The notes under the pieces were generated by a model. It saw only the letters and a list, made by a program, of their open reading frames with translations, did not search any database and was not told the DNA's origin. Below are positions 1 through 64,000 of a stretch of DNA of 64,000 nucleotides, piece by piece. The position numbers were made by a program, and so were the translations under genes. This DNA is from Opitutaceae bacterium (GTDB taxonomy: Bacteria > Verrucomicrobiota > Verrucomicrobiia > Opitutales > Opitutaceae). Within the stretch, counting starts at the first letter, position 1, and each line of letters opens with the position of its first letter. The stretch covers positions 62,001-126,000 of the forward strand of contig JAIXWF010000019.1 in NCBI GenBank assembly GCA_027482185.1. The letters run 5' to 3'.

Positions 1-1911
1 TTCGATCCGGAACAGTATGTCGCCACGCTGGCCGAGGCCGGTTTCACCCACTGTGAGGTCAACGGTCTCCAGGCCCACATGCCCCACGAGGACCTCGTCG
101 CGCACGAGTACTACTCGCAGTTCTACAGCTACCAGCCCGGCCTCAATCACTTCGTCGACACGCCGCTGACGCGCGGAATCTGGCCGGCGATGTACCTCGA
201 CGCCAACCTCAACCACCTGCGCAAACTCGCCGACCTCGGCCGGCGCTACGGCCTGAAGCCCGGCGTGTGCATGTTCGAGCCGCGCACCCTGCCCGAGCGG
301 TTCTTCCAGAAATTCCCGACCCTTCGCGGCGCGCGCGTCGACCACCCGTTCCGCTCCCGCCTCCCGCGTTACACGATGGCGCAGGACCACCCGATTGTGC
401 AGCGCCACTTCCGCGACGCCCTCCAGGCCCTGATCCGCGCCGTGCCGGACCTCGGCTACATGTCGCTCTGGACCAACGACAGCGGCGCCGGCTTCGAGCA
501 CTCCGCTTCCCTCTACGTCGGCCGCAACGGCGGGCCGTTCATGATTCGCGAATGGCGCAGCCATGAACGCGTCGCCGAGGCCTCCGGCAAGAGCATCGTC
601 CGCTTCCTGCGCAATCTCCAGGCCGGCGCCGCCGAGCTCAACCCGGACTTCGATGTCTTCCTCCGCCTCGAACCCTTCAAGATGGAGCACGAGCACATCA
701 AGGCCGGCCTCGGCGGCCATGTCTCCTACGAGGCCCCCTCGCTGCTCGTCCGCGGCTACTCCCTGCCGTATCCGCATCCCCGTTACCCGGAAAACTTCGG
801 CGTCGCCGGCAGTATTTTCCACGACTGGATGGACGCCGCCGAAAAGACCGCCCTCGCCGAGGATCGCGCCCGCGGCATCGAGCCCGTCCTCCACTACTCC
901 GCCTCCGGCGTCTGGAACCACGAGCCGCTCATCGGCCTGCCTTTCCCGCGCCTCGTGCACGCAAAACTCAAGTCCGCCGCCGCCACCGGCATCGCGCGGA
1001 TGAGCGCCCTCGGCGGCCTCGCCCACACGACCCGCACGCCCTATTGGCCCAACGTCGTCGCTTTGCAGGCCGCGCAATTCACGCCCGACCGGCCGATCGA
1101 CGCCGTCCTCGCCGAGTACGCCACCCAACTGGTCGGCCCGGAACTCGCCCCCGCCCTCGACCGAGCCTGGCGCGATTTCGAGACCGCCCTCGGCTGGCAG
1201 CCCCTCGTCCCGCTGTTCTGCGTCTTCGGCTTCTGCTGGCAGCGCACGTGGGACCGCCCCTTCGTGCCGGACATCGAGGCCATCCCGCAGGCCGACCGCG
1301 ACTACTACGAGCGCCACGGCTGCTTCCAGTTCAACAACCCCGGGGTCAACGATCTCGGCAAAGACGTGCTCTTCGACCTCATCACCCGCGAAAGCGGCGC
1401 GAAGATGGCCGCCGACATGGACCGCGAGGTCATCGCCCGAGTGCGCACCGTCCTCGCCGATCTCGAAATCGTCCTCGCCACCCTCGCCGCGCCGGAAGCC
1501 CGCGCCGTCTTCACCGACTTGCGCGACCGCGTCCGCGCCTACCTCCACTGGGTCACCGCCCTCCGCGGCGTCTGCGCCTGGTGCGAGCACGTCTACGGCT
1601 ACCTCGCCGCCACCGACGAAAAAACCAAGGCCGCCTGCGTCGAGAAACTCCAGGCCGCCATCGATCTCGACCTCGCCAACACCCGCGGCCTGCTCGAACT
1701 GTCGACGACCGCGTCGACCGAGTTCATGGCCGTCTCCGGCGTCGCCGAAAGCACGTTCTTCTACGGCGAGAACTTCGCCGACCACCTCCGCACCCGCATC
1801 CGGCTCACCGAGCAGTACCGCCACCACGCGCCGCGCATCGACAAGGAAATCTGGTGGCGTGCCGCCCCCGGCACGGTCTGGCCCGAGGGCTGGAGCACGG
1901 CGACGACCTGA
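1..1911 (+). CDS. TIM-barrel glycoside-hydrolase-like protein, 5' truncated by window edge
   Basis: The reading frame is open from base 1, so the N-terminus lies outside the window; at least 636 residues are visible. The segment encoded around 200-560 reads like a (beta/alpha)8 barrel of carbohydrate-active enzymes, with strand/loop patterns such as GLKPGVCMFEPR and GYMSLWTNDSGAGFEH that could supply acidic active-site residues. The C-terminal third is mostly helical. No family could be assigned with certainty. It is convergent with an AraC regulator and near a sugar-type dehydrogenase and a mutarotase-like gene, which supports a role in sugar or glycoside use. That role is inference; the enzyme class is unproven. 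Confidence 0.7.
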   Translation, partial: FDPEQYVATLAEAGFTHCEVNGLQAHMPHEDLVAHEYYSQFYSYQPGLNHFVDTPLTRGIWPAMYLDANLNHLRKLADLGRRYGLKPGVCMFEPRTLPERFFQKFPTLRGARVDHPFRSRLPRYTMAQDHPIVQRHFRDALQALIRAVPDLGYMSLWTNDSGAGFEHSASLYVGRNGGPFMIREWRSHERVAEASGKSIVRFLRNLQAGAAELNPDFDVFLRLEPFKMEHEHIKAGLGGHVSYEAPSLLVRGYSLPYPHPRYPENFGVAGSIFHDWMDAAEKTALAEDRARGIEPVLHYSASGVWNHEPLIGLPFPRLVHAKLKSAAATGIARMSALGGLAHTTRTPYWPNVVALQAAQFTPDRPIDAVLAEYATQLVGPELAPALDRAWRDFETALGWQPLVPLFCVFGFCWQRTWDRPFVPDIEAIPQADRDYYERHGCFQFNNPGVNDLGKDVLFDLITRESGAKMAADMDREVIARVRTVLADLEIVLATLAAPEARAVFTDLRDRVRAYLHWVTALRGVCAWCEHVYGYLAATDEKTKAACVEKLQAAIDLDLANTRGLLELSTTASTEFMAVSGVAESTFFYGENFADHLRTRIRLTEQYRHHAPRIDKEIWWRAAPGTVWPEGWSTATT

Positions 1912-1929
1912 ATCGGCCGCGCCCTGCGC

Positions 1930-2781
1930 TCAACGTCCGCGGACGCGCCGCCGGTACTCCGACGGCGTCGTCCCCACGACCTGCTTGAAGGCCTTGGAAA
2001 AGTGGAACACGTCGCAGAACCCGAGTTCGTCCGCGATCTGCTTGATCGTGTGCTCGCCCTGGTAAATCGACGCGCAGGCCCACTCGAGCCGGCGGCGTTT
2101 CTGGTAACGCCCCGGCGATTCGCCGCCGAGCTGCGTGAACCGTTTCCGGAAGTTCTCGTAACTCAATCCGACTTCCCGCGCCACCTGCTGCGGCGTCGGC
2201 CAGCCGGCAGCCCCGCGGTGCCCAAGGAGCCGTAGGCTCTTTTCGAACCAACCGTCCCGCTCCGGCAAACGCTCGGCCTCCTCCGCGGCGGCCGCCATTT
2301 CCGTCACCACTTGCAGAAAACGCCCGAAGGCCCGCATCGCCTGCCCGCCGCCGCGGCGCGCCTCCGGTTTGACGGCCGTTTCCAGCCGCTGCTGCCAATA
2401 ATCCGCCGCCCCGAGTTTCCAGACCGGCCGGTCCGGACTGATCAACCCGGTCCTCCGCCACAGGTCGAATTGCGCCCCCGCGAACACACAGTAAACCTGC
2501 GTCCACTCGCTGCCCGCCGCCGGCCCGTACGCGTGCGCGATTTCCGGGAAAACCCACATCGCGTCCCCCGGGCCCACCGCCGCCTCGGTCCCGTGCCCGT
2601 CCCGGAAATACCCGCGGCCCGCCGTCATGAGCACCAGCGCATAGCTTCCCAAAACACGCATGGCCCGCGGATCGATGCCGACGGCGTTGGTCAGCGCGCC
2701 GGCCAGCTGCAGGTCGCCTGCCACCGTGCGCAACGGGCTCTGCAGCCAGGATTGGGCGCGAAGTTTGGAGGCCGGGGGCAT
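1930..2781 (-). CDS. AraC-family transcriptional regulator
   Basis: A 283-residue protein with an N-terminal cupin-like sensing half (YFRDGHGTEAAVGPGD, EIAHAYGP) and a C-terminal AraC double helix-turn-helix at about residues 185-280. The second helix-turn-helix carries the family signature IKQIADELGFCDVFHFSKAFK followed by GTTPSEYRR. Such proteins usually bind a sugar or other small ligand and activate neighbouring genes. The gene ends 18 bases from the convergent hydrolase-like gene and is divergent from the PhyH gene, so either is a plausible target. The ATG start leaves a 73-bp divergent promoter region. Confidence 0.93.
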   Translation of the reverse strand: MPPASKLRAQSWLQSPLRTVAGDLQLAGALTNAVGIDPRAMRVLGSYALVLMTAGRGYFRDGHGTEAAVGPGDAMWVFPEIAHAYGPAAGSEWTQVYCVFAGAQFDLWRRTGLISPDRPVWKLGAADYWQQRLETAVKPEARRGGGQAMRAFGRFLQVVTEMAAAAEEAERLPERDGWFEKSLRLLGHRGAAGWPTPQQVAREVGLSYENFRKRFTQLGGESPGRYQKRRRLEWACASIYQGEHTIKQIADELGFCDVFHFSKAFKQVVGTTPSEYRRRVRGR

Positions 2782-2854
2782 CGCGGCCCAAAATTTACAT
2801 GACTAATCCCACTTCAACCATTTTGTACCGGCCGTTCCCGGTGTACGTTCAGAC
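2782..2854. promoter_or_regulatory. Divergent promoter region of the AraC and PhyH genes
   Basis: This 73-bp region lies between two divergent start codons and is visibly richer in A and T than its surroundings (2790-2825). At 2825-2845 there is an imperfect inverted arrangement, GTACCGG and CCGGTGTAC, that could be a regulator site. No clear -35/-10 pair was found. Its regulatory role follows from position only. Confidence 0.35.
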
Positions 2855-3778
2855 ATGAGTTCCCTCGCCGCCCTGCCCCAGCTCCATTCGTTCGGCCACC
2901 CCCTCGACATGGACGACGACAAAGTCGGCGTGCTCCGCGACTCCGCCGAGGCCGCCGACGATGTCGAGGAACTGCGCCGCCGGTTCGAGACGGACGGCTA
3001 CCTCTATATGCGCGGCTACCTCGATCGCGACGAAGTCCTCGCCGCGCGCGCCAGCCTGACCGAGCGCCTCGCCGCCGCCGGCGTGCTCGATCCCGCCTAT
3101 CCGCACCAGGAAGGGATCTGCAAACCCGGCTCGGGCTACGTCTTCAAACCCGAGATCACCAACGGCAATCCCGCCGTCCAAAGCCTGCTCTACTCCGGCC
3201 GGCTCACCGATTTCTACACGCGCTTTTTCGGAGAACCGATCCGCCACTACGATTTCACCTGGCTCCGCGCCATCGGCCCCGGTAAAGGCACCAACCCGCA
3301 CTGCGATCTTCCCTACATGGGCCGCGGCACGCACCGGCACATGACCTGTTGGCTGCCCTACGGCGACATTTCCTACGAACTCGGCGGCCTCATGGTGCTC
3401 GAGGGTTCGCACCGCCGCATGGATCTGCTGGAAAACTACGTCTACCGCGACGTCGATTCGTTCTGCGAAAACAAGCCGCAGGACGCCGCCAACGCCAAGG
3501 CCGGCAAATGGTCCTTCAGCGGCACGCTTTCCCACAACCCGCCCGTCATCCGCAACAAATTCGGCGGCCGCTGGCTCACCACCGAATTCGCCGCGGGCGA
3601 TTTCCTCACCTTCGGCATGTTTTTGGTCCACGCCTCCCTCGACAACCGCACCGGCAACCGGCTGCGCATCTCGAGCGACTCGCGCTACCAGCGCGCCGGC
3701 GAGCCGATCGACGAACGTTGGGTCGGCGTCAATCCTCCGGGCCACTCCACCGCCGGCAAGCGCGGCCGGATCTGCTGA
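2855..3778 (+). CDS. Phytanoyl-CoA dioxygenase (PhyH) family protein
   Basis: A 307-residue Fe(II)/2-oxoglutarate-dependent dioxygenase of the PhyH type. The iron ligands appear as HCD (His149, Asp151) and a distal His259 in FLVHASLDN. Arg271 in NRLRISSDSR is the likely 2-oxoglutarate anchor. An RRFETDGYLYMRGYLDRDE segment near residue 41 is the usual N-terminal PhyH opening. The substrate is unknown; the family hydroxylates many small molecules. The next gene, a di-iron-like protein, starts 40 bases downstream on the same strand, so the two may be co-transcribed and act on the same compound. Confidence 0.88.
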   Translation: MSSLAALPQLHSFGHPLDMDDDKVGVLRDSAEAADDVEELRRRFETDGYLYMRGYLDRDEVLAARASLTERLAAAGVLDPAYPHQEGICKPGSGYVFKPEITNGNPAVQSLLYSGRLTDFYTRFFGEPIRHYDFTWLRAIGPGKGTNPHCDLPYMGRGTHRHMTCWLPYGDISYELGGLMVLEGSHRRMDLLENYVYRDVDSFCENKPQDAANAKAGKWSFSGTLSHNPPVIRNKFGGRWLTTEFAAGDFLTFGMFLVHASLDNRTGNRLRISSDSRYQRAGEPIDERWVGVNPPGHSTAGKRGRIC

Positions 3779-3818
3779 TTCCGCGGCGGCCCCGCGCCGC
3801 CCACTTTCTTTACCCACC

Positions 3819-5141
3819 ATGGTCGCCCCCACCTCCGACCTCGCCGCCGCCGTTGCGCCCGCGACCGGCCGCATGGCCGCCGTCCAGGACATGGCCCGGC
3901 TGCTGCGCCTGCTCTTCGAGGCCGAACGCGAATTCGTCCGCACCGCCACCACGCTGATCTGCCGCGTCGGCGAACCGGAACTCAAGTATCTCCTTTGCCA
4001 GCACGTCTGGGAATCCGCCGGGCACGCCCGTTTCTTGCGCGAACGCGGCCGCGAACTCGCGGGCTTCGGCAACGGTGAATCCGTCCGGCCCGCCCTCCGC
4101 CGCCTCTTCGCCGAGGCCGCGGCGCCGGCCGACGCCGACGTCGCCCTCGCCGGCTTCTACGGCGTGCTCAAGCCGGCCCTGCTCTCCGCCTACCGGCACT
4201 ACCTCCGCGTCACCGATCCCCTCGCCGACTGGCCCTCCCAACGTCTCGTCGCGGAATTCGTCGCCGACGAGGAACGCCACGCGCGCGAGATGGCGCGCCA
4301 CCTCGGCCGCGCCGACGCCGGTTCCTGGGAAGTCCAGCTCGCGACCGCTGTCGCCGCCCTCGGCGGCCTCCTCGGGGAATCCGCCCCGCGCCCGCTCCCG
4401 CCCGGCTTTGCCTGGCGGCAGGAGTCCGCGCCGTATCGGCATCCGGATACCTGCAACCGCGCGCCCTACCCGGTCTGCGCCAGTGTCTTCGGCCACGACC
4501 CCGCCGCCGTGCCGATCGTCCGCCCTTGGCTCACGGATCCGCGGACCGACGCCCGCGTCATCCGGATCATGGTCTATGTGTGGCTGCTGATGGAAATGGA
4601 CGCCGTCGACTACCTCTCGACCGTCTTCTGGGACACGCCCGACGCTCCCTTCGATCTGCACCACGACCTCGCCCGCCACCTCTGGGACGAATCCCGCCAC
4701 AGCCAATTCGGCTTCCGGCAATTGCCCAAACTCGGCGTCGACCTCATGACGGTCGAGCACTCCCTCGACCTCTACGTCATTCTTGTGCGCATGGCGCCGC
4801 ACGAACGCTACGCGATGATGACGATGGAATTCGAGGCCGGCAGTTTTCCCACCAAGGCCGCGGTCATGGACCGCATCCGGGAACTGAACGATTTCGAGGC
4901 CGACACGCTCCTCGCCTTCGACCGCAACGACGAACAGAACCACGTCCGCTACGGCCACCGCTGGCTCCCCGAGATGATGGCCCTTTTCGGCGAGACGCGC
5001 CCGGTCGAGGAATTCGTCCGCGCCACGCAGGAAAAATTCCGCGCCTTGGCGGAGGAGGTCGGCGGCCGCACGCCGCACGGCCTGCCGCCGGAGCGCCGGC
5101 TCACCGGCGACAGGATCCTGCGCCTGGCAACGGACCGCTGA
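3819..5141 (+). CDS. Tandem ferritin-like (di-iron carboxylate fold) protein
   Basis: A 440-residue, largely helical protein. Metal-ligand style motifs recur: DEERH (Glu151-His154) in the first half, and DESRH (Glu291-His294) and DEQNH (Glu372-His375) in the second, plus a WESAGH element near residue 64. The pattern suggests two ferritin-like four-helix modules, residues about 20-165 and 225-400. Family members include oxygenases and iron-storage proteins; the exact reaction is unknown. It follows a PhyH dioxygenase and precedes an NAD(P)-dependent dehydrogenase, suggesting an oxidative pathway. I am confident of the fold but not of the function. Confidence 0.7.
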   Translation: MVAPTSDLAAAVAPATGRMAAVQDMARLLRLLFEAEREFVRTATTLICRVGEPELKYLLCQHVWESAGHARFLRERGRELAGFGNGESVRPALRRLFAEAAAPADADVALAGFYGVLKPALLSAYRHYLRVTDPLADWPSQRLVAEFVADEERHAREMARHLGRADAGSWEVQLATAVAALGGLLGESAPRPLPPGFAWRQESAPYRHPDTCNRAPYPVCASVFGHDPAAVPIVRPWLTDPRTDARVIRIMVYVWLLMEMDAVDYLSTVFWDTPDAPFDLHHDLARHLWDESRHSQFGFRQLPKLGVDLMTVEHSLDLYVILVRMAPHERYAMMTMEFEAGSFPTKAAVMDRIRELNDFEADTLLAFDRNDEQNHVRYGHRWLPEMMALFGETRPVEEFVRATQEKFRALAEEVGGRTPHGLPPERRLTGDRILRLATDR

Positions 5142-5221
5142 GTCCGCGCCCGCGGCGCCGGCCGCGAAACTCCCGCCGCCGGGGTTGCACTGCGTCGGCC
5201 AACCTTCCTACCTTTTTTCCA

Positions 5222-6328
5222 ATGAGCAAAACGTACCGCGCGGTCCTGGCTGGAACCGGCTCGATCGGCGACGCCCACGTGCGAGCCATCGAGTCCACCG
5301 GCGGCCGGGTCGAACTGGCGGCGGCCATGGACATCGACGCGACGCGCGTCCGCGACTTCGCGGCGCGCTCGAAGATCCCGCGGACGTTCACCGATTACGC
5401 CGCCATGTTGGCGGAAATCCGGCCCGACCTCGTGATCATCGCCACGCCGCCCGCGACCCACGCCGCGATGAGCATCGCGGCCATGGAGGCCGGCGCCTGG
5501 GTGCTCTGCGAGAAACCGCTTTGCGCCTCCCTCGCCGAATTCGACCGCATCGCGGCCGCGGAGGACCGCACCGGCCGGTACACGGCCTGCGTTTTCCAGA
5601 TGCGGTTCGCGTCGTCCACCGCCCATCTCAAACGCCTCGCCGGCGCCGGCCAGCTCGGCCGGCCCCTGGTCGGCGTCTGCAACACCCTCTGGTATCGCGA
5701 TCCCGGATACTACGCCGTGCCGTGGCGCGGGCGCTGGGACACCGAGCTCGGCGGCCCGACGATGGGCCTCGGCATCCACGCGATGGACCACTTCCTCCAT
5801 CTCCTCGGGGATTGGTCCGAAGTCCGCGCCATCGCCGCGACCCTCGACCGCGCCATCGAGGTCGAGGATGTTTCGATGGCCCTCGTCCGCTTCGCCAACG
5901 GCGCGACCGTCTCCGTCGTCAACAGCGCCCTCAGCCCGCGGCAGGAAACCTACCTCCGTCTCGACTACCAGAAGGCCACCGTCGAGCTCACCCACCTCTA
6001 CGCCTACACGCGCGACAACTGGAAGCTCACCCTCGCGCCGCCCGCGCAGGACGACGGCCTGCTCCAGGCCTGGCAGAGTTTCCCGCCCGACGTGGGTTCG
6101 ACCCACGGCGCGCAGCTGGCCGAACTCGTCGCTGACCTTGACGCCGGCCGCCGCCCGCTCACGTCCGGAGCCGAGGCCCGCCGTACGCTCGAATTGCTCT
6201 CCGCGATCTACAAATCCGCCTTCACCGGCGAGATCGTGAAGGCCGGCTCGATCGGTCCCGGCGACGCCTACTACGCGGCGGTCCACGGCGACCGCCCGCG
6301 CCCGGCCACGGCCAAGTCCGCCGGCTGA
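5222..6328 (+). CDS. Gfo/Idh/MocA-family oxidoreductase
   Basis: A 368-residue NAD(P)-dependent dehydrogenase. The N-terminal Rossmann nucleotide loop AGTGSIGDAHV (residues about 8-18) and the family signature CEKPLCAS (about residue 98) are clear, followed by the alpha/beta substrate domain with GIHAMDHFLHLLGDW. Enzymes of this family oxidise or reduce sugars, inositols and sugar derivatives. The frame is open further upstream, but ATG at 5222 fits the family N-terminus MSKTYRAVLAGTGS and avoids overlap with the ferritin-like gene. The next gene begins 14 bases after the stop, so the two are probably one transcript. Confidence 0.92.
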   Translation: MSKTYRAVLAGTGSIGDAHVRAIESTGGRVELAAAMDIDATRVRDFAARSKIPRTFTDYAAMLAEIRPDLVIIATPPATHAAMSIAAMEAGAWVLCEKPLCASLAEFDRIAAAEDRTGRYTACVFQMRFASSTAHLKRLAGAGQLGRPLVGVCNTLWYRDPGYYAVPWRGRWDTELGGPTMGLGIHAMDHFLHLLGDWSEVRAIAATLDRAIEVEDVSMALVRFANGATVSVVNSALSPRQETYLRLDYQKATVELTHLYAYTRDNWKLTLAPPAQDDGLLQAWQSFPPDVGSTHGAQLAELVADLDAGRRPLTSGAEARRTLELLSAIYKSAFTGEIVKAGSIGPGDAYYAAVHGDRPRPATAKSAG

Positions 6329-6342
6329 CGCTTCCGCGGTCC

Positions 6343-7197
6343 GTGCTGCACGTCGCCAACGCCCAGCTGCGGCTCGATCTGCTCGATCCCGTCGCCGACC
6401 GCGCCCGGCTCGGCACCCGGTATTGCTGGGGCGGTTACGTGTGGCAGGTCTGGGACCTTGCCGGGCCGTCACCGCTGCCGCTTGTCCGCGGGCCCGAGTG
6501 GCCGGCGGAATACCCGGTGCCGTTCAACGGCCAGGGCCTGCCGGAATCCTTCCGCCACCGCACCCTTGCCGGCGTGCCGCTGACGTGGCGCGGGGAAGAG
6601 GGCCTCGGCGTCGGCATCGGCTCCCTCCGGCTTGCCGCGGACCGCTCCGCCGAGGTCGTCGCACCCTGTGCCTGGGAAATCGCACCCGGGCCCGACCGCG
6701 TGGTCTTCCGGACCTCGCACGCCGCCGCCGGATACGTGTGCGCGGTGGAGCGAACCTTGAAGCTCGCCGGCCGCACCCTGACCTCGCACACGGCCCTTTC
6801 GAATCTCGGCCCGACCCGCCTTGCTTTGGAGTGGTTCGCCCACCCGTTCTTCGCGGTTCCGCCGGCGGGCGCCGACGCGGCCCTTCCGGCGGGCACCACG
6901 ATCCCCGAGAATCCGGGATTTGCGTTGGCCGGCGACCGCTTGCGCGAACGCCGGCGTTTCTCCGGCCCCAACGACGGCCACATGGACTACCTGCGTTTGC
7001 CGGCCGGCGCACCGTTGGTCGCCGCGCTGGCACAGCCCGATCGCGGGCCTGTCGCCTTCCGCACGAGTTTCGCGCCCGACCGTTGCATCGTTTGGGGCAA
7101 CGACCGGACCTTCTCCCTCGAGCCCTACCTTGTCCTCGATCTCGCCCCGGGCGAAACGCGTACCTGGTCGCTGCACTACGACTTTCCCTGCGCCTGA
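6343..7197 (+). CDS. Galactose-mutarotase-like (carbohydrate-binding beta-sandwich) protein
   Basis: A 284-residue protein from a GTG start. It is all-beta and shows the layout of the aldose epimerase/galactose mutarotase superfamily: an early RYCWGGYVWQVWD segment, an ALSNLG..LALEWFAHPFF central part, and a C-terminal SLEPYLVLDLAPGETRTWSLHYDF strand pair, where the last phrase is typical of such domains. No catalytic His/Glu set could be placed confidently. It sits directly behind the Gfo/Idh/MocA gene and probably handles the same sugar. The function is inferred from fold and neighbours. Confidence 0.62.
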   Translation: MLHVANAQLRLDLLDPVADRARLGTRYCWGGYVWQVWDLAGPSPLPLVRGPEWPAEYPVPFNGQGLPESFRHRTLAGVPLTWRGEEGLGVGIGSLRLAADRSAEVVAPCAWEIAPGPDRVVFRTSHAAAGYVCAVERTLKLAGRTLTSHTALSNLGPTRLALEWFAHPFFAVPPAGADAALPAGTTIPENPGFALAGDRLRERRRFSGPNDGHMDYLRLPAGAPLVAALAQPDRGPVAFRTSFAPDRCIVWGNDRTFSLEPYLVLDLAPGETRTWSLHYDFPCA

Positions 7198-7286
7198 GCG
7201 CGGGCACCCCGGCGATCGGGCCACCGGTTTGCGGCCGCCTTGGGCTTGCTCCTGCCGGCGCCGCTCCGGCATAAACGCTTCTTTTC

Positions 7287-8471
7287 GTGGCCGCCCCCGC
7301 TCCCGCAACCTCCGCCCGCCGCAAACGCATCGTCCTGCTCGGCGCCACCGGCTCGATCGGCGAGAATACCCTGCGGGTCGTCGCCGCCCACCCCGACCGC
7401 CTCGAACTCGTCGGGATCGCCGCCCGCGGCAACTGGGAGAAACTCGCCGCCATCGCCCACCGCTTCGGCGTACGCCACGTGGGGCTCTTCGACGACACCG
7501 CCTTCGCCGCCGCCCGCGCCTCGGCCGCCAGCTATCCTCCGGGCACCACGATCGTCGGCGGACTCGCCGGCCTTGTCGAACTCGCGCAGTTGCCGGAAGC
7601 CGATGTCGTCCTCGTGGCCGTCGTCGGAACCACCGGGCTCGAACCCGCGCTCGCCGCCCTCGCCGCCGGCAAGGACCTCGCGCTCGCCTCGAAGGAAATC
7701 CTCGTCCTTGCCGGCACCTTCGTGATGGCCGCGGCCCGCCGCCAAGGCGTGCGCCTTCTGCCCGTCGACAGCGAACACAACGCCGTTTTCCAATGCCTCC
7801 AGGGACATCCCGGCGCGGCCGTCCGCCGTATCGTGCTCACCGCCTCCGGCGGCGCGTTTCGCGATTGGCCCGCGGATAAATTGCGGGACGCCACACCCGC
7901 GGACGCCCTCAAACATCCCAACTGGTCGATGGGCCCCAAGATCACCGTCGATTCCGCGACTCTCGCGAACAAAGGCCTCGAACTCATCGAGGCCCGTTGG
8001 CTCTTCGACCTGCGGCCCGAGCAATGCCAGGCCGTCCTCCATCCGCAGAGCATCGTCCATTGCCTCGTGGAGTTCGCCGACGGCGCCATGCTCTCGCACC
8101 TCTCCCCGCCGAGCATGACCTTTCCGATCCAGCACGCCCTGCTGCATCCGGAACGAGTTCCGGGGCCCGACCTCGGACTCGATCTTTCCAAGTCGTTCGG
8201 CCTCGAATTCCGCCCCGTCGACGAAGACCGGTTCCCCATGCTCCGGCTGGCGCGGCAAACCATGACCGCCGGCGGCGTTGCTTCCGCCATCTACAACGCC
8301 GCCAACGAAGTCGCCGTCGCCCGCTTCCTCGCCGGCCGGATTCCGTTCCTTGCGATTCCCCGGGTCGTCGAACATACTCTCGGCCGGATTTCCAACTTCG
8401 AGCCCGCCGACCTGCCGGCCGTGCGGGCCGTCGATGCCGAGGCCCGCCGCCTCGCCGAAACCCTCGCCTGA
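7287..8471 (+). CDS. dxr: 1-deoxy-D-xylulose 5-phosphate reductoisomerase
   Basis: A 394-residue enzyme that converts DXP to MEP with NADPH, the second step of the non-mevalonate isoprenoid pathway. The NADPH loop LGATGSIGENTLRVV sits at residues 18-32, and the metal/substrate motif VDSEHNAVFQ has Asp161 and Glu163. The MGPKITVDSATLANKGLE segment, HPQSIVH and the C-terminal helical domain are all present, and the length is normal. The start is GTG at 7287. It heads a same-strand trio with rseP (17-base gap) and ispG, so two MEP-pathway enzymes are linked. Confidence 0.97.
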   Translation: MAAPAPATSARRKRIVLLGATGSIGENTLRVVAAHPDRLELVGIAARGNWEKLAAIAHRFGVRHVGLFDDTAFAAARASAASYPPGTTIVGGLAGLVELAQLPEADVVLVAVVGTTGLEPALAALAAGKDLALASKEILVLAGTFVMAAARRQGVRLLPVDSEHNAVFQCLQGHPGAAVRRIVLTASGGAFRDWPADKLRDATPADALKHPNWSMGPKITVDSATLANKGLELIEARWLFDLRPEQCQAVLHPQSIVHCLVEFADGAMLSHLSPPSMTFPIQHALLHPERVPGPDLGLDLSKSFGLEFRPVDEDRFPMLRLARQTMTAGGVASAIYNAANEVAVARFLAGRIPFLAIPRVVEHTLGRISNFEPADLPAVRAVDAEARRLAETLA

Positions 8472-8488
8472 TTCTCTCCTTCTCCGCC

Positions 8489-9913
8489 GTGTCCACCGAC
8501 CTCCTCTCCTCCCTGCTCTCCAATATCTGGGTGGTCTTCCTCGTCGTCCTGCTCTTCGGCGGCTCGATCTTTGTCCACGAGCTCGGCCACTTCCTCGCCG
8601 CTCGCCGCCGCGGCGCCCACGTGGAGCGGTTCTCCATCGGTTTCGGTCCCGCGATCTTCAGCTGGCGGGGCAAGGACGGCGTCGAATACCGCATCTCTTG
8701 GTTCCCGCTCGGCGGCTACGTGCTCCTGCCGCAACTCGCCGACCTCGGCGCCGTGGAAGGCGAAAGCCAGACCGACGTCACCCGCCTGCCTCCCGTCAGC
8801 TACGCGACCAAGATGATCGTCTTCGTCGCCGGCGCCACCTTCAACGTCCTCTTCGCCTTTGTCCTCGCCTGCATCGTCTGGATCATCGGCCAGCCCGCCC
8901 CGACCGGCTTCTCCTCCACCACCATCGCCGAGATCGCCCCGACGCTGAAGATCGCCGACGGTCGCGAGGTCGTCAGCCCCGCCGCCAAGTCCGGCCTCAA
9001 GTCCGGCGATGTCATCCTCGCGATCGACCGCCAACCCGTCGCCACCTTCGCCGACATCGTCGAACAGCTCGCGTTGAGCAGCGGCTGGGGCCGGGACGGC
9101 GAACGCCGCACGGTCCTCACCGTCCGCCGCGGCGCCGAAACGCTCGAAATCCCGATCGAGCCCGTCCTCGCGGGCGACGAAAAGATCCGCAAGATCGGCA
9201 TCACTACCGTCGCGAAAATGCTCGTCGGCCAGGTCGCGCCCGGTTCGCCCGGCGCCAAGGCAGGCCTCGAGCCCGAGGACCAACTCGTCGCCGTGAACGG
9301 CAAACCCGTCCTCACCTACCCGCAATTGGCGGAGGCGCTGCGCTTGGGTCTCGAGAAACCCATCCAGCTCACCGTCCTGCGCGCCGGCACGGAAAAGGTC
9401 CTGACGCTCACGCCCGTCAAGGGCGTCGACCTCGGCATCGCGATCAAGTCCGACGTCGTCATCCTCCACCCGGATCCGTTCTCCCAGATCGCCGAGAGCA
9501 TCACCAAGACTTTCCGGACCCTCGGCGCCCTGGTCAATCCGCGCTCCGACATCGGGCTCTCCCATCTCAGCGGCCCCATCGGCATCATCGACAACTTCGT
9601 CGCCGTCTCCCGCGCCGGCCTGCCGCTCGCCCTGTGGTTCACGATCCTGGTCAACGTAAACCTCGCCGTCTTCAATCTGCTCCCGATTCCGGTGCTCGAC
9701 GGCGGCCAGATGCTCTTCGCCACCATCGGCCGCCTCCGCGGCCGCCCGCTGCCCGTCAACTTCATCGCCACCGCGCAAAGCGTCTTCCTCGTCCTGCTTT
9801 TCTCGATGGTGCTTTACGTGAGCGTCTTCGACGTCCGCCGCATCGTGCGCGATGTGAAAGCCGAGCGCGCCGCCGAGGCCGCCGCCCCGGCCAAGGCCGA
9901 ACCGAAGAAGTAA
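8489..9913 (+). CDS. rseP: RseP-type intramembrane site-2 metalloprotease
   Basis: A 474-residue M50 protease. The zinc motif HELGH is at residues 30-34 in the first membrane segment, two PDZ domains fall at about 135-215 and 235-300 (core SGLKSGD and GAKAGLEPED), and the second active-site motif NLLPIPVLDGGQ begins at residue 396 with Asp404. The enzyme cleaves membrane anchors of regulatory proteins such as anti-sigma factors. The frame stays open upstream through dxr; GTG at 8489 gives the usual N-terminus. The dxr-rseP neighbourhood is common in bacteria. Confidence 0.95.
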   Translation: MSTDLLSSLLSNIWVVFLVVLLFGGSIFVHELGHFLAARRRGAHVERFSIGFGPAIFSWRGKDGVEYRISWFPLGGYVLLPQLADLGAVEGESQTDVTRLPPVSYATKMIVFVAGATFNVLFAFVLACIVWIIGQPAPTGFSSTTIAEIAPTLKIADGREVVSPAAKSGLKSGDVILAIDRQPVATFADIVEQLALSSGWGRDGERRTVLTVRRGAETLEIPIEPVLAGDEKIRKIGITTVAKMLVGQVAPGSPGAKAGLEPEDQLVAVNGKPVLTYPQLAEALRLGLEKPIQLTVLRAGTEKVLTLTPVKGVDLGIAIKSDVVILHPDPFSQIAESITKTFRTLGALVNPRSDIGLSHLSGPIGIIDNFVAVSRAGLPLALWFTILVNVNLAVFNLLPIPVLDGGQMLFATIGRLRGRPLPVNFIATAQSVFLVLLFSMVLYVSVFDVRRIVRDVKAERAAEAAAPAKAEPKK

Positions 9914-9965
9914 ACGCCGCCGCCGGCCCCGCCCGTCCGGCGCGCGCGCCCGTCTCCCTTTCCGC

Positions 9966-12041
<2,076 letters not shown>

Positions 12042-12175
12042 CGGAAGCGGCCGCCCGCCGGCCGGCTTCCCGAGCCGTCCCGGCGGCCGTGTAGCAGCGT
12101 TGGAAATACGCCCGGGCGGTCCGGTTTTCCGTCGCCTGAATCCGCCCGGCGGGGGCAACGCAAAAAGCGAAAAAC

Positions 12176-12184
12176 TTATGCCCA
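12176..12184 (+). promoter_or_regulatory. DnaA-box-like site (one mismatch)
   Basis: The nonamer TTATGCCCA differs from TTATNCACA at one position. It lies eight bases from a second such site on the opposite strand, within the candidate origin. Confidence 0.35.
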
Positions 12185-12191
12185 GATCGCA

Positions 12192-12200
12192 TGTGAACAA
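12192..12200 (-). promoter_or_regulatory. DnaA-box-like site (one mismatch)
   Basis: The plus strand reads TGTGAACAA, that is TTGTTCACA on the minus strand, one mismatch from TTATNCACA. A weaker TGTGGGAAA follows a few bases downstream. Confidence 0.4.
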
Positions 12201-12476
12201 GTTGTGGGAAAGTTGGCCTTGAAACGGTTTTTGGGTTCACAGTTACTCCGCGCTCGTCCACTTCTCTGTCCCTGTCGGATTGTTCTTTCCCATGTCCCTC
12301 GTGATCGCCTCCGCGACTCACGCTGTAACACCGGCCACAAGCCTCCGATCACCAAGCATTTACAATTTCCGATGCTCACCCCATTCCGGACTTGGTGGCG
12401 GCGCCCAATTTTCGTTACCGCGGGAGCAGGCAGAGCCGACCCGATTGGCATGTTGGAGGACTGTTCGCGGGCGCAG

Positions 12477-12485
12477 TGTGAATAA
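12477..12485 (-). promoter_or_regulatory. Consensus DnaA box upstream of dnaA
   Basis: TGTGAATAA on the plus strand is TTATTCACA on the minus strand, a perfect match to TTATNCACA. It ends 22 bases before the dnaA start, a position suited to DnaA autoregulation as well as origin binding. Confidence 0.55.
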
Positions 12486-12507
12486 ACCTGCCATTCTTCG
12501 TCTCTCC

Positions 12508-13899
12508 ATGTCCGCCTCCACCCTCGCGCCCAGTCTCTGGGAAACCGTGAAATGCGATTTCAAATCGCTCTTCCCGGAAGATGTTTTCCAGATGTGGTTC
12601 GAGCCCGTGGTCTGCGTGGAAACGACGGCCGACACCCTCGTCCTCGGCGTCCCGAACGATTTCGCGGCGATCTGGATCCATGACAACTATCTCGACCTGA
12701 TCACGCAGCGGCTCCGCCTCACGGCCGGCCGCATGGTCAACGTCACCCTTCGCAAGATCGACCAGGGGCGCGGTGCGTCCGTCGCCGCCCCGGCCCCCCG
12801 GACCGAGTCCGGCGCCGCCCGCGCCAAGGCCGCCCCCGCCCGCCGCCAGCTCCGTTACGACGAACGCGGCCCGATCGTCGGCTCGCTCAATCCGCGCAAC
12901 ACCTTCGAGACCTTCGTCGTCGGCTCGAACAACCAGATGGCCCATGCCGCCGCCATGGCCGTCGCCCAGGCCCCCGCGCAGGCCTACAATCCGCTTTTCC
13001 TCTACGGCGACACCGGCCTCGGCAAGACGCACCTCATGCACGCCATCGGCCACGCCATCCTCCGGCGCAACCCCGAGGCCCGCGTCGCCTACCTCTCGAC
13101 CGAGAAGTTCACCAACGAGTTCATCCAGGCCCTGCAGGAAAACAGCCTGACGAAGTTCCGCCAGCGCTACCGGCACGCCGACGTCCTCCTGCTCGACGAC
13201 ATCCAGTTCCTCGCCGGCAAGGAGCGCATCCAGGAAGAATTCTTCCACACGTTCAACGACCTCTTCGAAGCCGGCAAACAGATCGTCCTCACCAGCGACC
13301 GCCGCGCCAGCGAGATCCAGAAACTCGAGTCCCGCCTCGTCTCCCGCTTCGAATGGGGCCTGCCCGCCGACATCCAGGCGCCCGATCTCGAGACCCGCCT
13401 CGCCATCATCCGCACCAAGGCGCAGTCCCTGAACTGCAACCTGCCGGACCCGATCCTCACCTTCATCGCGCAGAACATCACCAAGAACATCCGCCGCCTC
13501 GAGGGCGCGCTGCTCAAGGTCTCCAGCTACTCCGCGCTCACCAGCAAGCCCCTCGACCTCGAGACCGCCGAGCGCCTCCTCCACGACGTGCTGATGGAGC
13601 AGGCCCAGAATGTTCTCACGATCGAGACGATCCAGAAGCGCGTGGCCGACCACTTCCAGATCCGCCACAGCGACATGACGAGCAAGCGGCGGCCCAACAA
13701 CATCGCCATCCCCCGCCAGATCGCGATGTTCCTCGCCCGCACGCTCACGAAGCATTCCCTCCAGGAAATCGGCGACGCCTTCGGCGGCCGCGACCACGGG
13801 ACCGTCATCCACGCCTGCAAGGCCGTGGACAACATGATGGACCAGGACGCCACCACGCGCAGCAGCGTGGAGTTCCTCAAGTCCCAGCTTTCGAAGTGA
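12508..13899 (+). CDS. dnaA: Chromosomal replication initiator protein DnaA
   Basis: A 463-residue DnaA. Domain I begins with LWETVKCDFKSLFPEDVFQMWF. After a variable alanine-rich linker (about residues 86-112) comes the AAA+ domain with NTFETFVVGSNNQMAHAAA, Walker A GDTGLGKT (167-174) and Walker B LLLDD (227-231). The C-terminal DNA-binding signature GGRDHGTVIHACKAV recognises DnaA boxes. It opens the duplex at the origin to start replication. The ATG at 12508 was chosen because sequence upstream of it has no DnaA similarity. A consensus DnaA box just upstream suggests autoregulation. Confidence 0.98.
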   Translation: MSASTLAPSLWETVKCDFKSLFPEDVFQMWFEPVVCVETTADTLVLGVPNDFAAIWIHDNYLDLITQRLRLTAGRMVNVTLRKIDQGRGASVAAPAPRTESGAARAKAAPARRQLRYDERGPIVGSLNPRNTFETFVVGSNNQMAHAAAMAVAQAPAQAYNPLFLYGDTGLGKTHLMHAIGHAILRRNPEARVAYLSTEKFTNEFIQALQENSLTKFRQRYRHADVLLLDDIQFLAGKERIQEEFFHTFNDLFEAGKQIVLTSDRRASEIQKLESRLVSRFEWGLPADIQAPDLETRLAIIRTKAQSLNCNLPDPILTFIAQNITKNIRRLEGALLKVSSYSALTSKPLDLETAERLLHDVLMEQAQNVLTIETIQKRVADHFQIRHSDMTSKRRPNNIAIPRQIAMFLARTLTKHSLQEIGDAFGGRDHGTVIHACKAVDNMMDQDATTRSSVEFLKSQLSK

Positions 13900-13994
13900 G
13901 CGGAGCCCGCGGCGCCCGCCGCGCCGCGACCGATGCCGGGACCGCGCCTTGATTTGCGGTCGCGCCCGGCTCCACTATCGCGTTTCCTTCCCGT

Positions 13995-14570
13995 ATGAAA
14001 CTTACGCCTGAACAAACCGCGGCCGTCGCCGGTTGGGTCGCCGCCGGCGACAACCTCTCCGCCGTTCAGAAAAAACTGCTCGAGCAATTCAAGATCACGC
14101 TCACCTACCGCGATGTCCGGTTCCTCGTCGACGACCTCGACCTCAGCCTGAAGGACCAGGCCCCGAAGGTGAACGCCAACGACGTCACCAAGGCCCAGCC
14201 GACCAAGGCTCCCGCCGCCGACGCGCCCGCGGCCCGCCCATCCGCCCCGGCCCCCGCCGACGATCTGCCCGCCGACGGTGCGGATGAACTCCCGGCCGAC
14301 GAGGGTGACCTGCCGCCGGAGGAATTGTCCGACCTGCCGCCCGCCGGCACCTCCGTTTCCGTCGCAGTCGACACGGTCACGCTCATTCCCGGCGCCCTCG
14401 CCAGCGGCACGGTCACGTTCAGCGACGGCGTCACCGGCAAGTGGATCGTCGACCAGTACGGCCGCCCCGGCTTCACCGAGGTCAGCCAGCCCGGCTACCG
14501 CCCGACGCCCGCCGACGGCCAAGCCTTCATGCAGGAGCTCAGCCGCGCCCTGCAGCAACGCGGCTTCTGA
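13995..14570 (+). CDS. Conserved protein of unknown function, helical N-domain and acidic Pro/Ala linker
   Basis: A 191-residue protein not assigned to a family. Residues 1-55 look helical ([25 protein letters not shown]), and a coiled segment [12 protein letters not shown] follows. Residues 65-120 are a low-complexity, Pro/Ala/Asp/Glu-rich linker. Residues 121-191 form a small beta-rich domain ([33 protein letters not shown]). There is no signal peptide. It sits between dnaA and mnmA on the same strand, starting 95 bases after dnaA. I read it as cytosolic, with separate N- and C-terminal modules; no function can be claimed. Confidence 0.8.
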
Positions 14571-14602
14571 GCCGCGGTCCGCCGCCCGGCGGCGGCCGCC
14601 CC

Positions 14603-15682
14603 ATGTCCGCCCGCGAACGTCTCCTCGTCGCCATGTCCGGCGGCGTCGACAGCTCCGTCGCGGCCCTGCTGCTCAAACAGCAGGGCTACGAGCCCGTCGG
14701 CGCGTACATGAAGAACTGGATCAACGAGGACGAGGTCATCGGCCATTGCCCCTGGCAGCAGGACATCGCCGACGCCCGCGCCGTCGCGGACCACCTCGGG
14801 ATCGAGTTCCGCATCGTCAACCTCATGCAGGAATACCGCGAGCGCGTCGTCGCGTATCTGCTCGACGGTTACGCCCGGGGCCTGACGCCGAACCCGGACA
14901 TCATGTGCAACCGGGAGATCAAGTTCGGCGTGTTCCGCGCCTGGGCAAAAGACCACGGCTTCGACGCCGTCGCCACCGGCCACTATGCGCGCCGGATTGA
15001 AACTCCGGCGGGTTGCGAACTCCGCGAAGGCCTCGATCCCAACAAGGACCAATCCTACTTCCTCGCCCGCCTCGGCCAGGACCAGTTGCGCGATGCCCGT
15101 TTCCCGATCGGCCATCTCCTCAAACCGGAACTGCGCGACCTTGCGCGGGCCGCGCGGTTGCCCACCGCCGACAAGAAGGACAGCCAAGGTATCTGTTTCA
15201 TCGGCGAGGTGAAGATGGCCGACTTCCTCCGCGCCTACGTGCCCGACGCCCCCGGCCCCATTGTGCGCGCGACCGACGGCCGCGTGCTCGGGCAGCACCG
15301 CGGTTTGCACTTCTACACTCTCGGCCAACGCCGCGGCATCGGCGTGCCGTCGAACACCGACCACGCCGCCTATGTCGTCGTCGGCAAACGCGCCGCCGAC
15401 CGCGCCCTGCTCGTCGCCTTCGACGGTCCGGAGGCCCCGGGCCTTTTCCAAACCGAAGTCCGCGTCCATTCGCTCTCCTGGATCGGCCCGGCCGTCACCG
15501 CCGCGGCGCGGCTCGAGGGCCGCGTGCGCTACCGCGATCCCCGCGTGGCGCTCGAGTTTTTTCCGGAAAGCGAAGGCACGGCCCTTGTCCGGTTCGAACA
15601 GCCGCAGCGCGGCCTCGCGAGCGGCCAGGTGATCGCATTCCACGCCGGCACGCAATTGCTCGGCGCCGGCGTCTACGCCTGA
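14603..15682 (+). CDS. mnmA: tRNA-specific 2-thiouridylase MnmA
   Basis: A 359-residue enzyme that thiolates U34 of the tRNAs for Lys, Glu and Gln. The PP-loop SGGVDSS is at residues 12-18. Cys102 in [12 protein letters not shown] and Cys198 in GICFIGE are the catalytic and persulfide cysteines. The [19 protein letters not shown] segment and C-terminal beta-barrel are present. ATG at 14603 fits the family start; the frame stays open upstream into the preceding gene, but that is not similar to MnmA. A sulfur donor protein (SufE family) is encoded elsewhere in this window. Confidence 0.97.
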
Positions 15683-15691
15683 ACCCGCGCG

Positions 15692-16324
15692 CTACGGCAA
15701 CGCCGCCGTCGCGAGGTGCAGGGCAAACGCGAGGAGCACCACCCCCATCGCACGGTCGATCCAATGGCCGAAACGCAGGAAACGGCTCCGCACCGCGGGA
15801 CGCGTGAACAGCACGCTCACCAGCGAAAACCAAAGCCCCGTCGCCACCGCCATCCAAAGCCCGTAACCCGCCTGCACCGCCTTCGGCGTCCGCGGGTCCA
15901 CCAGCAGCGCGTAGAGGGAAACGAAGAACAGGGTCGCCTTGGGATTGAGCGCGTTGGTCAACAATCCGGTGGCAAACGCGCCCCGCACCGAAGCCGCCCG
16001 CACTGTGCCGGTGCCCGCACCGTCGTCCGTCCGCGGCCTGGCCCGCAGCGCCTGCCAACCGATCCATGCCAAGTAACCGGCGCCGGCGATCTTCACGGCG
16101 TTGAAGAGCGCGGGCGAACCGCGCAGCAACAGGCCCAGGCCCAACAGCGAACCGGCCACGTGCAGCAAGATGCCCGCGCCGATGCCCCAACTCGTCCACA
16201 GGGCTTCGCGGCGGCTGCGCCCGAGGCTTTGCCGCAGGACCAACGCGAAATCCGGCCCCGGACTCGCCACCGCGAGCAAATGGGCCACCGCCACCTGCGC
16301 GAATTCGGACCACACGATTGCCAT
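15692..16324 (-). CDS. LysE/RhtB-family amino-acid exporter
   Basis: A 210-residue membrane protein with about six hydrophobic segments. The early motif AVASPGPDFALVLRQSLGRSRREALWTSWGIGAG is family-typical, with G-P-D-F in the first loop and the GAGYLAWIGWQALR segment in the middle. These carriers export amino acids or analogues across the inner membrane; the substrate cannot be told from sequence. It is convergent with mnmA, with a 9-base gap, and 43 bases upstream of the TPR lipoprotein on the same strand. Confidence 0.9.
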   Translation of the reverse strand: MAIVWSEFAQVAVAHLLAVASPGPDFALVLRQSLGRSRREALWTSWGIGAGILLHVAGSLLGLGLLLRGSPALFNAVKIAGAGYLAWIGWQALRARPRTDDGAGTGTVRAASVRGAFATGLLTNALNPKATLFFVSLYALLVDPRTPKAVQAGYGLWMAVATGLWFSLVSVLFTRPAVRSRFLRFGHWIDRAMGVVLLAFALHLATAALP

Positions 16325-16367
16325 GCGGAAATGCCGGCGGCCGGACGCCCCGCGCCCGCCCCGCGGC

Positions 16368-16886
16368 TCAAAGCGCGATGTCCTTGAAGATCGGGTCGGC
16401 GAGCATCCGGTCGAATTGCTTGGCTTCGACGAATTGCTTCACGTTGCGCGTATCGGGGAATTTCTTCGCCGTCTTCTCGAGGAAACTGCGCGCCTCGTCG
16501 GTCCGGCCGAGCAGTGCCAGGACGTAGACCTTCTTCAGCCAGGATTCCGGGTGCTCGGGTTTTTCCGCAATCTCGAGATCGTAGGCCTTCAGCGCCCCGA
16601 GGTACGCGGTCTTGGCCGTGTCTTTCTTGCCTTGGCGCACGCGGGCCGAGCCAAGACTGATCCACAGCGGCGCGGCGTCGGGCGTGAGTTCCACGGCCTT
16701 GGCCAGAAGGGATTCGGTGCGCGCGTAATCTTTCAGCGAGAGGGCGAACTGGGCTTCGCTCGCGAGGTGCGCGGCCTCCTTGCGTTCGCGGTCGGAAACT
16801 TCCTTCCGTTTCGGTCCGCACCCGGCCAGCAATGCGATGGCCGCAAACGACGCCGCCCACCCCATCGGTTTGCGCAGGAACTTCAT
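16368..16886 (-). CDS. TPR-containing lipoprotein
   Basis: A 172-residue protein with a lipoprotein signal peptide ending in the lipobox LLAGC (Cys22), followed by a charged stretch and two to three tetratricopeptide-like helices pairs (YARTESLLAKAVELTPDAAPLWISLGSARVRQG, then KPEHPESWLKKVYVLALLGRTDEA). It is likely anchored at the inner face of the outer membrane and used for protein contacts. It follows the pilB-type gene by 51 bases on the same strand, so a link to type IV pilus or secretion assembly is possible but unproven. Confidence 0.85.
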   Translation of the reverse strand: MKFLRKPMGWAASFAAIALLAGCGPKRKEVSDRERKEAAHLASEAQFALSLKDYARTESLLAKAVELTPDAAPLWISLGSARVRQGKKDTAKTAYLGALKAYDLEIAEKPEHPESWLKKVYVLALLGRTDEARSFLEKTAKKFPDTRNVKQFVEAKQFDRMLADPIFKDIAL

Positions 16887-16937
16887 GGCCGCGACTCAAT
16901 CAACGGCGACGCCAGCGTCAATCTGCCGCCGCCCGGC

Positions 16938-18650
16938 TCACATGTCCGGCGGGACGTTGGCGATCGCTTCCTCGATGCTGGTCAGGCCTTCCTTCACCTT
17001 GAGGAGACTGTCCTGGTGCAAGGTCTTCATGCCGCCGCGCATCGCGATCTTCTTCAATTCCGCGGCCTCCATCTCCTTGTTGATGGCGTCGACCAGTTCC
17101 TCGTTGCTCACCATCAATTCGTGGATGCCGACGCGGCCCTTGTAGCCGCTGCCGCCGCATTTCGGGCAACCCTTGGGGTTGGCCTTGAAGATTTGGCCGT
17201 TCCAGCCGAGCGCTTTCTCCATGATCTCCTTTTCCCGGCCCTCCGGCGTGTAGGGCATGCGGCACTGCTTGCACACGCGGCGCAAGAGGCGCTGGGCGCA
17301 GACGCAGAGCAGCGAGGACGACACCATGAACGGCTCGACGCCCATCTCGGTGAGACGGGAAACCGTCGTCGGCGCGTCGTTGGTGTGGAGTGTGGAAATC
17401 AGCAAGTGACCGGTGAGCGCGGCCTCGATGGCGATACCGGCGGTCTCGCGGTCGCGGATTTCGCCCACGAGAATGATGTCGGGGTCCTGGCGCAGGAAGG
17501 CGCGCAGCGCCGACGCAAATGTCAGGCCGATCTGCCGGTGCATCTGCATCTGGTTCAGACCGGGCAGCGTGTACTCGATCGGATCCTCGGCGGTGCGGAT
17601 GACGATGTCGGGCGTGTTGATCTCGTTGAGCGCCGAGTAGAGCGTCATCGACTTGCCGGAGCCGGTCGGCCCGCAGTGCAAGATCATGCCGTAGGGCTGG
17701 CGGATGCACTCGCGGTATTTGGCGAGATTCTCCTCGGAGAAACCCAGGGCGGGCAACGGCAGTGTCGTCTTCTGCTTGTCGAGAATACGCATCACGACGC
17801 CTTCGCCGTGGTTGAGCGGCGCGGTCGAGACGCGCAAGTCGAGGTCGATGTTCTTCTTCGTGTATTGCTTGAAGACAATGCGTCCGTCCTGCGGCAACCG
17901 GCGCTCCGAGATATCCAGGTTGCACATGATCTTCAGGCGGGCGACGAGCGCGGGGCCGACCTTCTTGGGCAGACGGAGTTTCTCGTGGCACACACCGTCG
18001 ATGCGGTTGCGGACGATCACTTCCTTTTCCTGCGGCTCGACGTGGATATCGCTCGTGCCGGAGAAGTACGCGTCCTCGATGATGCGGTTGGCCAGCTGGA
18101 TGATCGGGCCGGATTCCTCGCTGACGTCCTCGTCGTTGATCTCCGCCTCGGCCGCATGCTCGCCGAATTCGGCGCCGATCTGCATGACGACGTCCTCGAA
18201 GCCGGCGGCGCGGTCCTGGCCCTTGGAGAACTTGTCCTTGATGTCCTTTTCGCGGGCCAGCAGGCGGACGACCTGCTTGCCGGTCATCTCCTGGATCTTG
18301 GTCGGGAGCGTGACCTCGAAGGGATTGGCAAACGCAACCAGCAGCATCTCGCCGACCTGGCCGACGGGCAGCACGAGGTTTTCCTGGCAAAATTCCTGGG
18401 GGATGCGCTCGAAGGTCTGCGGCGTGACCTTGTAGTGGGCGACGTTGTACGGCGACAGGTTCAACGCCCGCGCCTTGGCGACGAGGCACTGGAAGGCGCT
18501 GACCTTGTATTCCTCCTGGAGCAGTTTATCGAGGGCCTCGCCGCTGAGATCGTCCGGGCGCGAGGCCAGCGTCATGCGCTGGTCGTTGTCGAGCCGGCCC
18601 ATCTCGACGAGCTTGGCGACAATCTGCAGCTGAATCTTTCCGAGCGGCAT
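16938..18650 (-). CDS. pilB: PilB/GspE-type assembly ATPase
   Basis: A 570-residue hexameric ATPase that powers type IV pilus extension or type II secretion. It has the N-terminal MshEN/GspE-N domain (about 1-140), the central NTD2 motif ([19 protein letters not shown]), Walker A GPTGSGKS (327-334), Asp box/Walker [15 protein letters not shown] (391-404) and the His box [10 protein letters not shown] zinc-type cysteine set (Cys449, 451, 460, 463 and CPKC at 495-498) ends the protein. Whether it serves a pilus or a secretion system is not decidable because no pilin or secretin genes are in the window. It is 9 bases behind the small partner gene. Confidence 0.92.
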
Positions 18651-18659
18651 GGCGGGAAA

Positions 18660-19178
18660 TTATTTGGCCGGCGCGGCGGGCGCGGAGCCGGGCGTCGGTT
18701 CGGCCGCGAGACGTTCGAGGTAGTCGGCGATGCCTTCGAGCGTGGTGCCGAACCAGAGGATCGGGCCGCCGAGGGTTTTTTCCCAATGCATCCGGACGGC
18801 CGGACTGAGATAGTACGCGGTCGCGACGAAGGAGAACTCCTCTTCCTTGTCGAAGGGCACCGTCCACGTCGCCCAGCAGGCGCCGAAATCGATGTTCTTC
18901 TTCACGTCGTCCGGGACTTCGTAGTCGCGCAGGTCGACGAGGCCGACGCCGTCGGTCTCGACGATGTGGTGCAGGACATCGTCCTCGCGCAGGACCTTCA
19001 TGTCGTAGGCCAGAATGCCGAGGATGGTGCTCTGGCGCGGTTGGTCGCTGGCGACGACCTCGATGAGTTTCTCGTTCGCGTTCTCCAGATCCTCGATCTT
19101 GACGAGGTTGTGCTCCACCAGCTGCGCCCCCAGCAGGCGGTTGGAGCGCATCAGGAGCGGACGATGTTCTTTCGACAT
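18660..19178 (-). CDS. Small protein with GspE-N-like start, partner of the PilB-type ATPase
   Basis: A 172-residue cytosolic protein. Its opening, NRLLGAQLVEHNLVKIEDLENANEKLIEV, resembles the N-terminal helix bundle of GspE/PilB ATPases, where a regulatory or nucleotide-binding MshEN domain begins. The rest (WATWTVPFDKEEEFSFVATAYYLSPAVRMHWEK) is not recognised. A short proline/alanine tail ends it. It is immediately upstream of pilB with a 9-base gap on the same strand, so the two are almost certainly co-expressed. A role as regulator or co-factor of the ATPase is inference. Confidence 0.75.
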   Translation of the reverse strand: MSKEHRPLLMRSNRLLGAQLVEHNLVKIEDLENANEKLIEVVASDQPRQSTILGILAYDMKVLREDDVLHHIVETDGVGLVDLRDYEVPDDVKKNIDFGACWATWTVPFDKEEEFSFVATAYYLSPAVRMHWEKTLGGPILWFGTTLEGIADYLERLAAEPTPGSAPAAPAK

Positions 19179-19275
19179 AACTGAAGAGACGCGGGAGCGG
19201 CGGGATCGGTTCCGGACGGATGACGCACCCGCAGGCGGGGCGGCGCCGGCATCCGGGCCGGAGCGGAATTAGAAG

Positions 19276-20439
<1,164 letters not shown>

Positions 20440-20445
20440 TCAGGC

Positions 20446-24594
<4,149 letters not shown>

Positions 24595-24646
24595 TTTAGT
24601 GTCTCCCTGAATTTTTGTGAAACGGTGAAGGCGAACGGAGCCCGGC

Positions 24647-28426
<3,780 letters not shown>

Positions 28427-28520
28427 GAGATTATCCCGGGAAAGAGGTGGAGACGAAAGGAAACGCGGCAGTGCCCTCAGTGCGCGCGTCGCTGGCTGGA
28501 ACTAGCGAAAGAACGGTGGC

Positions 28521-28567
28521 AAACAGAAAAGGCAAAGGACAGGCCGCGCAGAGGCACGGCCTGTCCC
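28521..28567 (-). terminator. Hairpin attenuator between rplL and rpoB
   Basis: On the minus strand a perfect 10-bp stem, GGACAGGCCG with CGGCCTGTCC and a 10-base loop, sits 47-76 bases after the rplL stop. It is followed by a T-rich tract (TTTGCCTTTTCTGTTTG). E. coli has a partial terminator between rplL and rpoB that lowers polymerase expression relative to ribosomal protein; this is the same place. Read-through efficiency cannot be judged. Confidence 0.7.
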
Positions 28568-28613
28568 GAAAAAATCGGAAGTTGTGCGACGGAAATCGCC
28601 AAGCTTCGACGGA

Positions 28614-29000
<387 letters not shown>

Positions 29001-29140
29001 GATGTCTGCTCCTGGGGCCGGATAGCGGTTTCGGGAATTGAAACGCGTTTAAGGGACGTATCCCCTAGCCGGCCGCTTTGGATTTTTCCCGGCAAAGCCG
29101 GAAATGGGTTCGGTTGAAGGTGATGGACGACGGAGGAGGA

Positions 29141-29638
29141 TCAGGCTGCCGGGGCAGCGGGCTGGTCCTTCTTGACCTTGGCATCGAGGACGCGGACGAA
29201 GGCGCCCGCGTTGCTCTTGAGGAGGCCGAGGAACTGCGCGCGGAGCGCGTCGAACGGCGGGAGGTCGGCGATCTTGGACAGATCGGCGGCCGAGAAGAGT
29301 TTCTTGTCGAGGACGCCGACCTTGATCTCGAGCTTCTGCTTCTCCTCGAAGAACTTCTTCAGGATCTTGGCGACCCCGGCGGAATTCTTGCCGCCGACGA
29401 TGATGGCGGTCGGACCCGCGAGGGCGGATTCGAACTCCGGCAGGCCGAGCGCCTTGGCGGCGACCCGGAGGGAGCTGTTCTTGACGACGTGGAATTCGGC
29501 CTTCTCGGCGACGAGGCGCTTGCGCAGCTCGGCGGTGTCCGCGACGGTGACCTTGGAGAAATTCGTCAGGATGACGTAATCGCTCTTCTTGAGGTGCGTA
29601 TCGACCTCGGAAATCAGGTATTGTTTTTCTGCTCTCAT
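29141..29638 (-). CDS. rplJ: 50S ribosomal protein L10
   Basis: A 165-residue stalk base protein. The N-terminus MRAEKQYLISEVDTHLKKSDYVILTNFSKV and VAEKAEFHVVKNSSLRVAAKALG are family-typical. The C-terminal helix that binds L7/L12 dimers includes APPFDALRAQFLGLL-like residues (PPFDALRAQFLGLL). A GAGGAG Shine-Dalgarno precedes ATG. It starts only 11 bases after the rplA stop, leaving no room for the long L10-binding leader found in E. coli between rplA and rplJ. Confidence 0.97.
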   Translation of the reverse strand: MRAEKQYLISEVDTHLKKSDYVILTNFSKVTVADTAELRKRLVAEKAEFHVVKNSSLRVAAKALGLPEFESALAGPTAIIVGGKNSAGVAKILKKFFEEKQKLEIKVGVLDKKLFSAADLSKIADLPPFDALRAQFLGLLKSNAGAFVRVLDAKVKKDQPAAPAA

Positions 29639-29649
29639 GGTCGGGCTCC

Positions 29650-30348
29650 TCAGTATTTCGAGAACTCGGTGGATGCGACCTTCACGCTCGGGCTCATGCT
29701 CGAGGAAATCGTGACGGACTTGATGAACTGGCCGCCCTTGAAGGTGTTCGGCTTGGCCTTGCCCACGGCCTCGAGCACCGCGGCGGCGTTTTCGAGGATC
29801 TGGGCGGGGGTGAAGGAACGTTTGCCCACGCCGACGCCGATATTGGCGGTCTTGTCCATCTTGAATTCGACGCGGCCGGCCTTGACGGCCTTGATACCGG
29901 CGGCGATGTCGTCGGTCACGGTGCCGGCCTTCGGGTTGGGCATGAGGCCCTTGGGACCGAGGACACGGGCGAGCGTGCGGACCTGCTTCATGGCTTCCGT
30001 CGTCGCGATGGCGACGTCGAAATCCAGCCAGCCTTCGCTGACCTTCTTCATGAGCTCGGCCAGGCCGGCTTCGTCGGCGCCGGCGGCGAGGGCCTTCTGC
30101 GGATCGTCGGTGAAGACAATCACGCGGACCTTCTTGCCCGAGCCGTTCGGCAGCGGCGTGGTGCCGCGGACGTTCTGTTCGCCGGACGTCGCGTCGACGC
30201 CGAGGCGGAAAGAGAGCTCGACGGTCTCGTCGAACTTGGTCTTCGGGAATTTCGCAAGGATCTCGACCGCTTCCTTGAGCGGATAGTCCTTGGTGAGGTC
30301 AGCGACCTTGACGGCGCTGTTGTAGCGTTTGCTGTGCTTTTTGGCCAT
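29650..30348 (-). CDS. rplA: 50S ribosomal protein L1
   Basis: A 232-residue L1, the mobile stalk protein that also represses its own operon in many bacteria. VIVFTDDPQKALAAGADEAG, the RTLARVLGPKGLMPNPKAGTV signature and TANIGVGVGKRSF are all present. ATG at 30348 follows the Shine-Dalgarno AAGGAG. The frame stays open 60 bases further upstream, but the family N-terminus is MAKKHSKR. It lies 136 bases after rplK; that gap holds a short TTCGGC/GCCGAA hairpin but no terminator. Confidence 0.98.
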   Translation of the reverse strand: MAKKHSKRYNSAVKVADLTKDYPLKEAVEILAKFPKTKFDETVELSFRLGVDATSGEQNVRGTTPLPNGSGKKVRVIVFTDDPQKALAAGADEAGLAELMKKVSEGWLDFDVAIATTEAMKQVRTLARVLGPKGLMPNPKAGTVTDDIAAGIKAVKAGRVEFKMDKTANIGVGVGKRSFTPAQILENAAAVLEAVGKAKPNTFKGGQFIKSVTISSSMSPSVKVASTEFSKY

Positions 30349-30484
30349 GTTGACTCCTTGCGGTGCAAGCGTCCCGGAGGACTCCCGCTGAGTTTGGATT
30401 GCGGACATTCGCCCCGTCGGGTCGACCTCGCCGGACCGGCGTCGAAACGCCCGTCCGGTTCGGCAACCAGCCGAAGCTGAAAAA

Positions 30485-30910
30485 TCAGTCGACGACCTCG
30501 ATGCCCATGTTGCGGGCGGTGCCGGCGATCACCTTGATCCCGGCTTCGGGGGTGGTCGCGTTGAGGTCGGCCTTCTTGATGTTGTAGATCTCGAGCAGCT
30601 GCTTCTTGGTCACCTTGCCCACTTTGTCCTGATTGGGCTTGGCGGAACCGCTGGCGATGTTGGCCGCCTTCTTGAGGAGGACGGACGCCGGCGGCGACTT
30701 GAGGATGAAGGTGAAGCTCTTGTCGGAGAAGACCGTGATGACCACCGGCAAGATCATGCCGTTCTGGTCCTTGGTCCTGGCGTTGAATTCTTTGCAGAAC
30801 GCCATGATGTTGACGCCTTGGGCACCGAGGGCGGGGCCGACCGGGGGCGCCGGATTGGCGGCGCCGGCGGGGAGCTGGAGGCGGATATAACCTTGGATCT
30901 TCTTAGCCAT
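30485..30910 (-). CDS. rplK: 50S ribosomal protein L11
   Basis: A 141-residue protein of the GTPase-associated centre. The N-terminal domain begins [19 protein letters not shown] and holds [22 protein letters not shown]; the RNA-binding C-terminal domain includes [12 protein letters not shown] at the end. It binds 23S rRNA helices 43-44 and takes part in stringent-response sensing. A heptamer-repeat island fills the 108-base gap between nusG and rplK, so any L1-binding leader would have to lie beside or within it. Confidence 0.98.
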
Positions 30911-30919
30911 GGGACGGAC

Positions 30920-31018
30920 GGATTTGGATTTTCGATTTTTCCTTTTCGATTGAGGGATTCCGGTCGGCCAGAGGCGGGCTGAAATCGAAAATCCAAAATC
31001 GAAAGCTGAAAGCGGGAA
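30920..31018. repeat. Heptamer-repeat island with long inverted arms in the nusG-rplK gap
   Basis: The plus strand can be cut into near-heptamers: GGATTTG, GATTTTC, GATTTTT, CCTTTTC, GATTGAG, GGATTCC on the left (30920-30961), and GAAATCG, AAAATCC, AAAATCG, AAAGCTG, AAAGCGG on the right (30981-31015). The arms are complementary: 30923-30938 pairs perfectly with 30982-30997 over 16 bp. The AT-rich composition contrasts sharply with the flanking genes. It lies inside a ribosomal-protein operon, so the hairpin would be transcribed. Confidence 0.8.
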
Positions 31019-31597
31019 TTACTCGGCGGCGCGTTGGACTTGCCAGTACTCGAGCTCGACCGGGGTGAAGCGGCCGAAGATGGAAACGGAAACCTTGAGC
31101 TTGCCGCGTTCGGGATCGATTTCGTCGATCCGGCCCGTGAGCGAAGCGAAGGCGCCGTCGGTGATTTTGACTTCCTCGCCGACCGAGTACTGGACCTTCG
31201 GCACTTCCTTGCCGCTGGCGGCCTCGATGCGGGAGTAGATTTCGTCGATCTCGGACTGGCGCAGGGCCGCGGGGCGGTCGCCGCCGACAAAGCCGATCAC
31301 GCCGGTCGTTTCCTTCACGAAATACCACGGTTTGTTGATGAGCTTGCCGTCATCGCCGTAGAGCTTCGCCTGGATGAAGACGTAACCCGGGTAGAGCTTG
31401 CGCACCTTGGTCGATTTCTTGCCGCCCTTCACTTCGGAGACGACTTCCGTGGGCAGCAGGATTTCGAAGATGTAGTCGTCGAGTTCCTCGGCCTTTTTGA
31501 ACTTCTCGATGTACATCTTCACCTTGTTCTCCTGGCCGGAGAGGGTGTGCAGCGCGAACCACTGGGCGCCGGCGGGTGCGGTCGTTTGGGCGGGCAT
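31019..31597 (-). CDS. nusG: Transcription termination/antitermination protein NusG
   Basis: A 192-residue NusG. The NGN domain contains WFALHTLSGQENKVK and KLYPGYVFIQAKL, followed by a short family-specific segment, and the C-terminal KOW domain reads VGEEVKITDGAFASLTGRIDEID. It binds RNA polymerase, affects pausing and couples to Rho or the ribosome. Upstream, the open frame runs through secE, but ATG at 31597 gives the normal size. It starts 20 bases after secE, in the conserved secE-nusG order. Confidence 0.97.
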   Translation of the reverse strand: MPAQTTAPAGAQWFALHTLSGQENKVKMYIEKFKKAEELDDYIFEILLPTEVVSEVKGGKKSTKVRKLYPGYVFIQAKLYGDDGKLINKPWYFVKETTGVIGFVGGDRPAALRQSEIDEIYSRIEAASGKEVPKVQYSVGEEVKITDGAFASLTGRIDEIDPERGKLKVSVSIFGRFTPVELEYWQVQRAAE

Positions 31598-31617
31598 GGG
31601 GCGGGATGCGCGCAGGC

Positions 31618-31821
31618 TCAGCTGACCCAGGACGTGAAGAGATCCACGACCTGATAGAGCGAGAAATCGCTGATGCTGGTGAAGACACCGAGGATCACCG
31701 CCGCCACGACGACAATGATCGTCGAGTCGCGCAGCTCGGTCTTGGTGGGCCAGGTGGCTTTCTGAAGCTCGCCGACCATTTCGCCGAGGAAGATGCGGGT
31801 GCTGCGGAACGGATTTTTCAT
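31618..31821 (-). CDS. secE: Preprotein translocase subunit SecE
   Basis: A 67-residue single-membrane-segment protein of the SecYEG channel. The amphipathic helix with FLGEMVGELQKATWPTKTEL is the family signature, followed by the membrane span IIVVVAAVILGVFTSI and a short tail. ATG at 31821 is chosen over an upstream Met in the same frame, which would overlap the tRNA gene. It sits between tRNA-Trp and nusG, as in many bacteria. Confidence 0.96.
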   Translation of the reverse strand: MKNPFRSTRIFLGEMVGELQKATWPTKTELRDSTIIVVVAAVILGVFTSISDFSLYQVVDLFTSWVS

Positions 31822-31836
31822 TCTGGAATGGGCAAG

Positions 31837-31912
31837 TGGCAGGCGCGGAGGGAATCGAACCCCCAACCAACGGTTTTGGAGACCGCTACTCTACCAATTG
31901 AGCTACGCGCCT
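31837..31912 (-). tRNA. trpT: tRNA-Trp (anticodon CCA)
   Basis: On the minus strand the gene starts AGGCGCGTAGCTCAATTGG and folds into a full cloverleaf. The 7-bp acceptor stem (AGGCGCG/CGCGCCT), the anticodon loop with CCA, and the TTCGATTC T-loop are clear. The discriminator is G and the terminal CCA is encoded (31837-31839). It lies between tuf and secE, so it is probably processed from a common transcript. Confidence 0.97.
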
Positions 31913-31937
31913 GTGATTTGGTCCTTTAGACGACGCA

Positions 31938-31964
31938 GCCGAGGCCCGCTAGCGGGGCCTCGGC
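31938..31964 (-). terminator. Hairpin after tuf
   Basis: A perfect 10-bp inverted repeat (GCCGAGGCCC/GGGCCTCGGC, 7-base loop) lies 29-55 bases after the tuf stop and before tRNA-Trp. There is no T-tract after it on the minus strand, so it may attenuate transcription or mark an RNA-processing site rather than act as a true terminator. Confidence 0.5.
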
Positions 31965-31992
31965 GAGTCGACTTAAACGGTAAGCAAAGCGC

Positions 31993-33183
<1,191 letters not shown>

Positions 33184-33263
33184 GGGAGACTGATGTTTGG
33201 GTGATAGTAAATGCGACTTCTGGTTTAACGTCGTAGAAGCCATTTCGACGTGTTTTTTGGCCC

Positions 33264-33339
33264 TGGAGCCCAGAACCGGATTTGAACCGGCGACCTCGTC
33301 CTTACCAAGGACGTGCTCTGCCAACTGAGCTATCTGGGC
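33264..33339 (-). tRNA. thrT: tRNA-Thr (anticodon GGT)
   Basis: On the minus strand the gene begins GCCCAGATAGCTCAGTTGG. The acceptor stem GCCCAGA/TCTGGGC, the anticodon stem CGTCC/GGACG with loop TTGGTAA (anticodon GGT), and GGTTCAAATCC T-arm are clear. The discriminator is T and CCA is encoded (33264-33266). E. coli thrT, also GGU-type, lies directly upstream of tufB, so the arrangement is conserved. Confidence 0.97.
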
Positions 33340-33354
33340 AGACTAAGGGAGTGA

Positions 33355-33400
33355 CAAAAAACGAAAAGAGCTGGTGAACGTGCAACCCGGGTTTCTCACC
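33355..33400 (-). terminator. Possible terminator after the ExbB/ExbD operon
   Basis: On the minus strand GGTGA and TCACC enclose a palindromic AACCCGGGTT core and are followed by TCTTTTCGTTTTTTG. It lies between the operon's last gene and tRNA-Thr. The stem is short. A TTGACG sequence (33400-33405) overlaps its upstream edge and could equally be the -35 box for the tRNA-Thr/tuf transcript, although no good -10 was found. Confidence 0.4.
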
Positions 33401-33432
33401 GTCAACAGCAAATTCGGCGAAATTTCAAAAAT

Positions 33433-34185
33433 CTACGGAGCGACGGTGATCCGGTAGAAGCCGGGAGCCAATCGCTCTCCGACCCGGTACGTGCGCGCCA
33501 AGTAGGATCGGAAGTGAACATCGACGGCGTCAACCCCTGATGCACCGACTACCGACAGCGGCGCCACGAGGCCGGCGGCATCCACGGCGGCGAACAGCAC
33601 GAGCGGCTGCCAAATCTGGTCGGTCGGAGGCTTCGCCTCGGGCGCCAAACGGTCCGCAAGCACCGTGCGCCCCGTCCCGGCGGCGACGACCTCCACGACC
33701 GCGCCGCGCGGCGCCAAGGCCGGCACTTCCGGTTCGTTGCGCCCGAAGCCGCTCAGGCCGGGCCCCGGTGCGATTCCGAGCAGGGCGTCGAGTGGGCCGG
33801 CTGCCGCCAAAGTGCGGCCGTTGAGACTGGCGACCGGAGGCAGGTCTTTCTCCAGCCCCGCCCCGCCCTCTCCGAAACCGAGTTGCGGCGTTTCCCGATC
33901 AATCATCGAGCGACCGGGTTCGCGTTGCGGGAGCCGCTCCAGCGTGGCGTTGCGCGGCGTCGGAAGAAACAAAGGCGCAAGGTCGCGCAGCGCGGCTTCC
34001 TCGCTTTGCAGGCTGGTCTCGCGGCTGAGTTTGCGCAGCTCGACGACGGTCGGAACCGGGGCCGCTGGAACCGGCGCTGGTCCGGCCGGCACGCGGAAAA
34101 GCAGCGCGCCGCCGGCCGCGACGGCCAACGCGACCGCGCCGGCGATGATCCAAGGACCGCGACCGTTGGCCGATTTCGCCGCCAT
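33433..34185 (-). CDS. Membrane-anchored protein of unknown function in the ExbB/ExbD operon
   Basis: A 250-residue protein with one N-terminal membrane span (WIIAGAVALAVAAGGALLF) and a periplasmic rest. A proline-rich linker (GPAPVPAAPVPTVVE) follows. The C-terminal 90 residues are beta-rich, with VVEVVAAGTGRTVLADRLAP and a final RTYRVGERLAPGFYRITVAP. The layout - anchor, Pro-rich spacer, small C-terminal domain, next to ExbB and ExbD - is that of TonB, but no TonB signature is seen. It starts 1 base after the exbD stop. A TonB-like role is inference. Confidence 0.7.
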   Translation of the reverse strand: MAAKSANGRGPWIIAGAVALAVAAGGALLFRVPAGPAPVPAAPVPTVVELRKLSRETSLQSEEAALRDLAPLFLPTPRNATLERLPQREPGRSMIDRETPQLGFGEGGAGLEKDLPPVASLNGRTLAAAGPLDALLGIAPGPGLSGFGRNEPEVPALAPRGAVVEVVAAGTGRTVLADRLAPEAKPPTDQIWQPLVLFAAVDAAGLVAPLSVVGASGVDAVDVHFRSYLARTYRVGERLAPGFYRITVAP

Positions 34186-34186
34186 G

Positions 34187-34636
34187 CTATTTTTTTCTGC
34201 CCGGCAACCCGCCGCCGGCTCGCGTCGGCTCGACTGCCGCGATCTGCACCGCGAAGCCGGCGGCGTCGGCGAGGCTGGTCACGCGGGCCACGACGTCGAG
34301 CGTCACGCCGTCGCTGGCTTGGATCAGCAGCACGGGAGACTTCACGGTCTTGGCCTGGGCCTCGAGCCAATCGCGCAGACCCTGCATGTCGCGCAGGCCG
34401 TCGCCCGCGAGAATCTGCTGCGCGCTGTTGATACGAACGAGGTGCGTGGTGGTGCGCGCCGTGGCCGTGGCGCCGGCGAGCGACGGCAGGGCCGTGACGC
34501 CGGGCGCGAGGACGAAGCGCGATCCGAACAGCGCGAAAAACAGGCCGAGGCAACCGACATTCACGAAGAACAGCCAGTCGAAGTGGCGCGGTTCCGGACG
34601 CAGCCGGGAAGCGAGGTCGAGCGGACGGGTGATCAC
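34187..34636 (-). CDS. ExbD/TolR-type biopolymer transport protein
   Basis: A 149-residue protein from a GTG start. It has the single N-terminal membrane span WLFFVNVGCLGLFFALFGSRFVLAPG after a short cytoplasmic segment, and a small periplasmic domain with VLLIQASDGVTLDVVARVTSLADAAG, typical of ExbD/TolR. The conserved membrane Asp of ExbD is not evident; the DWLFFVN motif at its edge has an Asp but in a shifted position. It lies 9 bases after the ExbB-type gene. It should form a proton-driven motor with that protein. Confidence 0.82.
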   Translation of the reverse strand: MITRPLDLASRLRPEPRHFDWLFFVNVGCLGLFFALFGSRFVLAPGVTALPSLAGATATARTTTHLVRINSAQQILAGDGLRDMQGLRDWLEAQAKTVKSPVLLIQASDGVTLDVVARVTSLADAAGFAVQIAAVEPTRAGGGLPGRKK

Positions 34637-34645
34637 GGCGTCGGG

Positions 34646-35338
34646 TTACTTCGCGGGCGAGTCCGCATCCGGCGTTTCGCCCGGCTTGGCGCCGCGATAC
34701 TCCGTCAGCAGGTACTTCATGATCTCGTTTCCGGACCACTCGACATCGCGGACAATCGACCGGACGCGGCCGGTCAGGAAGTGGTGCGCAAGGTGCGCGG
34801 GAATGGCGATCAACAGGCTGCCCGCGGTGGCGAGCAAAGCCTGCCACATGCCCCCGGAAAGGGCGCCGGCCATCGCGTAGTTTCCGCCGCGCTCGAAGGC
34901 CAGGAACGTCGACACCATGCCGAGCACGGTACCGAGCAAACCGACCAGCGGCGCAACCTGGGCGACCGCCGCGATCGCCCCGAGCCGGCGCTCGAGCGCG
35001 GGCAACTCGATCACCGCCGCTTCCTGCACATGGAAGCGCATCGCGTCCGCGGAATCGTCCGCATGCAGCAACGCCGCCTTCACGACCGCTGCCACGGGAC
35101 CGGGTGTCTCCTCGCAAACGGTGAGCGCTTCGACGAGGCGACGCTTCGCGACGATGTTCTTGATGCCGTCGACGAACGCCTTCGCCCGGATTTGGCCGCG
35201 ATGCAGGAAGAGGGTGCGCTCGACAAAGAGCATGGTGCCAAGCACGGCCAAACCGAAGAGGACCCAAATCATGGGTCCGCCGCGGGCGAAGAGGCTGAGA
35301 TCGGGGCCGGTGGCTGCGAAGAAAACGGAGGGACTCAC
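34646..35338 (-). CDS. MotA/TolQ/ExbB-type proton channel protein
   Basis: A 230-residue membrane protein with three spans: about residues 18-38 (GGPMIWVLFGLAVLGTMLFVE), a middle span (PLVGLLGTVLGMVSTF) and a third (SLLIAIPAHLAHHFL). The VAPLVGLLGTVLGM signature is family-diagnostic. With ExbD it uses proton motive force to drive an outer-membrane or envelope process. The GTG at 35338 avoids overlap with the upstream TPR gene; an in-frame upstream Met at 35395 would overlap it by 26 bases. Confidence 0.9.
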   Translation of the reverse strand: MSPSVFFAATGPDLSLFARGGPMIWVLFGLAVLGTMLFVERTLFLHRGQIRAKAFVDGIKNIVAKRRLVEALTVCEETPGPVAAVVKAALLHADDSADAMRFHVQEAAVIELPALERRLGAIAAVAQVAPLVGLLGTVLGMVSTFLAFERGGNYAMAGALSGGMWQALLATAGSLLIAIPAHLAHHFLTGRVRSIVRDVEWSGNEIMKYLLTEYRGAKPGETPDADSPAK

Positions 35339-35369
35339 GGGAAAGAGTGGGCGGCAGGGAACGCGGAAT

Positions 35370-38096
35370 TCAGGGCTTGGATTCGGGTACGCCAAGCCGT
35401 TTCAAAGACTCGCGCGCCAACCCTTCGCCGATGCCGAGTTTGGCCTGCAGCACGAGCGAATACGCGCGGCGCGCCTCCTCGAGTTTGTCCCGGGATTCGA
35501 GAGCCCGGCCCAGTTCGAACAGGGTCGTCGCGAGCCAATACGGGCGCTTGTCGGCGGCGGCGAAGCCGGCGGTGTTGCCCAGCAGGAACGGCGTGATCAC
35601 GTCCTTCCACCACACGTCGATCGCCTTGTCGGTCTGGCCGCGGCGCGAAAGGATGAGGCCGAGCTTGTAGCCCGCCTCGACGCGGACGTCGGCCGGCGCG
35701 TCCACGCGGTCGCGCAGCTGCTCGTAGATCCGCTGCGCGTTGTCGGCGTGGGAAGGACCGCCGCGGCCGTCGGCGGACGACTGCGCGTTGTGGCAATCCG
35801 CGAGCGCGAGCTGCGCGAGGACGACGTCGGGACGCTGCGAGAAGCGGTTGACGAGATACTCGTAGGCCTGCTGCGCCTGGGGAAACTGGCTGAGGCGGCG
35901 GAGCAGGTCGCCCTGCTTGAGCCGCGCCGCAAAAATCAATTCGGCGTCGGAAACGGCCGCGGGCAACTCGACCAGCTGCTCGATGCGCTTGTTGGCCTCG
36001 GCAAGATCCTTCTCCTGGCCGAGCCGTTCGGACAGCAGCGCCAATTCGAAGAGCGCGAACGGCACGTACGGACTCGACCGGTAGTCGGCATTGTCGATCA
36101 GGCGGGTCAGGCGCAGCTGGGCCTCGCCGATCTTTTCCTGCGCCGCGAAGTGCCGCGACTCGATGAGGTACGAATAGATCGCGGCCTCGCTGCGCGGATA
36201 CTCGGTGCGCAGGCGCAGCAGGGTCTCCAAAGCGGCCGCTTCCTGCTGCAGCGCGAACTCGGCGCGCGCCTTGAGCAAAATCGAGGTGCTGGCGATCTCG
36301 TCGCGCAACGGCGCCGCGGCGGCGGCGAGACCCTTGAGCAGTTCGTCGACGAGCGGCAGCACCTCCGCGTGGCGCTCGGCGTCGAAGGCGAGCCGCGCAT
36401 GCAGCCAACCCATGCGCAGGCGCAGGTCCGCCGGCAAATCGGCCGGGGCCGCGGCAGCTTCCGCCCGAGCGCCGGCCACGAGCGCGCCGACGCGGCGGAA
36501 GGCCTCGTCGATACGGCCCTGCAACTGCAGGGCGCGCGCGAGACTCCATTCGGCCTGCCAGCGGTCGACGGTGCGGAAGGCCGGATCTTTGCCCGCGGCG
36601 TCGAGCACCGGGGCGGCTTCGGCGGCCCCGGCGCGGATCTCGGACAGGACCCGCTGGAAAATCAGCGCGCTGAGCCGCTCCCCCGCGAATTCCGGGGAAC
36701 GCTCGCGCAACACCGCCGCGTACACGTCCGCGGCGTAGCGGTAATCGCCGGCGCGGAAGCGCGCCTCGGCCTCGAGCACGCCGAGCTTCGCGCGCACCGC
36801 CGCGAAAGCGGGATCCTCGGCGGGCAACGTTTCCCGCGCCTTGCGCGCGTTCTCCGCGGCGAGGCGGAAGCGTTGCTGTTCCCACGCCGACTGTGTGAGC
36901 AGACCGAGCACCTGCGCGCGCAACGCCGTGCCGGGGAAGTCGAGCAGCACGCGGTTCGCGTTCTCCTCGGCGGCCGCGAAATCCTTTTCCGCCAACGCCA
37001 GCTGCGCCCGGAAGTAGAGCAGACTTTCGCGCAACGGGTGGGCCGGCGCGAGGCCGACCAGCCGGTCGAGCTCGGCCTTGAAGTTGCCGCGCTCGGGCTC
37101 CGCGGGCGAGGCGTCGGCGAGCAGCTGCAGGGCCTGGCGCTGGCGTTCCGGTTTCGTGCCGTTGGCGAGGAGCTGCTGGAGCGCGTTCCGCCCGAGCCCG
37201 CTGCGGCTGCGGTCGCCGAAGAGGCCGACCAGGAAGTTGAACTCGTCCCGCCAGCCCCGCTCGCGCGCGGGCAGCCCGAGCAGGACCTGCTGCTGCAGGA
37301 ACTGCACCGCCTCGCCCTTGCGGTCGAGCAACGCGAGTTTCACGGCGTACTGCCGGGCCAGTTCGTAGCCGGCCTCGCGGCCCTGGTACTGTTCGTAGAG
37401 CCGGCGCGTCTGCTCGAGATCCTCGCGGGTCGGGGCGGCGAGCTGCAGCCGGACGCGCTCGGCCGCGAGCTGGAAGCGGGCCTTGGCGAATTCCGTGGGC
37501 GCGGCGTCGCGGGCGCGGTTGTAGAACTCGTTCGCGCGCGCGACCGAGCCGCCGTCGCGCGCCGGCAGGGTGTCGAAGAGCGCGCCCTGGAGAAACAGGT
37601 GCCAGGCCCGGTCGGCCGGCGAGAGATCCTCGGGACGCGCCGCGTCGAGCCCCGCCTGCGCCGCGTCGCGTCGCCGGAGCTGCAGGGCCGCGAGACCGGC
37701 GCGCAGGTGCCACGCCGCCGTGCGCGGCCCCGGGGCGGCCGCGAGCGCGGCCTCGGCGCCGGCGGGATCGCCGGCGTCGAGCAGCACGGTCGCGAGCGCC
37801 AGCGCGGCGCCCGACCGGTCGCCGGCCGGGTCGTCCAACAATTTCCGATACAGCGAGGCGGCGGCGGACAGCAGGCCGAGGTCGTGGGCCCGCTGCGCGG
37901 CCGCGAGCGTGAGCGCGGTCTCGCCCGCGGAGACCGCGGGCGGCGCGGGGGCGAACGGCGCCGGCGGGCTCAGGGCACCCTGCCCCGCCGCGGTCGAAAA
38001 TCCGAGCGCGAGGACGGCGAGAGCCGCCGCGACCGGCCGGAACTGTATGCGCGTGCGCGTCAATCGCGGAGAAGTTGCGGAGCCGCCCGGAAACAA
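35370..38096 (-). CDS. Large secreted TPR-repeat protein
   Basis: A 908-residue exported protein. An N-terminal signal peptide (RPVAAALAVLALGFSTAAGQ) is followed by many degenerate tetratricopeptide-like helix pairs through the whole length, for example AQRAHDLGLLSAAASLYRKL near 68 and QAQQAYEYLVNRFSQRPDVV near 760. The start is a TTG (38096) or the later TTG at 38063, which leaves a shorter n-region; both are unusual and neither has an obvious ribosome site. It is 31 bases upstream of the ExbB gene in the same direction, so it likely works with the motor in the periplasm. Confidence 0.8.
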   Translation of the reverse strand: MFPGGSATSPRLTRTRIQFRPVAAALAVLALGFSTAAGQGALSPPAPFAPAPPAVSAGETALTLAAAQRAHDLGLLSAAASLYRKLLDDPAGDRSGAALALATVLLDAGDPAGAEAALAAAPGPRTAAWHLRAGLAALQLRRRDAAQAGLDAARPEDLSPADRAWHLFLQGALFDTLPARDGGSVARANEFYNRARDAAPTEFAKARFQLAAERVRLQLAAPTREDLEQTRRLYEQYQGREAGYELARQYAVKLALLDRKGEAVQFLQQQVLLGLPARERGWRDEFNFLVGLFGDRSRSGLGRNALQQLLANGTKPERQRQALQLLADASPAEPERGNFKAELDRLVGLAPAHPLRESLLYFRAQLALAEKDFAAAEENANRVLLDFPGTALRAQVLGLLTQSAWEQQRFRLAAENARKARETLPAEDPAFAAVRAKLGVLEAEARFRAGDYRYAADVYAAVLRERSPEFAGERLSALIFQRVLSEIRAGAAEAAPVLDAAGKDPAFRTVDRWQAEWSLARALQLQGRIDEAFRRVGALVAGARAEAAAAPADLPADLRLRMGWLHARLAFDAERHAEVLPLVDELLKGLAAAAAPLRDEIASTSILLKARAEFALQQEAAALETLLRLRTEYPRSEAAIYSYLIESRHFAAQEKIGEAQLRLTRLIDNADYRSSPYVPFALFELALLSERLGQEKDLAEANKRIEQLVELPAAVSDAELIFAARLKQGDLLRRLSQFPQAQQAYEYLVNRFSQRPDVVLAQLALADCHNAQSSADGRGGPSHADNAQRIYEQLRDRVDAPADVRVEAGYKLGLILSRRGQTDKAIDVWWKDVITPFLLGNTAGFAAADKRPYWLATTLFELGRALESRDKLEEARRAYSLVLQAKLGIGEGLARESLKRLGVPESKP

Positions 38097-38185
38097 TCAA
38101 CCGCGATGTCGCCAGTTCCGTCTCGCGCATCCGCGGCGGCATGACAGAGTCCGCCCGTCCCGTTCCACCTTCAATCCCTCCGTCC

Positions 38186-38788
38186 ATGACCGCTGTTCTG
38201 ATTCTGCTGGGTGTGCTGGTCCTCGTCGCCGTCGTCCTCGGCCTGTGGGCCGTCGGCGTCTACAATTCCCTCGTCGGGCTCCGCAACCGCTTCAAGAACG
38301 CGTTCGCGCAGATCGACGTGCAGCTGAAGCGCCGCTACGACCTGATCCCGAACCTCGTCGAGATCGCCAAGGGCTACCTCAAGCACGAGCGCGAAACGCT
38401 CGAGGCCGTCATCAAGGCCCGCAACATCGCGCTTGCCGCCTCGCAAACCGCCGCGGCGAATCCGGCCGACGGCAACGCCATGCGCGGCCTCGCCGCCGCC
38501 GAAGGCGGCCTCGCCGGCGCCCTCTCCCGACTCATGGTCGTCTCGGAACAGTATCCCGACCTGAAGGCCAACCAGAACATGCTGCAGCTGACCGAGGAAC
38601 TGACCTCGACGGAAAACAAGATCTCCTTCGCCCGGCAGGCGTACAACGACAGCGTCATGACCTACAACACGGCCCGTGAGACCTTCCCCGCCGTGCTGCT
38701 TGCCGGCGCGCTCGGGTTCCAGACGGCGGAGCTCTTCAAGATCGAAGATCCGACCGAGCGCAACGCCCCCAAGGTGAGTTTCAACTGA
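38186..38788 (+). CDS. lemA: LemA family protein
   Basis: A 200-residue protein with an N-terminal membrane span (VLILLGVLVLVAVVLGLWAVGVYNSLV) and a helical cytoplasmic or periplasmic domain carrying the LemA signature KRRYDLIPNLVEIAKGY and QYPDLKANQNMLQLTEEL, ending in a YNDSVMTYNTARETFPAVL segment. The function of LemA is not well known, but it is often next to an HtpX-type protease. ATG at 38186 fits the family; the frame runs open upstream to 38075. A 76-base gap separates it from that protease. Confidence 0.95.
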   Translation: MTAVLILLGVLVLVAVVLGLWAVGVYNSLVGLRNRFKNAFAQIDVQLKRRYDLIPNLVEIAKGYLKHERETLEAVIKARNIALAASQTAAANPADGNAMRGLAAAEGGLAGALSRLMVVSEQYPDLKANQNMLQLTEELTSTENKISFARQAYNDSVMTYNTARETFPAVLLAGALGFQTAELFKIEDPTERNAPKVSFN

Positions 38789-38864
38789 GGCGCGCACGCC
38801 GTCGTTCCCGTCCCGCGCGCCGGCCCCGTCCCGGCGCCGGGCAGCCGGCAGCGCGACGACCGCC

Positions 38865-40838
38865 ATGGATTTCTTCGAAGCCCAGGCCCGGGCCAAAAAA
38901 CGCAGCGCGCGCCTTGTCGTGCTGTTCGCGCTCGCGGTGGTCGGCACGATTCTCGCCGCGTACGTCGCGGGCGTGATGCTCGCGCGCGGCACGTTGTCCA
39001 CCGGCGCCGACGTCGAGATCAACGGCCAGATGTGGTCCGCCGCCGATCTGGACGGGTGGTGGCACCCGCGCCTGTTCTTCGGCATCGCCGGGGCCACGTT
39101 CGTGGTGGTGGGTCTCGGTTCGCTGTTCAAGTGGCTGCAGTACTCGACGGGCGGCAGCGTCGTCGCCGAAAGTCTGGGCGGCCGGCGGATCGAGCCCGGC
39201 GCCGCGAATCCGGCCGAGCGCCGCCTGCTCAATGTCGTCGAGGAAATGGCGATCGCGTCCGGCACGCCCGTGCCCGCGGTGTACGTGCTCGACGACGAAC
39301 CCGCGATCAACGCCTTCGCGGCGGGCCTGACGACGAGCGACGCCGTCGTCGCGGTCACCCGCGGCACCTTGGAAAAGCTGAACCGCGACGAACTGCAGGG
39401 CGTGGTCGGCCACGAGTTCAGCCACATCCTCAACGGCGACATGCGCCTCAACATGCGGCTGACGGCGCTGATCTTCGGCATCCTCGTCATCGGCATCATG
39501 GGACGCACCGTGCTGCGCGGCATGCGGCACGTCCGCGTCGGCCGGGGCAAGGAGAAGGGCGGCAGCGCCCTCGCCCTGCTGGGGGTCGGCCTCGCGCTGA
39601 TGATCGTGGGCTACCTCGGTTACTTCTTCGGCCGGCTGATCCAGGCGGCGGTGTCGCGGCAACGCGAGTTTTTGGCCGACGCCTCGGCGGTGCAATTCAC
39701 GCGCAACCCGGCCGGCATCACCGGCGCGCTGAAGAAAATCGGCGGCTATGCCCTCGGCGGCAAGATGCAGTCCGCGCACAGCACGGAGATCGGCCACTTC
39801 TTTTTCGCACAGGCATTCGGCTCCTTTTTCGGCGGCCTCTGGGCCACGCATCCGCCGTTGCCGGAGCGGATCCGGGCGATCGACCCGAACTTCGACGGCG
39901 CCTTCTTCGAGCCGCCGGAACAGGTCGATGTCGCCCGGGAGTCCTTCGTGTCCGCGGGCCTCGCGCCGGCGCGGCCCGCGCAACGCGCCGCGACTTCCGT
40001 CCCGCCCGTCCTCCCGCCCGCGGCCGCGACCGCCGCGCTCGCGGCCGCCGGCACGCTCACCGCCGAGCAGATCGCGCATGCGCAGACCCTCGTCGACGGG
40101 ATCCCCGCCGGGCTGCGCGAGGCGGCCCGCCAGCCCGAAAACGTCGCGGCGCTCCTGTACGGCCTCCTGCTCGCCGACGATCCCGCCGCCCGCGCCGGCC
40201 AGCGCCGGTTCGCCGCCGCGCGGGCGCCCGAGGGCAAAAACCCGCTTGCGCAGCTCGACGCGCTCGAACCGTGGCTGCGGCGGCTGCCGGCGGCCGGCCG
40301 TTTGCCGCTCGTGCAACTCGCCCTGCCCGCGGTGCGGCGCTTGCCGCAGGCGGAACTCGACGCGCTCGTCGACACGCTCGACGAACTTGTCCACGCCGAC
40401 GGCACCGTCACCGTCTTCGAATTCGCCCTGCAGAAATTGCTCCTGCGCACGCTCGAACTCGGCCGCAATCCCGGGGCGGCGATCGTGAGTTTCCAGTCCT
40501 TCGTCCCGCTGGCCGGCGATCTTTCGGTTCTGCTTTCGGCGCTCGCGCGGGCCGCTTCCGTCGCGCCGGCCGAAGCTCCGGCCGCATTCGCCGCCGGGGC
40601 CGCGCACCTGCCGCTGGTCCGCGCGCAGCTCGCGTTTGTCCCCGCGGCCGATCTCGCGGCGCTCGACCGCGCGCTCGACCGGCTCGCCGGGGCAAGTCCC
40701 GCCATCAAGCAGGCCGCCCTGACGGCCGCCGCGACCGTCATCGGGCACGACGGCCGGATCGAGGTCACGGAGGCTGAATTGCTCCGCGCCGTCGCCGCGG
40801 CGCTGGATTGCCCGATGCCGCCGTTGCGCGCGGCCTGA
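38865..40838 (+). CDS. M48-family (HtpX-like) membrane protease with TerB-like tail
   Basis: A 657-residue protein. Two N-terminal membrane spans (about 15-40 and 70-90) precede the zinc motif HEFSH (residues 183-187); another pair of spans (200-215, 235-255) and the third ligand region REFLADASAVQF (Glu268) follow. The protease domain ends near 345. The remaining 300 residues are alanine-rich, with TerB-like HADGTVTVFEFALQ and GHDGRIEVTEAELL near the end. HtpX is normally about 290 residues, so the tail is an addition. It is next to lemA, a common pairing. Confidence 0.9.
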   Translation: MDFFEAQARAKKRSARLVVLFALAVVGTILAAYVAGVMLARGTLSTGADVEINGQMWSAADLDGWWHPRLFFGIAGATFVVVGLGSLFKWLQYSTGGSVVAESLGGRRIEPGAANPAERRLLNVVEEMAIASGTPVPAVYVLDDEPAINAFAAGLTTSDAVVAVTRGTLEKLNRDELQGVVGHEFSHILNGDMRLNMRLTALIFGILVIGIMGRTVLRGMRHVRVGRGKEKGGSALALLGVGLALMIVGYLGYFFGRLIQAAVSRQREFLADASAVQFTRNPAGITGALKKIGGYALGGKMQSAHSTEIGHFFFAQAFGSFFGGLWATHPPLPERIRAIDPNFDGAFFEPPEQVDVARESFVSAGLAPARPAQRAATSVPPVLPPAAATAALAAAGTLTAEQIAHAQTLVDGIPAGLREAARQPENVAALLYGLLLADDPAARAGQRRFAAARAPEGKNPLAQLDALEPWLRRLPAAGRLPLVQLALPAVRRLPQAELDALVDTLDELVHADGTVTVFEFALQKLLLRTLELGRNPGAAIVSFQSFVPLAGDLSVLLSALARAASVAPAEAPAAFAAGAAHLPLVRAQLAFVPAADLAALDRALDRLAGASPAIKQAALTAAATVIGHDGRIEVTEAELLRAVAAALDCPMPPLRAA

Positions 40839-40854
40839 TCCGCAAACGGGACGC

Positions 40855-40894
40855 CGGACATCGCGGCGTCGCTCGCCCGCGACGCCGCAGTCCG
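40855..40894 (+). terminator. Strong hairpin after the M48 protease gene
   Basis: A perfect 10-bp stem GCGGCGTCGC/GCGACGCCGC (40863-40888) is extended by CGGAC/GTCCG with small internal mismatches. No T-tract follows, so it may be a hairpin that stops exonucleases or depends on Rho. Confidence 0.5.
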
Positions 40895-40929
40895 GGCGGA
40901 GGTGCGGCCGCGCCCGCCAAAGCAGTTGC

Positions 40930-40945
40930 GTAACCGCGCGGTTAC
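40930..40945. promoter_or_regulatory. Perfect 16-bp palindrome, possible operator
   Basis: GTAACCGCGCGGTTAC is fully symmetric with a central CG dinucleotide, as in LacI/GalR-type operators. It lies 117 bases before the DUF1501 start in an otherwise gene-free 224-bp gap. No LacI-type regulator is in the window. Confidence 0.45.
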
Positions 40946-41062
40946 CCTCTTCAATTTCCGCGCCCCTTCCCCCACAACGTTAGCGTTTCGGCTGAAACCG
41001 CCGCGCCCACGGCGCGTCTTGGTGCCCGCCCCTTCCCGCTTCCACCGCGTCCCACCTCCGCC

Positions 41063-42526
41063 ATGGCTTCCCACTCCCACCGCGACTCCGCATTTTCCTC
41101 CGGCCCCGAACATCCCTGCTGCGGCATCTCGACCAACCTCGAGGATTATTTTCTCACGCGCCGCCAATTCCTCGGTCGCGTCGGCATGGGCCTCGGCGCC
41201 CTCTCGCTGGCGAACCTCCTCGATCCCCGCGACCTCGTCGCCGCCCAGGCCGCCGGCAAGGCCGTTCCCGCGGGTCCATTGACGCCGAAGCCCTCGCACT
41301 TCGGCGGCAAGGCCAAGGCCGTGATCCACATCTTCGCCCAGGGTGCGCCGTCGCACCTCGATACGTGGGACCCGAAACCGTCGCTCGTGAAGATGGACGG
41401 CAAAACGATCCCCGGCGGTGACATCGCGCTCGGTTCGCCGTTCACGTTTTCCAAGTACGGCAAAAGCGACCTCGAAGTCAGCAGCGCCTTCGCCAAGACG
41501 GCGGCGCATGCCGACGACCTCGCGGTCGTGCGGTCGATGTGGACCGACATCCCGGCCCACGAAGTCGCGACGGTGTTCATGAACACCGGCTCGCTGCGCA
41601 TCGCGAAACCCAGCCTCGGCTCGTGGCTGGTCTACGGCCTCGGCACCGAGAACCAGAATCTCCCCGGCTTCATCGCCCTCCGCGGCGGCGGCCTGCCCCC
41701 GGGCGGCGCCTCGAATTACCAATCGGCGTTTTTGCCCGGAGTCTACCAAGGCACGAGCATCAACACCCAGGCCCCGAGCGTGCCGCAGATGATCCAGAAC
41801 ATCCGCAACACCTACGTCTCGAAGGCCGAACAGCGCCGCCAACTCGATTTCGTCCACCAGCTCAACGAACTCCACGCGCAGAACCTCCAGCGCGACGCCG
41901 CCCTCGAGACCCGCCTCGAGAGTTACGAGATCGCGTTCCGCATGCAGGCCGAGGCGCTCGACGCCTTCGACATCAACAAGGAATCCGCCGACACGCGCGC
42001 CGCTTACGGCAGCAGCGAACAGGGCAAACAACTCCTCATCGCCCGCCGCCTCGTCGAACGCGGCGTCCGCATGGTCCAAGTCTGGCACAACGGCTGGGAC
42101 CACCACCAACAGCTCCAGCAGCGCCTTTCCCAGAAGGCCGGCGAAATCGACAAGCCGCTTGCCGCCCTCATCCACGATCTCAAGCAGCGCGGACTCCTGG
42201 ATTCCACGCTCGTCCTTTGGGGCGGAGAATTCGGCCGCAAGCCGACCCGCGACCGCAACGGCAGCGACGACCCGGGCCGCGACCACAACGCGAAGGCGTT
42301 CTCCGTCGTCATGGCCGGCGGCGGCGTCAAGGGCGGCATCGTCCACGGCGCGACCGACGAATTCGGCGCCGCCGCGGTGCAGGACAAGGTCCACGTGCAC
42401 GATCTGCACGCCACGATTCTCCACGCCATGGGCATGGACCACACGAAGCTGACCTACCGTTTCAACGGCCGCGACTTCCGCCTCACCGATGTCGCGGGCA
42501 ACGTCGTGAAACCTCTCCTCGCCTGA
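41063..42526 (+). CDS. DUF1501 family protein, Tat-exported
   Basis: A 487-residue protein of the alkaline-phosphatase-like DUF1501 group. A Tat-type signal is set back from the start: TRRQFLGRVGMGLGALSLANLL, at about residues 32-53. The family layout is clear, with KAVIHIFAQGAPSHLDTWDPKP, the middle segment with RMVQVWHNGWDHH, and LWGGEFGRKPTRD..GRDHN, where conserved His/Asp residues gather. The function is unknown, but DUF1501 genes pair with PSD1-type cytochromes in planctomycetes and verrucomicrobia, usually downstream of them. Here the order is reversed. The next gene starts 4 bases on. Confidence 0.93.
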   Translation: MASHSHRDSAFSSGPEHPCCGISTNLEDYFLTRRQFLGRVGMGLGALSLANLLDPRDLVAAQAAGKAVPAGPLTPKPSHFGGKAKAVIHIFAQGAPSHLDTWDPKPSLVKMDGKTIPGGDIALGSPFTFSKYGKSDLEVSSAFAKTAAHADDLAVVRSMWTDIPAHEVATVFMNTGSLRIAKPSLGSWLVYGLGTENQNLPGFIALRGGGLPPGGASNYQSAFLPGVYQGTSINTQAPSVPQMIQNIRNTYVSKAEQRRQLDFVHQLNELHAQNLQRDAALETRLESYEIAFRMQAEALDAFDINKESADTRAAYGSSEQGKQLLIARRLVERGVRMVQVWHNGWDHHQQLQQRLSQKAGEIDKPLAALIHDLKQRGLLDSTLVLWGGEFGRKPTRDRNGSDDPGRDHNAKAFSVVMAGGGVKGGIVHGATDEFGAAAVQDKVHVHDLHATILHAMGMDHTKLTYRFNGRDFRLTDVAGNVVKPLLA

Positions 42527-42530
42527 TCCC

Positions 42531-45110
42531 ATGCGCCCCGGATTCCCCGCCGTGAAACCGTTGCTCGGTCTCGGTTTCGTCCTGCTTGGCACCTTGCTTC
42601 GCGCCGCCGATATGCCCGCGGGCCATCCGCCCGTCGCCAAGCCGATCTCGCCCGCCGACCTCGCGTTCTTCGAGTCCAAGATCCGCCCCATCCTCGTCGA
42701 CACTTGCTACAAGTGCCACAGCAAGGGCGGCGACAAGGTCCGCGGCGGCCTGCTCCTCGACACGCGCGAAGCCGTGCTCCACGGCGGCAACACCGGCCCC
42801 GCCATCGTCCCGGGCAAACCCGACGAATCCCTCCTCATCCAGGCCGTCCGCTACAAAGACGAAGACCTGCAGATGCCGCCGAAGGGCGAGAAACTGTCCG
42901 ACCAGCAAATCGCCGACCTCACCGAGTGGGTCCGTCGCGGCGCCCCCGATCCCCGCACCGTCGTCGCCGCCGGCAGCTCGGCCAAGACCTACGGCGGCGT
43001 CGGCCGCGCCCATTGGGCCTTCCAGCCGGTCAAAAAACCGGCCGTCCCCGCCGTGCAAGATGCGGCTTGGGTCAAGAACCCGGTCGACAACTTCGTCCTC
43101 GCGAAACTCGAGGCCGAAGGGATGAAACCCAACACGCCCGCGGAAAAGACCACCCTCATCCGCCGCATCTATTTCGATCTCATCGGCCTGCCGCCGACCG
43201 TCCGCGAGGTGCAGGATTTCCTCAACGACAAGTCCCCCGACGCCTACGCCAAGGTCGTCGACCGCCTGCTCAACACCGCGCAGTACGGCGAGCACTGGGC
43301 CCGCTACTGGCTCGATGTCGCACGCTACTCCGACACCAAGGGCGACGCCCCGCGCCAGGACGACCTCCGCTACCCCCACGCGTGGACCTATCGCGATTGG
43401 GTGATCAACGCCTTCAACGTCGATATGCCGTACAACCAATTCATCCTCTCGCAGCTCGCGGGGGATGCCGTGCAGGCGGCCGTCGAGAAACAGGCAAAAG
43501 CCAAGGGCCAACCCGCGCCCGATTACCGCTGGCACAGCGCCGCGCTCGGCTTCCTGACCTTGGGCAACCAATTCAACGGCCGCCGCGGCGACATCGTCGA
43601 CGACCAGATCGACGTCACCAGCAAAGCCTTCCTCGGCCTCACCGTTTCCTGCGCCCGCTGCCACGACCACAAGTTCGACCCGATCCCGACGAAGGACTAC
43701 TATTCCCTCTACGGCGTCTTCGCGAACAGCACGCAGCCGAAGGATCTGCCGACGCTCCAAGCCACGCCGCCGCAGACCGCCGATCTCCTCGACTACATGG
43801 CCAAGGCCGCCGCGCTCGAGAAGAAGGAAGCGGAATTGAAGGAAGAGCAGGCCGAACTGCAGCGCGCCACCCGCGCCGCCCGCACCGGCAAGGGCAAGGA
43901 AGGCGCCGCCAAGGTCGACCCGCAGAAGCGCCAGCAATTGCAGCGCGCCGAACGCACCCTCTACCGCGAAATCAACGACCTCGAAACGAAGCACCCCGGC
44001 GCTCCCGCCCGCGTCAACGCCCTCTACGACGTGCCGCGCTCCACCGACTACCCGGTCCTGATCCGCGGCGAAGCCGGCAACAAGGGCGAGGTCGTACCCC
44101 GCCGTTTCCTCGAGATCCTTTCCCCCGATCCCAAGAAGCGTCCGGTCTGGAAAGCCGGCTCCGGCCGCATCGATCTCGCGAAGGCCATCGCCGACGAGAA
44201 AAACCCGCTCACCGCCCGCGTCATGGTCAACCGCATGTGGCAGCAGCACTGGGGCAAGGGCTTCGTCGAAACGCCCGACGACCTCGGCAACATGTCCTCC
44301 ACGCCGACGCACCCCGAGCTGCTCGACTGGCTCGCCGCGACCTTCGTCGAACAGGGCTGGTCGATCAAACAGCTCCACCGCACGATCGTCCTCAGCGCCG
44401 CCTACCAGCAGAGCTCGCTCAACAATCCCGCCTACGCGGAACGCGATCCCAACAACAAGCTGCTCTGGCGCTTCAACCTGCGCCGCCTCGATTTCGAGGA
44501 ACTGCACGATTCGCTCCTCGCCATCACCGGCGAACTCGACCTCACCCGCGGCGGCCGCCCCGTGCCGATCAGCAGCGAGGGCTTCGCCAAACGCCGCGCG
44601 ATCTACACCCTCATCGACCGCACCAACCCGCCGGAATTGCTCACGCAGTTCGATTTCCCGAATCCCGACGTCGCCTCCGGCCGGCGCTACGAGACCACGG
44701 TCCCGCAGCAGGCGTTGTTCCTGATGAACAGCCCGATGGTGATCGAAACCGCCCGCAAGCTCGTCGAGCGGGCCGGCTTCTCCGAGCTCAAGTCGGACGA
44801 AGAGCGCGTCGCCATTCTCTACCTTGCGATTTACCAACGCATGCCGACGCGCCGCGAAGTCGACCTCGGCCTCAAGTACGTGAAGAGCAATCCCCAGGGC
44901 ACCGCCCTCGAGATCGCGCCCACGCCGCAGCAGGTCAACGCGCGCGAGGCCCGGAAGGACAACCGCACCGCCGCCCAGAAAAAGGCCCAGGCCAACAGCA
45001 AGTTCTCCACCCAAGTCGGCGGCGTGTACGAAAACAACGCCCCCCTCACCGCCTGGACCAAGCTCGCCCACGCCCTTTTCCAGTCGAACGAGGCGATGTT
45101 CTACAACTGA
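42531..45110 (+). CDS. Secreted cytochrome c-like protein with PSCyt1, DUF1549 and DUF1553 domains
   Basis: An 859-residue protein with a signal peptide (LLGLGFVLLGTLLRAADM). The planctomycete-type cytochrome C1 domain carries the haem motif CYKCH (Cys59, Cys62, His63) and the LQMPPKGEKLSDQQIADL element with a distal Met. DUF1549 (RRIYFDLIGLPPTVREVQDFL, ARYWLDVARYSDTKGD, a second CARCHDHKF) and DUF1553 (LTARVMVNRMWQQHWGKGFV, PQQALFLMNSPM) follow, with a charged coiled-coil between them (about 425-470). The role is unknown; these proteins may take part in polysaccharide oxidation. It pairs with DUF1501. Confidence 0.94.
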   Translation: MRPGFPAVKPLLGLGFVLLGTLLRAADMPAGHPPVAKPISPADLAFFESKIRPILVDTCYKCHSKGGDKVRGGLLLDTREAVLHGGNTGPAIVPGKPDESLLIQAVRYKDEDLQMPPKGEKLSDQQIADLTEWVRRGAPDPRTVVAAGSSAKTYGGVGRAHWAFQPVKKPAVPAVQDAAWVKNPVDNFVLAKLEAEGMKPNTPAEKTTLIRRIYFDLIGLPPTVREVQDFLNDKSPDAYAKVVDRLLNTAQYGEHWARYWLDVARYSDTKGDAPRQDDLRYPHAWTYRDWVINAFNVDMPYNQFILSQLAGDAVQAAVEKQAKAKGQPAPDYRWHSAALGFLTLGNQFNGRRGDIVDDQIDVTSKAFLGLTVSCARCHDHKFDPIPTKDYYSLYGVFANSTQPKDLPTLQATPPQTADLLDYMAKAAALEKKEAELKEEQAELQRATRAARTGKGKEGAAKVDPQKRQQLQRAERTLYREINDLETKHPGAPARVNALYDVPRSTDYPVLIRGEAGNKGEVVPRRFLEILSPDPKKRPVWKAGSGRIDLAKAIADEKNPLTARVMVNRMWQQHWGKGFVETPDDLGNMSSTPTHPELLDWLAATFVEQGWSIKQLHRTIVLSAAYQQSSLNNPAYAERDPNNKLLWRFNLRRLDFEELHDSLLAITGELDLTRGGRPVPISSEGFAKRRAIYTLIDRTNPPELLTQFDFPNPDVASGRRYETTVPQQALFLMNSPMVIETARKLVERAGFSELKSDEERVAILYLAIYQRMPTRREVDLGLKYVKSNPQGTALEIAPTPQQVNAREARKDNRTAAQKKAQANSKFSTQVGGVYENNAPLTAWTKLAHALFQSNEAMFYN

Positions 45111-45112
45111 CG

Positions 45113-45136
45113 CGCCGCGCGCTCGAGCGCGCGGCG
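45113..45136 (+). terminator. Perfect 24-bp palindrome right after the cytochrome gene
   Basis: CGCCGCGCGCTC followed by GAGCGCGCGGCG starts 3 bases after the stop and makes a 10-bp stem with a TCGA loop. It is all G and C with no T-tract. Confidence 0.45.
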
Positions 45137-45146
45137 GGTCGGGTAT

Positions 45147-45229
45147 AGTTCGGAGTACGGAGTTTGGAGTTCGGAGTTCGATATCCGAACTCAAGGTTTG
45201 GGTTCTGGGTTCTGGATTTTGGGTTCCGG
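45147..45229. repeat. Heptamer-repeat island 1 between the cytochrome gene and sufE
   Basis: Two heptamer runs: CGGAGTA, CGGAGTT, TGGAGTT, CGGAGTT near 45151-45178, then GGTTTG, GGTTCTG, GGTTCTG, GATTTTG, GGTTCCG at 45195-45228. In between, GAGTTCGG and CCGAACTC form an 8-bp hairpin stem. The gap 45111-45437 otherwise shows no gene. Confidence 0.8.
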
Positions 45230-45318
45230 CCACGGCGCCGCGATTGGAAATCGGACATTGGTTCTACGGCATCGCGCCGCAGCAGCGTGGGACGGCGCCT
45301 GCGTTTCGCGCTGGGCCT

Positions 45319-45389
45319 GAGTTTCCGGTTTCCGGTTTCCGACTTCCGGTTTCGCAATCCGGTTTCCGGTCTTCGGTTTCCGGTCTTGG
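45319..45389. repeat. Heptamer-repeat island 2 between the cytochrome gene and sufE
   Basis: The heptamer GTTTCCG recurs in phase: GTTTCCG three times, then ACTTCCG, a GTTTCGCAATCCG variant, GTTTCCG, GTCTTCG, GTTTCCG. It is separated from island 1 by about 90 bp of ordinary GC-rich sequence that contains another text-like fragment (ATTGGAAATCGGACATTGG). Confidence 0.85.
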
Positions 45390-45437
45390 CACAATCCGCA
45401 ATTGAATCCTCCGCCTTCGCCCGCCCACGCTGCCGCC

Positions 45438-45860
45438 GTGCCGCTGAACGAAAAACTCGCGCTGCTCGTCGCCGACTTCGAAGTCATCCCCGATCCGCAG
45501 GAACGCCTCGCCGCCCTCCTCGACCGCGCGAAACGCCAGCCCCCGCTGCCCGAAGACCAGCGCACCGACGCTCACCGCGTCCGCGGCTGCGTCTCCGTCG
45601 TCTGGCTCGCCGGCGAACTGCGCGACGGCCGCTGCCATTTCCGCTGCGCCGCCGATTCCCCCGTCGTCCGCGGGCTCCTCGCCCTGCTCTGCGAATTCTT
45701 CGGCGACACCGCGCCGGCCGAGATCGCCGTCTCGGACCTCGATCCCCTCGCCGCCCTCGGCGTCGTGGCCAACCTTTCCCCCACCCGCCGCAACGGCCTC
45801 GCCTCCGCCCGCGCCGCCATCCTGGAATTCGCCCGCACCCGCGCGGCGACTTCGTCATGA
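45438..45860 (+). CDS. sufE: SufE/CsdE-family cysteine desulfurase partner
   Basis: A 140-residue protein. The sulfur-accepting cysteine is in RVRGCVSVVWL (Cys51 from this start). The PLNEKLALLVADFEVIPDPQERLAALLDRA helix and C-terminal SPTRRNGLASARAAILE are family-typical. It takes sulfur from a desulfurase for Fe-S assembly or RNA modification. GTG at 45438 was chosen because it fits the family start; TTG at 45402 is also in frame. Its stop overlaps the tatD start (ATGA). A TcdA-type gene two genes away recalls the E. coli csdE-tcdA pair. Confidence 0.9.
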   Translation: MPLNEKLALLVADFEVIPDPQERLAALLDRAKRQPPLPEDQRTDAHRVRGCVSVVWLAGELRDGRCHFRCAADSPVVRGLLALLCEFFGDTAPAEIAVSDLDPLAALGVVANLSPTRRNGLASARAAILEFARTRAATSS

Positions 45861-46714
45861 CTCCGCTCTACGACGCCCACAACCACTTCCAGGACGATTG
45901 GCTTCGGCCGCACCGCGACGCCGTCGCCGCCGACCTCGCCCGCCTCCCGCTCGCCGCCGCCGTCGTCAACGGCACCTGCGAAGCCGATTGGGCCGAGGTC
46001 GCCGCGCTCGCCGACACCTACCCGTGGGTCCGCCCCAGTTTCGGCCTGCATCCCTGGGACGTCGGCAACGCCTCCCCGCAGTGGCGCGACGCGCTTCTTC
46101 ACCGGCTCGCGCAACCGCTCCCGCGCGGCCTCGTCCCGGCCGTCGGCGAGATCGGCCTCGACCGTTGGATCCTCGACCACGCGCGCCCCGACGACCCGCG
46201 CCTCGCCGGCCAACGTCGCGCCCCGCTCGAGGAACAGCAGGCCGTCTTCCGCTGGCAGCTCGAACTTGCCGCACAACGGAATCTCCCGGTTTCAATCCAT
46301 TGCCTTGAGGCCTGGGGTCCTCTGCTCGAAACGCTGCGCACGTCCCCGCTTCCGGCCCGCGGCTTCTTGCTCCACGCCTACGGCGGCTCCGCGGACCTGG
46401 CCGCAACCTTCGCCGGCCTCGGCGCCTTCTTTTCCTTCAACGCGTTCTTCCTCGGCGAACGCCACGCCGCCAAGCGCGCCGTCTTCGCGGGCCTCCCCGC
46501 CGACCGCATCCTCGTCGAGACCGACGCCCCCGCGATGCTGCCGCCCGACGAATTGATCCGCCATCGCCTGCCACCCTCGCCCGACGGCGCCACGATCAAC
46601 CATCCCGCCAATCTCGAAGTCGCCTACGCCGGCCTCGCCGCCCTCCGCGGAATCTCCGTCCCTGAACTCGCCGCCACCGTCGCCGCCAATTTCCAACGCT
46701 GCTTCGGTCCCTGA
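45857..46714 (+). CDS. TatD-family metal-dependent hydrolase
   Basis: A 285-residue TIM-barrel hydrolase. The HNH-type first metal motif (DAHNHF, His8 and His10), the glutamate in VGEIGLDRW, histidines in VSIHCLEAW and LLHAYGGS, and the terminal ETDAPAMLP Asp together form the family set. TatD proteins are DNases or other phosphoesterases. The ATG at 45857 overlaps the sufE stop. The open frame extends upstream but is not family-related. Its direct pairing with sufE is not usual in E. coli. Confidence 0.92.
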   Translation: MTPLYDAHNHFQDDWLRPHRDAVAADLARLPLAAAVVNGTCEADWAEVAALADTYPWVRPSFGLHPWDVGNASPQWRDALLHRLAQPLPRGLVPAVGEIGLDRWILDHARPDDPRLAGQRRAPLEEQQAVFRWQLELAAQRNLPVSIHCLEAWGPLLETLRTSPLPARGFLLHAYGGSADLAATFAGLGAFFSFNAFFLGERHAAKRAVFAGLPADRILVETDAPAMLPPDELIRHRLPPSPDGATINHPANLEVAYAGLAALRGISVPELAATVAANFQRCFGP

Positions 46715-46810
46715 TTCCTCCGGACCAATTCCGTTTCTCCAATTTCCCCATCCTCCGCCTTCGGCTTCCCCGTTTATCACTTTCCCGATTTCCAGTTTTC
46801 CAATTTTCCT
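46715..46810. repeat. Pyrimidine-rich heptamer/octamer repeat island after tatD
   Basis: The plus strand shows CAATTCC, GTTTCTC, CAATTTC, CCCATCC, then a 15-base centre, then CGTTTATC, ACTTTCC, CGATTTC, CAGTTTTC, CAATTTTCC. The period is 7, drifting to 8. The repeats are direct, not inverted, unlike the nusG-rplK island. The strand is almost pure pyrimidine with single purine pairs. Confidence 0.7.
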
Positions 46811-46817
46811 TCCGCCC

Positions 46818-47384
46818 ATGCGCCTTCTCTTACTCGCCGCTCTCCTCCTCGCCCCGCTCGCGGCCCGCGCCCTGCCTCCCGAACAGGAAGCGTTCTGGAA
46901 AAACCTGCAGGCGCTCTGCGGCCAGGCCTTCGCGGGCAAGGTCGTCGCCGGCACCGCCGCCTCCGATGCCCAATTCGGCAAGGAAGTCCTCGTGATGCAC
47001 GTGCGCGCCTGCGGCGAAAACGAAATCAAGATCCCGTTCCACGTCGGCGCCAACCGCTCGCGCACCTGGGTCGTCACGCGCACGGCCACCGGCCTGCGGC
47101 TGAAACACGACCATCGCCACGAGGACGGCACGGAGGACAAGGTCACGCAGTACGGCGGCGACACCGCCATCGCCGGCAGCGCCGAGAGCCAGGATTTTCC
47201 CGCCGACGCCTTCACCGCCAATCTCATCCCCGCCGCCAAGACCAATATCTGGACCGTCGCCGTCGTGCCCGGAAAGACCTTCGCCTACGGCCTGCGCCGC
47301 GAAGCCGAAAACCGCCGCTTCCGCGTCGAATTCGATCTGACGAAGCCGATCGCCGCCCCGCCGGCTCCTTGGGGCCACCGCTGA
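46818..47384 (+). CDS. Secreted protein of unknown function
   Basis: A 188-residue protein with a clear signal peptide (RLLLLAALLLAPLAARALP, cleavage after ARA). The mature part starts PPEQEAFWKNLQALCGQAFAGKVV and is then beta-rich, with two cysteines that could pair (in ALCGQ and RACGEN), a FHVGANRSRTWVV..TATGLRLKHDHRHEDG segment, and VEFDLTKP at the end. No family was recognised. It follows a repeat island and is convergent with tcdA, which starts on the other strand after 16 bases. Confidence 0.8.
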   Translation: MRLLLLAALLLAPLAARALPPEQEAFWKNLQALCGQAFAGKVVAGTAASDAQFGKEVLVMHVRACGENEIKIPFHVGANRSRTWVVTRTATGLRLKHDHRHEDGTEDKVTQYGGDTAIAGSAESQDFPADAFTANLIPAAKTNIWTVAVVPGKTFAYGLRREAENRRFRVEFDLTKPIAAPPAPWGHR

Positions 47385-47400
47385 CGCCGTCCGCGTTTCT

Positions 47401-48243
47401 TCAACGTTTCTCGCCCGGCAACGCGATCGTCCGCACGACCTCGCCCGCCGCCGCCAACCCGAAAGCCCCGGTCACAAAAACCGCCGCGCCGAACCCGCTC
47501 GCACAATCGAGCTTCAGGTTGCTGCCCGGTTCCGCCGTCGCCGCGCACGTGCCGTCGGCCCATGGGAAAACCGGATCCTCGACCGACCACACCGCGCGCA
47601 CACCCATCCGCGTGATCCCGCGGTGCGCGCCCTGCGCGAAACCGTGGTCGCGGCGCAATTTCTTGCGCACCTGTTTCAGCAATTCGTCGCCGGCCTCCCC
47701 GATGTCGCCCGTGCGCACCTGCATCGGATCGCGCCGCCCGCCCGCCGCCCCGACACTCAGCACCGGCCAACCGTGCCGCCGGCACGTCGCCACGAGCAAT
47801 GCCTTGATCGACATGCGGTCGACCGCATCGACGACGTAGTCGAACGGCCCCGCCAGCACCGTCGCGGCCGAGGCCGCGGTGAAAAACTCCGCCACCGGCG
47901 CAACCCGGCAGCCGGGATTGATCGCCCTTATCCGCTCCGCGAGCACCGCCACCTTCGGCCGGCCGATCTGGCCGTCGAGCGCGGGCAACTGCCGGTTCAC
48001 GTTGGTCACGCAGACATCGTCCAGATCGACGAGCGTGATCGCGCCGACGCCGCTCCGGACCAGGCCTTCCGCCGTCCACGAGCCGACGCCGCCGACGCCG
48101 ACCACGGCGACGTGCGCCGCGGCCAAGCGATCAAGCGCGGCCCGGCCGAACAACCGGCCGAGCCCGCCGAAACGATCCAGATAATCCGCCGCAAGCTCCG
48201 GGGTTGCCGGAGCCGTTGCCTCTGGGGAAACGGCCGGAGTCAT
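47401..48243 (-). CDS. tcdA: tRNA threonylcarbamoyladenosine dehydratase (ThiF/E1-like)
   Basis: A 280-residue E1-like ATPase that cyclises t6A37 in tRNA to ct6A. The ATP-binding loop VVGVGGVGS is at residues 47-55, the Arg finger region NVNRQLPA, the YVVDAVDRMSIKALLV segment and GAAGGRRDPMQVRTGDI follow. This N- and C-terminal form matches TcdA (CsdL) rather than MoeB or ThiF because it lacks the CxxC zinc pairs. It is near a SufE-family gene; E. coli has csdA, csdE and tcdA together, but no desulfurase is seen here. Confidence 0.9.
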   Translation of the reverse strand: MTPAVSPEATAPATPELAADYLDRFGGLGRLFGRAALDRLAAAHVAVVGVGGVGSWTAEGLVRSGVGAITLVDLDDVCVTNVNRQLPALDGQIGRPKVAVLAERIRAINPGCRVAPVAEFFTAASAATVLAGPFDYVVDAVDRMSIKALLVATCRRHGWPVLSVGAAGGRRDPMQVRTGDIGEAGDELLKQVRKKLRRDHGFAQGAHRGITRMGVRAVWSVEDPVFPWADGTCAATAEPGSNLKLDCASGFGAAVFVTGAFGLAAAGEVVRTIALPGEKR

Positions 48244-48279
48244 GGCAAAACAGCAACCGGCCGTCGTCCCGCGCCGCGC

Positions 48280-49377
48280 TTACTTGATGTTGAGCAACCG
48301 CTTCACCTGGCCCTCGAGCTGGTTGAGCGGAAGGTTGGCCTCGAGCCGGTTGTTGATCGGCGGCGTCTGGAGAATGCCCTTCTGGTCGAAGAGCATGAGG
48401 CGCGGCGCGCTCCACGCGCCGAGCTTGCCGGCGAAGGCGACCTTGTTGCCCGTGCCGTCGAAGTGCACCGGGAAACTGATGCGGGCATCCTTGATCGCCT
48501 TCATCACCTTCTCGCGGTCCTCGGCCTTGTCGTAGCACACCGTCACGATTTCGAAGCCCTTCTTGCGGTAGTCGGAATGGATGAGCTTCAGCTGGTCGAT
48601 TTGGTCGAGCGACTGCTTGTTCGTCGAGGCCCAGAAATAGAGCGCGACAACCTTGCCGCGCAGCTGGGCGAGATCGGTTTCCTTGCCGTCGATGCCCGTG
48701 AACTTCAGCTCGAAGGGCTTCTTCTTCACGTCGAGCATGTTCAACTCGGCCTTGGCCATGTCGGAGATGCCCTTGTCGGCATGCTTCGCCAATTTCTGCA
48801 GCTGCTCCTCGGCGCGCGCCGCCTGGTTCGTCATCTGCAACAGGTGCGCATACGACCGCTCGCGCTCGGCGAGGAAACGCGTGCTGCCCGGCGTTTCGGT
48901 CAACGCGTCGATCTTCTCGCGCAGGGTGGCGAGCGTTTCGCGCGTCGGATTCGCGCGCATCTCGTAGTCGGCGACCGCCGCGTCGATCGCGGCCAGCGCG
49001 GCCTTCGCGGGATCGGTGACGCCTTCCTTGTACTTCGCGTTGGTGACCTCGAGCGTCAGCAGCGAGACATAGGACGCGCGCAGCGCGGGCTGCTTCGCAT
49101 CGATGCCGAAAGCGAAACCGCCGAGCTGGCCGACGACCGTGCCGATCTGGTTGTGCGTCGGAAACTGCGTCACATACGCGATGCCCGCGGCGATGAACGG
49201 CGTGAAGCCGGCCTGGGTTTTCGAGGCGGGCGCGTTGCGCAGCTTGTTGAACTCGTCGAGCGCGAGATCGGCCGGCCCTTTGGCGGGCGCGGGCTTCGGC
49301 GCCGGGGCCTGGGCGTGCAGGGAAACCGGCAGCACCGGGGCGGCCAGGAGGAGGGGAAGGAGGAGACGGATTTTCAT
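48280..49377 (-). CDS. Secreted TlpA-like thioredoxin-fold protein lacking active-site cysteines
   Basis: A 365-residue exported protein (signal RLLLPLLLAAPVLPVSLHAQ). A helical N-terminal half (about 35-220) precedes a TlpA/AhpC-like thioredoxin fold (about 221-365) with GKVVALYFWASTNKQS and a cis-Pro element WSAPRLMLFD. In redox-active relatives the FWA segment leads into CxxC; here the two cysteine positions are Asn253 and Ser256. Disulfide exchange is therefore unlikely. It may act as a binding module. It lies 36 bases upstream of tcdA on the same strand. Confidence 0.85.
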   Translation of the reverse strand: MKIRLLLPLLLAAPVLPVSLHAQAPAPKPAPAKGPADLALDEFNKLRNAPASKTQAGFTPFIAAGIAYVTQFPTHNQIGTVVGQLGGFAFGIDAKQPALRASYVSLLTLEVTNAKYKEGVTDPAKAALAAIDAAVADYEMRANPTRETLATLREKIDALTETPGSTRFLAERERSYAHLLQMTNQAARAEEQLQKLAKHADKGISDMAKAELNMLDVKKKPFELKFTGIDGKETDLAQLRGKVVALYFWASTNKQSLDQIDQLKLIHSDYRKKGFEIVTVCYDKAEDREKVMKAIKDARISFPVHFDGTGNKVAFAGKLGAWSAPRLMLFDQKGILQTPPINNRLEANLPLNQLEGQVKRLLNIK

Positions 49378-49510
49378 GTCAGGTTTGAGGTAAGGGTTCG
49401 CAGCAAGACCGAGCCGATAATAGTCGCCACCGTCTCCCGCAAGTCAAACAGCCCGCCCCCGCGAAACCGTTGCCTCGGGCGCAGTCCGCGCTACATCCGC
49501 CTCGCCCGCC

Positions 49511-49816
49511 ATGCTCATCGTCCAAGTCAACGTCCAGGTGAAACCCGAGGCCGTCGCCGCCTTCCGCGCCGCGACCGCCGCCAACGCCGAAGCCAGCCGC
49601 CGCGAACCCGGCATCGCCCGCTTCGATGTCCTCCAGCAAACCGACGACCCCACCCGCTTCATTTTGCTCGAAGCCTACCGCGACGCCGACGCCCCCGCCG
49701 CGCACAAAGCCACCGCCCACTACGCCCTCTGGCGCGACACCGTCGCCCCTCTCATGGCTGTCCCGCGCACGAGCGTGAAATACACGAACGTCTCCCCGGC
49801 CGACGCCGCCTACTGA
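49511..49816 (+). CDS. Antibiotic-biosynthesis-monooxygenase (ABM) fold protein
   Basis: A 101-residue ferredoxin-like alpha/beta dimer protein of the ABM/LsrG type: [48 protein letters not shown], and [11 protein letters not shown]. These proteins include small monooxygenases and isomerases. Its stop overlaps the next gene's start (TGATG), so the two proteins are translationally coupled. The partner is an alcohol dehydrogenase family protein, which suggests an aromatic or quinone-type substrate, an inference. Confidence 0.88.
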
Positions 49817-50973
49817 TGCGGTTCGAATTCGCCACTGCCACGCGCATCGTCTTCGGCGCCGGCGCCCTCGCCGGCCTCGAGACGGCCGCCCGCGAATCCG
49901 GTGCGCGGCGCGCCCTCGTCGTCACCGGCCGCGATCCCGCCCGCGCGGAACGCGCGCTCGCGCTGCTGCGCCGGGCCGGACTTGAGCCGGCCGTGGAATC
50001 CATCGCCGGCGAACCCACTGTCGACCAGGTTGCCGCGGCGGCGGAACGCGCCCGCCGGGCCGGCTGCGACCTCGTCGTTGGCTTCGGCGGCGGCGCCGCG
50101 CTCGATGCCGGCAAAGCGATCGCCGCCCTCGCCACCAACCCGGGAGATCCCCTGGATTACCTCGAAGTTGTCGGCCGCGGCCGGCCGCTGGCGCACGCGC
50201 CCCTGGCCTTTTTCGCCGTCCCGACCACTGCCGGCACCGGGGCCGAGGTGACGCGCAACGCCGTCCTCGCCTCCCCGGCCCACCGCGTGAAGGCCAGCCT
50301 CCGCAGCCCGCTGATGCTGCCGCGGCTCGCCCTCGTCGACCCGGAGCTCACGTTCGGCCTGCCCCCGTCCCTGACGGCCGCGACGGGCCTCGACGCGCTC
50401 ACGCAGCTGATCGAGCCCTACGTTTCCTGCCGTGCGAACCCGCTGACCGACGCGCTCTGCGCCGAGGGGCTGCGCCGGGCCGCGCCGGCCCTGCGCCGGG
50501 CGTATCATGACGGCCATGACGCCGCGGCCCGCACCGATCTCGCGCTCGCGAGCCTACACGGCGGCCTCGCCCTCGCCAACGCGGGCCTCGGCGCCGTGCA
50601 CGGTTTCGCCGGACCGATCGGCGGCCGTTTCCCCGCGCCCCACGGCGCCGTCTGCGCCGCCCTGCTCCCCGGCGTCATGGCGGCCAACCTCGCGGCCCTG
50701 CGCCAACGCGAACCCGGCGGCGAAGCGCTGCGGCGTTACGAGACGGTGGCGCGTTGGCTGACCGGGCGGGACTACGCGACGGCGGACGACGGCGTCGCCT
50801 GGGTCAGGGACCTCGTGGCCGAATTCGCCATCCCTCGCCTCGGCGCCTACGGCGTTGCGGCCGCGGACCTCGGCCCGCTGGTCGACGCCGCGCGCCAAGC
50901 CAGCAGCATGAAGGCGAACCCATTGCCCCTGACCGAAGCCGAACTGCACGCCGTGCTCGCCGCAGCACTCTGA
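49816..50973 (+). CDS. Iron-containing alcohol dehydrogenase (maleylacetate-reductase-like)
   Basis: A 385-residue dehydrogenase of the group III Fe-ADH type: the NAD-binding GFGGGAALDAGKAIA segment near 93-107, TTAGTGAEVTRNAVL, and metal-ligand histidines in GAVHGFAGPIGGRFPAPHGAVCAALLPGV. Fe-ADH members reduce aldehydes or maleylacetate. The frame is open far upstream, but ATG at 49816 gives the family start with FEFATATRIVFGAGAL and overlaps the ABM stop by 1 base. Its partner suggests a two-step conversion. Confidence 0.9.
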   Translation: MRFEFATATRIVFGAGALAGLETAARESGARRALVVTGRDPARAERALALLRRAGLEPAVESIAGEPTVDQVAAAAERARRAGCDLVVGFGGGAALDAGKAIAALATNPGDPLDYLEVVGRGRPLAHAPLAFFAVPTTAGTGAEVTRNAVLASPAHRVKASLRSPLMLPRLALVDPELTFGLPPSLTAATGLDALTQLIEPYVSCRANPLTDALCAEGLRRAAPALRRAYHDGHDAAARTDLALASLHGGLALANAGLGAVHGFAGPIGGRFPAPHGAVCAALLPGVMAANLAALRQREPGGEALRRYETVARWLTGRDYATADDGVAWVRDLVAEFAIPRLGAYGVAAADLGPLVDAARQASSMKANPLPLTEAELHAVLAAAL

Positions 50974-51010
50974 AGCCGCCGCTCCGCGGTCGGCGTTGTT
51001 CCGCGCATCC

Positions 51011-51562
51011 TCAACTCGCCGCGCTTCCCGCGAGGAGCCGTTCCACCGCGGCGATCGCCATGCGTTCGCGTTCCGCCCAGTCGCCGCGGATCTCGACCGT
51101 CGGCAAGCCGCGTTCGCTCAAGGCCGCCCGCCAACGGTCGCGCATCGTCCGGCGCAGCGCCGCCTCCGGGAAACAGCGTTGCGGGTCCGCCGCAAACGGC
51201 ACGTCGGCCTCGCAGAAAAGGTAGAGCGCAAATCGTTTCGCGCGTTCGTCCGCCGCCGCGCGTACCCAGGCCGGGCAGGCGCCGGGAAAGAGCGCGTCGT
51301 TCCACAGCGTGCAGGTGAGCAAATCCGTGTCGCAAAACACCACCCGCCGCGCCCGCGCCGCGGCGTTTTCCTCGTTCGCGATCTGGCCGCGGCCGACGGC
51401 GTCGAGATCCGCCGCCGTGATCGTGCCGCCGTGCGCATCCCAGAATTCCCGCGCCTGTTCCGGCGCCCAAGGTTCGCCGAAATGCTCCGCCAACCGCCGG
51501 GCCAGCGAGGTCTTGCCCGTCGATTCGGGCCCGAACACCGCGATGCGCTTCGGCTCAGGCAA
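51011..51562 (-). CDS. nadR: NadR-type nicotinamide riboside kinase domain
   Basis: A 183-residue P-loop protein. Walker A reads GPESTGKTSLARRLAEHF (residues 10-18 core), typical of the kinase domain of NadR, which phosphorylates nicotinamide riboside. CDTDLLTCTLWNDALF and FCEADVPFAADPQR..PEAALRR follow. The NMN adenylyltransferase and helix-turn-helix domains of E. coli NadR are absent. The start overlaps the pnuC stop by 8 bases, a strong link to riboside uptake. Confidence 0.86.
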   Translation of the reverse strand: MPEPKRIAVFGPESTGKTSLARRLAEHFGEPWAPEQAREFWDAHGGTITAADLDAVGRGQIANEENAAARARRVVFCDTDLLTCTLWNDALFPGACPAWVRAAADERAKRFALYLFCEADVPFAADPQRCFPEAALRRTMRDRWRAALSERGLPTVEIRGDWAERERMAIAAVERLLAGSAAS

Positions 51563-52169
51563 GGCTCGGCCCGCCTTCCCGCGCCTTGCGCCACGCCCAC
51601 CAGCCGGCCACCGCGAGCCCGAGGTAAATCAGGTACAGGAAAGCCGAATACGCCAAAGAGGCGCTCCAGTAAGCCGGGATCGCGACGAGGTTCACCGCGA
51701 TCCAGAAGAACCAGTTTTCGATGTGCTTGCGGGCCTGCAGCACCTGCGCCGCCACGCTGAACGCCGCGACAAACGCATCGCGCCACGGGATCACGGCGTC
51801 GGTCCAGCGCCGCAACGCCAGCGCCCAGACCACGGTCGCCGCGGCCGCGAGCCCGACCGCCAGCGCCCGGCCGCGCCAGCCGAGCTTGGTCACGGGCAAT
51901 TCCGGCGCCGCGCCGCGATCCTTGACCCAGTGCCACCAGCCCCACGCGAGCGTGGCGGCGAAAAACACCTGCAGCGCCGCATCCGCATAGATCCGCGCGC
52001 GGAAAAACAGCACGCCCTGCACCGCGACGGCGGCAAGTCCGACCGGAAAGGCCCAGAGGTTGCGGCGCACCATCAGCCATACGCCGGCGACGCCGAGCAC
52101 AAGGTTGAGTTGGTCGAGGGCGCCGGCCTGCGCGAAACCCGCTCGGATGTTCAGCAGGATCTCGTTCAC
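51555..52169 (-). CDS. pnuC: PnuC-family nicotinamide riboside transporter
   Basis: A 204-residue membrane protein with about six to seven spans. LVLGVAGVWLMVRRNLWAFPVGLAAVAVQG and the NWFFWIAVNLVAIPAYW segment near the end are PnuC signatures (W-x-x-W-x-x-V-N). It takes up nicotinamide riboside, which the NadR-type kinase then phosphorylates. The start is a GTG at 52169 overlapping the hslO stop by 4 bases; the frame is open further upstream but inside hslO. Confidence 0.92.
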   Translation of the reverse strand: MNEILLNIRAGFAQAGALDQLNLVLGVAGVWLMVRRNLWAFPVGLAAVAVQGVLFFRARIYADAALQVFFAATLAWGWWHWVKDRGAAPELPVTKLGWRGRALAVGLAAAATVVWALALRRWTDAVIPWRDAFVAAFSVAAQVLQARKHIENWFFWIAVNLVAIPAYWSASLAYSAFLYLIYLGLAVAGWWAWRKAREGGPSLA

Positions 52170-52969
52170 GGCGCCTGCGCCACAAAGGCCTCGAGCGCCT
52201 CGCGCGTGATCGCGTGGCGGGCCCCGCAGCGCGGGCAGCGGATCTCGATTTTCGGATCCTCGCCGAAGAGGGCCTCGGGGTCCTGGCGCATCGCGGGGGT
52301 CAGCACTTCCATCATGCGGTTCTGGTTGCAGCCGCAATGCCAGCGGTAGATCCGGCGCTCGAGCAGCGACAGCGTCTCGGTCTTGTCCAGCTCCCGCACC
52401 TGGGCCGCATCGAGCCCCGCGAACCACGTGAGATCGCAATCCGGATGCTCCGTCACGAGCGCGAAGTCTTCCTCGCCGAGCTCGAAGTAGCGCGCGCCGC
52501 GCTGCTCGCTCTGCCGGTAAAACGCCTCGACCGCCGGAAGCGGATCCGGTCCCTGGAACGTAACGGCGCTGCGGCGTTTCGGTTCCCGGCCGCGGACGAC
52601 GTCGGCGTAGAACAGGTTCTCCGGGCCTTCCTTCACGTTCTCCGCGAACACCCGGCCGGCCAGCGCGCCGGTGTCGTTGTCGCCGACGAGGAACACGTTC
52701 ACGAGCGGCTGCTGGAAGTTGATCGTCCACGCCGTGAGTTCGTTCCACGGCCGCGACGCCTGATGCAGCGCAAAGGCCGCGAGCGCGCGCTTGAACAGCG
52801 CGTCGTGCTCGGGCGCCGGCTTGATTTCGTAGCGGCTGAGATGGAGATAGTAGTCGACGAAGAGCTCGCCGAAGTCCGCGCGCGCGATCATCGCGTTGCG
52901 GTTGCGCACATAGTAGGTGCGGATCTCGAGGCCGGATTCGGCGGGATCGGGCGGCGTGGTTTCAGGCAT
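52166..52969 (-). CDS. hslO: Redox-regulated chaperone Hsp33
   Basis: A 267-residue Hsp33. The C-terminal zinc centre HCGC (Cys212, Cys214) and RCPRC (Cys245, Cys248) match the family pattern CxC-x(27-32)-CxxC, here with 30 residues between. The NPFQQPLVN-like core is present (NFQQPLVNVFLVGDND). Oxidation releases zinc and turns on holdase activity. It overlaps the upstream gene by 8 bases and pnuC by 4 bases, placing it in the middle of a four-gene operon. Confidence 0.92.
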   Translation of the reverse strand: MPETTPPDPAESGLEIRTYYVRNRNAMIARADFGELFVDYYLHLSRYEIKPAPEHDALFKRALAAFALHQASRPWNELTAWTINFQQPLVNVFLVGDNDTGALAGRVFAENVKEGPENLFYADVVRGREPKRRSAVTFQGPDPLPAVEAFYRQSEQRGARYFELGEEDFALVTEHPDCDLTWFAGLDAAQVRELDKTETLSLLERRIYRWHCGCNQNRMMEVLTPAMRQDPEALFGEDPKIEIRCPRCGARHAITREALEAFVAQAP

Positions 52970-53705
52970 GACCGGAACTGTCGGCTGAATCGTCCGGATG
53001 TAAAGCAGCCGGCGGCGGCCACGGTCCGAGCCCGTGGGCCCGGTGCGTCGCCCGCGTGCCCGCCAACGCGATCATCTCGAGCAATGCCGCGCGCTGCACC
53101 GGACCGGCTTCCGTCCAGACCGGCGGCCGCGCCAGCCGGAGGCCCTCGGCGCCGGCCGCATCGGCCGTGCGCACCAGCAGGCCCCAGCCGGCGGGAATCT
53201 CCGCCTCGGCGTAGATGTTCTCCTCGGCCACGAGGTAAAGGTAGTCCGCGCAACGGTAGCGGAACATCTTCGCGAACTTCGTGCCGCGCAGCACGCGCCG
53301 CTGCACCGTTTCCAATTCTGCCAATACGCCCCGGTAGGCCGCGTGCTCGAGCCCGGAGAAATCCCAGGTGTCATACTCGGGCCAGAGCGCCTCCCCGCGC
53401 CGCAGGTCCGGCCGGTGCACGGCAAACAATTCCTCCAGCGTGCGGCGCCGCGCCGTCAACTCCGCCAACCGCGCCCGCGTGGCCGCTTCCGCGTGCGCAT
53501 CCTTCAGCAGATCCGCGCGCGCCTGCTTGCATTCGAAGAGCGCCGCCCGCCCGGACGCACCGCGGCCGAGGGCGGCGACGTCGGCGCGGTAGCCGCTGCG
53601 CGGCACGCGCACCTCCTCGCCCGCGAAGGCGTAGCCGTTTTCCCGCGCCCAGGCGAGGGCGAGGGTCTTCAGGCGCGCATGTCGGATGGATTCGCTTCCG
53701 GCCAT
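52962..53705 (-). CDS. MmcB-like protein with a PD-(D/E)xK nuclease fold
   Basis: A 247-residue protein. GYRADVAALG (Asp42) and ALFECKQARADLLKD (Glu58-x-Lys60) form a D-x15-E-x-K core typical of restriction-enzyme-like nucleases and of the MmcB DNA-repair family. The rest is helical and unassigned. The open frame starts 81 bases earlier, but ATG at 53705 gives a sensible start. It heads the operon with hslO, pnuC and nadR. The DNA-repair role is inferred from the motif only. Confidence 0.75.
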   Translation of the reverse strand: MAGSESIRHARLKTLALAWARENGYAFAGEEVRVPRSGYRADVAALGRGASGRAALFECKQARADLLKDAHAEAATRARLAELTARRRTLEELFAVHRPDLRRGEALWPEYDTWDFSGLEHAAYRGVLAELETVQRRVLRGTKFAKMFRYRCADYLYLVAEENIYAEAEIPAGWGLLVRTADAAGAEGLRLARPPVWTEAGPVQRAALLEMIALAGTRATHRAHGLGPWPPPAALHPDDSADSSGHA

Positions 53706-53851
53706 CGGCCCCGTTGTGCGGCGGCGGCCGCGCCGCGCCAAGCGCGGAGTCCGCGCACTCGTCACGCGGCCGGCGTCGTTCGTCACTGCCCCCTCGCCCG
53801 CGCCTGCGCCCTCGACTCCGGTCGGCCGGCCCCAAAGTGTTTTCGCCCGCC

Positions 53852-56800
53852 ATGTCGCCGCGCCTCTTCCTCGCCGTCCTGCTGCTGCTCGGGAGCGCGG
53901 CCCGGGCGGACGTGGGCCGCGACCCGGAAGCCGGCCTGCCCTTCATGGCCTCGTTCACGCCGCGCGACTACCGCGGCCACCAGCAGGTCTTCGCCGTCGC
54001 CGAGGACGCCGCCGGGCTGATGTATTTCGGCAACCTCAACAAGGTGCTGGTCCACGACGGCGCGCGCTGGACGCATCTCGATGTGCCCGACGCCACCTTC
54101 GTCCGGGGGCTCGCCGTCGATCGCGAGGACACGCTGTGGATCGGCGGAGTCGATGAACTCGGCTACGCGCGGACCGGATCCGACGGCGCCCGCACGTTTG
54201 TTTCCCTGCGGCCGCAGTTGCCCCCCGGGACCGCGGCGTTCGGTGCGATCTGGAACATCGCGCTCACGCCGGCGGGGACGCTTTTCCAAAGCTCCTCGCA
54301 CCTGCTGCTCTGGGACGGCCGCGCGTTCCGCAGCCTCGCGCTGCCGGCGTCGCCGCGCTGGCGCCTGACGGCGGTGGACCGCGAAATCTGGGTCACCGAC
54401 GCCGCGCGGGGCTGGTTCCGGCTCCGGACCGACTCCGCGGAGCTTCGGCTCGAACCGCTCGAGCGCCCCGCCGCCTGCGCCGGCAACCGCGTCACCGGCG
54501 CCGCCGGCACCCTGCCGGCGGTGATCGTCGCCACCGACCGCCAGGGCCTGTGGCGCTGGGACGGCAAGGCGTTTGCGCCGTTCGCGACCGAGGTCGACGC
54601 CGCACTGCGCGAAGGCGAAATCTACAACCTCTGCGGCCTGGCGGACGGCCGCCTCGCCCTGACGTCGATCCGCACCGGGCTGCGGCTCCTCGATCCGGCC
54701 GGCCGGTTGCTCGCGCACCTCGAGGAAGCGACGGGCCTGCTCGACAACTCCGCGATCATTCCCTTCGCCCCGCGCGATCCGGGCGTGCTCTGGGTCGGTC
54801 TCGGCGGCGGCATCGCCCGGCTCGACGTGCGCCCGTGGCTGACCTGGTTCCAACCGGCCAACGGGGCGCCGCGCGCCAAGGCATTCACGGCGGAACGGCA
54901 CCGCGGCGAGCTGCTGCTCCCCGCGTCGGCCGGCGGCCTCGTGCGGCTCGTGCCCGCCGCGCCGGGCCGCCCCGCCGCCCTCGTCCGCGATCCCGCGGTG
55001 GCCATGCACGTCAACGGTCTCGCCGTCGCCGACGGCCGGCTGATCGTCACGGGCACCGGCGGCATCGCCGAGCGGACGCCGGACGGACGCCTCGTCCCGC
55101 TGCCCGGCGCGCCGCTCAACGCGACCTCGTTCTTCCCGCTGCGCCCGCGGCCCGGCACCTGGGTTGCGCTCAACGGCGACGAGGTCCGCCTGTATCGGCG
55201 CGACGGAGACGCCTGGCGGCCCGGGACCGTAGTGCCCGGGATCGAGCGCGTCCGCAGCCTCGTCACCGACGCCGGCGGCGTCTGGTGGCTGGGCCGTCCG
55301 GCCGGCGGAGTCCTCCGCGCGACGTTTCCCGATGGTCCGGAGCGCCCGCCGAAAGTGACCGCGTTTGCCGCCCCGGACGTACTGCCCGCCGGCCACGGCT
55401 GGACCCGGTTCGTCGCCGACGACCGCGGCCCGCTCTTGGCCTGCAACCTCGGGCTGCTGCGCTTCGACGCGGCCGCGGGCCGCTTCCGTCCGACGGCCGA
55501 GTACGGCGCCGAGCTCGCCGACGGCTCGACGTACGTCTACGCTGCCGTCCCCGACGACCGCCAAGGCCTCTGGATGATCGTGCGGCCGGCGGGCGACGCC
55601 GAGGCGGGCAACGAAGTCCGCCTCGCCTACGGACGCGCCGGCGCACTGACCCCGGTCGCAATTCCGCCGCTCACGCTGATCGACGACCCCGGCCATCTCC
55701 GCCACGAACCCGCGGCCGACGGCCGGCCCGAGACCCTGTGGATCTCCGGCCATGGCGCGCTGGTGCGGCTCGATCTTGAACGTTGGCGCGCAGCGCCGCC
55801 GGCCGCGGCGCCGATGATCCGGTTGCGGGCCGTCACCACCGGATCCGGGCAAAAGCTGGCCTTGGCCGGAGGCTGGAAACTCTCCTTCCGCGACCGTTCG
55901 CTGCGCGTGCAGGTCGCGGCCCCCGAACTGGCGGCCGACCCGGGCGCGACCTACGAATCGACTCTCGTCAGCGCCTCCGGGGAAGAGGTGCGCCGCGACG
56001 CCTCGCCCGACCGCGATTTCTCGGCCCTCGGCTCCGGCCGCTACGAATTGCGCTTGCGCGCCCGCCGCCCCGGCGGCCCGTGGAGCGAACCGGCGACGCT
56101 GCGTTTCTCCGTGCTGCCGCCTTGGTGGCTCAGCGTCTGGGCCTTCGCCCTGTACGGACTCGGTGGACTCGGCGCAGTCGCCGCCGCCTGGCAAATCCGC
56201 ACGCGGCGCTGGCGCCGCCGGCAGGAGGAACTGGAAGCGGCCGTCGCCGCCCGCACCGCCGAACTGGCGGCGCAGAACGCGGAGCTCGTCCGTCTCCGGC
56301 AGATCGAGTTCGACGAAAAACTCGCCGCCCGCCTTGCCGAGCACAAGGCGCGCCTCGAGGTCCTCCGCTACCAGCTCAATCCCCATTTCCTGTTCAATAC
56401 CCTCACCTCGATCTGCGCCCAGATCATCCAGTCCCCGCGGCTCGCCCGCGAGACCGTGCTCCGGCTCGCCGAGTTCTGCCGGCTTACGCTGCATCGTCCG
56501 GGCGAGCAGGAAGAGCCCACCCTCGGCGAGGAGATCGAGATGCTCCGCGCCTACCTCGACATCGAACAGACCCGCCTCGGCGATCTGCTGGAATACAGTA
56601 TCGAGGCGGACCCCGCGCTCGGCGGCCTGCGTTTGCCGCCCTTCCTGCTCCTGCCGCTCGTCGAAAACGCCGTGAAGTACGGCGCCGCCACCAGCCGCGA
56701 CCGCGTCCGGATCCGTCTCGCCTTCCGCCGCGGCGACGACGGCCGCGTGCTCATCGAAGTGGCCAACAGCGGCCGCTGGATTGCGCCCGGCACGGCGGAG

Positions 56801-56947
56801 CCGAGCGTGCCCTCCCTCGGCATCGGCCTCGAGAACCTGCGCCAGCGCCTCGCGCGCTACTTTCCCGGCCGGCACGAATTCACCACGGAACCGACGGAGG
56901 GCTGGGTCGTCGTCCGCGTGCGGCTCGACCAAGCCGTCGCCGTCTAG
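53852..56947 (+). CDS. LytS-type sensor histidine kinase with periplasmic beta-propeller
   Basis: A 1031-residue protein. A signal peptide (RLFLAVLLLLGSAARA) precedes a periplasmic sensor of Reg_prop-like repeats (about 25-660; e.g. LWIGGVDELG, LWVGLGGGIARLDV). Next come a Y_Y_Y-like beta domain (about 680-752), one membrane span (WLSVWAFALYGLGGLGAVAAAW), a coiled coil, a LytS/YehU His-kinase motif LRYQLNPHFLFNTL with His845, and an HATPase domain (ENAVKYGA, GIGLENLRQRL). Propeller kinases of this kind often sense polysaccharides. Its response regulator starts 5 bases later. Confidence 0.94.
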   Translation: MSPRLFLAVLLLLGSAARADVGRDPEAGLPFMASFTPRDYRGHQQVFAVAEDAAGLMYFGNLNKVLVHDGARWTHLDVPDATFVRGLAVDREDTLWIGGVDELGYARTGSDGARTFVSLRPQLPPGTAAFGAIWNIALTPAGTLFQSSSHLLLWDGRAFRSLALPASPRWRLTAVDREIWVTDAARGWFRLRTDSAELRLEPLERPAACAGNRVTGAAGTLPAVIVATDRQGLWRWDGKAFAPFATEVDAALREGEIYNLCGLADGRLALTSIRTGLRLLDPAGRLLAHLEEATGLLDNSAIIPFAPRDPGVLWVGLGGGIARLDVRPWLTWFQPANGAPRAKAFTAERHRGELLLPASAGGLVRLVPAAPGRPAALVRDPAVAMHVNGLAVADGRLIVTGTGGIAERTPDGRLVPLPGAPLNATSFFPLRPRPGTWVALNGDEVRLYRRDGDAWRPGTVVPGIERVRSLVTDAGGVWWLGRPAGGVLRATFPDGPERPPKVTAFAAPDVLPAGHGWTRFVADDRGPLLACNLGLLRFDAAAGRFRPTAEYGAELADGSTYVYAAVPDDRQGLWMIVRPAGDAEAGNEVRLAYGRAGALTPVAIPPLTLIDDPGHLRHEPAADGRPETLWISGHGALVRLDLERWRAAPPAAAPMIRLRAVTTGSGQKLALAGGWKLSFRDRSLRVQVAAPELAADPGATYESTLVSASGEEVRRDASPDRDFSALGSGRYELRLRARRPGGPWSEPATLRFSVLPPWWLSVWAFALYGLGGLGAVAAAWQIRTRRWRRRQEELEAAVAARTAELAAQNAELVRLRQIEFDEKLAARLAEHKARLEVLRYQLNPHFLFNTLTSICAQIIQSPRLARETVLRLAEFCRLTLHRPGEQEEPTLGEEIEMLRAYLDIEQTRLGDLLEYSIEADPALGGLRLPPFLLLPLVENAVKYGAATSRDRVRIRLAFRRGDDGRVLIEVANSGRWIAPGTAEPSVPSLGIGLENLRQRLARYFPGRHEFTTEPTEGWVVVRVRLDQAVAV

Positions 56948-56952
56948 CGCCC

Positions 56953-57690
56953 ATGGCCCGCGTCCTCATCATCGACGACGAACCCGGCGCCCGCGCGGAG
57001 CTGCGCTGGCATCTCGACGCCCACCCCGGCCACACTGTCGTGGGCGAAGCCGCCACCTTCGAGCAGGCCGTCGCACTGCTGCGCACCGCGCAGTACGACC
57101 TTGTGCTGCTCGACATCCAACTCGTCGGCGGCACCGGCTTCGACGCCCTGCCCTACGTCGCGCCTCCGGCCCGCGTCATCTTCGTCACGGCCTACGATCG
57201 GCACGCTGTCCGCGCCTTCGAGGTCAACGCCCTCGACTACCTCCTCAAGCCCGTCGCCTCCGCCCGGTTTGCCGCCGCGCTCGCGCGCTACGCCGCGGTC
57301 GCGCCGCCGCCCGCAGCCGCAGCGGGCCCGCTGCGGCTCGACGACCGCGTTCTGCTCCGCCTCGACAGCGCCCACGAACGCTTCGTGGGGCTCGCGGACA
57401 TCCGGTCGATCACTTCCTGCGAAAACTACACGGAGGTCCTGCTCGTTTCCGGCGAGCGCCTGCTCGTGCGCCGGACGATGAAGTCGTGGGACGACGTGCT
57501 GCCGCCGGAGCATTTCGGCCGCGTGCACCGCACCGTCATCGTCGCGCTCGCTCAGATCGAGCGCATCGCGCGCCTCAACCGCGCCGCCTTCGCCGCCCAC
57601 CTGCGCGGGCAAAGCGAGCCGCTGCCGGTGAGCTACCGCCTCGTGCCGGAGCTGCGGGCCAAGCTCGGCGCGCGCTGGCCGCGCGACTGA
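56953..57690 (+). CDS. LytTR-family response regulator
   Basis: A 245-residue protein. The receiver domain has the acidic pair Asp8/Asp9 (LIIDDEPG), phospho-acceptor Asp54 (LVLLDIQLVGGTGFD), and TAYDRHAVRAFEVNALDYLLKPV. The LytTR DNA-binding domain follows at about 128-240 (SITSCENYTEVLLVSGERLLVRRTM, FGRVHRTVIVALAQI). It is the partner of the LytS-type kinase immediately upstream (5 bases). LytTR proteins bind to imperfect direct repeats in promoters. Confidence 0.95.
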   Translation: MARVLIIDDEPGARAELRWHLDAHPGHTVVGEAATFEQAVALLRTAQYDLVLLDIQLVGGTGFDALPYVAPPARVIFVTAYDRHAVRAFEVNALDYLLKPVASARFAAALARYAAVAPPPAAAAGPLRLDDRVLLRLDSAHERFVGLADIRSITSCENYTEVLLVSGERLLVRRTMKSWDDVLPPEHFGRVHRTVIVALAQIERIARLNRAAFAAHLRGQSEPLPVSYRLVPELRAKLGARWPRD

Positions 57691-57796
57691 CGTTTCGCCG
57701 CGCGCATTCGTCACCGCGGCGGCCGCACTCGTCACTCCGGGCGTGCGCCCGGCGCGGCTTCGGCACCGACTGCCGCGTGCGTTTCCGGTCCGCGCC

Positions 57797-58177
57797 ATGA
57801 GCAACTTTTCCCAGCGCTATTGCCAAGCCCGCGGCCTGCGGCCGGAGCAGTACGCCCGCGCCGTGCTCCGCCGCACGCTGCACCTGCCGGCCCTCGTGCT
57901 CTACCGGCCGATCTCGTTCGTGCTGCCGGATTTTTTCGCCGCCGACCAGGAACTGGTGAACAGCGCCGCCTGGCTGGTCCGCGAGTCGGACCTCGATCTC
58001 GACCTCGCCGAGTACCGCTACCATCCGGGCAACCAAAGCAAGCTGCGGCGCGCGCTCGGGTTGTGCCTTTCCACCGCCCGGCTGCGCCGGATCGTGCATG
58101 CGACGTTCGCCGCGTCCCGGGCGGCGCCGCCGGAAACGCCTTCCGACGCCGACGACCGCCGCCGCTCGGCCGCCTGA
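57797..58177 (+). CDS. Small protein of unknown function
   Basis: A 126-residue basic protein with no signal peptide or membrane span. MSNFSQRYCQARGLRPEQYARAV starts a helical region, and YRPISFVLPDFFAADQELVNSAAWLV is the most distinctive piece. No family was recognised. It follows the LytTR regulator by 106 bases on the same strand and is convergent with a glycosyltransferase. The ATG at 57797 is preferred over the first in-frame Met. Confidence 0.7.
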   Translation: MSNFSQRYCQARGLRPEQYARAVLRRTLHLPALVLYRPISFVLPDFFAADQELVNSAAWLVRESDLDLDLAEYRYHPGNQSKLRRALGLCLSTARLRRIVHATFAASRAAPPETPSDADDRRRSAA

Positions 58178-58186
58178 GTCTCCGGC

Positions 58187-59311
58187 CTAGGCCGCCAGCA
58201 GGTAATCCCGCCCGGCCCGGTAGCCGCGGCCCTCGAGATCCGCCGCGATCAACTCGCGGGCGCCCCGCGACGCCACGTACACGGCCACAAACGCGGCCTC
58301 CGGGCCCGGCAATTGCCCGGGCGCCAGCACCGGTCGGCCCGTCCCGCCGAGCGCCGGGGAAATCTTCTTCGGATCGATGTCGACGAATCCCTCGATCCGC
58401 ACCCCTTCCGCTTCGAGCCATGCCGCCCGCTTGCGGGTCGGCCGGCCCGCGCCCCAGACCAAGATGCGCCGGCCGGCCGCCGCACGCCGCAATTCCCGCG
58501 CGAGCCAGGGCGCCTTGAGTCGGAAAAATGCTTCCGGTGCATAGCGCCGATCCGTCCGCGACAACCGCCCCGGCGGATCGTGCCAACAGACGAGAACCTC
58601 CGGCACCTTCGCCATGCGTACCCCTGCGTCCAACCAACGCAGCCACAGTTCGTAGTCCTCCGGAAAATCGCCGTCGCGGTAGCCGCCGAACCGATCGACC
58701 AGCTCCCGGCGAAACAGCACGCTGGGATGCGCCAACGGCGACTCGACGAAACGGTGCAACGCGATCGCCTCCGGGGTCGTAAGCGTATTCAGCCAATCGA
58801 CATGCCGCGCATACCCCGACTGCGCCGCCCGGTCGCCGCCGAATTCGACCAAGCAGCCGGCGAGACCGATCCCGCGATTTTCGGGGGCCTGCAGAAAACG
58901 CACCTGCCGCTCCAACCGCGCCGGCACCGCCGTGTCGTCGGCATCGAGCCGCGCGATCCACGCGCCGCGCGCGGCCGCCAACCCCGCGTTCAGCGCCGGC
59001 ACCAACCCGCGCGTCGGCAACCGCAGCAACCTGATCCGCGGATCGCGCGCCGCCGCGGCGGCCGCCACCCGGGCGGTATCGTCCGTGGAACCGTTTTCCA
59101 CCACCAACGCCTCCCAGCGGGTCCACGTTTGCGCGACAAGACTCGCGAGAGCCCGGCCCAGCCACGCGGCCCCGTTGCACACCGGCAATACCACGGAAAC
59201 GAGAGAATCGGACGCGGGCGCCACGCCGCGAAAAAAGCCGCCGGCTCCCGGCCCTGTCCACACCGTTGTCTTTCCCGCCGCCGGGATTGCCCCGCGCCGC
59301 GTCGGTCCCAT
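58187..59311 (-). CDS. Family 2 glycosyltransferase with a C-terminal Rossmann-like extension
   Basis: A 374-residue protein. The GT-A fold starts with LVSVVLPVCNGAAWLGRALASLVAQ, followed by VVENGSTDDT, ARLDADDTAVPARLERQV (the DxD metal motif) and the acceptor region ..PEDYELWLRWLDAG. The last 110 residues are separate: RILVWGAGRPTRKRAAWLEAEGVRIEGFVDID looks like a nucleotide-binding Rossmann fold, unusual for a GT2 enzyme. The start may instead be GTG at 59224. Substrates are unknown; a role in envelope polysaccharide is probable. Confidence 0.86.
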   Translation of the reverse strand: MGPTRRGAIPAAGKTTVWTGPGAGGFFRGVAPASDSLVSVVLPVCNGAAWLGRALASLVAQTWTRWEALVVENGSTDDTARVAAAAAARDPRIRLLRLPTRGLVPALNAGLAAARGAWIARLDADDTAVPARLERQVRFLQAPENRGIGLAGCLVEFGGDRAAQSGYARHVDWLNTLTTPEAIALHRFVESPLAHPSVLFRRELVDRFGGYRDGDFPEDYELWLRWLDAGVRMAKVPEVLVCWHDPPGRLSRTDRRYAPEAFFRLKAPWLARELRRAAAGRRILVWGAGRPTRKRAAWLEAEGVRIEGFVDIDPKKISPALGGTGRPVLAPGQLPGPEAAFVAVYVASRGARELIAADLEGRGYRAGRDYLLAA

Positions 59312-59393
59312 TCTCAAAGCTAAGTAATTCCACGCCCCCCCGACGCTCGCCAAATCTCCTGCCGCTCGCATCTTGCCCAACTGATCCGTCCCC

Positions 59394-61310
59394 ATGTCCG
59401 CGCCGCCCGTTCCGAACGCACCGACCAACCCGCCCATCGCCCCCGCCGCCGCTCCCGCGGCCGCCGCGATTTCCCCGGCGGCCGTCATCAGTCCGGCCCA
59501 GCGCGCCAACATCGAGAAAAAGACCCGCGTCGAGCTGGTCCGGATGGCCTACTCCCAGCTCACCCTGGGCACCGTCAGCACCGCCGTCGCCACCGTCGCG
59601 TTCGCACTGATCGTCGCCGGCCACCCCGGCACGGAATTGCTCGGGGTCTGGATCGCCGCCATTGTCCTGCCGTTGGCCTGGCGCGCCTGGCTTGCACACA
59701 CCTTCCATCGCGCGACCCCGGAGCAGATCGAGAATCCGCGCTGGGGCCTCCTTTATCTGCTCAGCACCGGCGTGACGGCGACCCTGTGGGGCGTGACGCC
59801 TTGGCTCTTCCCGGTTCTCAACCAGCCCGGCACCACCCGCCTCGCCCACGTTCTGCTCCTCGCGGGCCTCGTTTCGGCCTCCGTGCGGATGCTGCTGCCC
59901 CTGCGCAAGGGCGCCGTCCTCTACGTCAGCCTGATGATGGGCCCGATCGCCGCCGTGCATTTCGCCACGGCGGAAATGGACGGCATCATCCTCGGCCTCT
60001 GCATCCTTTATTTCGTCGTTTACACGATCTGGACCACGCAACACAGCCACCGCGCCCTCTCGGATGCGCTCGTGCTCCGGTTTGAACAGGAGGAGATCGC
60101 CACCGAGCTCGCCGCCGAAATCGCCCGCCGCGAATCCCGCGAATCCGAGCTGCGCGAGGCCCGCGAAAAGGCCGAGTCCGCCAGCCGCGCCAAGGGCGAG
60201 TTCCTCGCCACCATTTCCCACGAAATCCGCACGCCGATGAACGGCGTCCTCGGCATGCTCCGCGTCGTCCGCGACACCCAGCTATCCAACGAGCAGCGCG
60301 GCTATCTCAAGACGGCCTCCGACTCCGCCGAATCGCTGCTCCTGCTCCTCAACGACGTGCTCGACTTCTCCAAGATCGAAGCCGGCCGCCTCGAGCTCGA
60401 ACACGCCCCCTTCCCCCCGGCGACCACCGCCCGCGCCGTCACCGATCTGCTCCACGCCCGCGCCCGCGACAAGGGCCTGCAACTCGAGCTGCACCTCGGC
60501 GAAAATCTTCCCGGCGTCATCCTCGGCGACGGCACCCGCCTCCGCCAGATTCTCGTCAACCTCATCGGCAACGCCATCAAGTTCACCGAACGCGGCCGCG
60601 TCGACCTCACCGTCACCTGCGCCGAACGCACGCCGACCAAAGCCGTGATGCACTACACGGTCACCGACACCGGCATCGGCATGGATTCCGCCGCGCTCTC
60701 GAAACTGTTCAAGCCGTTCACCCAGGCCGACACCTCGATGAGCCGGCGCTACGGCGGCACCGGCCTCGGCCTCGCGATTTCCCAACGCCTCACCCAGTCG
60801 ATGGGCGGCGCCCTCCAGGTCCAGAGCGCCATCGGCCAAGGCACCACGTTCCGGCTGATTCTCCCCTGCCAATTGCCCGACATCACCGTCGTGCAGCCGC
60901 GGCTGGAAGAAGCGCCGAAATTCGTCACCCCCGTCCTGCAGGGCCGCGTGCTCGTCGTCGAAGACGACTCCGTCAACCAGCAGGTCATCGACCTCTTCCT
61001 CAAGAAGCTCAACATCACCCCGAAGTTCGCCAACGACGGCGAGGCCGGCGTGATCGCCGCGACGTCGGAGACCTTCGACGTCGTCCTCATGGACTGCCAG
61101 TTGCCCGGCATCGATGGCATGGAAGCCACGCGGCGCATCCGCGAGAAGCTCGACGGCAAGCCGCTCAAGATCATCGCCCTCACGGCCAACGCCAGCACCC
61201 ACGTGCGCGAAGCCTGTCTCGCCGCCGGCATGAACGACTTCCTCTCGAAGCCCGTGCGCTTCGAACTGCTCGCCACGATCCTGCAGCGCAATTTGTCGAC
61301 CGCGCGCTGA
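59394..61310 (+). CDS. Hybrid sensor histidine kinase with membrane sensor and receiver
   Basis: A 638-residue protein. The N-terminal half has five to six membrane spans (about 45-225) and no obvious periplasmic domain. The HisKA motif TISHEIRTPMNG has His276, the HATPase domain contains NLIGNAIKFT and GTGLGLAISQRL, and a C-terminal receiver carries VVEDDSVNQQV with phospho-acceptor Asp567 (VVLMDCQLPGIDGMEATRRI). The output is unknown and no separate regulator adjoins it. Its stop codon is part of a heptamer-like TGAGCGC series. Confidence 0.93.
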   Translation: MSAPPVPNAPTNPPIAPAAAPAAAAISPAAVISPAQRANIEKKTRVELVRMAYSQLTLGTVSTAVATVAFALIVAGHPGTELLGVWIAAIVLPLAWRAWLAHTFHRATPEQIENPRWGLLYLLSTGVTATLWGVTPWLFPVLNQPGTTRLAHVLLLAGLVSASVRMLLPLRKGAVLYVSLMMGPIAAVHFATAEMDGIILGLCILYFVVYTIWTTQHSHRALSDALVLRFEQEEIATELAAEIARRESRESELREAREKAESASRAKGEFLATISHEIRTPMNGVLGMLRVVRDTQLSNEQRGYLKTASDSAESLLLLLNDVLDFSKIEAGRLELEHAPFPPATTARAVTDLLHARARDKGLQLELHLGENLPGVILGDGTRLRQILVNLIGNAIKFTERGRVDLTVTCAERTPTKAVMHYTVTDTGIGMDSAALSKLFKPFTQADTSMSRRYGGTGLGLAISQRLTQSMGGALQVQSAIGQGTTFRLILPCQLPDITVVQPRLEEAPKFVTPVLQGRVLVVEDDSVNQQVIDLFLKKLNITPKFANDGEAGVIAATSETFDVVLMDCQLPGIDGMEATRRIREKLDGKPLKIIALTANASTHVREACLAAGMNDFLSKPVRFELLATILQRNLSTAR

Positions 61311-61353
61311 GCGCCTAAAGCCGCCTGATCGCTGACCGCTGAGCGCAGAGCGC
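61308..61353. repeat. Short heptamer array between the hybrid kinase and rlmJ
   Basis: TGATCGC, TGACCGC, TGAGCGC, AGAGCGC occur in perfect phase (61326-61353), preceded by TGAGCGC (61308-61314) that includes the kinase stop codon. It lies between convergent genes; the array ends eight bases before the rlmJ stop. Confidence 0.7.
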
Positions 61354-61360
61354 TCCTCCT

Positions 61361-62233
61361 CTACCGTTCCGGCACGAGCCAATCGATCCGCGCCGCGCCG
61401 CCCGGCGCCTGCGCCAACCGCCGCGCCAGCTCAGCCAGCACCGGCCCCGCCTCGCGGTCGAATTGCCACGGCGGATTGATCACGACCAAGCCGCAGCCCT
61501 TCAGTTTCACGGGCGAATCCTCCCCCGCGATCGTGAGCTCCGCGGCCAGCGTCGGCGGCGGGGCCAGTTCGCGCAGGCGTTCGAAAAACGCGTCCGTCCG
61601 CGCGCGGCCCGTGAGCGGATACCACACGGCAAAGACGCCGCCTGGCAACCGCCGCAAGCCGTCGCGCAGCGCCCCCGCGATCGCCGCAAATTCGTCCTGC
61701 GCCTCGAACGGCGGGTCGATCAGCACCAGCGCGCGGCGCTCCGGCGGTGGCAACAGCGCGCGCACCGCCGCATAGCCGTCCGTCTCCTGCACCGCCACGC
61801 CGCCCGCGGCGGCAAATTCCGCGCGCAACGCCGCCGCCTCCGCCGGCTGGCGTTCGCACAGGACAAGCCGGTCCTGCAAACGCGCGAGCCGCCGCGCGAT
61901 CCACGGCGAGCCCGGGTAGAAACGCAGCGCGGGTTCGAGGTTGCCCGCACCGCGGTCGAACTCCCGCACCGCCGCGACGTAGTCCGCCAGCGGCGCCGGC
62001 AATTCGGCCGCGCCGTCGAGCAGGCGGCCGATGCCTTCCGGCCACTCCGGCACCCGCGCGAGCGTCTCGCCCGCCGCCGCCTGCGCCAAATCGTAGCCGC
62101 CGCGGCCCGCGTGCGTGTCGAGGTAGAGAAACCCTTTTTCCTTCCGCTGCAGGGCAACGAGCAATTGCCGCAGCAGGACGTGCTTCATCACGTCCGCGAA
62201 ATTGCCCGCGTGGTACTGGTGGCGGTAATTCAT
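61361..62233 (-). CDS. rlmJ: 23S rRNA (adenine-2030-N6)-methyltransferase RlmJ
   Basis: A 290-residue SAM-dependent methyltransferase. The N-terminus MNYRHQYHAGNFADVMKHVLL is highly characteristic of RlmJ, DTHAGRGGYDL is the SAM loop and VLIDPPFEAQDEF (Asp173 region) is the catalytic NPPY-type motif. It methylates A2030 of 23S rRNA. It is convergent with the hybrid kinase and starts 28 bases from the YhcH-type gene's stop on the same strand. Confidence 0.94.
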   Translation of the reverse strand: MNYRHQYHAGNFADVMKHVLLRQLLVALQRKEKGFLYLDTHAGRGGYDLAQAAAGETLARVPEWPEGIGRLLDGAAELPAPLADYVAAVREFDRGAGNLEPALRFYPGSPWIARRLARLQDRLVLCERQPAEAAALRAEFAAAGGVAVQETDGYAAVRALLPPPERRALVLIDPPFEAQDEFAAIAGALRDGLRRLPGGVFAVWYPLTGRARTDAFFERLRELAPPPTLAAELTIAGEDSPVKLKGCGLVVINPPWQFDREAGPVLAELARRLAQAPGGAARIDWLVPER

Positions 62234-62261
62234 CGCGGCCGGGGACCGACGGCGCGCGCGT

Positions 62262-62762
62262 TCACGCGTCGACCGGAATCTTCACCACCGTCTTGCGCAC
62301 GAGGCCGCGCCCCGCCGCGGGCTGCAGGCCGGGCATGTGGCCGTCGACCGGGAAATACACCGCCGTCTCCCCCGCGCGGAACGGCAGCACCGCCGCGCCC
62401 GCGAAATCCGCGTAGACCACGAGGTCGCGTTCCGGGTTGTACGCGTCGCGTACGGCCAGGCGGGCAATGTCGGCAAACTCCATCAACTCCTCGCCGGCCA
62501 CGATCACCTGCACGTCGATCAGCCGGCGGTGCGATTCGAAGAAACCCTCGGGCCGCGGCTTCGACAAATAGACTTGGTCGATCGCGAACACGCCGCCGCC
62601 GAGTTCGCGTTTCGCCGTTTCCCCGGCCGCCATCGCCGCCAGCCGCTGTGCGGCGTCGGAGCCGGGCTGCAGCAACGACTCGACGTATGCGAAGGCGGCG
62701 GCGAAGCCCGGCGTGCGGGGCGCCTGGGCGCGCACGGTGGCGAAAGTTCCGATGATGGCCAT
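62262..62762 (-). CDS. YhcH/YjgK/YiaL family protein
   Basis: A 166-residue cupin-like protein of the YhcH/YiaL family, which assists sugar or sialic-acid catabolism in other bacteria. KRELGGGVFAIDQVYLSKPRPEGFFESHRRLIDVQVIVAGEE holds the family His and acidic residues (HRRLIDVQ), and AVYFPVDGHMPGLQP is the second signature. The ATG at 62762 was chosen; the open frame continues upstream but is not similar. It is divergent from the DUF4412 gene with 93 bases between. Confidence 0.9.
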   Translation of the reverse strand: MAIIGTFATVRAQAPRTPGFAAAFAYVESLLQPGSDAAQRLAAMAAGETAKRELGGGVFAIDQVYLSKPRPEGFFESHRRLIDVQVIVAGEELMEFADIARLAVRDAYNPERDLVVYADFAGAAVLPFRAGETAVYFPVDGHMPGLQPAAGRGLVRKTVVKIPVDA

Positions 62763-62855
62763 GGCCGCGCAATCCACCGGCCGCCGGTCCCGCTGGCAAG
62801 CCGTGAAACGGACGTTGCCGCCGCCGGCCCGCGGCGTTTCCTTCGGCGCCTCACC

Positions 62856-63533
62856 ATGAACTCGTTTCTCCGCCGTCTGCTCCTCGTTGCTTTGTTCGCC
62901 CCCGCCGCGGCCCTCGCCGCCGGTTTCGAGGGGCTCGTCGTCTTCAAACTCACCGAAGCCAAGGGCAAGTCCCAGGAAATGCGCTACCAGGTCAAGGGCT
63001 CGAAACTTCGCATCGAGCTGCCCGGCCAAAAGGAACTCGGCGGCATCATCATCGATCCCGCCAAGCGCGAATCCCTCATGCTCATGTCCGAACAGAAGAT
63101 GTACATGGTCATGAAACTGCCGGACGACAAAGGCCCGCAGGCCGGCAAGGCCGAGGACGTGAAACTCGACAAGACCGGCCGCACCGAGACGATTCTCGGC
63201 CGCAAGGCGGAGGAATTCGTCGCCACGTCCAAGGGCGAGAAAACCGAACTCTGGCTCGCCGAGGGCCTCGGCGCGTTTCTCTCGATGCCCGCGAATCCGA
63301 TGGAAGGCAAAGGCGCGGCCGCGCCCGGCTGGGAGCGCGCCCTCGCCGGCAAGGACCTCTTTCCCCTGCGTGTCGTGAGCCGCGGCAGCAACGGCAAGGA
63401 AACCTTCCGGCTCGAGGCCACCGCCATCACGCCCCAACCCCTGCCCGATTCCCTCTTCGCCCCGCCCGCCGGCTACCAGAAGTTCGACATGGGCGGCATG
63501 ATGCAGGGCATGGTCCCCGGCCTGGGCCGCTGA
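62856..63533 (+). CDS. Secreted DUF4412-like protein
   Basis: A 225-residue protein with a signal peptide (RLLLVALFAPAAALAAGFE). The mature part is beta-rich and opens with FEGLVVFKLTEAKGKSQEMRYQVKGSKLRIEL, followed by repeated IIIDPAKRESLMLMSEQKMYMVMKL, which matches the DUF4412 pattern of LolA-like/outer-membrane-carrier folds. The tail is methionine- and glycine-rich (FDMGGMMQGMVPGLGR). Its function is unknown. The ATG at 62856 fits the signal peptide. Confidence 0.8.
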   Translation: MNSFLRRLLLVALFAPAAALAAGFEGLVVFKLTEAKGKSQEMRYQVKGSKLRIELPGQKELGGIIIDPAKRESLMLMSEQKMYMVMKLPDDKGPQAGKAEDVKLDKTGRTETILGRKAEEFVATSKGEKTELWLAEGLGAFLSMPANPMEGKGAAAPGWERALAGKDLFPLRVVSRGSNGKETFRLEATAITPQPLPDSLFAPPAGYQKFDMGGMMQGMVPGLGR

Positions 63534-63545
63534 GTGTGCCGGAAC

Positions 63546-63619
63546 AGTTGAGGGTTGAGTGCTGAGAGTTGAGAGATCGGATGCTCCGCCTCTCGACTCT
63601 CAACTCAGTACTCTCAACT
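63546..63619. repeat. Heptamer-repeat hairpin between the DUF4412 gene and the DAC gene
   Basis: The left arm reads AGTTGAG, GGTTGAG, TGCTGAG, AGTTGAG, AGATCGG (63546-63580). The right arm reads CTCTCGACTCTCAACT and TCTCAACTC in phase (63590-63619). The two 30-base arms are complementary with about 23 matches of 30. The island is transcribed by read-through from either convergent gene. Confidence 0.85.
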
Positions 63620-63620
63620 C

Positions 63621-63650
63621 GGAAAAGCGGGCGCTCAGCGCCGCTTTTCC
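63621..63650. terminator. Hairpin overlapping the end of the DAC gene
   Basis: A perfect 10-bp inverted repeat (GGAAAAGCGG with CCGCTTTTCC, 10-base loop) includes the stop codon and last codons of the minus-strand gene. It lies between convergent genes, so it could end transcription in both directions, though it lacks a clean T-tract. Confidence 0.5.
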
Positions 63651-64000
63651 GTCAGCGGCAGCATCACGCCGCGGCGGAAGAGCGTCACCTGGCCCGTGCT
63701 CGACGAGACCACGATCGAGATGCAGTTGGCCGCGACGCTGATCGCCGCCGCCGCCGCGTGCCGGCTGCCGAGCCCGCTGGGCAACTCGTGCGTGCTGTCC
63801 GTCGCCTGGATCAGGCTGCCGGCGGATTCCACGACGCCGTCGCCGCGGATGATGAAGGCGCCGTCGATCGACGAAAACTCCTTCACCGTCTCGTCCATGA
63901 ACGGATTGAGGATGTTGCGGTCCTCTTCCTTGTAACCGAAAAACGGATTCAGCACGAGCGGCTTGGAGAGGGTGCCGACTTTCTCGTTGTCGCCGACGAC
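63635..64000 (-). CDS. Diadenylate cyclase (DisA_N) domain protein, 5' part outside the window
   Basis: The frame is open to the window end, so only the C-terminal 121 residues are visible. DAC motifs are present: FSSIDGAFIIRGDGVVESAG (the DGA loop) and GLGSRHAAAAAIS (the RH motif), followed by CISIVVSSSTGQVTLFRRGVML. The enzyme would make c-di-AMP from two ATP. The DAC domain is at the C-terminus, unlike CdaA and DisA, where it is central or N-terminal. The preceding visible part (VGTLSKPLVLNPFFGYKEED) is unassigned. Confidence 0.85.
   Translation of the reverse strand, partial: VVGDNEKVGTLSKPLVLNPFFGYKEEDRNILNPFMDETVKEFSSIDGAFIIRGDGVVESAGSLIQATDSTHELPSGLGSRHAAAAAISVAANCISIVVSSSTGQVTLFRRGVMLPLTEKRR

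Follow-up and report, generated by a model that had tools for sequence, protein, structure and literature searches.

Period-7 repeat islands between the genes of an Opitutaceae bacterium and a 148-bp MITE-like element with heptad ends

Degenerate repeat islands with a period of seven nucleotides are a genuine and recurrent component of the genome of this Opitutaceae bacterium, and they lie mostly between genes. One family of these, family A (unit GTTGAGA), belongs to a 148-bp sequence that is very probably a mobile, MITE-like transposable element, and we consider it reasonably probable that the islands in general are the arms of several families of short, protein-less inverted-repeat elements, together with decayed or single arms. 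The window analysed is a 64,000-nucleotide stretch with a GC content of 68% (C22:62001-126000) in the source genome G000, which comprises 6.43 Mb in 24 contigs; comparisons within the genus used 27 species, with G000 and its nearest relative G006 included, and aligned blocks of G006 are mostly 81-93% identical to G000.

The period-7 excess

Genes were called with a custom Markov caller, and islands were scored by autocorrelation at lag 7 (score of at least 14), with 10 dinucleotide shuffles as controls. The first-pass annotation of the window had described such islands and had proposed this comparison of intergenic with shuffled DNA as a check, and both the islands and the excess are clear. 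TRF reports period-7 arrays at positions 30923-30951, 30982-31004, 45147-45180, 45195-45226, 45321-45384, 61325-61354, 63546-63575, and 63590-63620; the intergenic DNA of the window has 5 lag-7 islands compared to a mean of 0.00 in the shuffles, with none in coding sequences, and a 400-kb stretch of G000 has 32 compared to 0.3, with 2 in coding sequences. Over 850 kb there are 93 intergenic islands at lag 7. The counts for the other lags are 18 (lag 9), 13 (lag 8), 8 (lag 12), 6 (lag 6), 3 (lag 10), and 0-1 (lags 4, 5, 11, and 13). The 93 lag-7 islands lie in 89 kb of intergenic DNA, and there are 20 lag-7 islands in approximately 761 kb of called coding sequence, so that islands are far from equally common inside genes; the earlier claim that they sit only between genes is correct for the window but not for the 850 kb, where those 20 are inside called coding sequences. 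The islands are, like the heptanucleotide simple repeats (STRR, LSSR), intergenic tandem 7-mers above chance.

One called gene of 2970 nt (G000 C19:19997-22966, loci L044 and L045) contains three heptad arrays of different families. A second type of intergenic array, with a period of about 8-9 (CCCATAGGTCCCATAGG, GTCCCATCC), is present alongside the heptads at L009:18363-18493, at L054:13381-13605, and near 62461 on G006 C1. We note also that contigs of both assemblies break within perfect AGTTCGG (or CCGGAGA) arrays: in G000 at the starts C1:4-87, C18:1-102, and C19:1-95 and the end C20:586239-586332, and in G006 at the ends of C65 and C121 and the starts of C69 and C105. The longest arrays are therefore probably under-represented in both genomes.

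A 148-bp element with heptad ends

BLAST comparison of 410 heptad-masked intergenic regions revealed a dispersed core that runs into GTTGAGA arrays. Copies of this family align end to end (nine over approximately 150 nt, and 16 in a second alignment), and 17 of the 19 two-ended copies in G000 and G006 are 147-149 nt long. The terminal inverted repeats are CCGRAYTCATGCAGTTGAG... and ...CTCAACTGCATGATYCCGG, and the end sequence is CCGRNNTCATGCAGTTGAG. Scanning the 27 species gave 36 matches in G000 and 33 in G006. All 31 candidates scored per genome were strong and at distinct places, so that 31 is a lower bound for each; there are weaker, partial matches in 11 other species, and none in 14. A 14-mer from the terminal repeat, with no more than two mismatches, has 149 matches in G000 and the reversed control has 7; among the 100 of these 149 sites that were listed, there are 23 pairs spaced 113-127 nt apart.

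The flanking 5-mers, of the type CTNAG, are identical in 7 of 19 copies, and in 9 if a 1-nt shift of the end is allowed; five copies differ at one base and five are unlike, leaving 10 that are non-identical even with the shift. Pairing the flanks of different copies gives identity in 9.9%, and the flanking 6-mers are identical in 2 of the 19. Two sites are occupied in G006 and empty in G000. In one, the element at G006 C1:64166 lies between two copies of CTGAG where G000 C19:65555 reads ...GGGGCGC-CTGAG-GCCGCCGCG, and in the other, the element at G006 C138:16452 corresponds to a single CTGAG at G000 C3:1237929. The single target copy at these sites argues for gain rather than loss, although precise excision could also produce it. 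Among the 8 loci with both flanks mapped in the two genomes, 2 are empty in one of them, 4 are occupied in both (one decayed), and 2 are of uncertain state; G006 C97 17327, a candidate third empty site, was left out of these numbers as not clean. Family A is thus a short dispersed repeat lacking coding capacity, with terminal inverted repeats, target duplications, and empty sites.

The location of family A relative to genes is likely to reflect its target. A gene 3' end lies within 60 nt of 19 of 27 copies, and by the rule applied none is inside a called gene longer than 600 bp. CTNAG encloses 19.2% of 639 stop codons and is present in 1.9% of random 29-nt windows, and because the target so often overlaps stop codons, it can explain the position of family A at gene ends with no function needed. 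Three copies carry or end in a common GAGCCTCTGAAAA / GAAGCTCTGAAAAA sequence (G000 C19:166901-167308 and C19:150650-151090; G006 L226 18683-18824), which might represent another small element that inserted into family A. A search for a plasmid relative of the element gave no match.

In the mechanism we propose, arms of about four heptads, 28-30 nt each, would form the ends of short dispersed elements. Family A, the part of the scheme for which movement is seen, is a 147-149 bp element that inserts at CTNAG, often on stop codons, duplicates 5 bp, and has moved since the source species and G006 separated. A transposase acting in trans presumably mobilizes it, and the repeated heptads may be iterated binding sites within the element ends, while a second process, replication slippage, would lengthen some arrays by whole units, above all in family D. 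No autonomous transposase copy with family A ends was found among terminal-repeat pairs up to 4 kb apart in 850 kb, or among the 100 of 149 terminal-repeat matches that were listed; pairs were judged by distance, and six genes inside some of them were inspected and encode TerC, transporter, TPR, HDOD, and peptidase proteins or are unnamed.

The islands of the window

The island at 63546-63619 is, from its sequence, most likely a shortened copy of family A (Table 1). It has a pair of family A terminal-repeat profiles at 63543-63619 and an element profile match at 63579-63534 (E=1.2e-4), and its likely extent is taken from flanking CTGAG and CTCAG sequences, which are non-identical; the CTGAG (63530-63534) contains the stop codon TGA of a plus-strand gene, and the CTCAG (63634-63638) the stop codon of a minus-strand gene. 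The remaining five islands may likewise be element ends, and the chance that every island in the window is of MITE-like origin seems to us slightly short of even. The composite at 45158-45387 matches the family B profile, which is itself partly heptad-driven. Complementary arms, as noted previously for several islands, are evident at 63546-63575 and 63590-63619 (30 nt, 77% complementary) and at 30923-30938 and 30982-30997 (16 nt, 100%). The island at 46715-46810 had been included as a period-7 island, but it scores at lag 8 alone; its G006 counterpart in the same gap is 115 nt longer and clearly 7-periodic, with 7/8 periodicity.

Table 1. Positions of repeat features within the window
Feature	Position	Strand	Basis
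GATTTTC hairpin, family F, in the nusG-rplK gap; present in G006 too	30923-31004	-	Inverted arms, gap comparison
AGTTCGG array, family D arm, after GC-rich palindrome downstream of stop codon	45147-45180	+	TRF
GGTTCTG array, family D, GTTTTGG subtype	45195-45226	+	TRF
GTTTCCG array, family B (CCGGAAA), Y-rich arm	45321-45384	+	TRF, family B profile
Degenerate TTTCCNN island, weak period 8 alone	46715-46810	+	Lag-8 score 15
Single 4-heptad arm, family C (AGCGGTC), between convergent genes	61325-61353	-	TRF
Probable shortened (99-nt) family A copy, between stop codons of two convergent genes	63535-63633		End-profile match
R-rich arm, 4 heptads AGTTGAG-GGTTGAG-TGCTGAG-AGTTGAG	63546-63575	+	TRF, inverted-arm comparison
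Y-rich arm, 77% complementary to 63546-63575	63590-63619	+	TRF, inverted-arm comparison

Unit families and the order of arms

The proposal of a separate unit for every island does not hold, as units recur at many loci and seven unit families are each found at multiple loci. Among 120 islands, the recurring canonical units are AACTCTC (16), AACTCCG (13), AAAGTTG (9), AATCCGC (7), ACCGGAG (6), AAACCGG (6), and ACCGCTG (5), followed by smaller groups and many singletons; apart from family A, we refer to families by unit as B (CCGGAAA), C (AGCGGTC), D (GTTCGGA/GTTTTGG), E (GATTGCG), and F (GATTTTC). A typical array has about four heptads (49 of 113 arrays are 26-33 nt), and within a family the arrays tend to have a common length, start and end phase, and even order of variants. 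For example, the order AGTTGAG-(A/G)GTTGAG-TG(C/T)TGAG-AGTTGAG-AG is common to the window island at 63546 and to C3 1334689 and C3 1233723. Common length, end phase, and variant order across loci argue against independent expansion of each island, and in family B an interior common to two loci and a recurrent outer unit, (G)ATAARAC, argue for copying.

Many arrays are paired. Within 250 nt, 43 of the 113 intergenic arrays in G000 have a reverse-complement partner (score of at least 14), compared to 9.1% in a control in which arrays were matched against the flanks of other arrays; the other 70 have no partner within that distance. The order of the arms is consistent: a G-rich arm has its partner to the right in 16 of 17 cases and a C-rich arm has its partner to the left in 16 of 17, with 9 paired arrays showing no clear skew, and in G006, where 36 of 107 arrays are paired, the corresponding numbers are 15/15 and 14/14; p-values for this polarity count both arms of a pair and are thus too strong. 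Arrays are present at 27 per 10 kb in convergent gaps, 11 and 14 in the co-directional gaps, and 2.9 in divergent gaps. Integron attC-like sites, prompted by the GTT/AAC heptads, were dropped as a candidate, since the arms are in the opposite order.

The unit AGTTCGGx3 occurs exactly in at least 114 stretches of genome contigs, with 80 loci listed. In these 80 loci from other records, all picked for holding AGTTCGGx3, 40 of 188 arrays are paired compared to 6.0% in the control; the partner lies to the right of R-rich arms in 11/11 and of G-rich arms in 12/14, and to the left of Y-rich arms in 12/17 and of C-rich arms in merely 12/21. Inverted pairs with the R-rich arm first are present in sequences whose records carry the names Omnitrophota, Pyrinomonadaceae, Nitrospirae, Kiritimatiellaeota, and Calothrix. 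We attach no special meaning to the recurrence of this one heptamer across phyla, as AGTTCGGx3 is present in 5 of 387 genomes of the phylum, including G000, and the reversed control in 3.

CTNAG was also considered as the target of all families and was not seen, although the test is weak even for family A: CTNAG is on both sides of 0/33 heptad pairs of families B-E, and of just 1/14 GTTGAGA/GTTGAAA pairs, suggesting either that the test is weak or that many short pairs are unlike the 148-bp element. None of the 28 G000/G006 indels listed is a clean presence or absence (an empty site) of another family. That families B-F arose as element ends is inferred more weakly, from their common build alone.

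Orthologous gaps and array turnover

Of 49 gaps aligned between G000 and G006, 16 have islands, and in 14 of these both species carry one. This comparison for turnover, proposed in the first-pass annotation, shows that the arrays often differ between the two, as with GTTGAGA and GTTGAAA (C3 1334664) or CTCTCAA and CTTTCAA (C19 48961). The nusG-rplK gap was compared across 21 species: G000, G006, G018, and G022 have heptad hairpins built from different units, G016 has an octamer array, and 16 have no marked island. The heptad hairpin at window positions 30911-31018 breaks up the ribosomal operon between nusG and rplK, and different heptad hairpins follow rplK in G018 and G016 (loci L235:8952-9123 and L245:4325-4474).

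Copy number also differs between the species, with 9 and 7 perfect AACTCCG units at C19 48066, and G006 has a 69-nt AGTTCGG expansion; to account for the long AGTTCGG arrays, dispersal has to be supplemented by slippage. It had been argued that a mechanism sets the period, rather than a sequence spreading. The second half of this is contradicted by family A, which spreads (148-bp copies, CTNAG duplications, and two empty sites), but the first half has merit, as several unrelated families all have period 7 and some arrays change in copy number between species, and something therefore favours seven. Transposition alone leaves the period shared by unrelated families unexplained.

Alternative explanations

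The arrays could be products of local replication slippage, with a 7-nt preference from the replicative polymerase and homogenization in place, and with the inverted arms generated by template switching at quasi-palindromes. The differences in copy number between orthologous arrays, the AGTTCGG expansion, and the contig ends in perfect arrays are all as expected from this, and heptamers are reported to outnumber other long simple repeats in many bacteria, with polymerase slippage and a polymerase footprint put forward to explain this (Mrazek 2007, cited in PMC4679880 and PMC4692102). However, slippage does not readily account for length, end phase, and variant order being the same at several loci of a family, for non-heptad flanks and cores common to loci, for the fixed order of arms, or for uniform 148-nt family A copies with duplicated flanks and empty sites, and we think it unlikely to be the general explanation. 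Still less likely is selection of the hairpins as bidirectional RNA elements at 3' ends, either terminators or stabilizers of mRNA ends, in which a G-rich arm comes first on either strand between convergent genes. The 27 arrays per 10 kb in convergent gaps compared to 2.9 in divergent ones (p 2e-10) and the fixed arm order are consistent with such a role, and the RNA fold of one family A copy is better than those of its shuffled versions (z -2.6). On the other hand, the covariation term is about 0 in 16 family A copies, with a double change in 1 of 30 predicted pairs; some islands, in the window at 45111-45136 and 63620-63651, are adjoined by GC-rich palindromes; the nusG-rplK gap lacks an island in 16 of 21 species; and the location of family A at 3' ends is already explained by its CTNAG target. 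An Rfam search of the window found two tRNAs alone at gathering score and nothing at the islands, and a conserved RNA role for family A is not supported.

Elements of the REP/BIME type mobilized by RAYT (Y1) transposases resemble the islands in being intergenic inverted pairs in convergent and co-directional gaps (PMC3733652), and the island-bearing species G016, G018, and G022 have 11-16 Y1 matches. However, G000 and G006, in which islands are most numerous, each have a single Y1 match, while other species have up to 23, and just 3 arrays lie in 30 Y1 loci; neither the species scan nor these 30 loci revealed a linked Y1 transposase. Duplications of 5 bp at the target are also not expected of Y1 enzymes. 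We regard a REP/BIME origin as very improbable, and return to short inverted-repeat elements as the preferred source of the islands.

Relationship to known repeats

Family A closely resembles the bacterial MITEs (Correia/NEMIS, RUP, ERIC), which the Delihas review (PMC2229807) describes as shorter than 200 bp and protein-less, mostly intergenic, bounded by long inverted ends and a duplicated target, and giving a stable hairpin transcript. It differs in that its ends consist of degenerate heptads, it targets CTNAG, in many cases at a stop codon, instead of TA, the elements are not AT-rich, and a related insertion sequence was not found here. The closest architecture is that of the 'global regulator binding sites' of Geobacter metallireducens, where 3-5 tandem 7-8-mers make up a site, sites on opposite strands form pairs with variable spacing, and one genome has several classes; the sequences are different, IHF/HU binding is proposed, and the portion of that report concerning these sites describes neither target duplication nor an empty site (PMC2700814). 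REP/BIME elements share inverted pairs, intergenic positions at 3' ends, and several families per genome, but are described as palindromes of 20-40 bp that carry GTAG/CGTC tags and go together with RAYTs (PMC3733652), whereas the arms here are 28-30 nt of heptads and no Y1 link is seen.

The heptanucleotide repeats of cyanobacteria (STRR) are an apt comparison, as had been suggested, in the sense of a resemblance. The TAACTGA (PMC4679880) and GGGNATC (PMC4692102) repeats share with the islands a period of 7, a mainly intergenic location, and copy-number turnover; in Xanthomonas and Nostoc, heptanucleotide repeats are reported as few between divergent genes, as here, and some in Xanthomonas as inverted pairs. 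According to the parts of these reports that characterize the repeats, they are mostly exact, have no conserved core, and are not shown to move, in contrast to the islands here. Our literature searches found no paper joining heptad arrays with transposon ends, no match for Verrucomicrobia with heptamers, and nothing matching MITEs at stop codons or heptamer transposon ends.

Implications

Reports of heptamer repeats in bacteria go back decades without naming where they come from, and their excess is already known. A widespread class of mini-transposons with ends of about four degenerate heptads, recognized by a transposase that reads 7-nt-phased sites, might underlie much of this excess, although we consider so broad a role improbable. 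The CTNAG target provides an example of an element steered to gene ends simply because target and stop codon overlap, and the family A result warns against reading such islands by default as regulatory sites. With a heptad family forming the inverted ends of a moving element, the question of the period becomes a testable matter of end recognition.
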